Shown one piece after another: positions 1 to 64,000 of a stretch of 64,000 bases of DNA (positions are counted from its first letter, which is position 1; each line of letters begins with the position of its first letter). The notes under the pieces are model-generated. The model ran no database searches. It saw only the letters and a program-made list of their open reading frames with translations, and was not told where the DNA came from. Both the position numbers and the translations under genes were made by a program. The DNA lies in contig NZ_CP063458.1 of the NCBI RefSeq assembly GCF_015169395.1, positions 5,456,001-5,520,000 on the forward strand, in the 5' to 3' direction. This DNA is from Humisphaera borealis. Its GTDB lineage: Bacteria > Planctomycetota > Phycisphaerae > Tepidisphaerales > Tepidisphaeraceae.

Positions 1-567
1 GGTACGCAGGTAGAAGTCGACCTGAAAGCGGTAGGGGAGGCCGATGCCGATTTCGTAAAGGGTGCGGATTTCGGTGTTTCCATCTTTCTCGATCGTCGGG
101 CGGAGCCAGTATTCGAACTCGACGACGCCCGGCGGGCGAACGTAGACACGCGTGCCGGGGGTGAAACGACGGGCCGTCCAGCGCGGCTGACCGTAGGGGC
201 CGATCTTGTCTTCTTCACGGAACGCGCCCAGCGCCTCGCCGGTCACGTTAACGGCCGGCATTTCGTACGACGGCATCCGGCCGGCGAAAGGGTTGCCGGG
301 GCGGCGCGGGTCGGCCTCCTGGGTGGCGGCGACGTTGCGGGCGCGGTCGGCGGCCTTGTCACCGGGATTCATGATCGCCTGCAGGAACAGCGGACTGACC
401 TGCTCCGCATCGTCGGATACGCCGGTCGTGTCCAGACCGAAGGGCCGAACTGCCGGGGCCTCGAGCCGGTCGTCTGGTGCGGACTGAGCAAGAGTTGACG
501 ACGACAGCATCGCAACAGCGCACCCAAAACCGCAGGCAATCGCCCGCGAAAGAACTGAACGTGACAT
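1..567 (-). CDS. Exported protein of unknown function, C-terminus cut by the window edge
   Basis: The reading frame is open from the ATG at 567 to base 1 (189 codons) with no stop, so only the N-terminal part is present. A GAGGAG ribosome-binding site lies just upstream of the ATG. Residues 1-27 look like a signal peptide ending LSSSTLAQS. The mature part begins with a low-complexity region (DDRLEAPAVRPFG), and the last visible stretch (FEYWLRPTIEKDG then IRTLYEIGIGLPYRF) alternates aromatic and polar residues as outer-membrane beta-barrels of planctomycetes do. I do not recognise the family. An envelope protein is the most that can be said. Confidence 0.7.
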   Translation of the reverse strand, partial: MSRSVLSRAIACGFGCAVAMLSSSTLAQSAPDDRLEAPAVRPFGLDTTGVSDDAEQVSPLFLQAIMNPGDKAADRARNVAATQEADPRRPGNPFAGRMPSYEMPAVNVTGEALGAFREEDKIGPYGQPRWTARRFTPGTRVYVRPPGVVEFEYWLRPTIEKDGNTEIRTLYEIGIGLPYRFQVDFYLRT

Positions 568-905
568 AAATGACTCCTCAATTCCCTTTGCCGACCGCTT
601 GCCCGCGCAGGGCTGAACAACGAACGGCCCGGACATCATGGGAGAATCGACGGCCGACATCGAGTGTGGGCAATAAGTGCGCGCATTACCACCCTTGCCT
701 CCGGATAACACCGATCCGTGATCTACTGCGGTGAATGTAGGCATCCCCCTATAAGAAGCCTGGGGCGATTACTGCTTGACCGACATGGTCCGCCGTCCCA
801 GGACCCATGCAACACACGCCAAAGAAGGTCGGTAGAGCCATATGATCGCCTCTACACGAGGCTGGCACGTCGTCTTGGCCGATTGTTCGACCTCCGAGTT
901 GGCGC
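568..905. other. Intergenic region between divergent genes
   Basis: This 338-base gap separates the truncated exported gene (minus) from the DUF1592 gene (plus) and must hold both promoters. I see no coding potential on either strand, no clear hairpin terminator and no recognisable riboswitch. A TTGACC at 778-783 could be a -35 element, but I cannot pair it with a convincing -10. Confidence 0.4.
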
Positions 906-3533
906 ATGCGGAAAACCGTCGTTCTTCTCGACCTGCGCAGCTTCAAGCATGCGTCGTTGGTCGCCTTCCTGGGCGCGGTGGCGTTCTGCGTAAACACAGC
1001 CCCGGCCGCCCCGGCGATCGACAAGAGCGTCCGCGCACTCTTCGACACCCACTGCGTCAGTTGCCACGACGCCGATTCGAAGAAGGGAGGCCTCGACCTC
1101 TCCTCGGTCTCCGGCGACTTCAAGACGCAGTTCGACACCTGGCTGAAAATCCACGACCGCATCGAGTCCGGCGAGATGCCCCCGGCCAAGGCCAAACAGC
1201 GGCCGACGGCGGCGGAGACCGAGCCGGTGCTCAAACAACTGAAGTCGCAACTGACCGGCGCCGAAAAGTCCCGCCGTCAGCCCGGCGACGGGCGCGCCGT
1301 TTACCGGCGGCTCAACCGCACCGAATACGAGAACACGCTGCGCGATTTGCTCGCGCTGCCGGGGCTGTCGGTGAAGAACCTGCTTCCCGACGACGGCCGA
1401 GTGAACGGGTACGACAAGCTCGCCGGCGCACTCGATCTGTCGCACGTGCAGTTGTCCAAATATCTAGAAGCGGCCGATGTCGCACTGACCGCCGCCACTG
1501 CCCCCCACGCCGCCTGGCCGCAGGTCTACAAGAACCGCCTGTACGCCGGCGATTCGTACGCGTTCAAGATCGTTCTGACCAACGGCGACGCTATCCCGAT
1601 CAAGGATTTCAAGTACGACGACACGCTGCTTCCCATCATCCGCGAGGACGCCGACCGCCCGAAGCTCGGCGAGATGGAGAAGGAAAAGAAGTTCCCCTAC
1701 ACCGGCTCGGTCGGCCTTTTCCGCCACGAGGACGACGCGTTTCGTCCGAAGTTCAACCCGTTCATCGCGTCGTACGCCGGCCGCTATCGCCTTCGCATCT
1801 CGCTCTGGTCGTTCCAGTACGACAAGGGACAGATCCTGCCGAGCCTGAGGACCGAGCAGGCCTCGCTGCGGGCCGATTCGCGGCTGATCGGCTACTACGA
1901 TGCGCCGTCGCTCAAGCCGACCGTTCATGAAGTCGAAGTCTGGCTGAACGAGGGGGAAGAGATCTGCTACAACGCCGCCTCGCTCTGGCCGGTGCGCGTC
2001 AGCGAGCGTAAGGGCAAGGCGGCGGAGTATGTCGGCCCGGGGATCGCCGTGGACTGGCTGGATGTCGAGGGCCCCATCTTCGAGCAGTGGCCGCCGGCGA
2101 GCCATCAGCAACTCTGGGGCGATCTCCCCCTGGCTCCCATTCCCCGTGGCAAGCCCGCCGAAACCGACCCCCGCCTGCCGAAGCGCACGCCGATCAAGGC
2201 GATCCGCAACGCGCCGCGGATCGGCCCGATCACCTACGGTGCCGTCACATCCGCCGCCCCGGATACCGATGCCACCCGACTGCTCAAGGATTTCTTACGG
2301 CGGGCCTTTCGCCGAACCGTCTCAACCGAAGAAGTGAACCGTTACTTGGGGCTCTTCAAATCGCAGCTCTCCGACGGCGCCGGCTTTGAAGAGGCGATGC
2401 GCACCACCTACGAGGCCGCCTTGTGCTCGCCGGAGTTTCTGTTCCTCAAGGAACCGGCCGGCAGGCTAGACCCCTGGGCGGTCGCCAGCCGGCTGTCGTT
2501 CTTCCTTTGGAACTCGGCCCCCGACGACGAATTGCTTTCGCTGGCCGAGAAGAACAAGCTGGGGCAGAAAGATGTGCTGCGCGAGCAGGTCGAGCGGATG
2601 CTGAAAGACCCCAGGTCCGAGCGGTTCGTCGAAGACTTCACCGACCAGTGGCTCGACCTGCGCGACATCGATTCCACCACACCCGACGGGCGGCTTTACC
2701 CGGAGTTCCGGCCCAACCTCCGCGACGCGATGCTCGCCGAATCGCGGGCCTACTTTCGGGCGATGGTCGACGGCGATCTGCCGACGACGGCGGTTGTCGA
2801 TTCCGACTTTGCCTTCCTCAACCAGCGCCTCGCCGAGCATTACCGCATTCCCGGCGTCGAAGGCTCGGCGTTTCGCAAGGTGTCGCTGCCGCCCGACGCC
2901 CATCGCGGCGGATTGCTGACGCAGGCGAGCGTGCTGAAGGTGACCGCCAACGGCACCACGACCAGCCCGGTGAAGCGCGGCGCCTGGGTGCAGCGGAAGA
3001 TCGTCGGCCGCCCGCCGGAACCGCCGCCGCCCGACGTGCCGGCGATCGAGCCCGATGTGCAGGGCGCTACGACCGTCCGCGAGCTGCTCGACAAGCACCG
3101 CAACAACGCCGCCTGCGCAGCCTGCCACACCCGCATCGATCCGCCCGGCTTCGCGCTGGAAAGCTATGACGTCATCGGCGGCTGGCAGGAGCGCTACCGG
3201 TCGCTCGGCCAGGGCGACGCCGTTCCAAAGGAGTTCAGCTTCGGCCGGGCCGCCAGTTACAAGTTCGGTCCGAAGGTCGACAGCGCCGGCCAAACCGCCG
3301 ACGGCAGGGCGTTCGACGAGATCGCCGGCTTCAAGAAACTGTTGCTCGCCGACGAGAAGGCCTTGGCGCGGAATCTGGTCAACCACCTGGTGATCTATGC
3401 CACCGGCGCGCCGGTCGGCTTCACCGATCGCCAGGCGGTCGAACAGGTGCTCGAAAAATCCGCCGCGAGCAAGTACGGCATCAAGACGCTGATTCACGAG
3501 ATCGTGCAGAGTCCGTTGTTCTTATCGAAGTGA
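906..3533 (+). CDS. Planctomycete cytochrome/DUF1592-family exported protein
   Basis: This 875-residue protein has the standard planctomycete order: an N-terminal export signal, a PSCyt1 cytochrome c-like segment with the haem motif CVSCH (residues 50-54), a DUF1587 segment (RLNRTEYENTLRDLL, near 140), then DUF1595/DUF1592 and DUF1588/DUF1585 in the C-terminal half. A second CxxCH (CAACH, residues 737-741) lies in the DUF1588 part. The family occurs in multiple copies in Planctomycetota and is nearly always beside a DUF1552 gene, as here (91 bases downstream). It is predicted to act outside the cytoplasmic membrane, perhaps in electron transfer linked to polymer breakdown, but no reaction is established. 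The ATG at 906 lacks a strong ribosome-binding site, yet gives the expected N-terminus. Confidence 0.93.
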   Translation: MRKTVVLLDLRSFKHASLVAFLGAVAFCVNTAPAAPAIDKSVRALFDTHCVSCHDADSKKGGLDLSSVSGDFKTQFDTWLKIHDRIESGEMPPAKAKQRPTAAETEPVLKQLKSQLTGAEKSRRQPGDGRAVYRRLNRTEYENTLRDLLALPGLSVKNLLPDDGRVNGYDKLAGALDLSHVQLSKYLEAADVALTAATAPHAAWPQVYKNRLYAGDSYAFKIVLTNGDAIPIKDFKYDDTLLPIIREDADRPKLGEMEKEKKFPYTGSVGLFRHEDDAFRPKFNPFIASYAGRYRLRISLWSFQYDKGQILPSLRTEQASLRADSRLIGYYDAPSLKPTVHEVEVWLNEGEEICYNAASLWPVRVSERKGKAAEYVGPGIAVDWLDVEGPIFEQWPPASHQQLWGDLPLAPIPRGKPAETDPRLPKRTPIKAIRNAPRIGPITYGAVTSAAPDTDATRLLKDFLRRAFRRTVSTEEVNRYLGLFKSQLSDGAGFEEAMRTTYEAALCSPEFLFLKEPAGRLDPWAVASRLSFFLWNSAPDDELLSLAEKNKLGQKDVLREQVERMLKDPRSERFVEDFTDQWLDLRDIDSTTPDGRLYPEFRPNLRDAMLAESRAYFRAMVDGDLPTTAVVDSDFAFLNQRLAEHYRIPGVEGSAFRKVSLPPDAHRGGLLTQASVLKVTANGTTTSPVKRGAWVQRKIVGRPPEPPPPDVPAIEPDVQGATTVRELLDKHRNNAACAACHTRIDPPGFALESYDVIGGWQERYRSLGQGDAVPKEFSFGRAASYKFGPKVDSAGQTADGRAFDEIAGFKKLLLADEKALARNLVNHLVIYATGAPVGFTDRQAVEQVLEKSAASKYGIKTLIHEIVQSPLFLSK

Positions 3534-3548
3534 TACCGCACTGGGAAA

Positions 3549-3606
3549 GCCGAGCTCCAGCTCGGCTATCCCTGGTTGCGAAGAAAAAGCCGAGCTGGAG
3601 CTCGGC
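3549..3606. repeat. Two copies of an 18-bp dispersed palindrome
   Basis: GCCGAGCTCCAGCTCGGC (3549-3566) and GCCGAGCTGGAGCTCGGC (3589-3606) sit between the DUF1592 and DUF1552 genes. Each is a near-perfect palindrome, and with the flanking GGGA/TCCC words the pair can fold into a larger stem. A related copy lies at 7251-7280. The position between co-directional genes could tune downstream expression, but this is inference. Confidence 0.75.
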
Positions 3607-3623
3607 GTTCCCAGGAGTCCCCC

Positions 3624-4907
3624 ATGGCCGGCCGTTCCCTCTCGCGTCGCACCTTCCTCCGCGGCACCGGCGTTGCGCTCTCGCTTCCGCTGCTGGATGC
3701 GATGATCCCCGCCCTGGCCCGGGCCAAAGCCGTCGAGGCCGCCGCCCGGCCCCGGCGGATGATCGCCATCCAGACCAACATGGGCATCCTGCCGCAGTTC
3801 TTCTTCCCCGAAGGCACCGGCAAGGACTACAAACCCTCGGAATACCTCAAGGTGCTCGACGGCTACCGCGACCGCATGAGCGTCTTCAGCGGCGTATCGC
3901 ACCCCGGCGTGGATGGCGGCCACGCCGCCGAGGCATCGTTCCTCACCGCCGCCCCGCACCCCGGCAGCGGGGCGTTTCGAAATACCGTCTCTCTCGACCA
4001 GCTTGCCGCCGAACAGATCGGCCCGGCCACCCGCTTCCCGACCCTCGCCACCCGCATCGGCAACGAACGCGGAAGCCTCTCTTACACCCGCGGCGGCGTG
4101 ATGATCCCCAGCGAGCGCAGCCCCGCCGCGCTCTACCGGCAGATGTTCGTCCAGGGCACCGCCAAAGAGATCGACGCCCGCCTGACCGATCTCCGCACCG
4201 GCCGCAGCGTGCTCGATTTCGTCAACGACAGTGCCAAGCGAATCGAGAAGGATCTGGGCCCGAAAGACAAAGACCGCCTCGACCAGTACTTCACCAGCGT
4301 CCGCGACCTAGAGAAGAACATGGTGAAGTCCGAAGAGTGGGAGAAGAAGCCGAAACCGAGCGTAGCCGTGCCCGAGCCCAAGGACGTGGACGGCCGGCAG
4401 ATGACGGCATCGCACAAGCTGATGTACGACGTCATCCGCCTGGCGCTCGAAACCGACAGCACCCGGCTGGTGACCGTCTTCATCAACACCATCGGCAACG
4501 CCAGCGACATCGCCGGCGTCACCCACGAAACCCACTCGCTGACGCACCACGGCAACCGTCCGGAAACGCTGACCGAATTGAAGACGATCGAGACCATGCA
4601 GTTCCACGCCCTGGCCGACCTGCTCAAAGGGCTCGACGCGACGAAGGAAGGCGAGCAGACCATGCTCGACCGCACGATGGTGCTCTACGGCACCTGCATG
4701 GGCAGCGCCAATTCCCACTCCAACATCAACCTCCCCGCGATCCTCGTCGGCGGCGGTTTCCGCCATGGCGGACACGTGGCGTTCGACACCAAAAAGAACC
4801 ACCCGCTGCCCAACCTCTACGTGTCGATGCTCCAGCAACTGGGACTCGAAATCGACCGCTTCGCCACCAGCACGGGCACGATGCGCGGGATTGAGGTCAA
4901 GGCGTGA
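3624..4907 (+). CDS. DUF1552 family Tat-exported protein
   Basis: A 427-residue protein whose N-terminus (SLSRRTFLRGTGVALSLPL) is a twin-arginine signal. It then follows the DUF1552 pattern, with RRMIAIQTNMGILPQFFFP near residue 45 and a C-terminal region (NSHSNINLPAILVGGG) like that of DUF1501/sulfatase-fold proteins. I chose the ATG at 3624 because AGGAG lies six bases upstream and the signal starts there; an in-frame ATG at 3576 would add 16 basic residues from repeat DNA. It is the usual partner of the preceding DUF1592 gene and probably shares its transcript. Biochemical function is unknown. Tat export suggests folding or cofactor loading before secretion. Confidence 0.92.
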   Translation: MAGRSLSRRTFLRGTGVALSLPLLDAMIPALARAKAVEAAARPRRMIAIQTNMGILPQFFFPEGTGKDYKPSEYLKVLDGYRDRMSVFSGVSHPGVDGGHAAEASFLTAAPHPGSGAFRNTVSLDQLAAEQIGPATRFPTLATRIGNERGSLSYTRGGVMIPSERSPAALYRQMFVQGTAKEIDARLTDLRTGRSVLDFVNDSAKRIEKDLGPKDKDRLDQYFTSVRDLEKNMVKSEEWEKKPKPSVAVPEPKDVDGRQMTASHKLMYDVIRLALETDSTRLVTVFINTIGNASDIAGVTHETHSLTHHGNRPETLTELKTIETMQFHALADLLKGLDATKEGEQTMLDRTMVLYGTCMGSANSHSNINLPAILVGGGFRHGGHVAFDTKKNHPLPNLYVSMLQQLGLEIDRFATSTGTMRGIEVKA

Positions 4908-5055
4908 TCCCAATCCCTCCGCCGGTATCCCGCCGGAGGGCCAGGGTGGGGATTGTTTCCTGTGGGGAAGCCGTATCCGCCGCGACCGGACAGGGCACGA
5001 CGAACACCCAGGCCAACAACGCGGCCATGCCGATCGATCGGAGCGGTGGGTTCAT
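4897..5055 (-). CDS. Possible small exported peptide
   Basis: A 52-residue frame from the ATG at 5055 (an in-frame start at 5091 is possible) begins with a credible signal peptide (SIGMAALLAWVFVVPCPVAAD). Its last third (TLALRRDTGGGIGITP) is read from a GC-rich inverted repeat at the end of the DUF1552 gene, which it overlaps by 11 bases on the opposite strand. It could be a truncated or remodelled exported protein. It lies directly behind the small membrane protein at 5122-5331 on the same strand. Confidence 0.35.
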   Translation of the reverse strand: MNPPLRSIGMAALLAWVFVVPCPVAADTASPQETIPTLALRRDTGGGIGITP

Positions 5056-5121
5056 TCCCAATGGCTTACCGATCTGCAGGGCTGCACGCAAACGGATCGC
5101 CCGTCACATCTGGATGGCGAG

Positions 5122-5331
5122 CTACTGTCCCTTCGGCTGCCGCATGGCTCGCGCGATCATGTACGTTGACCCCGACGCGAGCCCGATAAAGACCAGCGGT
5201 ATCAGCAGCGAGAAAATCCTGGGCGTCTGCCCCGATTCTGACGGCAGAAGGCTCGCCAGCGGATGAAGCAGGGCGGCCACCACCCAGTACGCTACATTCA
5301 CAACGAGTACGTTCCGGTTGGATGGAGTCAT
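5122..5331 (-). CDS. Small two-helix membrane protein of unknown function
   Basis: A 69-residue protein with two hydrophobic segments (VLVVNVAYWVVAALLHPLA and IFSLLIPLVFIGLASG) and a short basic tail (RAMRQPKGQ). I preferred the ATG at 5331, which has AGGA five bases upstream, over the in-frame ATG at 5337. The amino-acid pattern is convincingly membrane-like, but I recognise no family. The downstream small ORF at 4897-5055 may be in the same transcript. Confidence 0.55.
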   Translation of the reverse strand: MTPSNRNVLVVNVAYWVVAALLHPLASLLPSESGQTPRIFSLLIPLVFIGLASGSTYMIARAMRQPKGQ

Positions 5332-5449
5332 GGGCATCCTGCAGAGTTAGAGACGTGGCGGCCAGTGGCGTTAATCCGCCTGGCCAATGCGGTGATCATA
5401 ATCGATCGGCCGCCGGCGGATGCGCCATCCGCGTCTGCAAAAGGCGTCC

Positions 5450-5504
5450 GTGACACGGCTTTCCTAAGCCGTGCTAGGTGCGTCCGAGCACGGAAAGCCG
5501 TAAA
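5450..5504. repeat. Dispersed CACGGCTT/AAGCCGTG palindrome
   Basis: CACGGCTTTCCTAAGCCGTG (5454-5473) is followed at 5489-5501 by the half-site GCACGGAAAGCCG. The same word recurs at 7517-7531/8991-9008, where an insertion sequence splits it, and at 9126-9143. It behaves like a REP-type intergenic palindrome. Confidence 0.7.
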
Positions 5505-5565
5505 TCCCGGGTCGTCAATTTGCGTCGAGGAGTGCCTCAACCAGACCACGGCGTACAAGGGCGAA

Positions 5566-6225
5566 TCAGCGGTCCTGGCCCGGCGACCCAAGCTGGTTCC
5601 GAAGATCCATTTGTAGTCCCCAAGCCTCCTCGATCGGAACTTCCATGCGCTGGCCGCAGCCTCCCGCACCTTCTTTTGTGAAGAGGAACGGGTAGAACGC
5701 GTAGCAGCGATCCCCGTGCAGCGTGCGCACGTCGGCGTCCCAGCCGGGCCAGCGAATCCACTCATAGAATTGGTCAAGCTTCCCAGAAAATGCCCACTGG
5801 AGAAACTCGGAGTAGCCCATCTCGGTAGGCTCCCATTCAAGCGAATCCGGGGCGAAGTAATACAGATTTTTTCGGTCATCCCCCAACGCGCCGCCATTGA
5901 TAGCAAAGAATCCGCCGACGGCGTCGTCGGCGACGAGGAAAAAACCGTCACTTCGCCCGGCATTCCACGCCGGCAGCGTTCGAGTCACTTCCGCGTTGCC
6001 GGAACCCAGGATGCGAAGCCAGCCGCCGTCCACGACGATTCCGCCGGTTTCGTAGACGACTGCCCCCATGGCAGAGCGTGTCGTCACTTGGGTCTGAAAC
6101 AGTGCATCATCCCGTGTGTGTGATGGCGGCAGGACATCCACGGGACGGACGGCCGCCTTAACCCACTCTCGTACAAGCGGGAAAGCGGGATCGTCTCGGT
6201 TGATGAGTTCGTGCAATGGCCGCAT
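5566..6225 (-). CDS. DUF2625 family protein
   Basis: The 219-residue protein starting MRPLHELINRDDPAFPLV matches the DUF2625 family throughout. Family hallmarks include QVTTRSAMGAVVYETGG, the adjacent WLRILGSG and a central FAINGG. Length fits the family. In-frame ATGs at 6267 and 6330 exist, but the latter overlaps the upstream ATP-grasp gene and the added residues do not look conserved. Function is unknown; the acidic, soluble, single-domain character resembles small accessory or immunity-type proteins. It lies just downstream of the ATP-grasp gene on the same strand and is probably co-transcribed with it. Confidence 0.85.
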   Translation of the reverse strand: MRPLHELINRDDPAFPLVREWVKAAVRPVDVLPPSHTRDDALFQTQVTTRSAMGAVVYETGGIVVDGGWLRILGSGNAEVTRTLPAWNAGRSDGFFLVADDAVGGFFAINGGALGDDRKNLYYFAPDSLEWEPTEMGYSEFLQWAFSGKLDQFYEWIRWPGWDADVRTLHGDRCYAFYPFLFTKEGAGGCGQRMEVPIEEAWGLQMDLRNQLGSPGQDR

Positions 6226-6304
6226 CGCAATGGCACTACCGTAATGGCGGGTAGCATTGAGTGCCATGCCAACGCTCGAACGTCTGAGCATGTCATACGC
6301 TTGG

Positions 6305-7087
6305 TCAGACCGCCGCCCAGATAGCGGCAAACGCGGAAGCCGTCCATCCTACTAAATCGGAGACTTGGCCGTCCCCGACCTCGACCACGCGCAGCACGCC
6401 ATCGTCGCGACGGATGACGTCAACCGAGAAGTAAGGAGACGAGATTCGCGAGGCCACCTGATGAATCAAGTCGGGCGCGGGTTGACCATCGGGTGAGAAT
6501 GGCCTGCCGTTCAGCACAAAGTAACGCCGCTCAGACTCGGCAATGAACGATTCCACACGACGGACGCAAAGCCCGCCCTCGATCATGCCCCTGAACCGCT
6601 CCATCTCCGCGACGACGGATCCGATCTCCGATGGATCTTTCACGATGGAACCGCGCGAGGTCTTTAATGACTTGACGTAATCCTTGATGAAGAACTCGTC
6701 CCATCCGAGCGAACGAAGTTCGGTCTCGAAGTCAGCGGTCAAGGGAATCACAAAAGTCTCGGGCGTGAACTCCGCAATCAGTGGATACCAGTTGGGGAGG
6801 TGGTGCGTCGCGAGGTACTTGTCAGGCGACGTCAGCGGAGTCGCGGTAGCGGCACCGATCGCCGCAGCAAGCCGATCGTACTCCGTCGCATTCAACATCC
6901 AGCCACGGTAGACGACCGTCGCGCCGGCCGGCATGTTGCGAAGCGGCTTGCCTTCCTGGATTACAGAATCCGGACAGAAAGATGCCGAGTACCCCGATTG
7001 GCGGACCGCCAACAGTTGATCGGCGAACATTTCGTCGACCGTAGCCGGTCTCAGAGGGTGAGCCGGGAATAGGAAATGCGTCATCAT
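6305..7087 (-). CDS. ATP-grasp domain protein (R2K/DUF4343-like)
   Basis: A 260-residue protein with an ATP-grasp core. A lysine-containing beta-strand (EFFIKDYVKSLKTSRGS, near 130-146) is followed by a FVLNGR strand and the terminal metal-binding stretch VDVIRRDDGVLRVVEVGDGQ. The layout fits the R2K/DUF4343 ATP-grasp group, whose members are predicted to ligate carboxylates to amines or thiols; the substrate is not known. Its end is 80 bases before the chosen DUF2625 start, which suggests an operon. The start may be either of two adjacent ATGs (7087 or 7084). Codon usage is a little less GC-biased than in the housekeeping genes nearby. Confidence 0.8.
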   Translation of the reverse strand: MMTHFLFPAHPLRPATVDEMFADQLLAVRQSGYSASFCPDSVIQEGKPLRNMPAGATVVYRGWMLNATEYDRLAAAIGAATATPLTSPDKYLATHHLPNWYPLIAEFTPETFVIPLTADFETELRSLGWDEFFIKDYVKSLKTSRGSIVKDPSEIGSVVAEMERFRGMIEGGLCVRRVESFIAESERRYFVLNGRPFSPDGQPAPDLIHQVASRISSPYFSVDVIRRDDGVLRVVEVGDGQVSDLVGWTASAFAAIWAAV

Positions 7088-7521
7088 GTCGCCGGATTAC
7101 GTCAGGCCGTTCGATTGCCGCTACCTACACATCTGACAAGAGCTCGCTTCGCAACGGACGAGAACGCGCCCGCTCGGTCCGGCACAAGCGAAGTTGGCTT
7201 ACGAGCGGATTAATCATTGCTACCGTGATGTTGACCGCAAGTCACGCCTCGGGAACGCCGTGCTCCAGCTCGGCGTTCCCGGGCGCAGTTCCGGTGGAAG
7301 TATCCAGCGCTTCAGCGAAATCTCTGGACAACCAAGAACCGTACACTATACTAACATACATGCTTTGTCATGCAAGCCTTTTCTCCGACGGTTGTTCACA
7401 GGACCGGGGCACTCATACGGTTCACCTGCTGGACCCGCTACCCGAATTCGAGCCTCGGGTTCGTTCGGCTGAAAAGGTGATTGAAGATGAAGGCCTGCTG
7501 GCGTGTGACGCACCTTGCACG
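7088..7521. other. Repeat-bearing intergenic region upstream of the insertion sequence
   Basis: No protein-coding signal is convincing here. The region holds a dispersed hairpin at 7251-7280 (arms GGGAACGCCG/CGGCGTTCCC), one CTCGGGTTCGTTCGGC repeat unit at 7454-7469, and an AT-richer patch (GTACACTATACTAACATAC, 7341-7359). The patch resembles one at 62678-62693 that also lies next to a repeat cluster. The promoter of the ATP-grasp gene must lie at the left end. Confidence 0.5.
7251..7280. repeat. Dispersed hairpin, relative of the GCCGAGCT palindrome
   Basis: Perfect 10-base arms GGGAACGCCG and CGGCGTTCCC enclose TGCTCCAGCT, giving a strong stem-loop. It shares GCTCCAGCTCGGC with the copies at 3549-3606, so these are members of one dispersed family. 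Confidence 0.7.
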
Positions 7522-7532
7522 GCTTGGAAAGC

Positions 7533-8990
7533 ACAACTGTCCGGCATTTCGACGCCGTGACATTCGCAAGATTTCGCTCTTGCGCTTTCTGATGCCGCGT
7601 GGCATAGTTCGCGCCCGTGGCGGTCCGTCGTTCATCCTCGCAGCAGCAACCGACGCCGTCGGACCGACGTCTGGCCGTGCGCCGCTCCGGGAATCTCCTC
7701 GACGAACATCTCCATCGTCTGGCGGCGCTGCCGGCTCACGGCAACACCATCCTCGGCCGCGACCAGTTGGTCAAAGGCCTGCTCCTGTCGTTCTTCGATC
7801 CCATGGCCCGATCGCTGCGACGCATCGAAGACTGCGGCGACTTCCAGGGCGATCTGCGACTCGACAAGCTGGCACGCTCGACCACCGCCGACGCTCTTGC
7901 AGCGTTCGACCCTCAGCTGCTCGTGCCGCTGATCGACGACCTGCAGCAACGTGTCCCGAATCTCGGCGACGCCGACGGCCTCGAAGGGATCACCCGGCAG
8001 ATCATCGCCGCCGACGGCACTTACATGACCACGCTGTGCGATGTGGCCTGGGCGATGCGCCAAAAGAACCGCGACGGCGGCGTGCAGGGACAGGTCCGCG
8101 CCAACGTCCAGCTCGACGCCGGCAACTGGATTCCCCGCGTGCTGACCGTCAGCGGCGACGACGGGCATTCGGAGGCCGCGGCCTTCGCCGCCGACCTCCT
8201 GCCCGGCGTGCTGTACGTCGTGGACCGCAACTTCGTCGAGTTCGGCTTCCTCGGCGCCGTCCTGGACAAGGGCAGCGACTTTGTCGTTCGTATCAAATCC
8301 AACCAACCGGCGATGACGGTGGTCCAGACCCTGCCGCCGTCGGCGGCGGACGTCGAGGCGGGCGTGATCGCCGAGGAAGTGGTGAGACTTCCCGGCCGCG
8401 ACGCGCCGGCGGGCCTGTTCCGCTGCATCACCATCGAGAGCACCGACCGATCGGGCGAATCCCAGGCACTGCGGCTGCTGACCAATCTTCCCGCGGCGAC
8501 GGTCGGGGCTCACGTCGTCGGCGCCGTTTACCGGCTGCGCTGGCAGATCGAGCTGTTTTTCAAGTGGCTCAAGACCTGGGCGGGAATGGACCACCTGCTG
8601 AGCACCAGCCGCAATGGGATCACCACGCAGCTGTACATCGCGGTGATCGCCGTGCTGATGATGTACGTGCAGAGCGGCTACCGCGTCAGCGTCTACGCCC
8701 TGGCGGCGCTGGGCCGCGTGGCCCGGGGCCAGATGTCGATCCAGGAGGCGATGGCGGTGATCGCCAAACGCGAGCGAGAGCGTTCGCTGGAACGAGCGCG
8801 TCAGGCCCGGCTGCGGGCACGCAAGAAGCTGGCCTGAAGCCACGACGTTCCCGCACACCCTGATCTGAGGGTGACGCCGCCGCATGCGCGCCATCAGCCG
8901 CGATCGCAAGCAAAGCCGAGCGACTCTGGTGAAATGAGGATGTGCCAGGTCATGGCTCACGCTGGAATTGGTAAATTGCCGGACAGTTGT
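7533..8990 (+). mobile_element. Complete IS4-family insertion sequence, 1458 bp
   Basis: Terminal inverted repeats ACAACTGTCCGGCA (7533-7546) and TGCCGGACAGTTGT (8977-8990) match perfectly over 14 bases. The element is flanked by an 11-base direct repeat GCTTGGAAAGC (7522-7532 and 8991-9001), as expected for an IS4-family target duplication. The GC bases shared between repeat and terminus leave one or two bases of uncertainty. It contains one intact transposase. Removing the element and one copy of the direct repeat restores CACGGCTTGGAAAGCCGTG, a copy of the dispersed palindrome seen at 5454-5473, so the target was an intergenic palindrome. Confidence 0.9.
7617..8837 (+). CDS. IS4 family transposase
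   Basis: A 406-residue DDE transposase. The first catalytic Asp is in IIAADGTYMT (near residue 129), the second in LYVVDRNFVEFG (near 202). The Glu is in the complete YREK signature YRLRWQIELFFKWLK (near 305-319), with the expected Y-x2-R-x3-E-x6-K spacing. All catalytic residues are present and the frame is uninterrupted, so the element may be active. The start is GTG at 7617, about 85 bases inside the left terminus. The C-terminus is strongly basic (Arg/Lys-rich). Confidence 0.93.
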   Translation: MAVRRSSSQQQPTPSDRRLAVRRSGNLLDEHLHRLAALPAHGNTILGRDQLVKGLLLSFFDPMARSLRRIEDCGDFQGDLRLDKLARSTTADALAAFDPQLLVPLIDDLQQRVPNLGDADGLEGITRQIIAADGTYMTTLCDVAWAMRQKNRDGGVQGQVRANVQLDAGNWIPRVLTVSGDDGHSEAAAFAADLLPGVLYVVDRNFVEFGFLGAVLDKGSDFVVRIKSNQPAMTVVQTLPPSAADVEAGVIAEEVVRLPGRDAPAGLFRCITIESTDRSGESQALRLLTNLPAATVGAHVVGAVYRLRWQIELFFKWLKTWAGMDHLLSTSRNGITTQLYIAVIAVLMMYVQSGYRVSVYALAALGRVARGQMSIQEAMAVIAKRERERSLERARQARLRARKKLA

Positions 8991-9001
8991 GCTTGGAAAG
9001 C

Positions 9002-9665
9002 CGTGTCACGCACAGCGGGCCGGCAGTCAAGTTTCTCGGGTTCGTTTGGCGATCTCGGGTTCGTTTGGCAGAGGGAGGTGGAAGATGTACGCTTCGAACG
9101 GCTGTCAGAAGCATCGTGCATCACGCACGGGCTGGAAGCCCGTGTCACTGATGGGGTCGCTTGGCAGTGCGATCTCGGGTTCGTTTGGCGGCGCGGCGAG
9201 GCGGTCGGCTTGGGTTCGTTCGGCAATCTGGCATTTTCGGGCCGCTGGCGCGGGTACATGCGACTTTAGATCTTCGGTATTTGATGCACCGGATCGGTGT
9301 GAGCTTTACGCCAGGTGACGCGCTCCGCTGCGGGTCGCGGCTAACCACTCGATTGCGGCGCAGCGTCTCCGGATCGGTTAGCCGCGACGCGAAGCGGAGC
9401 GTGTCACGTGCCCTTGCGCGTGTACATCTCGGGTTCGTTCGGCGGCGTGGCATGCCGTCGCCTTGGGTTCGTTCGGCAATCCTGAAAGGAGCGAGGTCCA
9501 CCGGAACCGCATGCTGCCCGGTCCGCCGGTGTACGCCGGAGGAGGGGACCGTTCCGCGATGCTCCATCCTCAGTTGTCTATCCTCCATCTTCCATCTTCA
9601 CCCGCTCGCCACCGACCGCCCCGGCTACACCTGGCGTGGGTTCTCCTGTAAAACGGTGCCCCTCT
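9002..9665. repeat. Intergenic mosaic of dispersed repeats
   Basis: This 660-base gap is almost entirely short repeats. It holds five to six units of CTCGGGTTCGTTTGGC or CTTGGGTTCGTTCGGCAAT at 9035-9050, 9054-9069, 9174-9189, 9209-9227, 9428-9443 and 9462-9480. It also has a GCACGGGCTGGAAGCCCGTG palindrome (9125-9143), a large inverted repeat at 9315-9407, and a CATCCTC/CATCTTCCATCTTC tract at 9565-9599. Short ORFs across it encode repeated NEP/TNPR peptides read from the same word and are not genes. Inverse-orientation units recur at 62273-62563. Confidence 0.75.
9315..9407. repeat. Long imperfect inverted repeat, 32-base arms
   Basis: The left arm 9315-9346 (GTGACGCGCTCCGCTGCGGG then TCGCGGCTAACC) pairs with the right arm 9376-9407 with only three mismatches across 32 bases, around a 29-base loop. 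It can form a very stable cruciform or RNA hairpin. It contains no ORF and lies inside the repeat mosaic upstream of pepF. Confidence 0.8.
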
Positions 9666-11471
9666 ATGGCCAAAACCCAATCCCTGCCGCCGCGTGCCAA
9701 AGTCAAAACCGCCGACACCTGGAATCTCGATTCGCTCTTTAAGAGCGACGCCGACTGGGAGAAGGCGTTTGGCGAGTGGGAAAAGCAGATCGCCGGGTTC
9801 GAGAAGTTCCGCGGCAAGCTGAAGGAGTCGGCCGAGATGGTCGCCGCTTGTCTGAAGTTTGACGCCGCCATCGATCGCATGGGCGAACGGCTGGGCGTCT
9901 ATGCGTTCCTGAAGACCGCCGAGGACCAGGGCAACAGCGACTACCAGCGGATGAAGGGGCGATACCAGCACGTCTCGACCAGGGCCGGCGAGTTGGCAAG
10001 CTTCATTCGGCCGGAACTGCTGGCGATCCCCGACAAGAAGATGAAGGCGTTCCTTGCCGACCCTTCCCTGGCCGACTGGAAGCTGGCGCTGGACCGGGTC
10101 GTTCGGTACCGCCCGCACACGCTCGGCGACAAGGAAGAGCAACTGCTCGCGATGCAGGGGCAGATGTCGGACGCGGCCAACCAGATTTTCCGACAGCTCA
10201 ATGACGCCGACCTGAAGTGGCCGGCGATCAAGAATGAGAAGGGGCAGAAGGTCGAGCTGTCGCACAGCTCGTTCTCGGCGTTCCTGCATTCGCCGAGCCG
10301 GGCGGTGCGGAAGGAAGCATTCCATACGTATTACGCGCAGTTCGACGCCCACAAGAACACAATCGCGGCGAGCCTGAACGGGTCGGTGCAGCGCGACGTC
10401 TACTACGCCAAGGTGCGCAATCACCCGTCGGCGCTGGAGGCGGCGCTCTTTCCCGACAGGATGCCGACCAGCGTCTACACCAACCTGATCGACAGCGTTC
10501 ACGCCAACCTGCCGGCGGTGCACCGGTACCTGGAGCTTCGTCGCAAGAAGATGAAGATCAAGGACATCCACCAGTACGACACGTATGTGCCGATCCTGTC
10601 GGACCTGGACAAGAAGTATTCGTGGGAGCAGGCGACCAAGGCGGTAATCGAGTCGCTCGAGCCGTTGGGCACGGAGTATTGCAAGACGCTCAACGACGGG
10701 CTGTCGGCGGCCCGCTGGAGCGACCGCTACCCCAACCAGGGCAAGCAGAGCGGAGCGTTCAGTTACGGCACGTTCGACGGGCTGCCGTACATCATGATGA
10801 ACTACCAGCCGACGGTGCTGGATCATGTGTTCACGCTGGCACACGAGGCGGGGCACAGCATGCACAGCTGGTACTCGGCGCGGAACCAGCCGTTCCAGTA
10901 CTACAACTACACAATCTTCGTCGCCGAGGTGGCCAGCACGTTCAACGAGCAGTTGCTCGCCCGGCACCTGATGGCCAAGGCGAAAACGAAGCAGGAGAAG
11001 GCATACCTGATCAACCGTCAGATCGACGGCATCCGCGCGACGCTGGTGCGGCAGACGATGTTCGCGGAGTTCGAGAAGGTGATCCACGCGATCGTCGAAG
11101 CGGGTGAGCCGCTGACGGTGGACAAGCTGCGGAGCGAATACCGCAAGCTGCTGGACCTGTATTTCGGCGAAGACTTTGTCATCGACAAGGAGCTGGAGCT
11201 GGAGTGCCTGCGGATTCCGCACTTCTACCGTGCTTTCTACGTCTACAAGTACGCGACGGGGCTGAGCGCGGCGATCGCGCTGAGCGAACGCGTGACCACG
11301 GGCGGCGCGAAGGAACTGAACGACTACCTCGGCTTCCTGAAAGGCGGCTGCTCGAAAGACCCGCTCGACCTGCTGCGCGGGGCGGGCGTCGATATGGAGA
11401 AGCCCGACGCGGTGAACAGTGCGATGGCGGTGTTCGACCGGCTGGTCGGAGAATTGGATGAATTGTTGTAA
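9666..11471 (+). CDS. pepF: Oligoendopeptidase F (M3B family)
   Basis: A 601-residue cytosolic zinc oligopeptidase. The active site HEAGH lies at residues 393-397 (context FTLAHEAGHSMHSWYS), and the third ligand Glu is about residue 421 in FVAEVASTFNE. An N-terminal Oligopeptidase_F lobe (ADTWNLDSLF, then EKFRGKL) precedes the M3 catalytic domain. Length and the C-terminal YKYATGLSAAIALSERV segment match PepF. I chose the ATG at 9666; an in-frame start at 9636 reads into repeat DNA. The enzyme is expected to degrade short peptides in the cytoplasm. It is monocistronic, followed by a dispersed inverted repeat. Confidence 0.95.
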   Translation: MAKTQSLPPRAKVKTADTWNLDSLFKSDADWEKAFGEWEKQIAGFEKFRGKLKESAEMVAACLKFDAAIDRMGERLGVYAFLKTAEDQGNSDYQRMKGRYQHVSTRAGELASFIRPELLAIPDKKMKAFLADPSLADWKLALDRVVRYRPHTLGDKEEQLLAMQGQMSDAANQIFRQLNDADLKWPAIKNEKGQKVELSHSSFSAFLHSPSRAVRKEAFHTYYAQFDAHKNTIAASLNGSVQRDVYYAKVRNHPSALEAALFPDRMPTSVYTNLIDSVHANLPAVHRYLELRRKKMKIKDIHQYDTYVPILSDLDKKYSWEQATKAVIESLEPLGTEYCKTLNDGLSAARWSDRYPNQGKQSGAFSYGTFDGLPYIMMNYQPTVLDHVFTLAHEAGHSMHSWYSARNQPFQYYNYTIFVAEVASTFNEQLLARHLMAKAKTKQEKAYLINRQIDGIRATLVRQTMFAEFEKVIHAIVEAGEPLTVDKLRSEYRKLLDLYFGEDFVIDKELELECLRIPHFYRAFYVYKYATGLSAAIALSERVTTGGAKELNDYLGFLKGGCSKDPLDLLRGAGVDMEKPDAVNSAMAVFDRLVGELDELL

Positions 11472-11485
11472 CCCAGGGAAAAGAG

Positions 11486-11612
11486 CCACAGAGACACGGA
11501 GGCACGGAGAGGTATCTGGTCCACGATCTGATTCAGCGTTCAGGCTCGATGCAGGTGCTGAGGCATCGAAATTGAGACGACTCTCTGTGCCTCTGTGTCT
11601 CTGTGGCTTTCA
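11486..11612. repeat. Inverted pair of CACAGAGACAC-type repeats after pepF
   Basis: AGAGCCACAGAGACACGGAG (from 11486) and its reverse complement-like partner TGCCTCTGTGTCTCTGTGGC (11590-11609) flank about 60 bases of unique sequence. They can fold into a long stem after pepF and may act as a terminator. Words of this type are dispersed in many planctomycete genomes; a diverged pair lies at 35091-35196. Confidence 0.65.
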
Positions 11613-11631
11613 ACTCTCGTAAGCAGGCCTC

Positions 11632-12096
11632 ATGAAGAATCGAAAGAAGATCACACGCGACGGTCCCCCACACTTTGGCGAAGAAGGGCGTGTCTCCATC
11701 TGGGTGGGCATCGCGCCGCTGAAGAAGGTGCCGAAAGACTACTTCGACGAGAACCACGAAGACGAGGATGCGCCGATCGATCAGTTCGCGGCGGATTTCG
11801 GCTTCGGCTACTACAGCCACGACCTGGTCGAGCTCAACGACGAAGAGCCCAAGCCCCGGCCGACCCATGAGCTGCTGGCGTTTCACTCGTATTCAATGTC
11901 GTTCATCGACGAAGCCGCGGCCGCAGCCGCCAAGGCGGGCGTGAAGACGTCGCAGTTCGCCGTGGTGATGTTCGACTTCGACTATAACCCGAAGGTGACC
12001 GGCGTCTCGCGGAACGCGTACCTGCAGTTCATCGGCAGCTTCGACTACGACAAGGACGCGCCGGTGGCCGCCGAGGACATCGATGTGACGGAGTAG
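11632..12096 (+). CDS. Immunity protein 22 (Imm22)-like protein
   Basis: This 154-residue acidic protein contains the Imm22 pattern near its N-terminus: VSIWVGIAPLKKVPKDYFDE, then an acidic linker and DQFAADFGFGYYSHDLVEL. In polymorphic toxin systems Imm22 proteins neutralise a cognate toxin. No toxin gene is visible next to it, so here it may be an orphan or serve a housekeeping role. The C-terminal part (FAVVMFDFDYNP, then LQFIGSFDYD) is a compact beta-rich continuation typical of the family. It is followed 35 bases later by tsaE. I base the family call on motif memory, not on a search. Confidence 0.7.
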   Translation: MKNRKKITRDGPPHFGEEGRVSIWVGIAPLKKVPKDYFDENHEDEDAPIDQFAADFGFGYYSHDLVELNDEEPKPRPTHELLAFHSYSMSFIDEAAAAAAKAGVKTSQFAVVMFDFDYNPKVTGVSRNAYLQFIGSFDYDKDAPVAAEDIDVTE

Positions 12097-12099
12097 TTC

Positions 12100-12139
12100 C
12101 GGGTGGCATGGGCGAGCGTACCCGCTAGCCCATGCCACC
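12100..12139. repeat. GGGTGGCATGGG dispersed palindrome overlapping the tsaE start
   Basis: GGGTGGCATGGGCGAGC and its near-perfect inverse GCTAGCCCATGCCACCC flank a short loop. The first possible tsaE ATG (12132) lies inside the right arm, so the true tsaE start may be further downstream. Confidence 0.65.
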
Positions 12140-12599
12140 CAAGGTGAACCTCTTGCTGACTGAAACCCACGAATCCTCGAGCGTCGAGCAGACCGAGCAG
12201 ATTGCCGCGGCTCTGGCGGCGACGCTTGTCGGCGGGGAGGTGATCGCGCTGCACGGCGATCTCGGCGCGGGCAAGACACAGTTCGTTCGCGGATTGGTGC
12301 GCGGCCTCGGCGGCGATCCGCTGCGCGTCAGCAGTCCGACCTACGTGCTGCTGCACATTTACGCACAGTCGCCGGAATCCGCCGACGCGATGCGGCTGGC
12401 GGTGTTCCACCTCGACGCGTATCGCGTCGGCGGGGCGGACGACTTTGAGGCGATCGGCTTCAGCGAACTGCTGGAGCAGGGCGGCGTGGTGGTCGTCGAG
12501 TGGCCGAGCCGGGTGGCGGAACTGCTGCCGAGCGAGCGGATCGAAGTTCGGATCGAGCCGACTGGAGAAAGCGCCCGGCGGATCACGATCAGCAGGTAG
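12132..12599 (+). CDS. tsaE: tRNA threonylcarbamoyladenosine biosynthesis ATPase TsaE
   Basis: A 155-residue P-loop protein. TsaE works with TsaB and TsaD in the threonylcarbamoyl transfer step of t6A synthesis in tRNA. The Walker A motif GDLGAGKT spans residues 42-49, followed by the family-typical FVRGLVRGLG and RVSSPTYVLLHIY. The Walker B-like FHLDAYRV and VVVVEWPSRVAELLP complete the signature. The ATG at 12132 lies in a dispersed palindrome; TTG at 12153, preceded by AAGGTG, or GTG at 12144 are plausible alternatives that would remove only four to seven non-conserved residues. Confidence 0.93.
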   Translation: MPPKVNLLLTETHESSSVEQTEQIAAALAATLVGGEVIALHGDLGAGKTQFVRGLVRGLGGDPLRVSSPTYVLLHIYAQSPESADAMRLAVFHLDAYRVGGADDFEAIGFSELLEQGGVVVVEWPSRVAELLPSERIEVRIEPTGESARRITISR

Positions 12600-12633
12600 G
12601 CCTGCCAGGGCCCGTGCGGTTCAGCTGTATCGA

Positions 12634-13437
12634 TCAGCGGGTGAGCGCCGAGGGTGTCGGGCGCGATTGCGTGCGACCGTCGCGTCGCGACAGGTGTCGG
12701 TGCCTGGCGTGTTGGACGGCGAGGTGGTGAAGCTCGGCCAAGTCGTCTTCACTGACGTCGGCGAGCGAACCGATTTCGCGAAGCGCGTGAGCCCAGTCCT
12801 CGCGCTGCACGACACTTTGCTCCGGCTTGTGGGCGGCAAGTGCGGCGGGGTATCGCCGCCAGGTGAACAGCCAGTTGAAAAGCACCGCGACCAGGAGGAT
12901 GAGCCCGACGTTGAGTGCGACCGGAATCAGCACGTAGCTGTAGCCGAGCCGTCGCAGGCTCTCGCCGCCCAGAACTGCCGTCAGGGCCGTCGCACCGCCG
13001 GGGGGATGGATACAGCGGGCGTAGTACATCGCGGTGATCGCGAGGCCGACGGAGGCGGCGCCGGCGACGGGAGCGTTGTCGATCTGGCGGGCACAGGTGA
13101 CGCCGATCACCGCCGACAGCAGGTGGCCCATGACCAGTGCCCAAGGCTGCGACAAAGGCCCGTGCGGTGCGGCGAACAGGAGAACCGCCGACGCGCCCAG
13201 CGACGCCACGACAGGCATGACGGCCGAGTGGTCAACGAGCATCGCCGTGGTTGCCATGACGACTGCGATGCCGGCAAATCCGCCGAGTCCGGAGATGAGC
13301 TTTTCCCGGTGGTGGTGGGGCGTGAGTTCGAGTCCGATGAGAGTCAGAAATCGCTTCAAATTGCCCTCGGCAACCAAGTTTCCTGGCGAGGCGGAAACTA
13401 TCAGCGAGGGCGGGCGGGAAGTAAAGGACAAACGCAT
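12634..13437 (-). CDS. HPP family integral membrane protein
   Basis: The 267-residue protein has about four to five transmembrane segments and the defining HPPGGATAL motif (CIHPPGGATALTAVLGG, near residue 145). A conserved ASLGASAVLLFAAP segment precedes it. HPP proteins are thought to transport small oxyanions, nitrite in plant plastids, but bacterial substrates are mostly unknown. The soluble C-terminus is His/Arg-rich. The start at 13437 lies six bases after the stop of the sulfatase/LamG gene, making this the last gene of a phosphatase-sulfatase operon; transport of a released oxyanion is a possible role. A TTG (near 13357, in NLKRFLTL) after GAGGGCAA is an alternative start. Confidence 0.85.
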   Translation of the reverse strand: MRLSFTSRPPSLIVSASPGNLVAEGNLKRFLTLIGLELTPHHHREKLISGLGGFAGIAVVMATTAMLVDHSAVMPVVASLGASAVLLFAAPHGPLSQPWALVMGHLLSAVIGVTCARQIDNAPVAGAASVGLAITAMYYARCIHPPGGATALTAVLGGESLRRLGYSYVLIPVALNVGLILLVAVLFNWLFTWRRYPAALAAHKPEQSVVQREDWAHALREIGSLADVSEDDLAELHHLAVQHARHRHLSRRDGRTQSRPTPSALTR

Positions 13438-13443
13438 CCAGAA

Positions 13444-14196
13444 TTAGTTCTTCGGCACGAGCGTCCCGCTGAAGACCTCGACTGATTCCATCAGGCCGAC
13501 ATAGCCGGTGGGTGCGGGTTTGTCGGTGACGGCTGAGCGGGCGTCGGTTCCGACCTGCAGGTTGTCGTTGGGCTCTTTGGCAATCAAAGAGGAGAGAGGG
13601 GCCGACGCGACCTTCTGGCCGTCGACGTAGATCGCGATCTGCCCGTCGCCTCGAATCGCCGCGAGAACGCGATGCCATTCCCCGACGATCGGCTTGTCGG
13701 CCTGGGCTCGGCTGGGCTTGCCGCCGGCGGCGACAACGAAGGTCGGTTTCCCGTCCTGAAGCAGCAGCGAATAACCGTTCGACGGGCCACCCGATGCGAA
13801 CAGGACGCCGTTGTCTTTCTCAGGCTTGCAGACGATCTGGACGCTCCAACCGCTGTTGGCGGGATTCAGCGACGGCGACTTCGGAATGTCGATTGAAGCG
13901 CTGCCGTCGAACCGGGCAGCCTTCTTTCCGTCGCGGCCGTCCACGACGGTGAGCCCTTTGGCGGTGCCGTGGTTGGCGAGCGTCGAGACGTCGGCGACGC
14001 GCGTGAAGCCTTCGGGCTGGTTGGCGGCGGCGAAGCTGAAGTTCAGCACGTAACGGTTGGGCGCGGCGGATCCGGCCTCAACCCCGGGAGCGGCCTTGGG
14101 TGCCGCGGGAGCAGCCGCTTCCTTCTTCGGATCGTCGGCGTAGTCCGGAATCTTGAAATCGACCGCCTTCGACTGCTTCTCGAACTCGCCTTCCAT
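13444..14196 (-). CDS. LamG-like C-terminal domain of a sulfatase, displaced by a frameshift
   Basis: This frame continues the sulfatase gene immediately upstream. Residues 1-30 (MEGEFEKQSKAVDFKIPDYA) are the usual sulfatase tail. A proline/alanine linker follows, then a concanavalin/LamG-type jelly roll (ARFDGSASIDIPKSPSLN; WSVQIVCKPEKDNGVLFASG; EWHRVLAAIRGDGQIAIYVD). Such LamG modules bind glycans or mediate adhesion. Read with one base added back near 14240-14247, it joins the sulfatase as one protein of about 710 residues. Whether the shift is a real mutation or a sequencing error cannot be told from the sequence alone. If real, this fragment has no export signal. Confidence 0.75.
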   Translation of the reverse strand: MEGEFEKQSKAVDFKIPDYADDPKKEAAAPAAPKAAPGVEAGSAAPNRYVLNFSFAAANQPEGFTRVADVSTLANHGTAKGLTVVDGRDGKKAARFDGSASIDIPKSPSLNPANSGWSVQIVCKPEKDNGVLFASGGPSNGYSLLLQDGKPTFVVAAGGKPSRAQADKPIVGEWHRVLAAIRGDGQIAIYVDGQKVASAPLSSLIAKEPNDNLQVGTDARSAVTDKPAPTGYVGLMESVEVFSGTLVPKN

Positions 14197-15575
14197 CTGC
14201 TTGCGCAGGTCGGCCGAGGCGGGGTCGTTGTAGAGGTTCTTCTTTCGTACGGGTCGGCCTTGAGGTCGAACAGTTCGGTCCAGTCGTCGTGGCCGGGGTA
14301 CTTGATGATCTTGTGCGTGTCGGTACGGACAGCCAAGATCGTGGGAATGCTGTAGCCGCGCTCGTAGAAGTACTCGTAGAACCAGGCCTTCCGCCAGTCG
14401 GGGGTCATCTCGCCGGCGAGCAGGGGCCTGAGGCTGCGGCCCTGCATTTGTGGCGGAATCGGCACGCCGGCCAGATCCAGAAAAGTCGGGGCGAGGTCGA
14501 TGTTGATGACCATCTCGTCCCGCGTGGTGCCCGCTTTGGCCAGCTTCGGATAGCGGACGATGAAGGGAATCCGCAGGCTTTCATCGTAGGCGCTGCGCTT
14601 GTCGCCGAGCCCGTGATCGCCGAGGTAGTAGCCGTTGTCGCTGGAGTAAACGACGACGGTGTTGTCGGTGAGCTTGAGTTCGTCGAGAAGGTCGAGGAGT
14701 TTACCGAGGTTGTCATCGACGCCGAGCAGCGTGCGGAAGTAGTTCTGCTGCATCGCCGAACGATCGCCGGAGACCGCACCGGCATTGCCCTGCTTCCGTG
14801 CGGCGTTCTTCTTCGGTGCGGCGGCGTCGTCGGAGTCGCCGGGGGCGGCGGGTTCGGTGGAATTCTGAAGGTAGGGCGGCTTGGCGTTGGCGTTCTGCGG
14901 CGGCTTTGCCACCGCGCCGGCCAGGTCATCCTTGCGCCGCCCGGGGGGCTGCCAGGGGCCGTGCGACGACTTGAAACCGATCACCGCCGCGAACGGCCGG
15001 GCCATGTTTTCCCGGATGAAGGTCGACGCGTAGTCCGTCGTGACGTCGTCCACCCAGCCCTGGCTCGGCGTGCTCTTTCCGTTGACTTCGATCGGACAAT
15101 CGAAGTACTTGCCCTGGCCAACGAAGCTTGCCGAGAAGTCGAACCCCGGGCGCTGGCCGGACTGCGGGCCCATGTGCCACTTGCCGAAGTAGCCGGTGAT
15201 GTAGCCGGCTTTGCGGAGCTCGGTGCTCCAGGTGACGCTGTCCACCGGGAAAGGCGTGTGGTTGTTCGCCACGCCGTTGAGATGGCTGTAGCGGCCGGTG
15301 AGGAAGTTGGCCCGGCTCGGCGAGCACAGCGAGTTCACCACGAACGCGTTGCGGAAGCGGATGCCGCCGGCGGCGAGCCGGTCGTGGTTAGGCGTATTCA
15401 GCCAGGGAAACCGCCCGGCTTCGCCGAGTTCCTTCTGTACCACGCTCATCGCGTCGTACCGCTGATCGTCGGTGTAGATGAAGAGAAAGTTGGGACGCGC
15501 CGCCTCGGCCGCCAAGGCGCGCCCAGCCCACAGTAGAACAAAGAGGCAGCCTGGAAGTAGAGGGATACGCATCAT
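14043..15575 (-). CDS. Exported arylsulfatase with frameshifted C-terminus
   Basis: The protein begins with a signal peptide (LLPGCLFVLLWAGRALA). The sulfatase domain has metal ligands in FIYTDDQR (near 33-39) and the formylglycine site CSPSR at residues 84-88, followed by GYFGKWHMG and SSDNGYYLGDHG. A glycine/alanine-rich insertion lies near residues 225-265. True homology ends at DLKADPYER (near 440-450). After that the frame reads non-homologous Arg/Thr-rich residues, because one base is missing near 14240-14247 (GAAAGAAG where GAAAAGAAG is expected), and the rest continues in the frame at 13444-14196. The substrate is probably a sulfated polysaccharide. The second Met (15572) is better spaced from GGAG. 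Confidence 0.88.
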   Translation of the reverse strand: MMRIPLLPGCLFVLLWAGRALAAEAARPNFLFIYTDDQRYDAMSVVQKELGEAGRFPWLNTPNHDRLAAGGIRFRNAFVVNSLCSPSRANFLTGRYSHLNGVANNHTPFPVDSVTWSTELRKAGYITGYFGKWHMGPQSGQRPGFDFSASFVGQGKYFDCPIEVNGKSTPSQGWVDDVTTDYASTFIRENMARPFAAVIGFKSSHGPWQPPGRRKDDLAGAVAKPPQNANAKPPYLQNSTEPAAPGDSDDAAAPKKNAARKQGNAGAVSGDRSAMQQNYFRTLLGVDDNLGKLLDLLDELKLTDNTVVVYSSDNGYYLGDHGLGDKRSAYDESLRIPFIVRYPKLAKAGTTRDEMVINIDLAPTFLDLAGVPIPPQMQGRSLRPLLAGEMTPDWRKAWFYEYFYERGYSIPTILAVRTDTHKIIKYPGHDDWTELFDLKADPYERRTSTTTPPRPTCASRWKASSRSSRRRSISRFRTTPTIRRRKRLLPRHPRPLPGLRPDPPRPTVTC

Positions 15576-15617
15576 GGCTCCGGTGACAAGCGTCGCAACC
15601 CGTGTTCGTCCGGAAAG

Positions 15618-17210
15618 CTACTTTCCCGGCTGTTTGTTCTTCGCGTTGGGCCTTGCCGGCCGTGTCGTTCCCGGCTGCGTTGCCGGACGACGATTCTCCT
15701 GCGGCAGCTCGTCGGCGAACTGGTCGTCGTCCTTGAGTTCCTTCTTCAGGCGGTAGAGCTCTTCCTTGAGTGCGGCCTGCGTGGTGGCGTAGGCGGGATC
15801 GTTGTAGACGTTGTTCAGTTCGTTGGGGTCCTTATTGAGGTCGTACATTTCCCACTGATCCTTCTTCCAGAAGTAGATCAGCTTGTGGTCGACGGTTCGC
15901 ACGCCGTAGTGGCGGGCGGTGTTGTGGTCGCCGGGATCGTGGTAGTAGCGGTAGTAGAAGCTCGTCCGCCAGTCCTTGGGCACCTCGCCCTTAAGGAGCG
16001 GAATGAGGCTGTGGCCCTGCATGTCGTCGGGCACGGCGGTGCTGGCGGCGCTCAGGAAGGTGGGTGCGAAGTCGATGTTGCCGGCGATCGCCGACTGCAC
16101 GGTGCCGGCTTTGGCCACGCCGGGCCAGCGTACCAGCAGCGGGGTTCGGAACGATTCTTCGTACATGAATCGCTTGTCGTACATCCCCTTCTCGCCGAGG
16201 TAAAAGCCCTGATCCGACGTGTAAACAACGATCGTGTTCTTGGCCAGATCGTTCTTGTCGAGGTAATCGAGGATCTGTCCGACGCTGTCGTCCACCGACT
16301 GCACGCAGGCGAAGTAGTCCTGCATGTAGCGCTGATACTTCCACTTGTTCAGTTCATCGCCGGAAAGGGTCTTCTTGGTGCCGTCGATCTCAATTTCGAC
16401 CTCCTTAGGCTTGACATTCATCCACTGGGCCAGCTCAGGGCCCTTCAGACCCTCGGGCGGCTTGAGCTTGAGATCGCGCCGGGTGAGGTCGTCGAAGACG
16501 CGCTGGCGGTTTTCCTTGATCGCGTCGGTGCGGGTCTTGTAGTCGTCGTAGAGCGTTTCCGGCTCCGCGAAGGTCTTTTTCGAGAACTCTTCCTTGTACT
16601 TCTGGCTCGGCTCCCAGGCGCGGTGCGGCGCCTTCTGATGGCTCATCAGGAAGAAGGGCTTGTCCCTTGGCCGTTTCTCGAGGAACGCGATGGTGAGGTC
16701 GGTGGTGATCTCGGTGACGTAGCCCTTGATCTGTCGCGGCCCGGTGGGCGTCAGGAATTGAGGGTCGTAGTACGCGCCCTGGCCGGGCAGCACGATCCAG
16801 TCGTCAAAGCCGGTGGGATCGGTGCCGAGGTGCCACTTGCCGATCACGCCGGTGTGATAGCCGGCCTTCTGCAGGTACTTGGCAACGTTGGGTGATGCGG
16901 GATCAATGCTGTTGAACACCGGGACGCCGTTCAGATGGCTGTACTTGCCGGTCAACATTACGGCGCGGCTGGGCGTGCAGATGCTGTTGGTGACGAAGAA
17001 CCGGTCGAACCGCACGCCTTCTTTGGCGATGCGATCCATGTTCGGGGTCTTGTTGCGATTGCTGCCGTAGCAGCTCAGCGCCTGGACGGCGTGATCGTCC
17101 GTCATGATGAACAGGATGTTCGGTTTCGCCGGCGCTTCGGCGGCGCGGGCTGCGATGGGAAGCAGGCCGCAGATGCAGGCGATCAGGAAAGGAAGATGGT
17201 GTTTCAACAT
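15618..17210 (-). CDS. Exported sulfatase
   Basis: A 530-residue secreted sulfatase with a signal peptide (LPFLIACICGLLPIAARA). It has the N-terminal metal site ILFIMTDDH (near 32-40), the formylglycine motif CTPSR at residues 78-82, GVIGKWHLG, MSHQKAPHRAWEP and the second metal region YTSDQGFYLGEKG. It is of the heparan/iduronate-sulfatase-like type common in Planctomycetota. The Cys-type motif requires modification to formylglycine by a sulfatase-modifying enzyme, not encoded here. It sits 34 bases after the PhoD gene and 42 bases before the next sulfatase, clearly one operon. The C-terminus is an Arg/Pro/Thr-rich tail. Confidence 0.93.
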   Translation of the reverse strand: MLKHHLPFLIACICGLLPIAARAAEAPAKPNILFIMTDDHAVQALSCYGSNRNKTPNMDRIAKEGVRFDRFFVTNSICTPSRAVMLTGKYSHLNGVPVFNSIDPASPNVAKYLQKAGYHTGVIGKWHLGTDPTGFDDWIVLPGQGAYYDPQFLTPTGPRQIKGYVTEITTDLTIAFLEKRPRDKPFFLMSHQKAPHRAWEPSQKYKEEFSKKTFAEPETLYDDYKTRTDAIKENRQRVFDDLTRRDLKLKPPEGLKGPELAQWMNVKPKEVEIEIDGTKKTLSGDELNKWKYQRYMQDYFACVQSVDDSVGQILDYLDKNDLAKNTIVVYTSDQGFYLGEKGMYDKRFMYEESFRTPLLVRWPGVAKAGTVQSAIAGNIDFAPTFLSAASTAVPDDMQGHSLIPLLKGEVPKDWRTSFYYRYYHDPGDHNTARHYGVRTVDHKLIYFWKKDQWEMYDLNKDPNELNNVYNDPAYATTQAALKEELYRLKKELKDDDQFADELPQENRRPATQPGTTRPARPNAKNKQPGK

Positions 17211-17244
17211 TGGACTCTCGAAATGCGGATCGTGCTGTACGCTG

Positions 17245-19845
17245 CTACGCCTCTACATCAATGGAGTTCGACTCACCGGCGGCGACAGGCGACAGGTTCT
17301 TGAACTCGCGCCATTGGTCCAGGTCGGGATTGCCGACGCGAACGGTGTACGTTCCTTCCTCGAAGACGAACGGCTCGAACTTACCAGCCGCGGGCCGAAG
17401 GGCGTAGACCAACTCACGCGAATTGTCCGTTTCCTTCAGGACCTGGATGACCGGCTGGATGTTCCCCTTCATATTGATCGCCGGCAGCCTGCCGGTCACC
17501 TTGCGGCCGTAGTTCTGCTGAAGCGGAACTTTCACCGGCCAGCCGGGGAACTGAGGGTCTTTGGAAACGTCGGCGTCGAAGGGCCAGCATTCGATCGACG
17601 CCGTGCGGGCGGGCTTGTCGAAGCGAACGATGCCCAGGCCGGAGGCTTTGTCGGCCATGTTCTCGAGGACGGGCGTTCGCGGTTGAACCTTGCCGTTGAC
17701 GTAGGCGATCACCGTGAGCGGGTTCCCGAAGGCGTCGGCGTACTGGCCGGTGAACTCGGCCGAGCCGTCCTTCGCGTTCGCACCGCGTTTGCCGGGCTCC
17801 CACCAGCGCGGGTAGGTGACGTTGACCGCCGGTCCGGCGAACGCGACACCGGCATCGTCGTGCGAATCGATGCCGTACTGAACGACTGCCGGCAGGTGCT
17901 GATCGCCGGCGATGTGCAGGGCGAAGCACTTGCGGATTTCGCGCAGCGCTTCGTTGCGGGGGTTCTGGGGCCAGCCGTTGGCGTCGTAGTCGGCGCGGAG
18001 CACCTCGCGGTTGCCGCCGTGCGTTGTCGCCATCGCGGTGAAGATCGTCTGGGAGATGACGGCCTTGAGGTCGGCGCCGCGAAAGTCCTGGGCCCAGTCG
18101 CGCAGGAACTTCGTCTGGCTTTCACCAAGAAGGCTCAGGCCGGGCAGGTTCGCGACCTTCGGGTCGAAGTTGGGATCGGTCACATGGTCGCCGCGGCCTC
18201 CGGTCGGGGGGACCTTGCCTTCGGGCGCAGACTTGTACATGCGGTCGGCGAGGATCGCGAAACTGATGCGACCGTAGGTCCAGCCGCCGAAGTACTGCGA
18301 AATGCCCTGTTTTGCCGGCGTAGGGTCGGCGGGGTCGGGGTGGTGGGCGGTGTGGGTGCGGTGGACCATGTTGACCCAGCGCGGGTCCATGTCGTAGCCG
18401 CCGGCTTCCTGCGTGCTGACGCGCGGTGCGCCGCCTTCGCCCCAGATGTTGCCCTGGTAGACGTCGTGGTCATCCGGGATGGAGATGCTTGGCCGGTCGC
18501 GGGTCAGCTCGCGCCATGTCCACCCGTGCATCGACCACTTGCGGAGGTAGTCGAGCATCGCCGACTCGACCGGCTTGCGCTGAATGCCGTAGCCGCCATT
18601 CGCCTCGTAAAACTGATCCCCGACGAATGCGATGATGTCGGGGTTGAGCTTGGCCACGTTCGCGGTGTACGCCGCATTGGGGAACGCCGCGTGGCCGTTG
18701 CAGGAGATGTCGGCGACGGTGACGACCGGCTGATCGACGGGGTCTTTTCGGATGGTGCCCTCCCAGACGTGGGGCTCCGTCTTTCCGTCCTTCCATTTCA
18801 GGTCGTAAGCGACACGGTAGGGGATGTCTCTGCTCGCGTCCCACTTTTCGACACGAAACAACGCCAGGCGGGCGTCGGCTTCGATCTTCGAATCTGCGAT
18901 CTTCTCCCACTGGCCGGACTTCCCCTTGATCTCAAGCCGTACCGTCTGGGTGTCGTCAGAACCGATTGCCGGCATCTGGGCCGTCAGTTTCAGCGACCGC
19001 TCGTGCAGGGTGTAGGTCGTCCAGAGGATGGGGCCGAAGGTCTGGTCCGGTCGATTCTGCAGTTTTGGTCCGGTGAGCTTCCAGTCGGCAAACCAGAACG
19101 ATCCGTTGCCGAAGTTGGGTTGATCGGCGTTCGCCTGTTGCTGGCGAGGGCGGGGGCCGGCTGCGCCGAAGTTCGCGACGATCGCCAGATTGCCGGCGAG
19201 CTGCGCGCCGGGCACTGCCTTGCGCGAGACGCTGCCGATTTCACCAGCGGCGGTCGTCACCGACAGCGAGAGGTCATAGGCTCCGCCAGCGGCGGGGACG
19301 ATCTTCAGTCGCAGCTCGATTTCGGTCACGCCGTCGAGTTTGACGGTTCCTGCCTTGGCCTCTCGCAGCGGGCCGATGAACAGGCCGCCTTCCGCCGTAA
19401 GTCCCGCGTTCAGGCCCTGGCCGGCGGCAAAGAGGTTGCTGCGGTAGTCGCCAAGCGCGTGTCGAATGCCGATTCGGAAGCCGACCGATCCCTTCCCCGA
19501 AAGCATGCCGCCCACTCGACCGACACGAACGGACATCGATACTTCGCCTGGGCTATCGGTCAACTGGTGAGTGAGCAGGTGAACGTTACGGTCCGGGGCG
19601 GCGTTGACGCACTCGGCCCGGCCATTGTTGAGGCGCCAATCCTGCTGCGGATTGGCCCACATATCGGCTCCGAGCCAAACGCGATCCGGGGCGCGATGCC
19701 ACTGCGAGGCGAAGTTTTGCGCACCGGTCGCCGCGGCGGGAGAAGCGTCTGCAATGGCGGTAGAAACGTCTGCGCCGCTGAGCCATGTCGCCCCGCCCAC
19801 GACCGCCGAGTCCTTCAAGAGTTTCCGTCGGCTGATCCTCTCCAT
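17245..19845 (-). CDS. Tat-exported PhoD-like phosphatase
   Basis: An 866-residue protein starting MERISRRKLLKDSAVVGG, a twin-arginine signal. The N-terminal ~350 residues are a beta-rich region. The catalytic part has PhoD/metallophosphatase features: VTVADISCNGHAAFPNAAY, IIAFVGDQFYEANGG, SISIPDDHDVYQGNIWG, and late FALHIAGDQHLPAVVQYG. It probably hydrolyses phosphomonoesters or diesters in the periplasm with Fe/Ca-type metals. I chose 19845 because the Tat motif begins there; an in-frame ATG at 19899 would add 18 residues. It is the first gene of an operon with two sulfatases and an HPP protein. Confidence 0.87.
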   Translation of the reverse strand: MERISRRKLLKDSAVVGGATWLSGADVSTAIADASPAAATGAQNFASQWHRAPDRVWLGADMWANPQQDWRLNNGRAECVNAAPDRNVHLLTHQLTDSPGEVSMSVRVGRVGGMLSGKGSVGFRIGIRHALGDYRSNLFAAGQGLNAGLTAEGGLFIGPLREAKAGTVKLDGVTEIELRLKIVPAAGGAYDLSLSVTTAAGEIGSVSRKAVPGAQLAGNLAIVANFGAAGPRPRQQQANADQPNFGNGSFWFADWKLTGPKLQNRPDQTFGPILWTTYTLHERSLKLTAQMPAIGSDDTQTVRLEIKGKSGQWEKIADSKIEADARLALFRVEKWDASRDIPYRVAYDLKWKDGKTEPHVWEGTIRKDPVDQPVVTVADISCNGHAAFPNAAYTANVAKLNPDIIAFVGDQFYEANGGYGIQRKPVESAMLDYLRKWSMHGWTWRELTRDRPSISIPDDHDVYQGNIWGEGGAPRVSTQEAGGYDMDPRWVNMVHRTHTAHHPDPADPTPAKQGISQYFGGWTYGRISFAILADRMYKSAPEGKVPPTGGRGDHVTDPNFDPKVANLPGLSLLGESQTKFLRDWAQDFRGADLKAVISQTIFTAMATTHGGNREVLRADYDANGWPQNPRNEALREIRKCFALHIAGDQHLPAVVQYGIDSHDDAGVAFAGPAVNVTYPRWWEPGKRGANAKDGSAEFTGQYADAFGNPLTVIAYVNGKVQPRTPVLENMADKASGLGIVRFDKPARTASIECWPFDADVSKDPQFPGWPVKVPLQQNYGRKVTGRLPAINMKGNIQPVIQVLKETDNSRELVYALRPAAGKFEPFVFEEGTYTVRVGNPDLDQWREFKNLSPVAAGESNSIDVEA

Positions 19846-19990
19846 GCTCGCTCCCGTCCGCTGTTCGGTCTCAAACCCCATCACATGAGAACTCACCAAT
19901 ACGTCAACCGTTACCTCGCCGAAACCCGAACGTCAGTCGGCATCCAATATTGCGTCCGGCAACCGGCGATCCAGACGGCCGCGGCTTGCA

Positions 19991-20137
19991 TCACCCACCG
20001 TTCTGAATCTTGCGATCAGTGCCGCATTCAGGACAGTGTTCCGGCGTGGCTCGAAGGTCATAGCCACATGACCGGCAGAACCCGGGACCACGACGGCGGT
20101 GCCGATTGCGACGCCATAGGGTCGTCATCGATGCCAT
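19991..20137 (-). CDS. Small zinc-ribbon protein with [19 protein letters not shown] motif
   Basis: A 48-residue frame, too short for routine calling, ends in [19 protein letters not shown] followed by a short tail. This four-cysteine zinc ribbon with a fixed GYDLRAT core is a recurrent C-terminal signature of planctomycete (especially Phycisphaerae) proteins, which strongly argues that the frame is or was translated. A stop lies 16 codons upstream of the ATG at 20137, so the gene is either a genuine micro-protein or the remnant of a longer one. The N-terminus is very basic ([12 protein letters not shown]). Function is unknown. Confidence 0.55.
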
Positions 20138-20330
20138 CGGCTCGGCGGACGCGGCACTGGTCAGGACCCAGCCTCAGTTCGCAGGTCTAAAGTGCGACAC
20201 ACATTCACCGTCCGTCACATGACGCCGATCTCATGCACTTTACTGATTTGCGACCTCGTTCCCATTCCCCATAATCGCATCCTGCCGGTTGCGCGTGGTG
20301 CCCGGACCTTGTTCACCTTCGGACTCTCGA

Positions 20331-21113
20331 ATGACGCTATTGGCCTGTTCTCAAATGCTCGCCACGACCGCACTGGATGTCATGGCGGCGCTTCAGATCA
20401 ATGCCGGCCAGGGCGTCGCGCTCGCAGCACGCATCATCAACGCGGACAAGGTCGAAGACTGGGTCGCCTATGGCGGGCCGTGGATGGTCTTCGGGCTGTT
20501 GTTTCTTTGCGGCCTCGGATTCCCGCTGCCGGAAGAGATCCCCATCATGGCGGCCGGTTATTTCATCGGCACCGGTCGCATGGGATGGGCGCTCACCTGC
20601 GTGCTCGCGTGGTGTGGCATCATCGCCGGCGACTGCATTCTGTACTGGTTCGGGCGGCGCTACGGGCTGAACATCACCCGCATCAAGCTTGTCGGCAAGC
20701 ATTTCACCAAGGAACGCATTCTCAAGGCCGAACACCTCTTCGAGCGCTGGGGTGTCTGGGTGGTCGCGATCGGCAGGTTGATTTCCGGCGTTCGCGGTGT
20801 CATGTGCGTTGCCGCGGGGGCGATCAAGTACAATTTCGTCAAGTTCCTTATCGTTGACGGTCTGGCCGCGCTCGTCAGCGGCGGCATTTTCATCTTCCTC
20901 GGCTGGTGGCTCGGAAAGACCCTCGGCGACTTCGACAAGGCCGTCGCGAAGGTCGAGCCGTATGTCGAGTTGTTCGTGACGCTTGCAACCGTCGGTCTCC
21001 TGGGATTCATCCTGTATCTCTACATCCGGCACCGTCGCAAGAAAGGCGTCACCGACGTCGCGCTGACCAAGGCAGTGGAGTTTGCCGACAAGCATCCCGG
21101 CAAAGGGGTCTGA
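20331..21113 (+). CDS. DedA family membrane protein
   Basis: A roughly 260-residue membrane protein of the DedA (SNARE-associated/VTT) family. The hallmark FLCGLGFPLPEEIPIMAAGYF (near 60-80) corresponds to the re-entrant E-x-x-P region. The family-typical FGRRYG follows, and the basic GRLISGVRGVMCVAAG segment matches the conserved [FY]-x-R-x3-G-x-R. DedA proteins are implicated in membrane lipid scrambling and proton-dependent homeostasis. I took the ATG at 20331; a TTG at 20289 would add 14 residues without similarity. It is monocistronic. Confidence 0.92.
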   Translation: MTLLACSQMLATTALDVMAALQINAGQGVALAARIINADKVEDWVAYGGPWMVFGLLFLCGLGFPLPEEIPIMAAGYFIGTGRMGWALTCVLAWCGIIAGDCILYWFGRRYGLNITRIKLVGKHFTKERILKAEHLFERWGVWVVAIGRLISGVRGVMCVAAGAIKYNFVKFLIVDGLAALVSGGIFIFLGWWLGKTLGDFDKAVAKVEPYVELFVTLATVGLLGFILYLYIRHRRKKGVTDVALTKAVEFADKHPGKGV

Positions 21114-21316
21114 CCTCCGACCGACTTCCCAGGTTTGAGTTCATCGACACGTGCACTCACCTGGTGCATTTTCCCTATCTTTACACAATCTTCTTTCGGT
21201 GGAGTGAGCGGGGGTGATAGCATGGCGGGCACGGGCGAGCAGTTCGGCAGCTGAGCGGTTTGCTGTCCCCTCATTTCACGCTTGTGTCATTGGTTTGCAG
21301 CATTTCGGAAACGATC

Positions 21317-23605
21317 ATGATTCCATTCGCTTCCACACGCGTTGAGGCGCTTCTAATCACGGCTGTGATCGAGTCGCTGGAAACCCGCCGCCTGTACAGC
21401 ACCTACGACATCGTCGGCGTCCAGGCGGCGTCGATGGATCAGCCTCAGGTTCACGCGATTTTCCGAAACTCTGCCACGGGAAATCCGCTGGGCGGAACAG
21501 GCCCGAACGATGGAACAGCCGTCAAGGGATTTCTCGACACCGGTGCCAGCGGCATTCTGCTCTCCCAGGAGACGGCCGACGGACTGGGTATCGGCCACGC
21601 CACGGTGAACGGGCAGCCGGTAACCTTCGCCGACATCGGTGTCGCCGGCAGCGAAGAGTTTGATGTTTCCACCGTGTTGTATGGGGCGGCGGCACCAGTG
21701 CGTTCGTTGTTCGACGGCGACCTTCCCGTGTCGGAATTTGATCAGCCTTTCGGTCCGATCCGGGCCCAGATCAATCGAAGTCCCGCCGACTTCCTGACCG
21801 GCCCGCTGGACATCATCGGCATGCCGGCAATGCAGGGGAAAGTGGTCGTGATGGACCCGACGCCCCTCAACCAGACGGACATCAGCCTGCTCGACGGCAT
21901 GCGGACGTTTCTCTACTCGCCGGGCACGCCTTACAGCGCGGCGACCAAAGCGACCGATCCGGGCATTCCGTCGGTGAACCGCCACGTGAAGATGAGCTAC
22001 GGAAGCTTCGGCCGCTTCACGCAGGTCACGCCGGCGGGCGCACCCGGCCCGACCATCTCCAACAATCCGTTCATCGGGCCGAATCCCACACGGGCGGCCG
22101 GCGTCGTCGACACGACCCCCGCCGTTCAGTTGACCGAGGGAACCAGGTCTGCCTCCGGAAGCTTCCTGCTCGATACGGGCGCGGCGGCTTCGTTTGTATC
22201 GCAGGGAATCGCGAGCAAGCTCGGCGTTCACTACGCGCCGGGCACATACGGCTCCGATACGCCCCGATTGCTCGATGCGAATAACAATCCCGTCGCGAAT
22301 CAGTTTACGATTCCGATTGGCGGAATCGGCGGTACGGTAAACGCCGCCGGCTTCTTCGCCGATTCGTTGACACTGCCGACGATCGAGGGCGAGGGAATCC
22401 GGTTCGTCAACGCACCGCTGCTGGTGCTCGACGTCACCGTGGCAGACCCCGTCACGGGTCAGACGTTGACGCTCGACGGCGATTTCGGGATGAACTTCCT
22501 GGTCGCGAGCTTTGCGGTGGACGGGACGACGCTGGGCGCGAGTTCGGCCGGCGCCTTCGACTGGATCACCTTTGATCAGCCCAACGGCGTGCTCGGATTG
22601 AACATCCCCGGCGCGGGGCCGGTGAGCCCACCGCCGGTGCCTCCGCCGCCGCCAGTGACCGCGACCATCACCGGTACGCTTTACGAAGACCTCAACGCCA
22701 ACAAATCGCGCGACGCCAATGAACCGGCGTTGTCGGGCCGCACGGTGTATCTGGATGTCGATGGCAGCGGCACGCTCACCGCCGCCGACAAGACAACCAC
22801 AACAGCCGCCGGCGGTTCCTACAGCTTTACCGGGCTCGCCGCCGGTGCCACGTACCGCGTTAAGCAGGTGATTCCGAGCGGGTGGAAACTGGGCGGCCCC
22901 GCAACAAACCTCTACACCGTCACGCCCACTGCAGGGCAGACGGTCGCCGGCCGTGACTTCGGCTCCTTCCGAACCGCGACGATCAAGGGAAGCCTGTTCA
23001 ACGACGCCAATGGCAATGGTGTTCGCGAATCAACCGAAGTCGCGCTATCCGGCTGGACGGCGTGGATTGATCTCAACGGCAACGGCGTGCGAGACACGAC
23101 GATCGATCGATCTGCCACCACCGATGCCGCCGGCAATTACAGCTTCACCGGACTGGATCCTGCGACATACACCGTTCGCCTGGTTGTCAAAACCGGATGG
23201 CGGCAGACGCCAACCGCTGGAAAGACGCTCGCCGGCACGGTCGTCAGTGGACAGGCACTCACTCTGACCGCGTTCAGTGTCACTCAGCGCGGCGCCGCCA
23301 GCGGCTTTGTGTTCAACGACCTCAATCGCAACGGCATCAAGGACGCAGGCGAAGTCGGCCTGGCCAACTGGCGCGTCTACAACGACACGAACCGCAACGG
23401 CGTCTGGAACACCGGGGAAAAGTACGTCCTAACATCGAGCACGGGTGCCTGGAGCATGACCGATCTGCTGGCAGGCACTGCGTACCAGATTCGCGTGACC
23501 CAGCAAACCGATTGGGTGCGGACGTCACCGACGGTCGGCTACTACAGCATTACGCCGACGGCTGGGTCGTCGGTCACCGGGAAGAATTTCGGCCAGCGAA
23601 AGTGA
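21317..23605 (+). CDS. Secreted double-DTG aspartic protease-like protein with three SdrD-like domains
   Basis: A 762-residue surface or secreted protein. The N-terminus carries the planctomycete LExRxLxS leader (VIESLETRRLYS). Two retropepsin-like aspartic motifs follow, FLDTGASGILLS (DTG at 74-76) and FLLDTGAAASFVS (DTG at 286-288). The chain therefore has both catalytic aspartates of a bilobed pepsin-type enzyme, although the surroundings look retropepsin-like. A proline-rich hinge precedes three SdrD/Cna-B-like modules (about 449-550, 554-655 and 660-762), each with an F-x-D-x-N-x-NG-x-x-D calcium-binding pattern. The ATG at 21317 has GGAA six bases upstream. The likely role is a cell-surface protease or adhesin; catalysis is inferred. 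Confidence 0.8.
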   Translation: MIPFASTRVEALLITAVIESLETRRLYSTYDIVGVQAASMDQPQVHAIFRNSATGNPLGGTGPNDGTAVKGFLDTGASGILLSQETADGLGIGHATVNGQPVTFADIGVAGSEEFDVSTVLYGAAAPVRSLFDGDLPVSEFDQPFGPIRAQINRSPADFLTGPLDIIGMPAMQGKVVVMDPTPLNQTDISLLDGMRTFLYSPGTPYSAATKATDPGIPSVNRHVKMSYGSFGRFTQVTPAGAPGPTISNNPFIGPNPTRAAGVVDTTPAVQLTEGTRSASGSFLLDTGAAASFVSQGIASKLGVHYAPGTYGSDTPRLLDANNNPVANQFTIPIGGIGGTVNAAGFFADSLTLPTIEGEGIRFVNAPLLVLDVTVADPVTGQTLTLDGDFGMNFLVASFAVDGTTLGASSAGAFDWITFDQPNGVLGLNIPGAGPVSPPPVPPPPPVTATITGTLYEDLNANKSRDANEPALSGRTVYLDVDGSGTLTAADKTTTTAAGGSYSFTGLAAGATYRVKQVIPSGWKLGGPATNLYTVTPTAGQTVAGRDFGSFRTATIKGSLFNDANGNGVRESTEVALSGWTAWIDLNGNGVRDTTIDRSATTDAAGNYSFTGLDPATYTVRLVVKTGWRQTPTAGKTLAGTVVSGQALTLTAFSVTQRGAASGFVFNDLNRNGIKDAGEVGLANWRVYNDTNRNGVWNTGEKYVLTSSTGAWSMTDLLAGTAYQIRVTQQTDWVRTSPTVGYYSITPTAGSSVTGKNFGQRK

Positions 23606-23644
23606 ACCGCACTCTTTTTGATGCTCGCGCCGAATGATGAGCTG

Positions 23645-23692
23645 GCAAACATAAACGCCCACGGACGATCGTCCGTGGGCGTTTATGTTTGC
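23645..23692. terminator. 48-bp perfect palindrome, bidirectional terminator
   Basis: The sequence from 23645 to 23692 is an exact palindrome centred on GATC, with AAACATAAACG at one end and CGTTTATGTTT at the other. It lies between the convergent aspartic protease (plus) and hppA (minus) genes. As RNA it forms a 22-24 bp hairpin ending in a U-rich stretch on either strand, so it should stop transcription from both sides. Confidence 0.85.
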
Positions 23693-23716
23693 GTCGGCTT
23701 GTTACGAGCAAATCCG

Positions 23717-26248
<2,532 letters not shown>

Positions 26249-26474
26249 ATTTACGTTTCCTCAAGCTTCCCAAATCCGCCGCTAAGTCGAGTCGATAGCG
26301 ATCCGAATGTTACTTAGGGCACCACCGATCAGCAATTCAGGCAATATCCCGGAACAACCCTCGATCGTGCTCCAGCAGATGCATCGCGCCGAAAAACCCT
26401 CACCGCCTCTCCGGATTATCGGCTATAACGGGCGTGGTGCGACGGTATCGGAGGACCATTTCCTGGGAGCGGCA

Positions 26475-27050
26475 ATGAAACCTGTATTCCTTATGGCGGC
26501 GGTTGCCTCGCTGGTATTGAACGCGGTCGCAGTGTCGGTCCTGCCGGCAGCCGATAAACCGCGCCTCCCCGTCGCTCGCACCGACGACAAACCGGCCGAG
26601 GGAAAGGTGCGGCTTGGCGGAGCGATTGACTTCACCCCGCCTGAAGGCTGGATTGTCGCCAAGCAGGCGACCACACCTACGCGCGCCGCCTACGTCAGCG
26701 CGGACAAGCAGGCGATGATGTCCGTGGAGGTCTTGCCGGCGTCCATGAAGATCGAGCCCGACCTCGCGGCGGCGATGACCAAGAAAATGCGCCAGAATCG
26801 GCAGGCGAACGCGCAGAAATTCGTCACCGAGCCCACAGTCGAGAAGGACGACAACTTCGTCATCCGCATCCGCGAGCGGTATCAGATCAAGACCCAGGTC
26901 GCCGACCAGCTGCACCTTTATCGGGCGGTCGGACCTCGGTTTCTGCTGGTGACGATCAACTCGCTTGCCGGCGAGGACAACGTCAAGGCCCACCACGATG
27001 CAGGCGTTTCGACGAGCATGTCGGCCCAGTTCGTCAATGCCGGCAAATGA
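26475..27050 (+). CDS. Exported protein of unknown function
   Basis: A 191-residue protein with a clear signal peptide (FLMAAVASLVLNAVAVSVLPA). GGGAG lies five bases before the ATG at 26475, which is why I rejected the upstream in-frame ATG at 26307. The mature part has the pattern IDFTPPEGWIVAKQ, then YVSADKQAMMSVEVLP and HLYRAVGPRFLLVTINSLA. This resembles small periplasmic proteins that start with a P-x-x-W segment, but I cannot assign a family. It is monocistronic. Confidence 0.75.
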   Translation: MKPVFLMAAVASLVLNAVAVSVLPAADKPRLPVARTDDKPAEGKVRLGGAIDFTPPEGWIVAKQATTPTRAAYVSADKQAMMSVEVLPASMKIEPDLAAAMTKKMRQNRQANAQKFVTEPTVEKDDNFVIRIRERYQIKTQVADQLHLYRAVGPRFLLVTINSLAGEDNVKAHHDAGVSTSMSAQFVNAGK

Positions 27051-27236
27051 GCCGCCGACCAATCAAGAAGTAAGCCTGCAACCGCAAAAGTCCGGTAACT
27101 TGATCAACTTCTTGCCCCTCGCTTTCCCGAATCGTAACTCCTTTCGAGCCGAAACGAATTGCCTGCGGTGACCGTCAAAGTGTGGGACGGGCAGGAGAAG
27201 GTTCGTGGTTCGGCCGGGAAGTTGTGGGAGCGTGTG

Positions 27237-27911
27237 ATGGTGAGCAAAGATTCGAACGCCACTTGTGGCGTCGGCTGCGTCGTCGAAATGCTGGAAGACC
27301 GCCAGCTTCTCTCGGCGGCGACAGTCCTGGCGTCTCTGCGTCCTCTGGCGCGCTGGCCGGCACATGTCCGATCCGAACCGGCGATTCACGTCCCGGTGGA
27401 AGTGGGCCAGTCAGTCAAGGCGGCCAAGGCTGCCGCGAAGGCCGCGGCAAAGCAGGCCAAACTCGACAAGCAGGCCAACAAGAATCAGCCGACCGAGCCT
27501 GTCACGCCCGCTGTAGAGCCCGGCCCGACGGTCGAATTGACACCCAAGGAAAAGAAGGCGATCGATGAGGCCAACAAGCCCGCCGTCGAACTCCTTGGCA
27601 CCTGGTCCGGCACATTCACCCGGAACCAGGATCATGCGGTGGTCAACGGCTCGGTCACCTTCAAGACTCAAAAGAAGGACATCGCGACCGGAACGTTCGA
27701 TGTCTCGGCGATCGCCGGGCAATCCGTGATGTCCACAGTCAACGTCGGTAAGAATCGCGCATTCATTGCGATGCTGATGCTCAACGGCGGCGGGCAGGTT
27801 TCGATCGCCGGCGCGGTGACGCAGGACGAGAACTCCATCATCGGGCGATGGAGCGTGCAGACAAAAACCGGCTGGACGACCGGCATCTTCGAACTGAAAC
27901 GCAACCCCTGA
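27237..27911 (+). CDS. Exported protein with LEDRQLLS leader
   Basis: A 224-residue protein. Near the start is VVEMLEDRQLLSA, the LExRxLLS leader found on many planctomycete extracellular proteins. An Ala/Lys-rich, probably helical or coiled region (AAKAAAKAAAKQAKLDKQA) follows, then a Pro/Thr linker and a C-terminal beta-rich domain (LLGTWSGTFTRN; VNGSVTFKTQKKD; SIIGRWSVQTKTGWTTGIFEL). The C-terminal domain looks like a small lipocalin/avidin-type barrel, but I cannot prove it. GGGAG lies six bases before the ATG. It is convergent with the antiporter gene. Confidence 0.75.
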   Translation: MVSKDSNATCGVGCVVEMLEDRQLLSAATVLASLRPLARWPAHVRSEPAIHVPVEVGQSVKAAKAAAKAAAKQAKLDKQANKNQPTEPVTPAVEPGPTVELTPKEKKAIDEANKPAVELLGTWSGTFTRNQDHAVVNGSVTFKTQKKDIATGTFDVSAIAGQSVMSTVNVGKNRAFIAMLMLNGGGQVSIAGAVTQDENSIIGRWSVQTKTGWTTGIFELKRNP

Positions 27912-27956
27912 TCAACGAGGAGCCCGCCGCGCCGGTGGACGAAACCGGCCGGCTCG

Positions 27957-29552
27957 TCACTGCTCGGTCTCCAGGCTCGCTTCCTGCAGGTCCAGTTCCA
28001 TTTGCAGTTTTCGCAGCACGTCATCCCCGATCTCGCCGGTGTCGCGGAGCTTCAGCAGCATCTCCCGCTCCGCGCCCAGGGCGGCACGCAGCACATCGTC
28101 GGTGGTTTTACAGTTGGCGGCGGCGTCGTCGATGATGATGCCCCGGCGCCTCGGGCCGTAATAGTTCAGCCGCTGTTCGTACGGCTGTCGAACCCGGTCA
28201 ATCATGGGCACCGCGCTCTCATCAAGAATCGCCATCACCTGCAACCTGCTCAGCGCTGCGTTGGCCAATTGAAGACGCGCGACCTCTTCCTCCCGTTCTT
28301 CGATATCGTCGGCGCCGATCCTGAGCGCCTTGATGACAAGCGGCAGAGTCAGCCCCTGGCCGACCAGCGTCATCAGGATGACCCCGAATGTGATGAAGAT
28401 AATCAGGTCGCGCGACGGAAAGTCGGCTCCCGAGGGGATCGCCAGTGGAAGGGCCAAAGCCGCGGCCAGCGACACAATGCCGCGCAGCCCGACCCACGAG
28501 ACGAGGAAGACCTGACGCGGATCGGGCCAGGGTTCCCGCCGGCGGATGGAGGGGATCAGCCTTGGCAGATATGCCGCGGGGAACACCCACAGGATGCGCA
28601 CGAGGATCGCGGTCGATCCAATCACCAGCACGTTTCCGGTCAGCGAACCCCAGGATTGCATCTCGAGCCGCTCGATCACGGCCGGAAGCTGCAATCCGAT
28701 CAGGATGAAGATCAGCCCGTTCAGCAGGAAGACCAGCGTGTCCCAGACGGCATAGAGCCTGAGCCGTCCGTGGCTGGTGGCGATCTGCGGCACCTTTCGG
28801 CCGACGAAAACCCCCGCGGTAACCACTGACAAGACGCCCGACAGGTGCAGCCACTCCGCGGGGAGAAATGCAATGTACGGGATCAGCAGAGCCACGAACC
28901 CTTCCACCGACGGGTCGTGAATCCGCGGGCGAATCCAGACCATGATTTTCCCGACGGCGTACCCCACGGCGATGCCGCCGGTCGCGGCAATGACGAACTT
29001 CATTCCCGCATCGCCCAGCGAGAATACGCCGCCAGCGACAGCGGCAATCGCCACGCGATAGGCGATCAGGGCGCTGGCGTCATTGACCAGCGATTCCCCT
29101 TCGAGGATGGTCACGATCCGCTTGGGCACCCGCAGCCGCTGGGTGATTGCGGTGGCCGCGACGGCATCGGGAGGGCTGATGATCGCCCCGAGAACGAACG
29201 CCGGCCCCCAGCCGATGCCGATCGCGTAGTGCGCAACGAACGCAATCGCGATCATCGTGAACAGCACCAGCCCGACCGCCAGCATCGAAATCGCGCGCAG
29301 GTTGCTTCGGAAGTCCCGCCAACTGGTCATCAGGCCGGCGTGGTAAAGCAATGGCGGAAGGAAAATCAGGAACACCACTTCCGGGTTCAGCTCCACCGGA
29401 CGGAAGTGACCGTGCGACAGCCGGGAAAGCTGACTGATTCCCAAGCCCGCCAGCGTGAGAAAAATGGGGTAAGGCACCCGGACGCGCGAGGCAAGCCAGG
29501 CGAGGGCGGCGGTGGCAACGAGTAGAATAATGATCAGTTCAACCGTGGTCAT
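27957..29552 (-). CDS. Na+/H+ antiporter, CPA1 family
   Basis: A 531-residue CPA1-type antiporter with about twelve membrane segments, close to the YjcE/NhaP branch. Conserved sites are [21 protein letters not shown] (ion-binding Asp), [14 protein letters not shown] and [19 protein letters not shown] hydrophilic C-terminal ~120 residues with charged helices ([20 protein letters not shown]) matches the cytosolic regulatory tail of this branch. It should exchange Na+ or K+ for H+ for pH and salt homeostasis. Monocistronic. Confidence 0.93.
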
Positions 29553-29711
29553 AGTGCAGCCGTCTGCAACGGCGGGGCGATTGTAGAGTTCGGCCCGCCC
29601 GACGCGAGTGGCCGCTACTGCCAGATGTTAAAGGTTCGCTTGCTTCGCCGATCGGCGGGCGCCACCGTGCCTATCATCCCGCAAACCAACCTCATCCAAG
29701 GAGCTCAGATC

Positions 29712-30200
29712 GTGGCAGAAACAACCGCATACCCCGCCGTGGGCAAGAAGGCACCGGCGTTTTCCCTTCCAGCAAGTTCAGGCGAGACCATCAGCCTTAA
29801 GGATCAGATCGGCAAACCCGTCGTCGTCTACTTTTATCCCAAGGCCGATACCCCCGGCTGCACGAAGGAAGCGTGCGGCTTTCGGGATGCGATCGCCGGT
29901 TACAAAAAGGCCGGTGTGCCCGTGTTCGGGGTCAGTCCCGATCCCGTCAAAGCCGTTACCAAGTTCGCCGACAAATTCGACCTGACTTTTCCCCTGCTCG
30001 CCGACGAAGACCACGCCGTGTGCGACAAATACGGCGTCTGGCAGGAGAAAAGCATGTACGGCCGAAAGTACATGGGTGCCGCCCGCGTGACGTTCATCAT
30101 TGACAAGGACGGCAAGGTGGCTCACGTGTTCGAGAAGGTGAAGCCCGAAGGCCATGATGCAGAAGTGATGGGCTGGCTCAAGGAACACGGGATGGCGTAG
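29712..30200 (+). CDS. bcp: Thiol peroxidase Bcp (peroxiredoxin)
   Basis: A 162-residue thioredoxin-fold peroxidase that reduces hydroperoxides in the cytoplasm. The peroxidatic Cys is C50 in [16 protein letters not shown]. The second Cys five residues later (C55) is the resolving position typical of atypical 2-Cys Bcp enzymes. The GTG start at 29712 has AAGGAG eight bases upstream and gives the usual length; the ATG at 29625 would add 29 residues without conservation. Followed by a hairpin terminator. Confidence 0.94.
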
Positions 30201-30257
30201 GAAGTCCCGAGACCGAAACGCAGCGCGGGTACGAGGCGCGAAGACAAACGGCACGAA

Positions 30258-30284
30258 GGCACGCAGGACAGACGCCTGCGTGCC
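30258..30284 (+). terminator. Hairpin after bcp
   Basis: Perfect 10-base arms GGCACGCAGG and CCTGCGTGCC enclose a seven-base loop 58 bases after the bcp stop. It lies within a GCACGAAGGCACG-type dispersed repeat. No long U-run follows. Confidence 0.6.
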
Positions 30285-30498
30285 AGCCTGTTCGATGCCC
30301 TTGTGCGTTCTGTTCAAGGATCAGCACTTTTCGTTCTTCGCCCGATAATCCCTTAAAGACGGAAAGTTTGCTTCGCCGATGAAAGGGGTGTTCGGCGGGT
30401 ACGTCGCGATGTTGCGGCGGGCGTCGGACATGCCGGCGGCGCGCAGGGATGTGCCGCCCGCTTCAACCGAAAACCAAGCCGTGCAGAAGGGATTCACC

Positions 30499-30735
30499 AT
30501 GGCAGCCAAGAAATCCACCACCGCCAAGCCCGCCGCGAAGAAGACATCGGCCAAGGGCAAGAGCACTTCCGTTCGTCACACCCCGATTCCGCAGGTCGAA
30601 TCGGTCGTCATGCCCGCCGCCGTCGAAGTGACGCCGGACATGATCGCCCGCCGCGCCTACGAGATCTGGACGATGCGAGGCGGCAGCGAGATCGACAACT
30701 GGACCGCCGCGGAGAACGAACTCCGCGCGGCATAA
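30499..30735 (+). CDS. DUF2934 family small protein with histone-H1-like N-terminus
   Basis: A 78-residue protein. The first ~30 residues are Ala/Lys/Thr-rich (AAKKSTTAKPAAKKTSAKGK) and resemble bacterial histone H1-like tails. The C-terminus has the DUF2934 helix pair IARRAYEIWTMRGGSEID then NWTAAENELRAA. DUF2934 proteins are small and of unknown role; the basic tail suggests nucleic-acid binding. I chose the ATG at 30499 with AGAAGG eight bases upstream over the in-frame ATG at 30379. A strong terminator hairpin follows. Confidence 0.85.
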   Translation: MAAKKSTTAKPAAKKTSAKGKSTSVRHTPIPQVESVVMPAAVEVTPDMIARRAYEIWTMRGGSEIDNWTAAENELRAA

Positions 30736-30788
30736 GCGACGACTGGACCACCGGCGTCCCGGATCGCGAAACAGCAGAAACGAGCTCA

Positions 30789-30821
30789 AAAGGGTCCTGG
30801 CCACCGGCCGGACCCTTTCTT
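30789..30821 (+). terminator. Intrinsic terminator after the DUF2934 gene
   Basis: AAAGGGTCC (30789-30797) pairs with GGACCCTTT (30810-30818), with GGCC/GGCC extending the stem past a bulged T, followed by CTT. It separates the DUF2934 gene from the SMR exporter gene. Confidence 0.7.
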
Positions 30822-30880
30822 GATTGCCACGGCGACAACCTGAATGCCCGGGCTATCATGCAATCCACGGAGGTGTTCGG

Positions 30881-31249
30881 ATGGCATGGTTGATCCTTAT
30901 TCTCGCGGGGCTGCTGGAAATCGCCTGGGCTTTCGGGCTCAAGAAGTATGGATTGTCGCTCTCAGTGGGAAGCGCAATCACGGTCGCCGGGGTGTTTCTC
31001 AGTTTCTGGATGCTTCACGTCGCCATGCGGTCGCTTCCGCTGGGGGTCGCGTACCCCGTCTGGACCGGCATTGGTGCGATCGGGTCGGCGATCGTGGGGA
31101 TGGTGTTCCTCAATGAATCAAAGGACGTCATCCGGATCGTCTGCATTATCCTGATCGTTGCCGGAATCGTCGGTCTCAAGGTCTTTTCCCCGAATGAAGA
31201 CGCGGTCGTCGCGGCTCCGCAGACGGTAGAGCCGTCCAAATCGCTGTAG
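30881..31249 (+). CDS. gdx: SMR family exporter, Gdx/SugE type (guanidinium exporter)
   Basis: A 122-residue, four-helix small multidrug resistance protein. MAWLILILAGLLEIAWAFGL carries the essential Glu at position 13. The strings LPLGVAYPVWTGIGAIGSAIVG and IVAGIVGLKV match SugE/Gdx much better than EmrE, pointing to guanidinium/H+ antiport. The C-terminus is about 15 residues longer than usual. GGAGGT lies six bases before the ATG at 30881. No guanidine riboswitch was found upstream. Confidence 0.9.
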   Translation: MAWLILILAGLLEIAWAFGLKKYGLSLSVGSAITVAGVFLSFWMLHVAMRSLPLGVAYPVWTGIGAIGSAIVGMVFLNESKDVIRIVCIILIVAGIVGLKVFSPNEDAVVAAPQTVEPSKSL

Positions 31250-31286
31250 GCACGAAGCGGCACGCCGTCATCGCAACTGTACGTCG

Positions 31287-32225
31287 TCACAGGCGCGCCA
31301 GTCGCTCTGTCAGCATCTCGAAGAAACGGTCGTCATCGATGGTGTCGATGACCTTGCAGTTGGCCGCTTGACCGGTGACGCCACCCCAATCGACCAGCGT
31401 TCTGCCGATGGAAGGCTCGCTCGCGACTTCGATCGCGACGTGGCAATCCCTGCCGCCGAACAGATCTGGTTGAATCACATAAGCGACCGCACAGGGGTCA
31501 TGGAGCGGCGCTCCGCCACCGGCCCCGCGATGCTGATCGTATTTGCCGTAAAACGTCAGCATGCCGTAAACGGCGCGACCGACGGCCGTGCCTAGGTCAG
31601 CGATACGTTCGAGACGTTCGGGCGTGCACCGTGCTTTGTGGGTGACGTCCAGGCCGTGCATGACAAGTGGCACGCCCGACCGGAACACGATGTCTGCCGC
31701 ATGCGGATCGACGTAGATATTGAACTCCGCGGCCGGCGTGATGTTGCCCAGGCCGATCGCTCCGCCCATCAGGACGATCTGCCTGATCCGCGGCACGATG
31801 TCCGGGGCCAGCCGCATCGCAAGGGCGACGTTTGTCATCGGCCCGACCGGGCAGATCGTCACCGAACGCTCCGGGCGGCTTCGCACGATGTCGATGATCG
31901 CCTGTGACGCGTGACCGCCTGCCAGCGGTTGTGCAGGCGAAGGAAGGTCGGCACCGTCGAGGCCTGTCTTGCCGTGAACGTACTCCGCCGTCACCAAGGG
32001 GCGAACCAGCGGTCGGTCGCTGCCGGCGTAGACCGGAACGTCCTGGCGACCGGCCAGAGAAACGACGCTTCGCGCGTTTTCCTGCGTTCGCGTCAGCGGC
32101 ACATTGCCGGCAACCGCCGTGACGGCAAGCAGTTCGACGTCCTGCGGCGAACCCAGCGCCAGCAGAATCGCGACGGCATCGTCCTGGCCGGGATCGCAAT
32201 CAATGATGAGGGATTGGGCGGGCAT
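31287..32225 (-). CDS. Inosine-uridine preferring nucleoside hydrolase
   Basis: A 312-residue nucleoside N-ribohydrolase. The N-terminal calcium/ribose-binding motif is LIIDCDPGQDDAVAILLAL (Asp9, Asp11, Asp15, Asp16). A central ITPAAEFNIYVDPHAAD and the C-terminal catalytic His segment APLHDPCAVAYV complete the family signature. It releases the base from nucleosides for salvage, in the cytoplasm. I chose the ATG at 32225; the in-frame start at 32342 adds 39 residues unlike the family. Monocistronic and convergent with gdx. Confidence 0.93.
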   Translation of the reverse strand: MPAQSLIIDCDPGQDDAVAILLALGSPQDVELLAVTAVAGNVPLTRTQENARSVVSLAGRQDVPVYAGSDRPLVRPLVTAEYVHGKTGLDGADLPSPAQPLAGGHASQAIIDIVRSRPERSVTICPVGPMTNVALAMRLAPDIVPRIRQIVLMGGAIGLGNITPAAEFNIYVDPHAADIVFRSGVPLVMHGLDVTHKARCTPERLERIADLGTAVGRAVYGMLTFYGKYDQHRGAGGGAPLHDPCAVAYVIQPDLFGGRDCHVAIEVASEPSIGRTLVDWGGVTGQAANCKVIDTIDDDRFFEMLTERLARL

Positions 32226-32362
32226 TGACTTGGAATCTGGATGAGTGAAAAGGCGGATGAGTGGCGCGGTCGATTGTGGAACAGTCGACGTCAATCGGCG
32301 AGGATACTGCGAAGGCACGCCAGCGACCGCGCCACCCTCCACCCATCGACCCCGACTTCACG

Positions 32363-32965
32363 TCACACATCCCGTGGCGGTTGCTGCGGGGGCTGCTGGC
32401 CGGACATCTTGGTCTTGTACTGCTTCATCCCGTTTTCCAGCGCCGTCAGGAATCGCGGCGCCTGGCCGGCAGGCAGAAACACCCGTGCCGATACCGCCGC
32501 CGCGGGGAAGAACCCCGTCAGAAAGTCGAAGAAGAACTCCGATGGCGAATGCCCGATCAGTACGCCGTTGGCGTAGACCCCGCTGAGCATGTCGTCGGGC
32601 ACTTTAAAGTTGTCGTAGAGCTCTTGAAGGTTGGTGCGCCCGGGTTGCGGCAGCGGCAACACCGGCGGGGGCCCGAACGCCTTGCTGAAGTTCTCGATGT
32701 TCTGCTTCAAGGCCGCGATCAACTCGCTGATCGTCTGGGGCGTCATGACCACACGCGCAACCACCTGATGGGGCCGGGTCAGGTGCTGGAAGAAATCGAC
32801 AACGAATTCCTTGGGGCCGTCCAACACAACCTGGCCGGTCGTGAATACGCCACGCGCGACCTTCTCCGGAACCCGCGCAGAAAGCGGAGCCTGTTGGGGG
32901 GGAGGCGGGGGGGAGGACGGTTGGAAGCCGGACAGGTCGCCCGGCGGTGGGGTCGGATCGCTCAT
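32363..32965 (-). CDS. Tandem DUF3467 protein
   Basis: A 200-residue protein with two copies of the DUF3467 fold. Copy 1 is about residues 31-98 ([42 protein letters not shown]). Copy 2 is about residues 120-190 ([40 protein letters not shown]). A Pro/Gln-rich N-terminus and C-terminus frame them. DUF3467 proteins are usually about 100 residues with one copy; their function is unknown. GGGGAC precedes the ATG. Confidence 0.85.
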
Positions 32966-33116
32966 GTCCCCACTATGGTACGGATGCCGTCGGCGATGTC
33001 ATCCCTCGCCAGCTTTGCTTCTGTGGCGCCACCGGCCGGATTGGCTGTCAATAAATCGGCTTCCCGCGCGATTCAATGCCAGAGGTAACGTCCCTGTACG
33101 CGAGCGGAGAATTGCG

Positions 33117-34502
33117 ATGCGGATCTGGATCGGGTTGGTCGTGTCGGTGGTGGCAGTCGGTCTGGCAACTTCCAGCCCCGCCGGTGCGGCGGAGAAGAAG
33201 CCCAATATCATCTTCATTCTGTCGGACGACGTCGCCCAGGGGGACCTCGGCTGCTACGGGCAGAAACTGATCAAAACGCCGAACCTCGATCGGATGGCGG
33301 CCGAGGGAACCCGGTTCGAGCAGGCGTATTGCGGTACGAGCGTGTGCGCGCCCTCGCGATCAAGCCTGATGACGGGGCTGCACATGGGGCACTGCCCGGT
33401 GCGCGCCAATCGAGAGATTCAGCCGGAAGGGCAGTTCCCGCTTCCCGCCGGGACGGCGACAGTCGCCCAGTCGCTGAAAGCCGCCGGTTATGCCACCGCG
33501 ACGGCCGGCAAGTGGGGCATGGGCATGTTCGACACCACCGGCAGCCCGTTCAAGAAGGGAATGGATCACTTCTTCGGCTACAACTGCCAGCGACACGCAC
33601 ACAGCTATTTCCCGACGTACCTCTACAACGATGACAAGCGGTTCGAACTGCCCGGGAACGATGGCAAAGGGATCGGGCAGACCTATGCACAGGACCTGAT
33701 CCAGAACGATGTCCAAGCCTGGCTTCGCAAGCACAAGGATCAGCCGTTCTTCCTGTTCTATGCCATTACGTTGCCGCACGGCAGGTTTGAGATCGACAAG
33801 CTCGGACAGTACGAAAGCACGAACTGGACGCCGCAGCAGAAGACGTACGCCGCCATGGTCAGCCGGCTGGACAGCGACGTCGGCGGGGTGCTCAACGTGC
33901 TCAAGGAACTGGGCATCGACGACAATACGATCGTCTTCTTCGCCGGCGACAATGGCTCATCGTTCGACCCGAAGTCGGAGATCGGCAAACACTTCGACCA
34001 GACCATTGGCGGAAAACTGCGCGGTTTTAAACGCGGCATGTATGAAGGTGCTTTGCGGCAGGCCGCACTGGTCCGCTGGCCGGGCAAGGTGCCGGCCGGC
34101 CGGGTGAGCCAGGATCCCTGGGCGTTCTGGGACTTCTTTCCGACGGCACTGGAACTTTCAGGGGCTGACGCACCCAAAGACGTGAAACTCGACGGCAAGT
34201 CGCTCGTTTCGTTCCTCAAGGGCGGCGACGCGCCCAAGCGTAACTACTTTTACTGGGAGCTTCACGAAGGACCGAAGTCCATTCAGGCGATCCGCTTCGG
34301 CGATTGGAAAGCGGTCCGCAATGGACCGAGCGCACCAATCGAGTTGTACGACCTGTCCGTCGATGTCGCCGAGACGAAGAATCTTGCCGTCAGTAAGCCC
34401 GATCTCGTCGCCAAAGCCGAGAAGCTCATGAAGGAAGCCCGGGTCGATGATCCGAACTGGCCGATGAAGGACGGGAAGGCGGGAACGCCGAAGAAGAAGT
34501 AG
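33117..34502 (+). CDS. Exported arylsulfatase
   Basis: A 461-residue secreted sulfatase. It has a signal peptide ([20 protein letters not shown]), the metal site [18 protein letters not shown], and the formylglycine motif CAPSR at residues 77-81. Further sites are [20 protein letters not shown] and the second metal region [12 protein letters not shown]. The AGDNG and compact C-terminus place it in the arylsulfatase A-like group. The ATG at 33117 has GCGGAGA six bases upstream; a far upstream in-frame start overlaps the DUF3467 gene. It needs formylglycine modification for activity. Stands alone, unlike the sulfatases at 13.4-17.2 kb. Confidence 0.93.
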
Positions 34503-34666
34503 CAGGACTGATGACCCGCATTCACACCGATGCCGATGGGGAGCCGGTCGGGACCCGACGCGGGACTCCTGGTTTGTCGAATCGCGTCTGCGCCCCTACA
34601 CAATCTCGGTTCGTTCGCTAGATTATCCGCTTCATTGCAGACCGCGACGGACAGCAAAGGAGCGAC

Positions 34667-35074
34667 ATGGCGACCGCGACGGCGTTTTATGCCACCGGCA
34701 AGGTGACGGCAGTCAAGGATGGCAAAGTGATCTTTGCCCCGACCGGCACGAATTACGAACTGGAACTGGTCAGCCCCAAGTATGCCGGACCCACCGGCAA
34801 ACCGGTGAAGGCGATCATTCGCGTAAAGGCCCGCAAGGTATGGACTGTGCCCAGCGGCGGGAACTTCATCACGCCTATCTTTGGCCCCCCCAAGATCATC
34901 CAGGGCCGGGTCCGCTCCCTCGACGCTCGCACGCTGGTCATTCAGGCCGGGACGGCGATTACCGTCGATCTGCCCGACGAAGACATCGTCTTCGACCTCG
35001 CCAATGGCGCCATCAGCGAAGGCGTCATGGTCAATGTAACGGCATTTGCTGGTGGGACGTTTGAGCTGGTGTAG
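34667..35074 (+). CDS. Conserved small beta-rich protein of unknown function
   Basis: A 135-residue protein without signal peptide or membrane segment. The pattern of short strands (ATGKVTAVKDGKVIFAPTG; YELELVSPK; VKAIIRVKARKVWTVPSGG; IIQGRVRSLDARTLVIQAG; ITVDLPDEDIVFDL) suggests two small barrel folds. AAGGAG lies four bases before the ATG, so translation is likely. I do not recognise the family. Confidence 0.75.
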   Translation: MATATAFYATGKVTAVKDGKVIFAPTGTNYELELVSPKYAGPTGKPVKAIIRVKARKVWTVPSGGNFITPIFGPPKIIQGRVRSLDARTLVIQAGTAITVDLPDEDIVFDLANGAISEGVMVNVTAFAGGTFELV

Positions 35075-35090
35075 GGGTACTCAATGGGGA

Positions 35091-35196
35091 GGAGATGAGA
35101 CCCAGAGGCCAAGAGACGCAGTGACGAAGCGCGTACGGATGTTTCGCCAATTTGTCGCCGGCTCGCTCCGACACTGCGTCTCTCCCCTCTTCCAAT
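35091..35196. repeat. Inverted GAGACGCAGTG-type dispersed repeat pair
   Basis: AGAGACGCAGTG (35113-35124) and CACTGCGTCTCT (35171-35182) are perfect inverse copies flanking about 46 bases between two genes of unknown function. Similar words follow pepF at 11486-11612. Confidence 0.6.
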
Positions 35197-35203
35197 CACA
35201 CCA

Positions 35204-35920
35204 ATGATCGTTCGTATCAACCAGATCGACATCTCGAGGATCGACGCCGACGGTGGTTGGCCGGCTGAAACCTATGCCGGGGCGATTCAGGGCAACTGGC
35301 CGGCTGACGCCCGGGCTTTCGAGTTGCAGATCCTCTCCCAGGACGAAAAACAGCAGCCATTGACCGACGACTTTCGTCAGCAGCAACTCCGACAGATGAT
35401 CCCGCAGGCGGCAATCGCACTGACGACGGGGGACCGGCCCGCCGGGTCGGCCTCCGAAGCGCCGATCGTTTTGCGCCTCGATGGAAAAATCGCTGCGGAA
35501 GAACTGCTGCCCGTGTGGGGGATGCTGACCGAGCCCGATGGGTCCGGGCAGTACGGTTTCGGTCCGACGGTCAAGATAGCCGCCGAGCCGACAGACGCCT
35601 GGGGATCTGTACGGATCGTTCCGTCCTGGAAGCGGCTGGCGTCGGCGTGCGCCGATACGAGCATCGGACTGGAAAGTTCTGTCAGACTTCGACTTATGGC
35701 TATTCCGACGCTGTTCGTCCCCGAGCTTGTCGATGTTTCCAGCATAGATGACCCGCGATGGGAACATCTGCTGAGCGAATGCCAGTTCTATCTCGGGACG
35801 ACCCCGGGACTTACCGCACTACAGCTCGTTGTTCGCCGCATGGAAGCGGCGCAGGTCAAGTCCCGGGTGATGCAACGCCTGATCGCAGTCGCCAGAGGCG
35901 AACCGGCCATTCCGGACTAG
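35204..35920 (+). CDS. Protein of unknown function
   Basis: A 238-residue soluble protein with no signal peptide. The frame starts MIVRINQIDISRIDADGG and has mixed strand/helix composition; the C-terminal ~40 residues (LTALQLVVRRMEAAQVKSRVMQRLIAVARG) look helical. I recognise no family. No strong ribosome-binding site precedes the ATG, but the codon usage is coding-like along the whole frame. Confidence 0.65.
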   Translation: MIVRINQIDISRIDADGGWPAETYAGAIQGNWPADARAFELQILSQDEKQQPLTDDFRQQQLRQMIPQAAIALTTGDRPAGSASEAPIVLRLDGKIAAEELLPVWGMLTEPDGSGQYGFGPTVKIAAEPTDAWGSVRIVPSWKRLASACADTSIGLESSVRLRLMAIPTLFVPELVDVSSIDDPRWEHLLSECQFYLGTTPGLTALQLVVRRMEAAQVKSRVMQRLIAVARGEPAIPD

Positions 35921-36056
35921 CCCTTGAAAGAACGGCGCGGACAATTTGCGCCGCGCTAACAACTTTCGTTTCTCGGCTTGGTAAGAATACGCACACAGCT
36001 CGTGTGATCCCAAAAACATTAAGCAGTTCAAAGTAGAGAAGGGCTCTGGCCGTCGC

Positions 36057-37028
36057 GTGGGTGAGGCCAGGGCCCCATTTCTTATTTCCGGCGTTCCCGT
36101 AGACTCGCCGGCCCACGTGACGTTATCCGACTGGCTCATCCAACAATTCCCCCACGCCAAGCGCACTGCATTGCGCCAGATGGTGGACGACCGCCGGGTC
36201 CTGATCAACGGCAAACCGGCAACTCGATTCACCGCCGTCATGGCCGTCGGTGATCGGGCCTCTGTCATCGACCGACCGCTGCCGGGGATGGATCCTCGAA
36301 TGCCAAAGGGCGATCGCGCCCGCAAGCCGACCCTGCGCGAGTCACGGCATTACGACATTGTTTTTGAAGACGACGACATCCTGATCGTCTACAAGCCGCC
36401 CGGTTTGCTGACCAGCACCGTACCCAATGAGCCTCGGCCGACACTGCTGGCGATGATCCGGGACGATCAGGCGCGGCAGAATCTGAGGGTGCGGGTCGGG
36501 CTCATTCATCGGCTGGACCGCGACGCCTCCGGGCTGCTGGTCTTCTCGAAGACGGATGAAGCGTACCAGTCGCTCAAGTCGCAGTTCTTTCACCATGCCG
36601 TCCAGCGCGTGTACCACGCCGCCGTCCGAGGCAAGCCCAAGCCTGCTGCGGGACGAATCGAGACACGGCTTGTCGAGCGCGCCGACGGGCACGTGTACTC
36701 GACGAAGCAGCAGGGGCGCGGCGACCGCGCCGTGACCGACTATGAACTGGTGCGGACCGTCGGCAAAGTGTCGCTGGTGCGCGTGACACTGCACACCGGG
36801 CGAAAGCATCAGATTCGCGTTCACATGAGCCAGAAGAACTGGTCCATCGTCGGCGACGCGATCTACGGGCACGGCGAAAAATCACCACCGGAAACGGGCC
36901 TGATGCTGGTGGCGACAAAGTTGGGCTTCCAGCACCCCGGCACCGGCCGCCCGGTGAGTTTTGAGATTCCGCTTCCTGAAGAGATCGCGGCACTGTTCCC
37001 GGAACCGCAGAAGCCGACCGATTCGTGA
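36057..37028 (+). CDS. RluA-family pseudouridine synthase with S4 domain
   Basis: A 323-residue RNA modification enzyme. An S4 RNA-binding domain (LSDWLIQQFPHAKRTALRQM; RRVLINGKPAT) covers residues ~20-75. The catalytic domain has VGLIHRLDRDASGLLVFSKT, with catalytic Asp about residue 154, then RVTLHTGRKHQIRVHM and GDAIYGHG. This architecture is that of RluC/RluD-type enzymes that convert uridines in 23S rRNA or tRNA. The target cannot be named from sequence alone. The start is a GTG at 36057 without an obvious ribosome-binding site, so the N-terminus is approximate. Confidence 0.92.
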   Translation: MGEARAPFLISGVPVDSPAHVTLSDWLIQQFPHAKRTALRQMVDDRRVLINGKPATRFTAVMAVGDRASVIDRPLPGMDPRMPKGDRARKPTLRESRHYDIVFEDDDILIVYKPPGLLTSTVPNEPRPTLLAMIRDDQARQNLRVRVGLIHRLDRDASGLLVFSKTDEAYQSLKSQFFHHAVQRVYHAAVRGKPKPAAGRIETRLVERADGHVYSTKQQGRGDRAVTDYELVRTVGKVSLVRVTLHTGRKHQIRVHMSQKNWSIVGDAIYGHGEKSPPETGLMLVATKLGFQHPGTGRPVSFEIPLPEEIAALFPEPQKPTDS

Positions 37029-37195
37029 TTGCCGACCGAACGGCTTCACTGAAGACGGGCCCGATTACCCGTGACTGTACCGCCGCTTCACTTATCCACA
37101 GCATTCAACAGCCCGCCGGGTGTCGACAAACATCGACTTCTGCACGACTTGGAAGTCAGAACCAGGTGCACCTGTGTTCAGAACTTTCATTCGCG

Positions 37196-37223
37196 TTGAC
37201 GCGCCGGCATTTGCCTGTATCTT
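37196..37223 (+). promoter_or_regulatory. Sigma70-like promoter of the cobalamin riboswitch operon
   Basis: TTGACG (37196-37201) and TATCTT (37218-37223) are separated by 16 bases. A start about 37230 would put the riboswitch at the very 5' end of the transcript. Confidence 0.65.
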
Positions 37224-37227
37224 CCGA

Positions 37228-37505
37228 TTCGCAAGCGAAAGGTGTCCGGACACGGCCGAGGAATCTGCCGCCGTTCGGCTGAATAGGGAAGTGTGGTGAC
37301 TCGGTGTAGGCCGCTTGAGGGCCGGAATGCCGGGGATTCCACCGCGGACGCGCCGCCGTGAAGGGTGGGCGAATACCGGAAGCAGGGTCGTGAAGATCCC
37401 TCGCCGGTCTCGCCAAGCGTTCGGCCAACGAAGTCACTGCCGACGGGAAAAACCCGTGGCGGGAAGACGGCCGACGTGATCACCCTGAGCCGGAAGACCT
37501 GCCTG
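37228..37505 (+). ncRNA. Cobalamin (adenosylcobalamin-type) riboswitch
   Basis: All core elements of the B12 riboswitch occur in order: AAAGGTGTCC (37238-37247) at the 5' side, GAATAGGGAAGTGTGGTGAC (37281-37300), CGGACGCGCCGCCGTGAAGG (37345-37364), AAGTCACTGCCGACGGG (37431-37447), GGCGGGAAGACGGCC (37458-37472) and the B12 box AGCCGGAAGACCTGCC (37488-37503). It is followed 80 bases later by an intrinsic terminator, so control is probably by transcription attenuation: ligand bound means off. The regulated operon encodes two PEP-CTERM proteins and a pseudopilin. Confidence 0.93.
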
Positions 37506-37585
37506 TCGTTTGGTGTTCGTCCTCGCGACCCAAAGGACTCAGCACCGGGCAGGCCCCTGTTCCATCGACCCCGGACAGACACGCC

Positions 37586-37626
37586 ACCCGGTACTTCGTC
37601 GCGAAGGACCGGGTGTTTTCGTTTTC
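37586..37626 (+). terminator. Attenuator terminator of the cobalamin riboswitch
   Basis: CACCCGGT (37586-37593) pairs with ACCGGGTG (37609-37616), and CTTCG with CGAAG inside, across one mismatch. TTTTCGTTTT follows at once. It lies 67 bases before the first gene and is a textbook intrinsic terminator for riboswitch control. Confidence 0.85.
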
Positions 37627-37692
37627 AGGATTGGGGTTTCGCGTCGCCAGCGGGCGACGACCGTCCCGCGCGAATCGGGACAGGGAGCTATT

Positions 37693-38238
37693 GTGAAAGG
37701 TCTGATGTCTCGGTCCGTTGTCCCCCGGGGACGACGGCGTTTTCTCGTGCTTCTATCCCTGGGCAGCCTTGGGGCCGCGACGGCCGCAACCGCGGCACCG
37801 ATCGCCGTCGGCACCGGCGACGAATCGGCGACGGTGGTGCTCAACTTCTCGGACGGGGCGACCTTCGATTTCCTCGTCAATTACGCCGGGCCGACCACCA
37901 CCGGCGAGCAACTGCTGCGAACCATCGACACGTTGCCGGGGTTCACGCTTGACGCACCGGGCACAGGCGGATCGTTCTTCATCTCATCCATCGCCTACAA
38001 CGGGCATACCGACGGACCGACCTACATCCCGCCCGAAGGCTGGTGGCACTACTGGACCGCCGACTCCGCCGGCGCGAGCTGGACGTTCTCGTCGATCGGC
38101 GCGGGCGTTCGCACGATCGACAACGGATACGTTGACGGCTGGGTGTTCGGCTCGGCCGCCGCGCCGGTTCCGGAACCGGCGTCGCTCGGCCTGATGGGTG
38201 TCGCCACCGTCGGGTTGCTCGCCCGCCGACGCCGCTGA
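37693..38238 (+). CDS. PEP-CTERM exported protein, SCO2322/DUF4430-like, B12-regulated
   Basis: A 181-residue exported protein. A signal peptide (FLVLLSLGSLGAATAATAAP) and a C-terminal PEP-CTERM sorting signal (VPEPASLGLMGVATVGLLARRRR) frame one domain. The domain has a beta-grasp-like start (ATVVLNFSDGATFDFLVNY; GEQLLRTIDTLPGFTL) and ends GWWHYWTADSAGASWTFSS with NGYVDGWVFG. That ending recalls SCO2322-type and DUF4430 (transcobalamin-like) proteins encoded near B12/cobalt uptake genes. With the riboswitch directly upstream, extracellular corrinoid binding is a fair inference. The GTG start has GGGAG five bases upstream; ATG at 37705 is the alternative. Confidence 0.82.
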   Translation: MKGLMSRSVVPRGRRRFLVLLSLGSLGAATAATAAPIAVGTGDESATVVLNFSDGATFDFLVNYAGPTTTGEQLLRTIDTLPGFTLDAPGTGGSFFISSIAYNGHTDGPTYIPPEGWWHYWTADSAGASWTFSSIGAGVRTIDNGYVDGWVFGSAAAPVPEPASLGLMGVATVGLLARRRR

Positions 38239-38256
38239 CCTCTGTGCACACTGTCG

Positions 38257-38295
38257 TTGTCGGCCGGGCCGCAGGGCCTGCGGCCCGGCCGACAA
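38257..38295 (+). repeat. 19-bp-arm hairpin between the two PEP-CTERM genes
   Basis: TTGTCGGCCGGGCCGCAGG (38257-38275) and CCTGCGGCCCGGCCGACAA (38277-38295) are perfect inverse arms around one base, ending TCTCT. It can terminate or attenuate transcription inside the operon, or protect the 3' end of the first message. Confidence 0.8.
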
Positions 38296-38341
38296 TCTCT
38301 TCGAACCGAAGGCACGACCGATTGCCGCGAAACGGATTTCA

Positions 38342-39190
38342 ATGAGACGATCAATTTCTGCAGTTCTCTTTGCCGGCGCGGCAGCCGTCTTTGCCCTGCC
38401 CGCCATGGCATCGCCTTTTGCGACGTCTGTCGTTTCGACGACGGGCTTCCCGGTAACGCCGGGGCTCTACACCGATCCTTCCGCGGTCCTGGGCAAGCCG
38501 ACCACGATGTATCACGATGCTCTGAACGGCATCGACTATCGCTCGTCGGTCGTCGCCGCGCCATTTGGGACCGCCACCGACCAGGCAACCTCGATCGTCA
38601 CCACGCTCAACGCCGGACAGTCGATCGTCGTTACGTTCGACCACGATGTCGAGAATGACACGAAGAACCCGTTCGGCGTCGATTTCATCGTGTTCGGGAA
38701 CTCGTTCTTCACCGGATCGGCCGCTGTCACGCCGACCAGTGACATGGGGCAGATCAGCATCCTTGCCGGCGTCAACAGCGAGGCGGTGACCGTGGAGGTT
38801 GCTCAATCCCTCGCCGGCCCGTGGTACAGCTACTCCACCCGCACCGGCGACGGATTGTTTCCGACGCAGGCGTATACATGGGACGGAGCCAACAACGCGT
38901 GGGGTGCTGAATCGGACTTCACAAAACCGGTCGATCCGTCGCTGGGCGACGCCAGTTTCGTCGGTAAGACCGCCGCCGAAGCGATCGCGCTCTACAACGG
39001 GTCGGGCGGCGGGGCGGGGTTCGATCTGACCGACAGCGGCTTTGCCTGGATTCGCTACATCCGGCTAAGTGGAGACGGCGGCGACGTCGATGCGATCGCC
39101 GATGTGACGGCCGTGCCCGAACCGGGAGCCGTCGCTTTGGCGTTTGCCGCCGGTGGGTTGCTCTTACGTCGTAGAACGCGCCGATGCTGA
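38342..39190 (+). CDS. PEP-CTERM surface protein of the B12-regulated operon
   Basis: A 282-residue protein with a signal peptide (AVLFAGAAAVFALPAMASP) and a PEP-CTERM tail (VPEPGAVALAFAAGGLLLRRRTRR). The main domain is beta-rich and contains TFDHDVENDTKNPFGVDFIV followed by FGNSFF, then VEVAQSLAGPWYSYS and GFAWIRYIRLSGDGGDVDAIADV. The FGN-x-F core followed by a W-Y motif is typical of large cell-surface proteins often found downstream of cobalamin riboswitches; this is from memory and needs a search. The export type requires an exosortase elsewhere. The next gene overlaps its stop. Confidence 0.82.
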   Translation: MRRSISAVLFAGAAAVFALPAMASPFATSVVSTTGFPVTPGLYTDPSAVLGKPTTMYHDALNGIDYRSSVVAAPFGTATDQATSIVTTLNAGQSIVVTFDHDVENDTKNPFGVDFIVFGNSFFTGSAAVTPTSDMGQISILAGVNSEAVTVEVAQSLAGPWYSYSTRTGDGLFPTQAYTWDGANNAWGAESDFTKPVDPSLGDASFVGKTAAEAIALYNGSGGGAGFDLTDSGFAWIRYIRLSGDGGDVDAIADVTAVPEPGAVALAFAAGGLLLRRRTRRC

Positions 39191-40020
39191 AAGGCTCTTG
39201 TCCGACAATCTCCGGCCGCCGTTCGGGCATCCTGCCCTCAACCGCGCGCGATCGCGGGGGCTTCACCCTCGTCGAACTGCTGGTTGTTGTCGGTATTGTT
39301 GCCGCGCTTGTGGCGTTGATCCTCCCGGCGATGGGCCGGGCCCGAGACAGTGGTCGCTCGACCCTTTGTCTTTCCAATCTTCGCCAGATGGCGATCGCGG
39401 CGCAGGCCTATGCCGGCACCGGCGACCGTCGCTATCCGATCGCCTACTACACCGCCATCACGCCGACGACGATCACCAGCTACAACTGGGACTTCACCCT
39501 GACGCGATCGCGAACGCCCGGCAGCACCTGGACGGTCAAGCCCGGCCTGCTCTGGGCGGCGGGCGGTGTCCCGGTCGCGGCGGGCGGCGATGCACTGGCC
39601 GTCCAGCAATGCCCGGCGTTCGAAGGCGCCTCCAATTCCGGGGGCGACCCGTACACCGGCTACAACTACAACACCAGCTACATCGGCCACGGCGAGCATG
39701 AGGCCATCCCGGCACCGGCTCGCATCAGCGACATCAGGAAACCCGCGACGTGCGTCCTTTTCGGCGACGGCGGATTCGCCGCCGGTGCCAACAAGTTCAT
39801 GCGTGCCCCCTGGCCGAATCCCGGTGATGCAGGGTTCCAGGGCCGATGGGCCGGGACGCAGGCGTTCCGCCATCGCGGTCGAACCAATGCCGTCTTCGCC
39901 GATCATCACGCCGAGTCATTCGACGAACGTTTCACCTCGACCGCACCGGCCGACGTGGGGCGCATCGGTGCCGGGACGGGATTTCTGTCGATCGACAACA
40001 CGATGTACAAGCCGGATTAA
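39184..40020 (+). CDS. Type II pseudopilin-like protein (DUF1559-type), B12-regulated operon
   Basis: A 278-residue protein with a prepilin leader. Cleavage is expected after Gly26 in RGGFTLVELLVVVGIVAALV, with Glu at mature position 5. The C-terminal part is the globular domain common to planctomycete DUF1559/prepilin proteins: AQAYAGTGDRRYPIA, then CPAFEG, GYNYNTSYIGHGEHE, FRHRGRTNAVFADHHAESF. The ATG (39184) overlaps the stop of the preceding gene (ATGCTGA), so translation is coupled and the gene belongs to the same B12-controlled operon. It probably assembles in a short pseudopilus or surface fibre, processed by a prepilin peptidase such as the one at 47.9-49.3 kb. Confidence 0.85.
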   Translation: MLKGSCPTISGRRSGILPSTARDRGGFTLVELLVVVGIVAALVALILPAMGRARDSGRSTLCLSNLRQMAIAAQAYAGTGDRRYPIAYYTAITPTTITSYNWDFTLTRSRTPGSTWTVKPGLLWAAGGVPVAAGGDALAVQQCPAFEGASNSGGDPYTGYNYNTSYIGHGEHEAIPAPARISDIRKPATCVLFGDGGFAAGANKFMRAPWPNPGDAGFQGRWAGTQAFRHRGRTNAVFADHHAESFDERFTSTAPADVGRIGAGTGFLSIDNTMYKPD

Positions 40021-40076
40021 GCAGGCGGGGTTATGAGGCTGATGCGATTCGACGCCGGGCACACCGACCGACGAGA

Positions 40077-40649
40077 TCAGGCAAAATCCATCGCGGTCGC
40101 CGCCATCCCCTGAACACCCGCGGGGCTCGCCTGAGCGGTGACCGCGAGCGTCGCGAGCACGCCCATGATCGTGCGAATCGTCGTCCGCTTCTTGTAGTTC
40201 CGATCGATGCTGCGGAAGCGAACGACCCCCTGGTTATCGATCACGAACACACTCGGGTGCGGCAGAACGCTGCTGCCGCCGAGAAATCCGTTGCGTGTCC
40301 CGAAGTGGTCGATGACCTGTCCGCCGGTGTCGCTGAGTATTGTGAACGTGAGTCCCAGTTCCCGGGCCATTGCGGCACCGGCCGACGGCGGTTCGGGACT
40401 GATGGCGACGACCCGCCCGCCGGCTTCTTCAATGCGCTTGAGATTCGCCTGCAGTTTGCAGAGATATCGCCGGCAGTACGGGCACCAATGGCCGCGATAG
40501 AAGACCAGGATCAACCCGCCCACCGGAAGTGCATCAAAAGGTCGAAAGGAGTTTCCGGCGATATCGGGGATGACAAAATCGGGAGCGGGCAGCCCGACGC
40601 GGGCGGACTCCAGGCGTGTCGCGGGAATGGTCGGTCCGTCAGTGCTCAC
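40077..40649 (-). CDS. Peroxiredoxin-like AhpC/TSA protein
   Basis: A 190-residue thioredoxin-fold protein. The motif LVFYRGHWCPYCRRYLCKLQ has Cys56 and Cys59, a CxxC pair rather than the T-x-x-C of classical peroxiredoxins; this is the peroxiredoxin-like/AhpC-TSA group with a redox CPYC. Core strands APDFVIPDIAGN and PHPSVFVIDNQGVVRF match. It may act as a thiol peroxidase or disulfide reductase in the cytoplasm. The gene is convergent with the B12 operon. Confidence 0.88.
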   Translation of the reverse strand: MSTDGPTIPATRLESARVGLPAPDFVIPDIAGNSFRPFDALPVGGLILVFYRGHWCPYCRRYLCKLQANLKRIEEAGGRVVAISPEPPSAGAAMARELGLTFTILSDTGGQVIDHFGTRNGFLGGSSVLPHPSVFVIDNQGVVRFRSIDRNYKKRTTIRTIMGVLATLAVTAQASPAGVQGMAATAMDFA

Positions 40650-40737
40650 GATAAAGATACTGCCGAGCGCTCGGAAGATTTCACCGGAATCAGAATATTC
40701 TATTCCCAGGATAGGCTTTCAGGCGACTGAAAATCGC

Positions 40738-41088
40738 CTACGCGCCCTTGAGGACCTCGGCGGCCGTGGGTTTGATCGACAGGATCTTGTCAAGCCGGGT
40801 GATCTTCAGCAGTTGCAGCAGGGAAGGGCCAACGCCGCAAAGCGTGATCGAGGCCCCTTTCGTCTGACCGACCTTCTTGTTCAGCGTCAGAATGATGCCG
40901 ACCGCCTGCGAGGACAAGTATTTGACCTTCTGGAAGTTGAGCAGGAGCTTCTGAGGCTTGGTGGAATCGACCAGGCGATAAAGGGCTTGGCCGATGGACT
41001 CGAGTTCGAGCGGGTTCATCAGCGACTCCGTCGTGAAGTCGACAATCGAATAGCCCTTTTCAGTGCGTTCGGTGAAAAACGGTTCCAT
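40738..41088 (-). CDS. STAS domain anti-sigma factor antagonist
   Basis: A 116-residue single STAS domain. The helix-turn KVKYLSSQAVGIILTLNKKV holds the serine (59 or 60) that an anti-sigma kinase would phosphorylate; surrounding features (PQKLLLNFQ; SITLCGVGPSLLQLLKITRLD) match SpoIIAA/RsbV. It should release a sigma factor or act in a phosphorelay, but no kinase or phosphatase gene is adjacent. Monocistronic, between a peroxiredoxin and lon. Confidence 0.92.
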   Translation of the reverse strand: MEPFFTERTEKGYSIVDFTTESLMNPLELESIGQALYRLVDSTKPQKLLLNFQKVKYLSSQAVGIILTLNKKVGQTKGASITLCGVGPSLLQLLKITRLDKILSIKPTAAEVLKGA

Positions 41089-41326
41089 AGTCAGAGTTTC
41101 CTTCCGGAACCTTCAGAATACGACAGACCGCCGCGAAGTTCCACGCCGACTACGGACTATTGCTTTGCCGCCGCAGGCAGTGCCCGGTCAGGAGCGGGAA
41201 TCCTGATCTAACGCGGTTCTCACGACGGTGTAGCGGGTTAGGCATCTGTGGTGCGAGCTTCAGCCTGCACATTCAGTTTGCAGAAGCCCTCACCACAACA
41301 AGTCCGTTACACCAGCCCGAGATGCC

Positions 41327-44032
41327 TCACTTTCGCGCGCGTGTTGTCTTTTTCGACTTTGCGGATCCGTTCGTTGCCGCGCGAGCCGGTTGGGATTTCG
41401 GCTTTGGCACCAGTGCGAACTCCATGACCTGATCGACATTCTCGACAAAGTGCCATGTCAGCCCTTCGCGCACTTCCTGCGGAATGTCGGGCATGTCCTT
41501 CTCATTTCGCTTGGGAACGATGACCTGACGGATACCCGCCCGCTTGGCCGCGAGCGACTTCTCCTTCAAGCCGCCAATCGGCAGCACCAGGCCACGCAGG
41601 GTGATCTCGCCGGTCATCGCGACGTCCGACCGCACCGGACGATTCAGGAACAGCGAGGCGAGCGAGGTAAACATCGCCGTTCCGGCGCTGGGGCCGTCTT
41701 TTGGCACCGCGCCAGCCGGGACGTGCAGGTGGACGTCACTCTCGGCGAGCAGCTTGGGGTCGATTCCCAGCGCGACGGCGCGCGACCGGACCAGGCTGAA
41801 CGCCGCCGTTGCCGACTCCTTCATCACGTCGCCGATCTGTCCGGTCAGGGTGATACCGCCCTTGCCCGGCATGCGCGTGGCTTCGATGAAGAGAATCTCG
41901 CCGCCGAAGGGCGTATAGGCCATTCCTGTCGCCACCCCGGGAACACTGGTTCGCTGCGCCAGCTCCGGTTCGAAGCGGCGGGGGCCCAGGATCCGGGTGA
42001 CGTAGTCGCGGTCAACAACGAACTTGCCCGCTTCCGGTTCTGACTGTGCCGCTGCGGCGACGGGCAATGCGGTGGCCGTCTTCTCGCGGAGCGCCGCGTC
42101 AGACGTTGTGACTTCGGACTGGGCCGTATGCCCGTTGGAGACGTGCACGGCCTTTCGACCTTTTGCCGGCCTCGCGTTGGCGCTGGCATTGGAGGCGTCG
42201 GATCGCGTCACGAGTTCGGCCGCAATCGCGCGAGCGACCGACCCGATGTTGCGTTCCAGGTTCCGCACGCCGGCTTCCCGCGTGTACCCCTCGATGATCC
42301 ACTTGAGCGCCTCGTCCTTGAACTTCACCTGGGGGCGCGTCAGGCCGTTGGCCTCAAGCTGTCGGGGGACAAGGTACTGCTTGGCGATGCTCAGTTTGTC
42401 GGTCTCGGTATAGCCGGGGATGTCGATCACTTCCATGCGGTCGCGCAGCGGACCCGGCACGGTGTCCATCGTGTTGGCGGTTGCGATGAACATGACCTTT
42501 GACAGGTCAAAGGGCACGTCGAGGTAATGGTCGGTGAAGGTGTGATTCTGGGCGGGGTCAAGCACCTCGAGCATCGCGCTGGCGGGGTCGCCGCGGAAGT
42601 CGTTGCTCATCTTGTCGATCTCGTCCAGCATCATCACCGGGTTGCGCGTGCCGGCTTTGCGAAGTTCGGCGATCAGCCGACCGGGCATGCTGCCGATGTA
42701 GGTTCGGCGGTGGCCGCGGATGTCGGCTTCGTCCCGCACACCGCCCAGCGCCACGCGGATGAACTTCCGGCCCATTGCTTCCGCGATGCTCATCCCAAGC
42801 GACGTCTTGCCGACCCCCGGCGGCCCGACGAAACAAAGGATCGCGCCGCCGCCCGACTTTTTCTGATCGCCCAGGCTTTTGCCTTCGGCAAGCGCCTTGG
42901 CTTCAGCAGTCTTTTTCACCTCGCCGAGCAGTTTGCGCACGGCCAGGTATTCGACGATGCGGCGTTTGACCTTGTCCAGGTCGTGGTGATCGCGATCGAG
43001 GATCTTGCGAGCCTCGATCAGGTCGATCTTATCGATGGTCTCCTTCGACCAGGGCAGCTCGCTCACGATCTGCAGCCACGTCCGGATGACGCCATACTCC
43101 GGCGACGCCGACGGGATGGATTCCAGCCGCGCCAGTTCGCGGTCGGCCTCTTTGAGCACCAGTTCGGGAAGGCGGGCTTCGTCGAGCTTCGTCCGGAGCT
43201 GCTCGATTTCCCCGCCGCCCGCGCCGCCTTCAGATTCGCCCAGCTCCTTGCGGATCGCCTTGAGCTGCTCGGTCAGGTAGTAGCGTCGCTGGCTCTTATC
43301 GATGTTTTCTTTGACCTGCGACTGGATCTTGTTCTGGAGTTCCAGGACGTCGAGCTGGGTCGCAAGCCGGGCGGCGATCAGGCGCAGCCTGTTCTCGACG
43401 TCGAGCTCCTCCAGCATTTTCTGTTTATCAGTGATGTCCCCCTTTTCGATCGGCAGGTTCGCCGCCAGGAAATCGGCCAGCGCCGCCGGCTGCGTGATGC
43501 TGTTCAGCACCTGCGCCGCTTCTTCGGGGGTGTTGGGAGAAAGCTCGATCACGCGGTTCGCCTGCTGACGGACCGAAGCCACGAGCGCGTCCAGCCCCTG
43601 CGAGGGGACCAGGATGTCTTCGAGAACCTCGATCCGACCCAGGGCAAAGGGCTCGGTCTGGACCAGCTCCAGTAAACGGAAGCGCGTCAGCCCGTGCACG
43701 ATGATCGATTGGTTGCCGTCGGGCATCTTGAAGAGCTTGAGGATCATGCACGCGACGCCGATCGAATGGAGGTCTCCCGCACCGGGGTCCTCCAGTTCTG
43801 GGTTGCGCTGCGTGCAGACGCCGATCAGCTTCTCGCCGGGCATGACTTCGTCGAGCAGCGCCTTGCTCTTGGGCCGGCCGACATTCAGGGGCATGACGGT
43901 GCCGGGAAAGACGACGATGTTACGGATCGGCAGAAGGGGGATGATGTTCGGCAGCGTGAGCGTTTGGCCGTTGGACCCCGTACGGATGGTTGTCGCTTCA
44001 GGCGTGCGTTCGATGATCTGGGTATCGGGCAT
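41327..44032 (-). CDS. lon: ATP-dependent protease Lon
   Basis: A 901-residue Lon. It has the N-terminal substrate domain (IIPLLPIRNIVVFPGTVMPL), AAA+ domain with Walker A GPPGVGKTS (about 403-411) and Walker B VMMLDEIDKM, and a C-terminal Ser-Lys protease domain. The catalytic Ser is S782 in GAVPKDGPSAGTAMF and the Lys about K825 in LPIGGLKEKSLAAKRAG. An unusual Ala/Ser/Thr-rich linker of about 50 residues sits between the AAA+ and protease domains. The C-terminus ends in a basic tail (SAKSKKTTRARK). It lies 138 bases downstream of hsp20 on the same strand, so heat-shock co-expression is likely. Confidence 0.97.
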   Translation of the reverse strand: MPDTQIIERTPEATTIRTGSNGQTLTLPNIIPLLPIRNIVVFPGTVMPLNVGRPKSKALLDEVMPGEKLIGVCTQRNPELEDPGAGDLHSIGVACMILKLFKMPDGNQSIIVHGLTRFRLLELVQTEPFALGRIEVLEDILVPSQGLDALVASVRQQANRVIELSPNTPEEAAQVLNSITQPAALADFLAANLPIEKGDITDKQKMLEELDVENRLRLIAARLATQLDVLELQNKIQSQVKENIDKSQRRYYLTEQLKAIRKELGESEGGAGGGEIEQLRTKLDEARLPELVLKEADRELARLESIPSASPEYGVIRTWLQIVSELPWSKETIDKIDLIEARKILDRDHHDLDKVKRRIVEYLAVRKLLGEVKKTAEAKALAEGKSLGDQKKSGGGAILCFVGPPGVGKTSLGMSIAEAMGRKFIRVALGGVRDEADIRGHRRTYIGSMPGRLIAELRKAGTRNPVMMLDEIDKMSNDFRGDPASAMLEVLDPAQNHTFTDHYLDVPFDLSKVMFIATANTMDTVPGPLRDRMEVIDIPGYTETDKLSIAKQYLVPRQLEANGLTRPQVKFKDEALKWIIEGYTREAGVRNLERNIGSVARAIAAELVTRSDASNASANARPAKGRKAVHVSNGHTAQSEVTTSDAALREKTATALPVAAAAQSEPEAGKFVVDRDYVTRILGPRRFEPELAQRTSVPGVATGMAYTPFGGEILFIEATRMPGKGGITLTGQIGDVMKESATAAFSLVRSRAVALGIDPKLLAESDVHLHVPAGAVPKDGPSAGTAMFTSLASLFLNRPVRSDVAMTGEITLRGLVLPIGGLKEKSLAAKRAGIRQVIVPKRNEKDMPDIPQEVREGLTWHFVENVDQVMEFALVPKPKSQPARAATNGSAKSKKTTRARK

Positions 44033-44170
44033 TTCGCTTCAGCAGGCAGATGGCAGCAGAAGGCAGGCAGAAACACGTCGTCGAATGATTTGTGCAACGC
44101 GTTCGACCGTTCGCCGGCCCGCGCTGTTCCGTGTGTTCTGCCCGCAGACGCTGCGGATTGCCTACTCCTC

Positions 44171-44602
44171 CTAAGTTCTCGGAATCTCAATCCAGAGCAT
44201 GCCCTGGCGGTAGTTGGCGACGATGCCGTCGCGATTCGCGTCGGGCGGCAGTTCCACGACCCGACTGAAGGGGCCGTGGTCGATTTCCATCAGATGCACC
44301 CGGGCGCGCTTCTGGGCCGGATCGCTTTCTCCGGGGACGTCAGGAAAATCGGGACTGGGCACCAGCCGGCTCCCTTTGAGCGTCAGCCGCTGATTGACGA
44401 CCTCGACGTCGATTTTTTCCTTGTCCACCCCCGCCAGATCGACGCAAACGAAGTAAGAGGCAGGGGTTTCGTAAAGGTTGACGTTCGGGGTCCAGGTGTC
44501 GGACGAGTAGACGACAAACCCCTTCTGGAGCGGGTCGGTCATCTTCCCCGCGCCGCGGCCCAGGTGGCCAAACAAACCTTCCGAAGCGGTTTCGATGGGC
44601 AT
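44171..44602 (-). CDS. Hsp20/alpha-crystallin small heat-shock protein
   Basis: A 143-residue ATP-independent chaperone that holds unfolding proteins. The alpha-crystallin domain starts with TPNVNLYETPASYFVCVDLAGVD, continues with RLTLKGSR and ends with the GMLWIEIP strand (classically G-x-L-x-I/V-x-I/V). GAGGAGG precedes the ATG. It is probably co-transcribed with lon. Confidence 0.94.
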   Translation of the reverse strand: MPIETASEGLFGHLGRGAGKMTDPLQKGFVVYSSDTWTPNVNLYETPASYFVCVDLAGVDKEKIDVEVVNQRLTLKGSRLVPSPDFPDVPGESDPAQKRARVHLMEIDHGPFSRVVELPPDANRDGIVANYRQGMLWIEIPRT

Positions 44603-44914
44603 AAGCCTCCTCAGAAATCAGAACCGGCACATGATACGACCGATCGGGGGATTTGGCGCGGTATTGCCCCGGATTGCGCCGCATGATTTCCGTCCGGCAG
44701 ACTTTTCTTTGACTTCATACCCCGCAATCGAGACAATCCCTTTGGCGAGTGAGGTTTGGCGACAGATTGCCCGTACCCTTCCCGGTCGCCCCCGAGTTGC
44801 CACTCGGCCGGGTCAGCCCGGCTCGGTCAGCCCGTTTTGTTGCAGAAGCTGATCGGTGACTCTTCCCATAGTCGTCGCGTCCACTTTGGTTTGTGCACCT
44901 GCGGAGAAGCATTG
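44603..44914. other. Divergent intergenic region hsp20/lipoprotein
   Basis: This 312-base gap must hold the hsp20-lon and lipoprotein promoters. I see no CIRCE inverted repeat (TTAGCACTC-N9-GAGTGCTAA), no hairpin of note and no small ORF that looks real. Confidence 0.4.
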
Positions 44915-47287
44915 ATGTTCGCACCTTGGAAACGAGGCAGTCGATCGGCTCTTGTGCCCGCGTCGTCGCGCTTGCAGTCGGCCGTTTTTGCCTCGCTGGC
45001 ACTTACCGGCCTGGGCGTTGTCGGCTGTGATACCGAGTCGCACAAGGCCGACAAGGCTCTGTACGCCGCTGTCACCAAAGCCGCCGAGAAGACCCCAACC
45101 CGGACCGACGCCGAGCCCGTAACCACTGCCGTTCAAAAGGCGGCGATCACCGACGCGCAGAAGGCCGTCGCCGCGTTGACGCCCCTGAGCGCGGTCGATG
45201 CCACCAAGCCGGAAAGCATGGGCGACTGGAAGGCTGCCGAACGCGGCTTGAACTTCCGCCAGCGCGAAGCGATCGCAACCGCCCTGCGCTCCATCGCAAT
45301 CGAAGACCGCAAGGCGCTGATTGCCGCAATGGACGAAGCGGCCAAGACCGCCGGCACGACGCCGGAAGCCCAGGTCGATCCGCTGGTCCGGCTGGCAACC
45401 CTCGAGGCGGCCGTCGGTGACGCGATCGCCCGCGAGGCGTCGATCCACGAGGTCGAAGCCGCTCGTGTCGTGGAAGAAATCCACCGCCTGCTCGGCCAGG
45501 TCAAGCTGAACAACGCCCGCGTGGCCGCCTACAACCTCCGGAAGCCGACCGCGATCGAAGAGGACCTGGACAAGAAGAAGGCACTGATCGCCGGCACCGC
45601 TCCCGACTCGGTCTGGATGGGCACCGATCCGGCCGTGATGCCCGCCGGATCGCGCGTCGACGCCGAGGCCGCCAAGGCACAGGCCGATCTCGATAAGGCT
45701 AACGAAGAACGCAAGGCCGCCGTCGAAAAGGCGACCAAGCTGCGTCAGGACGCCGCCGGCCTGGTCGAAGAAGCCAAGAAGGACGCCGGCGAAGTCGCGT
45801 ATAACAAGCTGATCGAAGCATCCAAGCAGAATCAGCAGGCCACGATGCTCGACTTGGACATCCAGGCAATCGACGGCCGGATCATGAACGCCCAGCACCA
45901 AATACAGGTCGCCCAGTCCCGCAAGCCGGCGATCGACGAAGCCGTCAAGCTGATGGAAGTGCGCAAGCAGTTGGAAGCGGATCGCTGGAAGTCGGTGCAG
46001 GACCTGGTGGCCCTCGTCACCGCCGAGACAAAAAAGGTCGTACAAGGTGAAGACGCTGGCGGCCGGCCAGCCTCGATTCCATCGGAGGCCACCCTCACCA
46101 AGCCCGGCGATGGTCCGTCGTCGCGCCCTGCGACCCTGGCGGAACTGGCCAAGATCAATGCCGACAACAACGTCGTCTCCAAGCTCGACCAGCTACGCCA
46201 GGCAGTGGCGGCCGCCGACGAACTGTACGGTCGATCCAGCGACATGTATCAGACTGCGCTGAAGCACCTCAAGGACGCCCGCGATGCCGCCAAGGGTGCC
46301 TCGGCCACGTTGAAGGAACGCAAGGGGCTGCTGGGGCCCAAGGCCCCTGACCGCACGGCGTTCGACCAACGGATGGACCTGCTGGACGAATCGCGGTTCG
46401 CATACCGCGACGCCGAGATCCGCCAGCGGCTCGCACGCGTCTATGCCGACAAGGCAATCGGCCTGGCCGTTCGGGCAGACCTCCGAAACCTGGCCGTCCC
46501 GATCATCCAGGCCGGGGGAATCGACCCGGCCCCCGAGGCCGTCACCGCATTGCCTCAGCGGGCGGAAGTCGATGAGGCGGTCAAGAAGGCCGACACCGCG
46601 TTTGCCGAAGCGAGCAGCGCCCTCGACCCGTTCTTCGCGTCGGCTGATGGCGGCGAACCGCCGCTGTACGACATCCAGAAGGTCGATTCCACGCGGGGCG
46701 TGCATACCAAGGCCGCCCGGGAACTCCTGATAAACACCGCCTACGCGCGTTCGCGCGTGCTGGCGCTGACGGGGGACAAATCAGCCCCGGACAAGCTGAC
46801 GGTTGCCGTCGAAGTCGCCAAGGCCTACCGGCGGGATTACGACAACGCGTTGCCACGCCATGCTCCCGAAGAAATCCTGACAAAGCTCGGCGTCGCACCG
46901 ACGACCCAGCCCACGCTCCGCCCCGCGACGCTGCCGTCAGCGCCGACAACGGCTCCCTCGACCGAGCCTTCGACGGGTCCACTGTTTAATCCCGACGGAA
47001 CGCCTGCGACGGCCCCGACACCGACGCCAACACCGGCCACGGCTCCAACGCCGACCGACGGCACGACCCCAACGCCGCCGCCCGCCCCGACGGATGGTAC
47101 AACGCCGACCCCAACCCCCGCGCCGACCGACGGAACAACACCCGCGCCGACGCCTACACCACCGCCAACTGACGGCTCGACCCCCACGCCGCCACCAGCC
47201 CCGACGGATGGTGCAACGCCGGCCCCGGCACCCGCGCCTGCACCGGCCGACGGTGCGACCCCGGCACCAACACCGCCACCTCCGTGA
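44915..47287 (+). CDS. Large lipoprotein with coiled coils and Pro/Thr repeat tail
   Basis: A 790-residue lipoprotein. The lipobox LGVVGC ends at Cys38 after a hydrophobic stretch (AVFASLALTGL). Residues ~60-640 are Ala/Lys/Glu-rich and mostly helical, with likely coiled-coil segments (AEAAKAQADLDKANEERKAA; MLDLDIQAIDGRIMNAQHQ). The last ~110 residues are repeats of P-T-D-G-T-T-P-T-P units, an extended linker like those that span a cell wall. I recognise no family. The ATG at 44915 is chosen for the lipobox position; an in-frame start at 44756 would bury it. Confidence 0.78.
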   Translation: MFAPWKRGSRSALVPASSRLQSAVFASLALTGLGVVGCDTESHKADKALYAAVTKAAEKTPTRTDAEPVTTAVQKAAITDAQKAVAALTPLSAVDATKPESMGDWKAAERGLNFRQREAIATALRSIAIEDRKALIAAMDEAAKTAGTTPEAQVDPLVRLATLEAAVGDAIAREASIHEVEAARVVEEIHRLLGQVKLNNARVAAYNLRKPTAIEEDLDKKKALIAGTAPDSVWMGTDPAVMPAGSRVDAEAAKAQADLDKANEERKAAVEKATKLRQDAAGLVEEAKKDAGEVAYNKLIEASKQNQQATMLDLDIQAIDGRIMNAQHQIQVAQSRKPAIDEAVKLMEVRKQLEADRWKSVQDLVALVTAETKKVVQGEDAGGRPASIPSEATLTKPGDGPSSRPATLAELAKINADNNVVSKLDQLRQAVAAADELYGRSSDMYQTALKHLKDARDAAKGASATLKERKGLLGPKAPDRTAFDQRMDLLDESRFAYRDAEIRQRLARVYADKAIGLAVRADLRNLAVPIIQAGGIDPAPEAVTALPQRAEVDEAVKKADTAFAEASSALDPFFASADGGEPPLYDIQKVDSTRGVHTKAARELLINTAYARSRVLALTGDKSAPDKLTVAVEVAKAYRRDYDNALPRHAPEEILTKLGVAPTTQPTLRPATLPSAPTTAPSTEPSTGPLFNPDGTPATAPTPTPTPATAPTPTDGTTPTPPPAPTDGTTPTPTPAPTDGTTPAPTPTPPPTDGSTPTPPPAPTDGATPAPAPAPAPADGATPAPTPPPP
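47043..47284 (+). repeat. Coding tandem repeat, Pro/Thr/Asp/Gly
   Basis: Degenerate repeats of about 39-42 bases, each encoding roughly P-T-D-G-T-T-P-T-P-P-P-A, form the C-terminus of the large lipoprotein. Purity varies, with Ala- and Pro-rich variants toward the end. Confidence 0.8.
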
Positions 47288-47478
47288 TGGTTTGCCGGTT
47301 CGGGAGGCACACCAAGGCTCCCGCGGGATGATTGGTTCAAACAGAAGGTTGTGGTGCAGGCTTTCCGGCGCGCGTCCGCAGACGTGCAGCTTGGAAAAAC
47401 TGCGCTAATCTGTTTGCGGTATGCGTGTACCGACGTGTTCCCCGCCCGAGCCGGTTTGTCATTGAACAGCCAGCGATC

Positions 47479-47508
47479 GGAGTGCACCTCCGGTGCGACC
47501 GCTAAACG
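47479..47508. repeat. GAGTGCACCTnCGGTGCGACCGC dispersed repeat
   Basis: GAGTGCACCTCCGGTGCGAC (47479-47498), followed by CGCTAAACGA, recurs in inverse orientation at 62464-62493 with one change. In both places translation would give RAARLAVAP followed by VHS, so apparent ORFs there are repeat artefacts. Confidence 0.65.
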
Positions 47509-47543
47509 AGCAGCACGACACGCGATGAGAACCCGCGGGGGCG

Positions 47544-47903
47544 TCAAACGGTCGGTGCTGCCCCGTCCCCTTTGGTCTTGGTTTGTAGCATCCCTGCCTT
47601 CTCTTTGAGCTGGGTGAACTCCTGTTCGCGTTTCTCGACCGCCTGCCTCTGTTTGAGCTCGCGAATCTGGGCGATCGTGCGGAACGTCGTACGGATCAGG
47701 ATCGTTACGACCACGCCGGAGATGAACGCGATCAGAACCAGCTTCAGAACCGACGTCGTCACCTCGCGCCCGGCACCGAAGAAGAACCAGAGCTTGGCCG
47801 TTTCCTCGCTGTTGTTGATCGCAAAGAAGCTGAGATAGATGACCGCGAGCGAGACGGCGACCACCTTCGACCAGATCTTAAGTTTGAGCCAGAAATCGGC
47901 CAT
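47544..47903 (-). CDS. LapA-like (DUF1049) membrane protein
   Basis: A 119-residue protein with two membrane segments, WSKVVAVSLAVIYLSFFAIN and LKLVLIAFISGVVVTILI, linked by a short loop, then a Lys/Glu-rich coiled tail (IRELKQRQAVEKREQEFTQLK). This matches LapA/DUF1049 proteins that support envelope assembly. GAGGA precedes the ATG at 47903. It is last in a minus-strand cluster after the prepilin peptidase gene, from which it is separated by 20 bases. Confidence 0.85.
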   Translation of the reverse strand: MADFWLKLKIWSKVVAVSLAVIYLSFFAINNSEETAKLWFFFGAGREVTTSVLKLVLIAFISGVVVTILIRTTFRTIAQIRELKQRQAVEKREQEFTQLKEKAGMLQTKTKGDGAAPTV

Positions 47904-47923
47904 TGCAGTCCTCGTTCGATGAT

Positions 47924-49282
47924 CTACCCGCCAGCGATCTGACGCACAAAAAGCCCGAGTCCGCCAAGGCCCGGAGCCATCCACTCGGCAATCGGGCAGT
48001 AACATAACAGCACCGCCGCCGATGCCATACCCAGGTAGGGCCCGTAAGGCAGTTCGCGGCTCTTGCCGGTGATAAGCAGGTAGAGGGCGGTGAGAATGCC
48101 AAAGAACGGCGCGATGAAGAACGCGACGGTCGCCGGCCCCGCACCAATGATCGCTCCGACCCCGAACATGAGGTCCACGTCGCCCAGGCCCATCGCCTCG
48201 CGGCCGAATGCCATCGATCCCAGGATACGCGTCAACCAGACGACCAATCCCCCGATGAGTGCGCCGAAAAGCGATCCGAGCAGACCGCTGACCCATTGAT
48301 GCGCGACGGCCGACTCCCACGCCGCGGCGATGGGCGCAACCCGCACCGTCAGAAACCAGGCGAGGATCGCCAGCAGCATCGGCGGGATGAGGAACGCCAT
48401 CTCCTTGCGCATCTCCGCGCGAACTTCCTTTGCGGAGTATTCCCGAATCGGCTGCTCGTCGTCCCTGGGTTGCTTGCTCTCGTGGTCGACGGCGTTCTTC
48501 TTCTTTTTGGCCTCCGACGCTTCTGAGACGGCCTCGGCCTCCAACGCTTTTCGCTCGACATCCAGCAGTGGAGCGCCTTCGTCAAAGCTCCGCCGCAGCA
48601 CGCCCGCCCTAAGCAGGATCAGGCTCAGGATGAGTCCGAGCGTCCCACCGACCGCCAGCGCGGCGGCGGGGGATGGCGTGCCATCGGCCAGCACGACGCT
48701 GAGCGCGCCGCTCAGTCGTGGCCCGTCGAACGCGGTGTGAACACCCACGCCCAGCACCGCCAGGAGCAGCGGAATGGTGGGTGGAATGATGAACAGTTCG
48801 GCGTCGATCAGGCTCGCGGCGAGCAGGGCACTGATCATCGCCAGGTGCAGAAGAAAGATTGGCGCTTCCGGTGGCCGATACAGGCCGATCGCAGAATCGC
48901 TGAACAGGCCTGTCGGCACCGGGGCGCACGGGCCGACCTCCATCATGTAGTACATGACGTAGTAGAAGACGAACAAAAGCGCGGTGACCGCTTCGACAAT
49001 CGGGTACCGCATCGAGATCGGTTCCCTGCAGAACCGGCATTTCCCGCCAAGTTTGATCCAGCCGAGAATAGGCACGTTGTCGTACCACTTGAGCTTCTTA
49101 TCGCACTTGGGGCAGTGCGAAGGCGGATCGGAAAGGCCCATCAACACATACCACGGCTGTTTCCAGAGCGGCGTGCCGTCTGGAGCCGTGATCCGCGGCA
49201 GTCGCCAGACGACGACGTTGAGAAAGCTGCCCACGCAGGCACCGAGCAGGAAGAGGAAGAAGATGTAGAAGGGGTGGGGCAA
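47924..49282 (-). CDS. Prepilin peptidase (A24 family) with a large insert
   Basis: A roughly 450-residue type IV prepilin peptidase that cleaves leader peptides and methylates the new N-terminus. The N-terminal domain has GSFLNVVVWRLP and the two zinc pairs CPKC and CRFC. The catalytic aspartates are in AASLIDAELFIIPP and in the GLGD motif MGLGDVDLMFGVGA. Between them sits an insert of about 100 residues with a charged segment (DEGAPLLDVERKALEAEAVS) and an extra membrane helix. The start is uncertain: I chose TTG at 49282 because upstream sequence is dispersed-repeat DNA before the aroK stop. It could process the pseudopilin at 39.2-40.0 kb. Confidence 0.9.
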   Translation of the reverse strand: MPHPFYIFFLFLLGACVGSFLNVVVWRLPRITAPDGTPLWKQPWYVLMGLSDPPSHCPKCDKKLKWYDNVPILGWIKLGGKCRFCREPISMRYPIVEAVTALLFVFYYVMYYMMEVGPCAPVPTGLFSDSAIGLYRPPEAPIFLLHLAMISALLAASLIDAELFIIPPTIPLLLAVLGVGVHTAFDGPRLSGALSVVLADGTPSPAAALAVGGTLGLILSLILLRAGVLRRSFDEGAPLLDVERKALEAEAVSEASEAKKKKNAVDHESKQPRDDEQPIREYSAKEVRAEMRKEMAFLIPPMLLAILAWFLTVRVAPIAAAWESAVAHQWVSGLLGSLFGALIGGLVVWLTRILGSMAFGREAMGLGDVDLMFGVGAIIGAGPATVAFFIAPFFGILTALYLLITGKSRELPYGPYLGMASAAVLLCYCPIAEWMAPGLGGLGLFVRQIAGG

Positions 49283-49335
49283 GGTCTGAGGCGTAAGGAT
49301 GAAGGAAGAAGGCGGAAGGATGAAAACCTTGGGCT

Positions 49336-49851
49336 TTAGAGCATTCGTGCGATGTAGACGGTCGCATCTTCGGGGGACAAGTTGGTGACATCCAGCTCTG
49401 CGCTCATCGTCGCACGGTAAATGGGCTCGCGCTCGGCGAGCTTCGCTCTGACCTCTTCTATTCCTCCGCCCAGAGTGCTGAGCGCCGGTCGGTTCGCGGC
49501 AGTGGCCGGGTCGCCCTGGATGCGACGGTGCAGTTCTTCCGGCTCGCACCGAAGGTAAATCACCTTATGACCGCGGTCATGAATGGCCTTGCGGTTTTCC
49601 TCCCGAAGCACCGCGCCGCCGCCCAGCGCGACAACTTGTTCATCGAGCATTGCCAGTTCGCGGACGACCAGTGTCTCCCGGTCACGAAAGCCGACTTCAC
49701 CTTCGGCTTCGAAGATCGCCTTGATGGTCATACCCGCCTGCTTCACGATCAGCTCATCGCTGTCGAGAAATGTCTGCCATAACCGGTCGGCGAGCCTGCG
49801 CCCGACGGTCGACTTGCCGCTGCCGCGATATCCGATCAAAAACACACTCAT
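49336..49851 (-). CDS. aroK: Shikimate kinase
   Basis: A 171-residue P-loop kinase that phosphorylates shikimate in the chorismate pathway. Walker A is GYRGSGKS (residues 7-14). The shikimate-binding DSDELIVKQ, the GFRDRET motif and VVALGGGAVL follow, and the lid contains NRPALS. Length is typical. It heads the minus-strand cluster with the prepilin peptidase and LapA-like genes. Confidence 0.94.
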   Translation of the reverse strand: MSVFLIGYRGSGKSTVGRRLADRLWQTFLDSDELIVKQAGMTIKAIFEAEGEVGFRDRETLVVRELAMLDEQVVALGGGAVLREENRKAIHDRGHKVIYLRCEPEELHRRIQGDPATAANRPALSTLGGGIEEVRAKLAEREPIYRATMSAELDVTNLSPEDATVYIARML

Positions 49852-50107
49852 CCGCAGGGATTATCGGCTTGAACCAGGAAAAGTCAGTAGGCCGAGCCGC
49901 ATCTCATGGCCTTTAAGTTTGATGGGATATGCCTGGAGTAGCACCGCGTCCATTTGCTCCGGCCTGGAATCCATGGACGGGTCTGTTCCAAGGAGAGATC
50001 GGCGCTAAGCGTCCAAAGGCGTCGGATTCTCAGGGTCCTGGAGCCTCTGCGACATTCTTCGGTAACGGCTGTTGACCCCGAAGCCCTGCCGGGCTTCCAA
50101 TCGCGGC

Positions 50108-50845
50108 ATGATCGAAAGCATTCGGCTGGCCGGGTGGACGCTTCCGGAGGCCATGACCAAGCGGCTGGGTGAGCGCGTCGGCCGACAGCGGGCGATGACC
50201 GCTGACGGTCATCTGCTGATCATCCTTCATGCTTTGCCCGCCGAGAACGACTTCGAGCGTCAGCCCCGGCTGTTCTGGCGATCGCCGACCGGCGAATGGC
50301 GGTCGCTCACGTCCTCGATCGACGGCTTTCAGTCCCTTCGGCGTCATATCGACGAGTTCGCCAAGGCGATCGAAGCACTGGAACAGGGCGTTGAAACGTC
50401 GACCGATGCCGATGCGTTTTACAAGGTTCTCCTGAAGGTCGCCCCGATCCACCGCACGGCCCGAAACATGCACGCGACACTGCAGCAGGCGCGGGAACTG
50501 GTCGAAGATCGCGACATTATTACGCTGCGTGATCGTGCCGGCGAAATCGAGCGTGCCGCGGAACTGCTTCACGCCGACGCGAAAGTAGGCCTCGAATACT
50601 CGGTGGCCAAGCAGGAAGAGGCCCAGACCCGCGCCAGCCACGAGATTGCCGAGGCAGGGCACCGACTGAATCTTCTCGCGGCGGTGTTTCTCCCACTGAC
50701 CGCCCTTGGAGCCGCACTCGGCATGAACTTGCGGAGCGGCCTGGAGAACGCGATGTCTCCTTGGCTCTTCTGGGTGGTGCTGGCGACGGGACTGGCCGTC
50801 GGATTCTACCTGCGATCACTGTTCGTGCGGGGCCGTCGAAAGTAG
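50108..50845 (+). CDS. CorA-like membrane protein
   Basis: A 245-residue protein with a soluble, largely helical N-terminal region. Two C-terminal membrane segments have the CorA arrangement RLNLLAAVFLPLTALGAALG followed by MNLRSG, then PWLFWVVLATGLAVGFYL. The Gly-Met-Asn selectivity-filter motif of CorA Mg2+ channels is present. Overall it is shorter and more divergent than CorA itself, so the ion is uncertain. I chose the ATG at 50108; the upstream in-frame ATG at 50072 adds 12 residues. Confidence 0.75.
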   Translation: MIESIRLAGWTLPEAMTKRLGERVGRQRAMTADGHLLIILHALPAENDFERQPRLFWRSPTGEWRSLTSSIDGFQSLRRHIDEFAKAIEALEQGVETSTDADAFYKVLLKVAPIHRTARNMHATLQQARELVEDRDIITLRDRAGEIERAAELLHADAKVGLEYSVAKQEEAQTRASHEIAEAGHRLNLLAAVFLPLTALGAALGMNLRSGLENAMSPWLFWVVLATGLAVGFYLRSLFVRGRRK

Positions 50846-50896
50846 CGCGACGCCGACGGCTTACTTTGAACCCGGCGATCCGTATAATCCTCCACC

Positions 50897-51628
50897 ATGC
50901 CAGAAAACGCTCCGCGCTCCTACAAACGTATTCTTCTCAAAATCTCCGGCGAAGGCTTCTGCCACGAAGGCGGCTTTGGCATCGAAGCCGGCGAACTCAA
51001 GAATATTGCCCAGCAGTGCGTCGATATCTGCAAATCCGGCGTTGAACTGGCAGTGGTGGTTGGCGGCGGAAATTTCATCCGCGGAGCGACATTCGCCGAA
51101 GACGGCCATATTCCCCGCGCCACTGCCGACTACATGGGCATGCTCGCGACGGTGCTGAACGCCCTGGCCCTTCAGGAGACCATGGAGGCCCTCGGCCAGC
51201 CGACGCGGGTGATGTCGGCAATCAGCGTGCACAGCGTCGCCGAACCCTTCATCCGTCGTCGTGCGGTTCGTCATCTGGAGAAAGGCCGCTGTATCGTTCT
51301 CGCCGCCGGGACCGGCAATCCGTTCTTCACCACCGATACCTGCGCCGCGTTGCGAGCCCACGAAATCGCGGCCGACGTCATCCTGAAGGCGACCAAGGTG
51401 GACGGCATCTACGATTCGGACCCCAAGAAAAACCCCAACGCCAAGCTTCTGACCAACGCCAGCTACGCCGAGGTGCTCGAGAAGCAGCTTCGCGTGATGG
51501 ACCTGACGGCGATCACCTTCTGCATGGATTATAAGATCCCGCTGGTGGTCTTTAACCTTCGCAAGCAAGGCAACATCGCGCGCGTCGTCGCCGGCGAAAA
51601 CATCGGGACGAAGATCGTCCCGGTCTGA
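50897..51628 (+). CDS. pyrH: UMP kinase
   Basis: A 243-residue amino-acid-kinase-fold enzyme that phosphorylates UMP to UDP. Signatures are RILLKISGEGF (near 11-21), AVVVGGGNFIRG and GTGNPFFTTDTCAALRA, all matching bacterial PyrH. It precedes frr as in most bacteria, although the usual rpsB-tsf genes are not upstream here. Codon usage is ordinary housekeeping. Confidence 0.96.
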   Translation: MPENAPRSYKRILLKISGEGFCHEGGFGIEAGELKNIAQQCVDICKSGVELAVVVGGGNFIRGATFAEDGHIPRATADYMGMLATVLNALALQETMEALGQPTRVMSAISVHSVAEPFIRRRAVRHLEKGRCIVLAAGTGNPFFTTDTCAALRAHEIAADVILKATKVDGIYDSDPKKNPNAKLLTNASYAEVLEKQLRVMDLTAITFCMDYKIPLVVFNLRKQGNIARVVAGENIGTKIVPV

Positions 51629-51702
51629 AGTCTTTGAACGCCTTCTGCCGACTGCCTGCCGCCTATTGCCCACTGCATACTATTTCCGACGAGGAGCCTC
51701 AA

Positions 51703-52263
51703 ATGCCTGCCGACGACATCATGATGGACTGCGAAGAGAATATGGAAAAGGCGATCGAGCACCTGAAGCACGAGATGCGCACCGTGCGCACCGGTCGAGC
51801 CTCGCCGGCAATGGTCGAAAACATCCGCGCCGAGTACTACGGCACACCCACCGAACTGCGCGGCATGGCGGCGATCAGCGTCCCCGAGGCGACGCAACTG
51901 CTCATCAAGCCTTTCGATGCGGGCAGCCTGAAGTTCATTGAAAAGGCGATCAACGACGCGAAGCTTCCCATCACCGTTCGCAATGACGGCAAGACGCTTC
52001 GGCTCATCCTGCCGGCGATGTCGCAGGAAGTCCGCAAGAAGATGGTGTCGCAGGTGAAGGGGTTCTCGGAAACTGCCAAGATCCACATCCGCAACGCCCG
52101 CCGCGACGCCAACAAGCTCGCCGACGCCGAGCAGAAGGGCGGCATCCTGACCGAAGACCAGGGCGCCAAGCTCAAGGAAGACATCCAGGAACTGACCAAG
52201 AGCTACGAAAGCAAGGTGGATGAAGCGATCGCAAAGAAGGAAAAGGAAATCATGGAGGTGTAG
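51703..52263 (+). CDS. frr: Ribosome recycling factor
   Basis: A 186-residue protein that splits the post-termination ribosome together with EF-G. Family segments are EKAIEHLKHEMRTVRTGRAS, LRGMAAISVPEATQLLIKPF and SQEVRKKMVSQVKGFSETAK. GAGGAGC precedes the ATG at 51703, which I chose over the in-frame start at 51634. It is 74 bases after pyrH. Confidence 0.96.
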   Translation: MPADDIMMDCEENMEKAIEHLKHEMRTVRTGRASPAMVENIRAEYYGTPTELRGMAAISVPEATQLLIKPFDAGSLKFIEKAINDAKLPITVRNDGKTLRLILPAMSQEVRKKMVSQVKGFSETAKIHIRNARRDANKLADAEQKGGILTEDQGAKLKEDIQELTKSYESKVDEAIAKKEKEIMEV

Positions 52264-52370
52264 GGTCCGCCTTGGCGGACGCGTCCGCGAAAGCGGACCC
52301 TACGGTCAGATCGTCGCGACCCACCTCCCCACTCATCGAACGCGTCCGCCAAGGCGGACCCTACGGTCAG
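52261..52370. repeat. Dispersed TAGGGTCCGCCTTGGCGGAC palindromes after frr
   Basis: TAGGGTCCGCCTTGGCGGAC (52261-52280) is followed by GCGTCCGCGAAAGCGGACCC (52281-52300), and a third copy lies at 52341-52370. They form hairpins after frr and before the convergent Trm112-like gene. The same word begins at the window's right end (63988). Confidence 0.75.
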
Positions 52371-52603
52371 GTCGTCTGCACGCCCTCCGCGATCAGCTTA
52401 GCCCGCAGTTCGTCCAAAGTTGCCACGCCCGCCGGCAGCTTCGCCTCTTCCATCAGCATCACGGGGAATCCTTCACGGATCGGGTAGCGCAAACCGCCGA
52501 CCTCGGCGACCAGCTCGTCCCCTTCTTGCTGCAGTCGGCTGCGGGTAAAGGGGCAGCGGAGAAGATCGAGAGTTTCGGCGTCGATGTTGGCGGAAGTGGG
52601 CAT
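52367..52603 (-). CDS. Trm112 family (UPF0434-like) small protein
   Basis: A 78-residue protein with the Trm112 fold: IDAETLDLLRCPFTRSRL, then GGLRYPIREGFPVMLMEEAK. Only one of the four zinc-binding Cys of the family (in RCP) remains, so it probably does not bind zinc, as in many bacterial homologues. Family members activate methyltransferases in eukaryotes; the bacterial role is unclear. The ATG at 52603 is chosen over an in-frame start at 52723. Confidence 0.85.
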   Translation of the reverse strand: MPTSANIDAETLDLLRCPFTRSRLQQEGDELVAEVGGLRYPIREGFPVMLMEEAKLPAGVATLDELRAKLIAEGVQTT

Positions 52604-52707
52604 GGGGTTTTCGAATTCTGACGTCAGTTCGTGGCACGCCGCGAAGGCGTTCAGCCGTACACCGGCTGTCGACTGCGCGACGAAAGGGATCGCCTGCGAT
52701 ACAAGGG

Positions 52708-53600
52708 CTACCGCCTGCGCCACGAATATAGCGCGTCAGCGAGCAGGATCAAACTGATGCCCGACAATCGCTCGGGTTGATCGACCGCGGCGGCGTGCAC
52801 AAGTCCCTCAGCCATCAGGTGCGTATCCGCGTTAATGAGGAATGCCGACAGTCCCCATGGCTGATTCGTCGCGTGGTCGGGTTGGGTTTCGTTCATGTGG
52901 AACCTGGCCGCACGGGACGCCGAAGCCAGCAGGTCCGGATCGCCGGTCTGCAAGCCAAGACTCGCGACCGCATGGGCGATCTGCAACTCATGGAACCAGA
53001 GCGACTCCAGGTTGTCGGAACGGGATGCCAGCAGATAGGTGCCATCCGAGTTTTGCCGCCCGGCGACAGAGCGAACCGCGCGGACAGCCGTGCGAACGAG
53101 TTGATCGTCGTGCAGCAGTTCCGCGCCGGCTAGCAACGCGACCGCTTTCCAAGCAAGACCGGCCGCCGCGTCGCCGTTGGAGGCGGAAATTGCACTCGGC
53201 TCGAACGACGACACGCCCACTCCGATTTCCGCCCGAAGCGAGTCGATCTGTCGGACGGCTGACTCGGCCTCGGTATCCAGAAGTACGCGGTCTGATGCCC
53301 GCAGCGCCTGAAACGCCGAGTACCAGAGCAGTCCCGAATACGCAGAACGGCAATGCCCGGCACGATCGACGATGACCGCGTCGTCCGGCTCGGCGTTGGT
53401 CGCCAGCAGAGGTTCGAGCCACGCGAAGATCGCTGATGAATCCGGTGCCGCGTTCAGCGCCGGCCATGCCGCGCGCGCTCGACAGCAATTCGATCAGGCG
53501 GCGCGTCCTGGAACGCCGACGCGCTCGCTGTCAACGATGCTACACCTGTTTCCAAAACGCTGCGCAATCTGTCTAACACTGGGATTTCTGCAGTTTTCAC
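52708..53600 (-). pseudogene. Protein of unknown function, apparently frameshifted near its N-terminus
   Basis: A GTG at 53600 with GGAGAAG just upstream opens a frame (TAEIPVLDRLRSVLETGVAS) that ends at a stop near 53454. A second, clearly coding frame offset by -1 runs from about 53480 to 52708 without any canonical start of its own before the ATG at 53220: SSAIFAWLEPLLATNAEPDD, then SAYSGLLWYSAFQALRASDR. Joined, they give about 297 residues, largely helical (LWFHELQIAHAVASLGL; SGISLILLADALYSWRRR), perhaps an alpha/alpha toroid. The break is in a CGCGCGCG tract, a likely slippage or sequencing-error site. I recognise no family. Confidence 0.6.
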
Positions 53601-53716
53601 ACCTTCTCCGCTTTCCCCAGCGAGCTTAGTATCCGCCGACCAACCATGCATGCCCGTCGGGGGACCGATCCGGGCATTGCGAATCGCTGAAAGGGCTCGT
53701 CCGGGGACACGTTGTA

Positions 53717-54571
53717 ATGCATTACGTTGATTCAGAGTACAGCGAACTACTTTCATTATTGATGAGGAAAACGATCGACGGCTCGGCCAGATCTGGCCGG
53801 CGCGTTGTCAGCGTTGGACCCTTCGCCGCCGCGCTGCACGAGACCGACGACCTCATCTGGCTCAGTTACGCACTTCCGTGGCCCGGTGCGGCCCGGGAAC
53901 GGTTCTCGCGGCAGGACCTTGTCGAGCTTCGCAGGCTGTTCCGCGAAGCCGGCCGCGTGCTGCGGTTTGAGTTCTTCGAACCCCTGCACCCCTGGCTGGC
54001 CGCGCTGCTGGCGCAGAACGATTTCAAGCTTCAGGCGGCTCAACCGCTGATGCTCTGCGGCCCCGACGATCTCCGACCGGACAGGCTTCGCCTTCGACCG
54101 GCCGACGGCGAAGAGGTCGAAGTCTGCGACCTTTCGCCAGACGATTCCAGCGATCTCATCGGCCAGTTCATGGTGGTCTCCAAGCTTTGCTTTAACGAAC
54201 CTCCCTACGTGACGCCGCAGGAACTGCAAACGACGCGCGAAAACCTGCTCAATGGCACTTATCGCTCGGCTTACGCGAAGGTGCGGGGCGTGGTGGCCGG
54301 CGTCGGCTCGATTTCGCCGGCGAATGACGAACTGGTCGGCATCGGCACGCTCGCGCCGTTTCGGCGACAAGGCGTTGCCTGCGCCGTCAGCAGCCACCTG
54401 CTCGCGTCCCGCTTCCAGGCCGGTTCGCCCCTGGCATGGCTCAGTGCCGGCGACGAAGCCGCCAAATTGCTTTACCAGAAGATCGGCTTCCGGATGGTGG
54501 GCATGCAACTGAACTACATCGACGACAGCTGGGACGGCCGAACGCGCGCAAGCGTGCCCAGGCCACTCTGA
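53717..54571 (+). CDS. GNAT family acetyltransferase
   Basis: A 284-residue protein. The C-terminal half holds the GNAT acetyl-CoA site (ELVGIGTLAPFRRQGVACAVS; LAWLSAGDEAAKLLYQKIGF). The N-terminal half is a separate domain that may give substrate specificity; the pair resembles two tandem GNAT-like folds. Substrate unknown. The gene is 36 bases before polX and probably co-transcribed with it. Confidence 0.85.
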   Translation: MHYVDSEYSELLSLLMRKTIDGSARSGRRVVSVGPFAAALHETDDLIWLSYALPWPGAARERFSRQDLVELRRLFREAGRVLRFEFFEPLHPWLAALLAQNDFKLQAAQPLMLCGPDDLRPDRLRLRPADGEEVEVCDLSPDDSSDLIGQFMVVSKLCFNEPPYVTPQELQTTRENLLNGTYRSAYAKVRGVVAGVGSISPANDELVGIGTLAPFRRQGVACAVSSHLLASRFQAGSPLAWLSAGDEAAKLLYQKIGFRMVGMQLNYIDDSWDGRTRASVPRPL

Positions 54572-54607
54572 TTCTCGATCGAACCACACCGCGTTACACT
54601 CCCTCTC

Positions 54608-56380
54608 ATGTCCCTCAACAACGACCTCTCCGAGCTGTTCAAGAACTTCAGCCGGCTGATGGAGCTCAAAGGCGAGAGCGTCTTCAAGGTGATCGCGTTC
54701 CAGAAAGTCAGTCGAATTCTCAACGACATGACTTTCGACATCCGCCAGGCGTTCGAGAAGGGCGAACTTGATTCCATCGAGGGCATCGGCGAATCCAGCC
54801 GTCGTATCATCTCCGAGTTCATCCGCACCGGACGAAGCACCGAGTTCGATGAAGTCGCGACGACCGTCCCGGCGGGGCTGCTTCCGATGCTCGATATCCA
54901 GGGCCTGGGGCCCAAGACCATCGCGCTGTTCTGGAAGGAAAAGGGCATCACCAGTGTGGACGCACTGGTCAAGGCGATCGACGACGGGTCGCTCAAGGGC
55001 CTCAAGGGGGTCGGCGATAAGAAGTTGCTTGGCATCAAGGAAGCGCTCGAACGGATGAAAAACGCCTCCGGTCGCCTGCGCATCGATGAGGCGATGTCGA
55101 TCGCGACCGACTTCGTCGAGCGGCTTCGGAAACTGCCCGAGGTCGCTTATGTCGAATACGCCGGCAGCCTGCGCCGGTCCAGGGAAACGATCGGCGATGT
55201 TGACCTGATCTGCTCCGGCAAGTCGCCCGACGACGGCGAAGCAATCGCGAAGGTGTTCACCCAGTTTCCCGAAGTTTCCAAGATCCTCGGGCAGGGCACG
55301 ACCAAGGCCAGCATCCTGACAGCCCGGGGTTTTCAGATCGACATCCGTATTGTGCCGCAGGAAAACTTTGGCGCGGCGCTGCTCTATTTCACGGGGTCCA
55401 AGGAGCACAACGTGCGGCTTCGCGGCCGGGCAATCGACCAGGGCATGACCCTCAACGAGTGGGGCCTCTACAAGCAGACGGATTACGACAAGGCGCAGAA
55501 AAAGACCGGCGAAGCCCCCGACGCAAAACCAGTCGCGAGCAAGACCGAGTCCGACGTTTACAGGAAGCTCGGTCTTCAGTTCATCGCGCCCGAGATGCGC
55601 GAAGATCGCGGCGAGATCGACGCCGCCGAGACTGACACGCTTCCGACGCTGATCGAGCTGTCTGATGTCCGCGGCGACCTGCACTGCCACACCACCGCGT
55701 CCGACGGCCGGCACACGATCGAGCAGATGGTCGAGGCGGCGATCGAGATGGGCTACGCGTTCTTGGCGATCACGGATCATTCCAAGAGCCAGGTGCAGGC
55801 GCACGGCCTGAGCGTTGAACGTCTGCTGGCGCACGTCAAGGCGATCCACGACGTGGGCCGCAAGTACAAGGAGATCACCCTCTTTGCCGGTTGCGAAGTG
55901 GATATTCTCGCCGACGGTCGGCTCGATTACGAGGACGAAGTATTGGCTGAGCTCGATTTCATCGTCGCCAGCCCGCACCACGCGCTGACCCAGAACGAAG
56001 CCAAGGCGACCGACCGTATCGTTCGGGCGATCGAGCACAAGTATGTGAACGTGATCGGCCATCCGACGGGCCGGCGGGTGGAGGTTCGTGCGCCGCTGCC
56101 GCTGCAGTTCGACCGCGTCTTCAAGGCGGCGGCCGCCGCCGGCACGGCACTTGAGATCAATGCCAACGCCGATCGGCTCGATCTCAATGACGTCAATGCC
56201 CGGGCGGCGGCCCAGGCCGGCGTTAAGATCTCCATCAATACCGACAGCCACGACATCGCTTCGTTCCCCGACATGCGATACGGCATTGGCGTCGCCCGTC
56301 GGGCGTGGCTGACGGCCGGCGACGTTATCAACTGCATGGACGTCAAGGCGCTCAAAAAGTTCATCGCCGCCAAGCGATGA
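54608..56380 (+). CDS. polX: DNA polymerase X family protein with PHP domain
   Basis: A 590-residue bacterial PolX. The N-terminal 8-kDa/HhH region includes IEGIGESSRRIISEFI and IQGLGPKTIALFW. The polymerase nucleotidyltransferase site has SLRRSRETIGDVDLI and later FQIDIRIV, both with paired acidic residues. The C-terminal PHP domain begins DVRGDLHCHTTASDGRHT and ends with NTDSHDI; it supplies 3'-5' exonuclease/phosphoesterase activity. Role: gap filling in base excision repair. A very long antisense ORF covers this region but is a GC artefact. Confidence 0.95.
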   Translation: MSLNNDLSELFKNFSRLMELKGESVFKVIAFQKVSRILNDMTFDIRQAFEKGELDSIEGIGESSRRIISEFIRTGRSTEFDEVATTVPAGLLPMLDIQGLGPKTIALFWKEKGITSVDALVKAIDDGSLKGLKGVGDKKLLGIKEALERMKNASGRLRIDEAMSIATDFVERLRKLPEVAYVEYAGSLRRSRETIGDVDLICSGKSPDDGEAIAKVFTQFPEVSKILGQGTTKASILTARGFQIDIRIVPQENFGAALLYFTGSKEHNVRLRGRAIDQGMTLNEWGLYKQTDYDKAQKKTGEAPDAKPVASKTESDVYRKLGLQFIAPEMREDRGEIDAAETDTLPTLIELSDVRGDLHCHTTASDGRHTIEQMVEAAIEMGYAFLAITDHSKSQVQAHGLSVERLLAHVKAIHDVGRKYKEITLFAGCEVDILADGRLDYEDEVLAELDFIVASPHHALTQNEAKATDRIVRAIEHKYVNVIGHPTGRRVEVRAPLPLQFDRVFKAAAAAGTALEINANADRLDLNDVNARAAAQAGVKISINTDSHDIASFPDMRYGIGVARRAWLTAGDVINCMDVKALKKFIAAKR

Positions 56381-56573
56381 CGGCCGCTGAATGGTCGAAT
56401 CCACATTGCGGCCGGGCTGCGGTATAAGGAACATCCAAACCGCCATGGGGCGATCGGGCTTCGGAAAACTGCGGGATGTCCGCCGCAACTTTTCACCTCC
56501 CCGATCGTCCATTGTTTCACGGGGGCCGAGGGGTTCGGTCCTGACGACAGCGAAATTGGGCAGGAACAGAACC

Positions 56574-58541
56574 ATGAAAGTCAGCATTCGATATCGATTG
56601 ATGCTCGCGGCTGGTGTCGCACTGGCATGCATCGGGACGTCTTCTACCGCCCGGGCCGATTCGCTCGTGCTGCGCGACGGGCGCGAGATCACCGGCGAGA
56701 TCGAGCGCATCGACGGCGGCTACCGAGTCAAGACCGCGACCGGCGTGGTCCAGGTGGCGCGTTCGGACGTGGCCGAGTGGAAGCGGTCCGCCGCGCCCGG
56801 TGTGACCACGCCCGGCACCACCACGCCGCCGTCTACACCCGCCGCCACGCCCGCTCCGGCTATTCCAAAGCCGGCCACCCCAGCGGGTACCGCTCCGTCA
56901 CCGGCCGTCAGCGGGGCACCCGTGCCCAGGCCCGGACCGGCGACGAATCCCGCCGACCGCAACCGGCGAACCGTGGAAGTCCTCGTTTCGCAGGGCGTTG
57001 ACGCCCTGGCGCTGGGCGACGTCAAGGCCGCCCGCGACCTGCTGGTTGACGCGATCCAGCTCGATCCGCGCCATCGCCTGGCGCTTGAATCCGTCGGCTA
57101 CTGCTACCTGAAGCTCGACGATATTCCCCGCGCCACCCGGTCGATGGAAGCTGCCGTCGCGGGTTCGACCCCGCAGTCGCGAGCGCTGACCATGAACCTG
57201 GCTTACGCGCTGCTGCGCGGCCGCAACCCGATGCGCGGCGCCAAGATGATCAAGGACTATCTCGCCGCCAACAGCACCGTCATGGACGAAGAGGCCCTCA
57301 ACGCCTTTGCGATCTGTCTCGGCCAGAGCAGCGACGAATCGCGAGTAAGCCGATTCTGGACCGAATGTGTCACGTTCTACGACCAGTACAACGCCAAGCT
57401 CGAAGCGACCAAACCCGGTCAGAAGCGCTGGGGCGTCGATTGGGTCAGCGCATCCGAACGGGCTTCCACCGACAGCAAGAACAAGGCTATCCAGTCGCGG
57501 ATGGACACCAAGTGGCGCGAATTGCAGACCGCGATCGGCGACTTCAACAAGGCCAAGAAGGCGTACGCCGACGCCTATTCCGCCAACCGCTTCCGCAAGA
57601 ACTCCGGCCCCAGCCCGGCCTCGCTCGAGCCGCAGGTCAAATCGACCAAGGATCGGGCGGACAGGCTGCAGTCCGAGTACAACGAGCTATCGGCGACGCT
57701 CATCCGCCCGACGTTGCCGAAGCTGTTCGATCCTGTGCAGCTCGACCCGGCCGGGCTGACGCTGGCCAGCGCAGGCACCGGTACCGGTGTGTCGTCCGGG
57801 GTCGGCTCGATGTCGCCGGGGCTGAAGCCCGAGGCCGCGCCCGTCACACCGCCGGTGGTCGTACAACCACAGCCACAACCGCAGCCACAGCCTCAACCGT
57901 CGCAGCCCAAGCCGGTCGATCCACCGGTTGCCGTCGCGCCTCAACCCGCGGTGCCGCAGCCCGTCACCCCTACGCCGACCCCGCAACCCGAGACCCGCAA
58001 GCGTGCCATCTTCACGTCGGCGTGCGGATTCGCGGTCGGGCCGGATCTGATCGTCACGTCGGCCGCCAGCGTCGAGGGCACAACGCGCGTCACCGTGCAG
58101 CCGGTCGACGCGAACCCCATGGACGCCGAGGTCGTCCGCACCGACCCGGCAACCGGGCTCGCCCTCCTTCGGCTCAAGGGCAGGACGATGGCCTATCTGC
58201 CGGTGGGGGACAACTTCGCGGGCGGCGCGGTGCAGTGCGTCAGTTTCCCGACCGTCTCGATCTTCGATCCCACGTGCGAGGTCATCGGCGGAAGTGCCGT
58301 CCCGCCGAAGGACGACTGGTCCATCCGCCTGAACAAGCACCCACGGCTTGCCGGCGCACCGATTTTGGCCGGCGGTAAGGTCATCGGCGTGGAACTCGCC
58401 AGCCGCGACAACGACGCGACAACCCTGCCCTCCGTCAACCTCGGCAAGCTCAAAGCGTTCATCGGTGCGCTGCCCCCGTCACCCACCGTCGCTGATCCGA
58501 CGATCGCCGTCGTGCTCGTCAGCGGCGTGCGGGAAAAGTAG
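56574..58541 (+). CDS. Exported protein with TPR-like region and degenerate trypsin-like domain
   Basis: A 655-residue exported protein with a signal peptide (LMLAAGVALACIGTSSTARA). A small beta module (SLVLRDGREITGEIERIDGG), a Pro/Thr-rich linker, a TPR-like helical region (ALALGDVKAARDLLVDAIQL) and a Gln/Pro linker follow. The C-terminal ~170 residues have the HtrA-type trypsin fold (ACGFAVGPDLIVTSAASVEG; DPATGLALLRLKG). The catalytic His is replaced by Ala (about 498) and the nucleophile Ser by Ala (about 593, LAGAP for NSGGP). It is therefore a pseudoprotease, probably a binding module. Confidence 0.82.
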   Translation: MKVSIRYRLMLAAGVALACIGTSSTARADSLVLRDGREITGEIERIDGGYRVKTATGVVQVARSDVAEWKRSAAPGVTTPGTTTPPSTPAATPAPAIPKPATPAGTAPSPAVSGAPVPRPGPATNPADRNRRTVEVLVSQGVDALALGDVKAARDLLVDAIQLDPRHRLALESVGYCYLKLDDIPRATRSMEAAVAGSTPQSRALTMNLAYALLRGRNPMRGAKMIKDYLAANSTVMDEEALNAFAICLGQSSDESRVSRFWTECVTFYDQYNAKLEATKPGQKRWGVDWVSASERASTDSKNKAIQSRMDTKWRELQTAIGDFNKAKKAYADAYSANRFRKNSGPSPASLEPQVKSTKDRADRLQSEYNELSATLIRPTLPKLFDPVQLDPAGLTLASAGTGTGVSSGVGSMSPGLKPEAAPVTPPVVVQPQPQPQPQPQPSQPKPVDPPVAVAPQPAVPQPVTPTPTPQPETRKRAIFTSACGFAVGPDLIVTSAASVEGTTRVTVQPVDANPMDAEVVRTDPATGLALLRLKGRTMAYLPVGDNFAGGAVQCVSFPTVSIFDPTCEVIGGSAVPPKDDWSIRLNKHPRLAGAPILAGGKVIGVELASRDNDATTLPSVNLGKLKAFIGALPPSPTVADPTIAVVLVSGVREK

Positions 58542-58550
58542 ACCGGGGAA

Positions 58551-58634
58551 GGACGACGATGGACGGTTGAAGATAGACGATCGAAGGCGGAGGTCCGGCG
58601 TCCATCTTCGATCTTCCATCGTCAATCGTCTGTT
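58551..58634. repeat. GACGATGGAC/GATCTTCCATC dispersed inverted repeat
   Basis: GACGATGGACGGTTGAAGAT and its imperfect inverse, GATCTTCCATCGTCAATCGT, lie between two convergent genes. Related words occur at 9565-9599 and 49290-49324. It can form a long imperfect hairpin that may terminate both transcripts. Confidence 0.55.
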
Positions 58635-58642
58635 CTCACGGT

Positions 58643-59338
58643 CTATTTCGCTGCTGGCCCCAACTGCTTCGATATCGCGGCGTACCATCGCGCCGCCATC
58701 TTCTCGGCACCGGCTGCGTTCGGGTGCACTTTGTCGGCGATGGTGTCCTTCTCCCAGTCGAAGCCCGTCGCCTGATCGACAATCACGACCGGCTGCTCCG
58801 CCGTGTGCAATCGCTTGGCCAGTGCCGCCAGCTTCTCATTCAGCGCGGGGATGTACGAGTACTTCGGCAGCTTGCCGCTGGGGATCACCTGCGCCAGCAT
58901 GACGACCACTTTCGGATTGGCCTTCCGCACCGTGGCGATCATCGTTTCGGTCGCGGCAACGATACCGTCCACCGGCTTCTCGTCGATGAAATGGTTGTGC
59001 CCGGCGTGAATCAGCACGATATCCGCAGGGTGATCGGCGAACGATTTGCCGAGCACCGTCGCCAGGAACTCGGCGTTCTTTCCGCCGTAGCCCTCATGCG
59101 CCAGCGGCCCGGCCGGCGAATCGCTCTTGCGCGACCCGACAAACTCCACCCGATATCCCGCCGCCGTCAGCTTCTGAAACAATGGATAGCGGTAGGTGGA
59201 AAACGTCTTGCCGCCCTCGGTGATCGAATCGCCGACGGGCATGATGCGGACGGGCTTTGTCGGCGTTGACGCACCGCCGGCGGTCGCTGTCGCGAGTAGC
59301 AGCACAAGGGTAACAAGCAATTTCATGTGTTTAAGCAT
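58643..59338 (-). CDS. Exported SGNH/GDSL hydrolase
   Basis: A 231-residue exported esterase. A signal peptide (LLVTLVLLLATATAGGAST) precedes the SGNH motifs: block I GDSITEG (Ser38), block III-like AGHNHFID, and block V DKVHPNA with the catalytic Asp and His. These enzymes remove acyl groups from polysaccharides or lipids; the substrate is not clear. AGGAGG lies six bases before the ATG at 59338. Confidence 0.92.
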   Translation of the reverse strand: MLKHMKLLVTLVLLLATATAGGASTPTKPVRIMPVGDSITEGGKTFSTYRYPLFQKLTAAGYRVEFVGSRKSDSPAGPLAHEGYGGKNAEFLATVLGKSFADHPADIVLIHAGHNHFIDEKPVDGIVAATETMIATVRKANPKVVVMLAQVIPSGKLPKYSYIPALNEKLAALAKRLHTAEQPVVIVDQATGFDWEKDTIADKVHPNAAGAEKMAARWYAAISKQLGPAAK

Positions 59339-59411
59339 AGCGGTCCTCCTGATTGCTTACCCGAACCCCTGCCTCTACCATCGCATCGACACCTTTTATG
59401 AGATCGCACCG

Positions 59412-60755
59412 ATGGCAGACCGAACCGACGTACCTGAAAAAACCGCCTCCCGACCCCCGCGCCCGATGGCCAAATCCGAGGCGGCGTTTGCCCGTGCGCA
59501 AGCCGTTATGCCCGGTGGCGTCAGTTCGCCGGTGCGGTCATTTCGCGGCGTCGGCGGGACGCCGGTGTTCATCGCCGAGGGTAACGGGTGCATGTTGCGC
59601 GACGTCGACGGCAACAGCTATGTCGATTACGTCGGCAGCTATGGCCCGCTGATCGCCGGGCATCAGAACGAACGCGTCGTCGCGGCGCTGTCCAAGGCGA
59701 TCGGTCGGGGCTGGACGTTCGGCATGCCCACCGAGTACGAGACGCAGCTCGCGTCGCTCATCATCTCGGCGTTGCCGGCGGTGGAGATGGTGCGGTTCGT
59801 CAACAGCGGCACCGAGGCCGCCATGAGCGCCATCCGCCTGGCCCGCGCGGCGACGGGGCGCGACCTGGTCGTCAAATGCATCGGCTGTTACCACGGCCAT
59901 GTCGACGGCCTGCTGGTCGAAGCCGGCAGCGGGGCGCTCACGCTCGGTACCCCCAGCAGCCCCGGCGTACCCAAGGCCGTCGCCGGTGCCACCGTGCTCG
60001 CGCCCTACAACGACCTGGAAGGCGCTCGCGCGGTTTTCGAGAAGTACCCGGGGCAGATTGCCTGCTTCGCGATCGAACCGGTCGCCGGCAACATGGGCTG
60101 CGTGCCACCGGCCGCGGGGTATCTCGAAGGCCTGCGGGCGCTGTGCGATCAGCACGGGGCGCTCCTGCTGTTCGATGAAGTCATGACCGGTTTCCGCGTC
60201 GCCTGGGGCGGGGCGCAGGTGCGGTACAACATTCGGCCGGACATCACCTGCCTGGGCAAGGTCATCGGCGGCGGACTGCCATGCGCAGCGTACGGCGGGC
60301 CGAAGAAACTCATGGAGCTCATCAGCCCGTCCGGCAGCGTCTACCAGGCGGGCACGCTCAGCGGCAATCCGCTGGCGATGGCCGGCGGCATGGCGACGCT
60401 GGAGATCATGAAGGAACCCGGCGCCTACGACATCCTCGAACGCCGCAGTGCCATGCTCGCCGAGGGCCTGATCGATGCCGCCCGCAAGGCCGGCGTGCCC
60501 ATCGCGCTCAACCGCGTCGGCTCGATGCTCACCCCGTTCTTCACCCACGCCGACGGCGACACCGTCACCAACTTCAAGCAGGCCGTCGGCGGCAACACCG
60601 CCGCCTTCAACCGCTTCTTCCACGCGATGCTCGATCATGGCGTGCATCTTCCTCCCAGTCAGTACGAGGCGTGGTTCGTCAGCCTGGCCCACACCGAGAA
60701 GCACATCGAGCAAACGATCTCCGCCGCCGAGTCGGCATTCGCCGCCGCGAAATGA
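59412..60755 (+). CDS. hemL: Glutamate-1-semialdehyde 2,1-aminomutase
   Basis: A 447-residue PLP enzyme that makes 5-aminolevulinate in the C5 pathway of tetrapyrrole (including B12 and haem) synthesis. Sites are RFVNSGTEAAMSAIRLARA, CYHGHVDG, LLFDEVMTGFRVAWGG and the PLP Lys in DITCLGKVIGGGLPCAAYGG (about K283). Start chosen at ATG 59412; the upstream in-frame ATG at 59196 overlaps the opposite-strand SGNH gene. Length fits. Confidence 0.96.
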   Translation: MADRTDVPEKTASRPPRPMAKSEAAFARAQAVMPGGVSSPVRSFRGVGGTPVFIAEGNGCMLRDVDGNSYVDYVGSYGPLIAGHQNERVVAALSKAIGRGWTFGMPTEYETQLASLIISALPAVEMVRFVNSGTEAAMSAIRLARAATGRDLVVKCIGCYHGHVDGLLVEAGSGALTLGTPSSPGVPKAVAGATVLAPYNDLEGARAVFEKYPGQIACFAIEPVAGNMGCVPPAAGYLEGLRALCDQHGALLLFDEVMTGFRVAWGGAQVRYNIRPDITCLGKVIGGGLPCAAYGGPKKLMELISPSGSVYQAGTLSGNPLAMAGGMATLEIMKEPGAYDILERRSAMLAEGLIDAARKAGVPIALNRVGSMLTPFFTHADGDTVTNFKQAVGGNTAAFNRFFHAMLDHGVHLPPSQYEAWFVSLAHTEKHIEQTISAAESAFAAAK

Positions 60756-60777
60756 CCGGTGGGGGCCTCTTACGTCC

Positions 60778-60923
60778 GCTTTCACCACGAAGGCACGAAG
60801 AGCACGAAGAGCCACGAAGAAGAACTCAGGCTAAAGCGCTGCTCGCCTGCCTTCTTGCTCATCGGATTGTTTTTCTTCGCGATCCTTCGTGCCTTCGCAC
60901 CTTCGTGTTCTCTTCGTTTCGGG
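60778..60923. repeat. CACGAAGGCACGAAG inverted repeat pair
   Basis: CCACGAAGGCACGAAGAGCA and its inverse TCCTTCGTGCCTTCGCACCT (60880-60899) flank about 90 bases downstream of hemL. The same word occurs at 30251-30260. It can form a long hairpin ending hemL transcription. Confidence 0.65.
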
Positions 60924-60932
60924 CCCACGCCG

Positions 60933-62201
60933 TCACTCCACCCGATACAAACTCCCCGTTGACCGCAGAATCAGTGCGTTGCCAGCCACCGCAGGGCTCG
61001 CCATGAAGCCGTCTTCCGTCTTGAACTCGCTGACCACCTCAGGCTCGGTGCCGGCCGTTGGCTTGATCACGTGCACGTCCCCTTTCTCGGACAGGAAGTA
61101 AATGTGCCCGCCGGCATACAACGGCGAGGCGCTGTAGGCCTGCCCGAGGCGCTTGGTCCAGAGTACGTCACCGGTCTTCGGGTCGACGCACCGCGCTACG
61201 CCGGTGTCGGCGACCATGTACAGCCGGTCGTTCACCTGCAACACCGACGGCTTGTACGGAATGCCTACCTTACCGTTCCAGGCGATCTGCTTGCCGAGGT
61301 CGATCGGTTTGTCGCCGTCCTTCAGTTCGGCCGGTAGTTTCACCGCGAGCATTTCCGAGCGGTCGTAGCAGCTCGACAGGATCAACAGTCCGCCGCTCAC
61401 GAGCGGCCTGCAGACGTTCGAGTAGCCGGGGTGATCGACGAAGAACAGCTCGCGGCCGGTGACGGGGTCGTAGCCGTACGCGCGCTGTGCCCCGATGCTC
61501 AGCAGGACGTCACGACCGGCGACCGTTTCGACAATCGCCGTGCTGAACGCCCGCCGCTTGTTGGGATTGGTCTCGGGGAACTGCTTGCTGCGTGCTGTCT
61601 TCCAGGCCTGTTTGCCGGTCTTCTTGTCGAGCGCAATCACGTACTGCGAATTGACCGCGTCGCACTCGATGATGAGCAGGTCGTTGTAGAGGATCGGCGT
61701 CGATCCGGCACCAGTCAGGAAATCGAGACTGAAATCGCGGTTCGTCCAGATTGGCTTGGCGGTCTTCACGTCCAGCGCGGCGACGCCGTGGGTGCCGAAA
61801 CTGACGTACACGCGCTCGTCATCCACCGCCGGCGACGGCGACGCGAACGAGTTGTGGTTGTGCTTGGGGCCGGGGTTGGACGTCTTGAAGACCTCGACAT
61901 CGTGCAGGATTTTGCCCGAAGCAAGATCAACGCACACCGCGTGCAGCGACGCGCCGTTGCCCAGGGCGCTCGTCAGCCAGATTCGTCCATCGCGAATGAT
62001 CGGCGAAGAGTATCCCGAACCGGCGATCGGAGTCTTCCACTTAAAACCCTCCGAGTCCGACCATTTGATCGGCGGCTTGGCGGCGGGGTCGGCGTGCCCG
62101 TTCCTCTGGGGCCCGCGGAAATCCGTCCAGGACGGTTCGGCCCCGAGAACACCGGCCGACAGACAAAGAAGTGCGATCGCGAAAGAGCGGTGGTAGATCA
62201 T
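60933..62201 (-). CDS. Exported PQQ-type beta-propeller protein
   Basis: A 422-residue exported protein. A signal peptide (SFAIALLCLSAGVLGAE) is followed by repeated PQQ-like blades with a G-x-x-x-A-x-D-x-x-T-G-x-x-x-W pattern: VAALDVKTAKPIWTNRD, VIALDKKTGKQAWKTAR, ARCVDPKTGDVLWTKRL. The early SWTDFRGPQRNG is typical of the planctomycete PQQ-binding-like family. It is related to BamB and PQQ dehydrogenase propellers but lacks a catalytic domain, so a scaffold or binding role is likely. ATG at 62201 chosen; an in-frame start at 62264 adds 21 residues. Confidence 0.9.
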   Translation of the reverse strand: MIYHRSFAIALLCLSAGVLGAEPSWTDFRGPQRNGHADPAAKPPIKWSDSEGFKWKTPIAGSGYSSPIIRDGRIWLTSALGNGASLHAVCVDLASGKILHDVEVFKTSNPGPKHNHNSFASPSPAVDDERVYVSFGTHGVAALDVKTAKPIWTNRDFSLDFLTGAGSTPILYNDLLIIECDAVNSQYVIALDKKTGKQAWKTARSKQFPETNPNKRRAFSTAIVETVAGRDVLLSIGAQRAYGYDPVTGRELFFVDHPGYSNVCRPLVSGGLLILSSCYDRSEMLAVKLPAELKDGDKPIDLGKQIAWNGKVGIPYKPSVLQVNDRLYMVADTGVARCVDPKTGDVLWTKRLGQAYSASPLYAGGHIYFLSEKGDVHVIKPTAGTEPEVVSEFKTEDGFMASPAVAGNALILRSTGSLYRVE

Positions 62202-62976
62202 GAGTGGGGTAGTGTAAGGGGAACCTGAACAGTTCGCTTGGGGATATACCCCTGTTAACGTCATCCCGTTTGGCCAAACGAACCCGAGAATCGAGATCGC
62301 GCCACCCGGCGTCCACGTCGGCGGATCGCCATGGTTGAACTCGCCGAACGAACCCCGAATCCAACCGCACGGTCAGCCCGATTGCCAAACGAACCCAAGG
62401 CGATCCCGCCGAACGAACCCGAGCCATCTGAGTTGGACGATCTCAGCACCCCACGGGCGGCCCGGTTAGCGGTCGCACCGCAGGTGCACTCTTGTCTCGC
62501 GCCACCCGCCCGGGACGATTTCGCCGAACGAACCCAAGGCGCTTCCGCCGGACGAACCCGAGGCCTTGCCTGTCGTGACGGCGCGTCTACTCGGTCGGCG
62601 TTGCCGCCGCGACAACAAGACTACCCGGCCGATCAAGGCGATCGGTCGGGACTTAGTGCGCCGTAGCTCGAAGATTTTTGTACAGTATATGTTAGGTCTC
62701 AGGCCGCGGGTGTCAAGCCTTTCCTTGGCGGTCGGTCGCGAGCCGGGAACGCGCTAGGCGTTCCGAATCACACACCCACTTGCCAGATGAGGTCGATCTT
62801 GCGAAACTCTGCCGCAATCCGCTCGCCAGCCAACCGATCCGACACCTCCCATTGCCCGAACCAAGTTTTCATCAATTTCGAAACTTCTGAGACTCGGGAC
62901 GAACGCTCACTCCTTCTTTATACTTCTGCCGGCGTCGATGTGAGGCACAACCTCCACCGCCCGACCCGGAGCACCC
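62202..62976. repeat. Intergenic mosaic with GAACCCGAG/GAACCCAAGG repeat units
   Basis: This 775-base gap has no convincing gene. It holds units of GCCAAACGAACCCGAG or GCCGAACGAACCCAAGG at 62273-62288, 62343-62358, 62381-62400, 62408-62423, 62523-62539 and 62547-62563, inverse to the cluster at 9035-9480. The GAGTGCACC-type repeat (62464-62493) and an AT-rich patch GTACAGTATATGTTAG (62678-62693), possibly a promoter or repeat boundary, are also present. The last ~200 bases upstream of the prenyl synthase gene look unique. Confidence 0.7.
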
Positions 62977-63984
62977 ATGACCAGCGCCTTGGCGTCTCTA
63001 ACCGAACTCATCCGCCCACAACTCGCGGCTGTGGAAGATCTCTTCCACAGCGAGCTGTCGTCGGACCTTAAGTGCGTCAACACGCTGGTGAAGCACGTCA
63101 GCCGATTCCGCGGCAAGATGCTCCGCCCGTGCCTGGTGCTGCTGACGGCCAAGGCGGTCAACCCGACCGGGCAGCTGACGGCCGACCACGTGAAGCTCGC
63201 CACCGTCGTCGAGATGGTTCACATGGCCACGCTCGTTCACGACGACGTCCTGGATGAAGCAGAGCTTCGCCGCAAGGGCGCGACGATCAACCACCTCCGC
63301 GGGAACGAGGCGGCGGTCATCCTCGGCGACTACCTCATCAGCCACAGCTACCACCTCTGCTCCGACGTCGACAACGCCAGCCGCGGCCTGCCGTCGCAGT
63401 ACGCCAGCCGACTGATCGCCAAGACCACCAACGATGTCTGCTCCGGCGAGCTGCTGCAGCTCGACAACCGAAACAACCTCGACCTCGACGAGCAGACCTA
63501 CCTGGAAATCATCAAGCGCAAGACTGCCGTCCTGACGGCGGTCTGCTGCCGCCTGGGCGCCGCGTTCGCCGGCGGCAGCGAAGCGGTTACCGAGGCGATG
63601 GAGCTGTACGGCCTGTCGCTCGGCGTCGCGTTCCAGATCCAGGATGACATCCTCGACCTCGTCGGCGACGCCGGCAGCGTGGGCAAGACCCTCGGCATCG
63701 ATATCGAGAAGGGGAAAATGACGCTGCCGCTGATTCACTTCATGCGCACCGCGCCCGCCGAGCATCAGGCGCTGCTGCGTTCACTTTTGAGTGAAGGCGG
63801 GGCGGCCGACCGGGCGGAAAAGATCCGCAATCTGGTCATCCCCAGTGGAAGCCTGCAATACGCCCGCGACCGGGCCAGAGCCCTCGTCGATCGCGCCCGC
63901 GGATGCCTGAGCGGCTTGCCCGACAGCGAGGCGAAGCGTGTGATGGACACGATGGCGGAGTTCGTCGTGACGCGGCCAATGTGA
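62977..63984 (+). CDS. Polyprenyl synthetase (octaprenyl/heptaprenyl diphosphate synthase type)
   Basis: A 335-residue trans-prenyltransferase. The first aspartate-rich motif is DDVLD (residues 89-93, context LVHDDVLDEAELRR) and the second DDILD (223-227, context QIQDDILDLVGD). KTAVLTAVCCRLGAAFAGG and GKTLGIDIEKGKMTLPLIH follow. It builds long-chain prenyl diphosphates for the quinone side chain (chain length eight or so); small FPP/GGPP synthases are less likely given the chain and length. The ATG at 62977 fits. A dispersed repeat follows at the window edge. Confidence 0.93.
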   Translation: MTSALASLTELIRPQLAAVEDLFHSELSSDLKCVNTLVKHVSRFRGKMLRPCLVLLTAKAVNPTGQLTADHVKLATVVEMVHMATLVHDDVLDEAELRRKGATINHLRGNEAAVILGDYLISHSYHLCSDVDNASRGLPSQYASRLIAKTTNDVCSGELLQLDNRNNLDLDEQTYLEIIKRKTAVLTAVCCRLGAAFAGGSEAVTEAMELYGLSLGVAFQIQDDILDLVGDAGSVGKTLGIDIEKGKMTLPLIHFMRTAPAEHQALLRSLLSEGGAADRAEKIRNLVIPSGSLQYARDRARALVDRARGCLSGLPDSEAKRVMDTMAEFVVTRPM

Positions 63985-63987
63985 ACG

Positions 63988-64000
63988 TAGGGTCCGCCTT
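63988..64000. repeat. Start of a TAGGGTCCGCCTT repeat, truncated by the window
   Basis: TAGGGTCCGCCTT at the last bases is the first arm of the palindrome family seen at 52261-52370. Confidence 0.6.

Follow-up and report, generated by a model that had tools for sequence, protein, structure and literature searches.

The window, the 64,000-nucleotide stretch of Humisphaera borealis DNA analysed here, holds three consecutive forward-strand genes behind a cobalamin riboswitch. The first, P0001 (37693..38238, starting with GTG at 37693 or ATG at 37705), encodes a secreted PEP-CTERM protein of 181 amino acids with a transcobalamin-beta-like domain; its N-terminus, judged by eye, is a hydrophobic export signal. 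Residues 158-181 (38164..38235, forward strand) form a PEP-CTERM exosortase sorting signal that scores 27.7 bits with PF07589 (cut-off 20.7) and 24.3 bits with TIGR02595 (cut-off 16). Two exosortase genes are present in the genome, along with many PEP-CTERM proteins, and a tail above cut-off in a genome with an exosortase places P0001 among the latter. The initial annotation had called a PEP-CTERM reading frame at exactly this position, and had regarded its product as surface-anchored; the call is confirmed, and the anchoring stands as a signal carried by the tail.

The second gene, P0002 (38342..39190, forward strand), encodes a secreted protein with a domain that is BtuH-like in its AlphaFold2 model, followed by a weak PEP-CTERM-like tail (TIGR02595, 14.2 bits, below the cut-off of 16). 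P0003 (39184..40020, forward strand), which shares its first seven bases with the end of P0002, encodes a DUF1559-like pseudopilin with an N-methylation motif (PF07963, 24.6 bits, cut-off 21.2; PF07596, 19.1 bits, below its cut-off). The operon contains no gene for an alpha/alpha toroid protein, and neither a BtuB nor an ABC gene adjoins it.

The cobalamin riboswitch and its surroundings

The aptamer lies at 37223..37520 on the forward strand, matches RF00174 over the full model (1-189) with 53 bits and an E value of 2.3e-10, and ends 172 bases before the start codon of P0001. It is the sole RF00174 match in a search of the whole genome (7,189,892 bases). A B12 riboswitch directly before P0001 was thus correctly recognised at the outset, and the link recurs across relatives, as described below. 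Just upstream, at 37196..37223 on the forward strand, a consensus scan finds a weak promoter-like -35/-10 pair, TTGACG-16-TATCTT (one found against 0.4 expected by shuffling). Sequence and folding also brought up a terminator-like forward-strand hairpin followed by TTTTCGTTTTC at 37585..37626 as a possible expression platform; its stability is no better than that of shuffles (z -1.15), and we do not claim it. Between P0001 and P0002 there is a near-perfect hairpin with a 17-bp stem and without a T-tract (38257..38295, forward strand), whose fold (z -5.15) is equalled in stability by 0 of 200 shuffles. This hairpin could set the ratio of the P0001 and P0002 products.

The predicted fold of P0001

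Searches of Pfam, NCBIfam and PDB sequences assign the P0001 domain to no family, and no Pfam model covers it. The AlphaFold2 model of the domain (residues 36-155, 37798..38157, forward strand), which was built on the family alignment, has a pLDDT of 93.4 and a pTM of 0.87, and is predicted to be a beta-grasp domain like the beta domain of transcobalamin and intrinsic factor. Foldseek's top 18 PDB matches comprise only transcobalamin, intrinsic factor, haptocorrin and 3u7z, the last of which we take to be a representative of Pfam DUF4430. With VIA-align, intrinsic factor (2pmv_A) superposes with Z 13.4 and an rmsd of 2.3 A over 105 residues, haptocorrin with Z 13.3, the transcobalamins with Z about 12 and 3u7z with Z 12.0. 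The B12 carriers and 3u7z together span Z 11.5-13.4, against 7.1 for the best other fold, so the resemblance to transcobalamin and DUF4430 that the initial annotation had put forward is borne out by the predicted structure. The model begins with strands 9-16 and 22-29, followed by helix 36-43 and then by strands that include 50-52 and 64-67; 100-105 residues superpose, and P0001 lacks the aromatic residues that its family usually has in the hairpin. What is matched is the fold, not a ligand site.

Predicted fold and strand order are those of the beta domains of transcobalamin, intrinsic factor and haptocorrin (2pmv, 4kki, 5np4), with 10-15% identity. Unlike these animal carriers, P0001 has no alpha/alpha toroid domain, carrying the beta-type domain alone within its 181 residues, and it has a PEP-CTERM anchor and riboswitch control. 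Crystals of the human beta domain alone have been obtained with cyanocobalamin. P0001 also resembles the transcobalamin-like clade of SLBB beta-grasp domains, which includes DUF4430 and consists of secreted domains proposed to scavenge B12 (PMC1796856). From that clade, too, P0001 differs in several respects: its operon is without CbiO/CbiQ genes, it is under a riboswitch, carries a PEP-CTERM anchor and is paired with a BtuH-like protein, and the DUF4430 profile misses it.

Sequence conservation in the P0001 family

Full-length relatives of P0001, at 27-41% identity, occur in the class (298 genomes). The two motifs on which the initial annotation had rested, GWWHYWTADSAGASWTFSS and NGYVDGWVFG, are both where it had placed them. 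They belong to a WWHYW...W...G..R...DG..DGW pattern that is kept across 30 homologues and, being so conserved, is not due to chance. In the alignment of 30 domains G42, W118 and D148 of P0001 are invariant, and W130, R140, G145 and W150 nearly so. Alignment positions 36 and 59 are each glycine in 28 of the 30 members, P0001 having glycine at the former and serine at the latter; we read these as the two glycines described by Burroughs et al. in 2007 (PMC1796856), one after strand 2 and one before strand 3. In the hairpin whose counterpart in transcobalamin touches cobalamin, the family consensus is Y/F-x-F/W-G, and P0001 has T-x-G-S instead. The two hairpin aromatics, kept in 27 of the 30 members, are therefore replaced in P0001, so that its own binding may be weaker or changed, or the partner may do the binding.

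How close is the domain to named families? The initial annotation had seen a resemblance to SCO2322-type proteins. The NCBIfam model for these, NF040672, matches residues 117-155 weakly, with 16.9 bits (cut-off 85) and an E value of 0.006, over model positions 8-44; that is, the YW...W...G...DG..DGW segment aligns, covering no more than 37 of 144 positions. Thirteen of the 30 members give a similarly weak match (best E 0.002), and P0001 is the sole site in the genome with E <= 0.1. The resemblance is thus real as a weak and recurrent match that stays far below cut-off, and P0001 falls outside the family as defined by more than 85 bits over the model. A literature search on SCO2322 returned nothing. 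The PF14478 (DUF4430) profile, to which the annotation had also pointed, matches neither P0001, nor the 30 family members, nor anything in 120 class genomes; for this reason we call the domain transcobalamin-beta-like and not DUF4430. A profile-profile comparison of the family with animal transcobalamins gives P 0.023 and a probability of 2%, against P 0.31 for a control with the unrelated P0002 profile, and is suggestive only. At L025 the domain is seemingly fused to a pilin, possibly through a missed stop.

Conservation of the riboswitch link

The class sample consists of the best 29 relatives of P0001 (loci L010-L038). In 19 of them a cobalamin riboswitch scoring above the RF00174 gathering threshold lies upstream on the coding strand. 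At the standard cut-off the 12.5-kb stretches of the other ten appeared to have no riboswitch, a result overturned by a permissive search, which finds AdoCbl-type aptamers (RF01482) in the same place with 30-48.7 bits (cut-off 50) and just one other Rfam match. These sub-threshold aptamers are at L015:1259-1405, L018:1204-1343, L020:1286-1437, L021:2031-2175, L024:1271-1436, L028:2047-2189, L029:1215-1318, L032:1154-1313, L033:2174-2322 and L038:1100-1260. All ten loci belong to one taxonomic family, and their low scores suggest a divergent subtype outside the RF01482 model. Across a phylum-wide set of 15 loci a cobalamin riboswitch is above cut-off in ten, below it in two and lacking in three. 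Seven control loci of the genome that holds P0001 (L002-L008), which encode PEP-CTERM proteins resembling P0001 mainly in the tail, have no riboswitch, as is expected of a genome with a single one. A literature search on planctomycete cobalamin riboswitches found nothing. The riboswitch ties the family to B12 status; it is not proof that P0001 binds B12.

The link extends to another phylum. In a Tannerellaceae locus (L009) a one-sequence search finds a homologue of the P0001 domain (E 5e-11) behind a 107-bit RF00174 riboswitch and ahead of a DUF5074 protein, the BtuG propeller (E 5.5e-90). This homologue, a Bacteroidota secreted protein (L009:9224-10177), carries an insert of roughly 80 residues in the domain and possibly stands for an unnamed Btu family.

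The partners of P0001

P0002 belongs to no Pfam family and has no significant PDB sequence match, and its AlphaFold2 model (pLDDT 96) has the predicted fold of the BtuH B12-binding domain. The first-ranked Foldseek match is 8blw_B (E 6e-4). P0002 superposes on residues 393-660 of this chain (BtuG1/BtuGH) with Z 13.3 and on residues 318-592 of BtuH2 (7biz_A) with Z 13.2, the next other fold being at 10.8. To BtuH2 and the H domain of BtuGH from Bacteroides thetaiotaomicron (7biz, 8blw; PMC8941943) the identity is 21-27% over 135-140 structurally aligned residues, and both they and P0002 stand under cobalamin riboswitches. Unlike them, P0002 has no PKD or propeller domain, and it ends in its weak PEP-CTERM-like tail. 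An asparagine in an FGN motif (position 97) is invariant in the P0002 family and could match Asn399 of BtuH2. This partner is beyond anything the initial annotation foresaw.

The P0002 family is present in 51 of 160 class genomes, and among relatives from a separate search 17 of 20 loci have a cobalamin riboswitch upstream. Eight relatives carry the P0001-type and P0002-type domains fused in one protein, in one order at L022, L023, L027 and L035 and reversed at L026, L031, L034 and L037. A P0003 relative adjoins 17 of 30 P0001-family loci. As a side observation, NCBIfam NF033170 (LIC_13355 family lipoprotein) weakly matches 17 of 33 P0002-family members (best E 1.2e-5; 38411-39109 in the window), which may mean that these lipoproteins are BtuH-like as well.

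B12 use elsewhere in the genome

The genome encodes a MetH-like B12 user and, away from the operon at 6.71 Mb, a BtuFCD-like ABC locus. A search for the GATase_3 domain of the cobyric-acid-synthase type yields partial matches and none of full length, which makes cobamide auxotrophy of the bearer likely, as judged from the genes, if not proven. A single TonB plug receptor was detected in the genome (L129:7712-9952); its neighbours are ABC genes of the Mn/Zn type and a small protein that weakly matches a B12-binding domain.

A model for the operon and its alternatives

We propose that P0001 is a cell-surface cobamide binder of the transcobalamin/intrinsic-factor beta fold that heads a three-gene, riboswitch-controlled capture operon, and consider this probable. 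In B. theta, ample cobamide leads cobalamin riboswitches to repress the operons for B12 uptake (PMC12751083), and from this precedent we infer repression here: with cobamide in supply, the aptamer would bind it and the operon would be off. Under cobamide shortage, P0001 and the BtuH-like P0002 would be exported, and exosortase would process the PEP-CTERM tail of P0001, a protein that may then remain on the outer face of the cell or in its extracellular matrix. P0001 could bind cobamide alone, as the isolated human transcobalamin beta domain binds cobalamin (PMC5599065) before the alpha domain closes over it (PMC5599065, PMC11107200). P0002 could bind cobamide separately or close the other side, and the ABC locus at 6.71 Mb might provide the inner-membrane step.

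It is tempting to go further and suppose that P0001 and P0002 clamp one cobamide between them at the exosortase-anchored surface, with a pseudopilin fibre as a possible support. They would then be a bacterial counterpart of the animal two-domain clamp of intrinsic factor and transcobalamin, and the operon a dedicated riboswitch-controlled machine in Planctomycetota and relatives. We hold this to be possible but doubtful.

If one of the two proteins were to do the binding, might it be P0002? P0001 would then have kept the transcobalamin-beta fold and lost binding on its own, and would act as an accessory part: a lid, for instance, a spacer or a docking module. It is P0002 that matches a solved B12-binding domain, and P0001 that has lost aromatics present in nearly all of its family; the two domain types occur fused, and there is a precedent in B. 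theta, where BtuK1 binds cobalamin and its homologue BtuK2 does not (PMC12751083). Against this, at L010, L019 and L036 a P0001-type domain follows a riboswitch and no domain of the P0002 type occurs within 14 kb. A locus can thus have the P0001-type domain as its chief product, and we think such an accessory role improbable.

The beta-grasp fold is generic, and domains of this kind bind many ligands (PMC1796856); 3u7z itself carries the annotation of a putative metal binder. That P0001 has another ligand, either a different small molecule or a metal (cobalt, for example), is nevertheless very unlikely given the distance in Z between the B12 carriers (11.5-13.4) and other beta-grasp folds (about 7), the cobalamin-type riboswitches in nearly all relatives and the BtuH-like partner. 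Hardly credible is an ordinary PEP-CTERM matrix protein with a riboswitch next to it by accident: the genome has many PEP-CTERM proteins, and for many PEP-CTERM families no function is known, but the linkage is seen at all 29 of the 29 class loci and recurs in another phylum, against 0 of 7 PEP-CTERM controls. An incidental link is already contradicted.

Implications

Transcobalamin-like domains were noted in planctomycetes, with a proposal of B12 scavenging, by Burroughs et al. in 2007 (PMC1796856). The extension of the idea to Planctomycetota, which the initial annotation expected from P0001, is thereby anticipated in part. Bacteroides is known to bind B12 through BtuH, BtuJ and BtuK (PMC8941943, PMC12751083, PMC13398666), and among planctomycetes a DUF4465 protein of Mucisphaera calidilacus does so as well (PMC13398666). 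DUF4465/BtuJ proteins are extracellular B12 binders of the beta-jellyroll type (PMC13398666, PMC12751083), a family distinct from P0001, and nothing in the operon matches them. A limited literature search found no description of the P0001 PEP-CTERM family, of its riboswitch link, of its anchor or of its pairing with a BtuH-like protein, and the operon looks like an undescribed B12-scavenging kit.

How planctomycetes of soil, sea and wastewater acquire B12 is poorly known, and the P0001 family offers a direct, expressible candidate. It would extend outer-surface B12 capture, as carried out by BtuG, BtuH, BtuJ and BtuK in gut Bacteroides, to another phylum and another anchoring system, and it supplies relatives for tracing the origin of the animal B12 carriers.

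Follow-up and report, generated by a model that had tools for sequence, protein, structure and literature searches.

The window, by which we mean the whole 64,000-nucleotide stretch of DNA analysed here, encodes on its forward (+) strand a 655-residue protein (positions 56574–58541, stop codon included) whose C-terminal domain is predicted to adopt the trypsin-like fold of the HtrA proteases, with all three residues of the catalytic triad replaced. We consider it rather probable that this protein is an exported HtrA-fold pseudoprotease in which catalysis was lost, most simply once, and the domain was reused for non-catalytic binding next to the TPR helices, the whole acting as an envelope adaptor or sensor. 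Sequence alignment, the predicted fold, a survey of homologues and an estimate of selection all support the original prediction of an exported HtrA-type pseudoprotease fused to TPR-like helices.

Domain layout and predicted fold

The enclosing open reading frame spans 56391–58541 (+), and an ATG at 56574 yields the 655-residue protein, the frame being conserved in orthologues. Reading the sequence by eye, we placed a putative Sec-type signal peptide at residues 1–28 (56574–56657), with cleavage between ARA and DS, and the protein appears on this basis to be exported. It is followed by a small N-terminal module read from the sequence (residues 30–69, SLVLRDGREITGEI...DVAEW; 56661–56780), which has no Pfam match at E ≤ 1 and resembles stretches in the relatives L004, L015, L018, L020, L021, L022 and L038. 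A Pro/Ala-rich linker leads from there to a TPR-like helical module (residues 131–285; 56964–57428), in which Pfam TPR families match residues 135–195 at 24–25 bits, under their own cut-offs (24.4 bits versus 27 for TPR_2); assignment to this class also draws on a module profile and on the orthologues L012 and L014, which pass the TPR cut-offs. The region closes with the motif RWGVDW (residues 285–290; 57426–57443), whose W290 is invariant in alignment A1. Beyond it lie a charged, probably helical region read from the sequence and covered by the module profile (residues 291–392; 57444–57749), a Pro/Gln-rich linker (PQPQPQ..., residues 393–476; 57750–58001) and the pseudo-trypsin domain (residues 478–655; 58005–58538), which forms the C-terminal end of the protein. 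No PDZ domain was matched by Pfam at E ≤ 1 anywhere in the 655 residues. Elsewhere in the window, a cobalamin riboswitch was found at 37223–37520 (53 bits).

Several lines of evidence agree on a double-barrel trypsin-like fold related to HtrA. Pfam Trypsin_2 matches residues 485–559 at 29.3 bits (cut-off 27.6), and the solved chains closest by sequence profile are MarP and HhoA. AlphaFold2 modelled the domain from an 11-sequence alignment with a mean pLDDT of 91.2 and a pTM of 0.89; the prediction from a single sequence was useless (pLDDT 37). Among the 50 matches listed by VIA-align, the model superposes on DegS, DegP, DegQ, HtrA1 and plant Deg with Z scores of 16.6–18.0 over 141–154 residues, the top match (DegS/DegP/HtrA1-type) having Z 18.0 over 148 residues with an rmsd of 2.1, while the best Foldseek matches are HtrA1/HTRA1 structures (E 8.7e-8). 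Judged from the model, the fold of residues 478–655 is of the trypsin/HtrA type.

Loss of the catalytic residues

Alignment to intact homologues places A498 (58065–58067) at the catalytic His position, G528 (58155–58157) at the Asp position and A593 (58350–58352) at the Ser position. The His segment reads VTSAASV where the intact relative L016 has ITNHHVV (ITNxHVV generally), the Asp segment DPATGLALL in place of DPENDIALL, and the Ser segment HPRLAGAP in place of QPGNSGGP (xPGNSGGP generally). By the position logic described for MamO (PMC4794232), R591 (58344–58346) stands where chymotrypsin numbering has the oxyanion-hole glycine (Gly193), a substitution expected to prevent a normal oxyanion hole. 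Replacement of both His and Ser by Ala had been predicted from the window sequence and is borne out for each residue; the tally was incomplete, with the Asp and Gly193 gone as well.

Distribution and descent of the family

Homologues were sought in 61 genomes, comprising the window's own and relatives, and then with a domain profile in 298 genomes of the class. The class search returned 11 loci at E ≤ 6.9e-58, followed by a gap to 3.0e-16. These 11 pseudoprotease loci fall in 8 of the 26 genomes of the window's bacterial family (likewise 8/26 in the order sample), with two loci each in genomes G000, G011 and G016. Across a phylum sample of 392 genomes, matches this strong occurred in the window's own genome only; five other genomes exceeded the threshold, all with intact proteases. 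The triad was intact in 22/22 next-best loci of the class search and in 5/5 of the phylum search, counts that cover these 22 and 5 loci, with weaker within-family matches inspected in part.

Catalytic His and Asp are absent from all 11 loci and Ser from ten, L010 being the sole one with Ser at the nucleophile site. Taking the loci in the order window, L009, L010, L011, L022, L012, L026, L014, L013, L015 and L002, the His site is occupied by A, A, T, A, A, E, A, S, E, R and R, and the Ser site by A, A, S, A, I, P, P, P, P, P and V. At the Asp site there is G in eight loci, K in one and a gap in two, and position 193 holds R in nine and A in two. Whether the substitutions are fixed across homologues, a check proposed with the original prediction, therefore has a split answer: the loss is fixed and the replacement letters vary.

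In a tree of 65 rows, the 11 pseudoproteases lie on one side of a branch with support of 100/99 and presence in 100% of 200 bootstrap trees, which is consistent with one loss; this tree kept the triad columns, has a long pseudoprotease stem (2.15 changes per column) and does not resolve the sister group. The simplest account is that catalysis was lost a single time, in an ancestor belonging to the window's bacterial family. A divergent 218-codon frame, L094 (G023:C582), has N in place of His, G in place of Asp and C in place of Ser, and is probably either a separate loss or a far member of the family.

Conservation and genomic context

The old active site is occupied by a motif of its own. In place of NPGNSGGP, the family carries W582...H589-P-R591-L-x-G-A/S-P, which in the window protein reads W582-S-I-R-L-N-K-H-P-R-L-A-G-A-P596 (58317–58361). 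Across the 11 loci, G594 is kept in all, W582, L586, P590 and P596 in ten each, and H589 and R591 in nine each, and H-P-R-L-x-G is the same in all six rows of alignment A3. The fold core is conserved across the 11 loci.

Relative to the nearest orthologue, L009, identity is 94/162 in the pseudo domain, 35/105 in the charged region and 27/62 in the Pro linker. The TPR region is slightly ahead of the pseudo domain in this comparison (99/155), and the main function could therefore sit in the TPR half, although in 7 of 8 orthologues having both parts conservation is higher in the pseudo domain. In the same comparison, NG86 gave for the pseudo domain dN 0.35 and dS 0.95, a rough dN/dS of about 0.37 with dS near saturation. 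The pseudo domain is retained under constraint.

Directly upstream of the gene lies a polX-like gene (54608–56380, +) with Pfam matches to the Pol beta thumb and PHP. The same arrangement is found in 5 of the 8 pseudoprotease genomes (G000, G001, G010, G012 and G022); contigs break off at the sites concerned in G002 and G016, and the two genes are on different contigs in G011. None of 14 pieces of sequence downstream of polX matched the family profiles, these being 11 pieces of up to 5–7 kb, some shortened by contig ends, and three stubs of ≤500 bases. An operon logic with polX, a repair-type polymerase, was considered and set aside; the linkage probably reflects shared descent rather than function. 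No co-occurring gene that would name a pathway was found.

Relatives with intact sites and a candidate circular permutation

In the window's own genome, L004/L070 (a 582-codon frame) is a TPR-HtrA protein of comparable layout that has an intact triad and looks active, and L016 of genome G009 combines an intact triad with the same TPR-RWG module (module profile E 7e-18). That module also occurs apart from any protease domain in L025 and L028, and L018, L020 and L021 are likewise planctomycete TPR proteins with an RWG-type motif module and no protease domain. Genome G022 holds a pseudo domain without the TPR module (L015) and, elsewhere, L025, a separation that may mean the two parts act jointly; L025 is distant, however, and may serve a different function. 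Genome G000 contains a large HtrA-like set, with 19 Trypsin_2 matches in 7.2 Mb. At its locus L186 (G000:C1:6220000-6223300), a 479-codon HtrA-like frame with TKASE at the His site comes after an intact trypsin-like gene, possibly another active/inactive pair in the same genome.

In canonical HtrA, the first strand (PAVVxI) precedes GSGF. The TPR-HtrA proteins, Sel1-like-HtrA proteins (Sel1-like being our reading of the repeats) and some other planctomycete proteins found in this survey have no upstream copy of PAVVxI and carry a like segment (for example, EEIAAKVKPATVCI) at the end of the protein or after the domain, located by a motif scan 64–75 residues after GNSGG. Such a segment follows an active-looking HtrA-type domain, often as the last residues, in L004/L070, L016, L037, L038, L072–L076, L098–L101 and L107.

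We scored these tails with an HtrA strand 1 matrix built from 30 canonical segments. Among intact tails, 12 of 17 were matched by ≤10 of 1,000 shuffles, one of them (L044) in another register, in a group that was picked after the tails were seen, such that the test was not blind. None of five other rows passed, and 2 of 11 pseudoprotease tails did (L026 and L014); the 'upstream' score of L100 arose spuriously from a chance motif hit near the N-terminus, and L097 was left out as too short. With the tail rotated to the front, 5 of 17 intact rows scored above every one of their 20 shuffles; two sets of close relatives account for four of them. Among the pseudoproteases, rotation beat the shuffles in 2 of 11 rows by a margin of ≤0.4 bits, which lends no support.

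In the window protein, the candidate for a relocated strand 1 is a C-terminal beta strand at residues 646–653 (58509–58532), confidently predicted by AlphaFold2 and weak or negative in the sequence tests. VIA-align left the tail of the model unaligned after residue 155–157, and its alignments usually start at DegS residue 75; these features of the model fit a circular permutation without demonstrating one. On sequence evidence, the intact relatives seem to carry the HtrA first strand at the C-terminus, which, if so, would be a natural circular permutation, and permutation of the pseudoproteases is not supported.

Discussion

The fold of the window domain ties it to HtrA, DegS, DegP and HtrA1 (S1C), with Z scores of up to 18.0 and a Foldseek E value of 8.7e-8 to HTRA1, but the protein differs from these in lacking the triad, the Gly193 of GNSGGP and a PDZ domain, and in its N-terminal half. 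A C-terminal PDZ domain is usual, though not universal, in HtrA/S1C proteases. The MarP family (NF033740; PDB 3lt3 and 3k6z) provided the best NCBIfam match, at 31.9 bits versus a cut-off of 250, and the best PDB profile match (E 2.7e-11). MarP has a membrane half, whereas the window protein has a TPR half in its place and has lost the triad. More similar in architecture are the intact TPR-HtrA proteins (L004/L070, L016/L068 and L038/L071), which share the signal-peptide-like start, the TPR helices, the C-terminal HtrA domain and the lack of a PDZ match, L016 sharing the RWG module as well, but which have His, Asp, Ser and GNSGGP intact.

The closest parallel is MamO, a magnetosome pseudoprotease derived from HtrA. 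The authors of its description argue that the side chain at position 193, Glu223 in MamO, disfavours the active conformation (PMC4794232). In both cases an HtrA-derived fold has lost catalysis (judged here from sequence), position 193 is replaced (Glu in MamO, Arg here), a non-catalytic role would be retained and active HtrA-type homologues are present in the same cell. The same account describes MamO as having properly placed catalytic residues with Thr for Ser, a TauE transporter domain and a di-His metal site (PMC4794232), whereas here the whole triad is lost and TPR/RWG helices stand in front; no TauE-like transporter domain was matched by Pfam at E ≤ 1 in the window protein. HtrA-descended pseudoproteases are thus known; the present family is set apart by its complete triad loss, by Arg in place of Gly193, by fusion to TPR-RWG helices and by its new motif. 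Searches of open-licence literature, judged by titles and the openings of abstracts, brought up no description of this family or of a permuted HtrA.

Our preferred explanation is that, within the window's bacterial family, an ancestral HtrA-type domain lost its His, Asp and Ser together with the oxyanion Gly and was then maintained by selection in a non-catalytic role. Its former cleft, now shaped by W582, H589 and R591, would most likely bind a peptide or protein ligand without cleaving it, while the TPR/RWG module would dock a partner, such that the whole protein would serve as an adaptor or sensor in the envelope. By analogy with the argument made for Glu223 in MamO, R591 at position 193 would hold the active-site loop inactive. 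The peptide-sensing or scaffold function suggested in the original prediction is likewise inferred. A broader version, which we put forward tentatively, is that there is a permuted planctomycete HtrA lineage whose TPR-RWG-fused branch turned the dead cleft into a conserved ligand pocket (W582/H589/R591), making an undescribed class of envelope receptors or adaptors.

Alternatively, the protein might regulate an active HtrA-type protease of its own cell, activating or inhibiting it without any catalysis of its own, a role for which MamO is a precedent as regulator of the active protease MamE (PMC4794232). Potential targets exist, namely L004/L070 of like layout in the window's own genome and other strong Trypsin_2 matches in all four of the pseudoprotease genomes searched (of eight), but the TPR-HtrA paralogue shows no association with the family (14 of all 26 genomes carry it, as do 4 of the 8 with a pseudoprotease), and the compared neighbourhoods have no active-protease gene in common; we regard this role as rather unlikely. 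It is more doubtful still that the protease fold is a passive leftover that merely drifts while the TPR half does the work. The triad letters do drift freely (A, T, E, S and R at the His site; A, S, I, P and V at the Ser site), and L025 and L028 show that the TPR-RWG module can stand without a protease domain, yet the fold core and the new motif are conserved, dN is well below dS, and L015 retains the pseudo domain without the TPR module.

An enzyme with an active site rebuilt from other residues, such as C555 or H589, is very improbable. These residues are kept in 8 and 9 of the 11 loci, respectively, but C555 (model residue 78) is part of a predicted strand and Gly193 is replaced. The conserved columns of the 11-row domain alignment contain no Ser nucleophile and no acid that would pair with H589 or C555, and among them we found no valid triad elsewhere in the domain, the arrangement that the original prediction had named as incompatible with it. 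We give even less credence to a metal-binding pseudoprotease like MamO. The fold and the kind of loss are the same (PMC4794232), but H589 is the sole His in residues 478–655 and MamO's di-His site is therefore absent.

MamO is the bacterial HtrA-fold pseudoprotease found in our literature search, and a second family that has lost both the triad and residue 193 would mean that the same route was taken again. The intact-triad relatives of like layout offer a natural comparison of active and inactive forms within one bacterial family, and the conserved motif at the old active site allows a direct and testable guess about the ligand of an inactive HtrA cleft.
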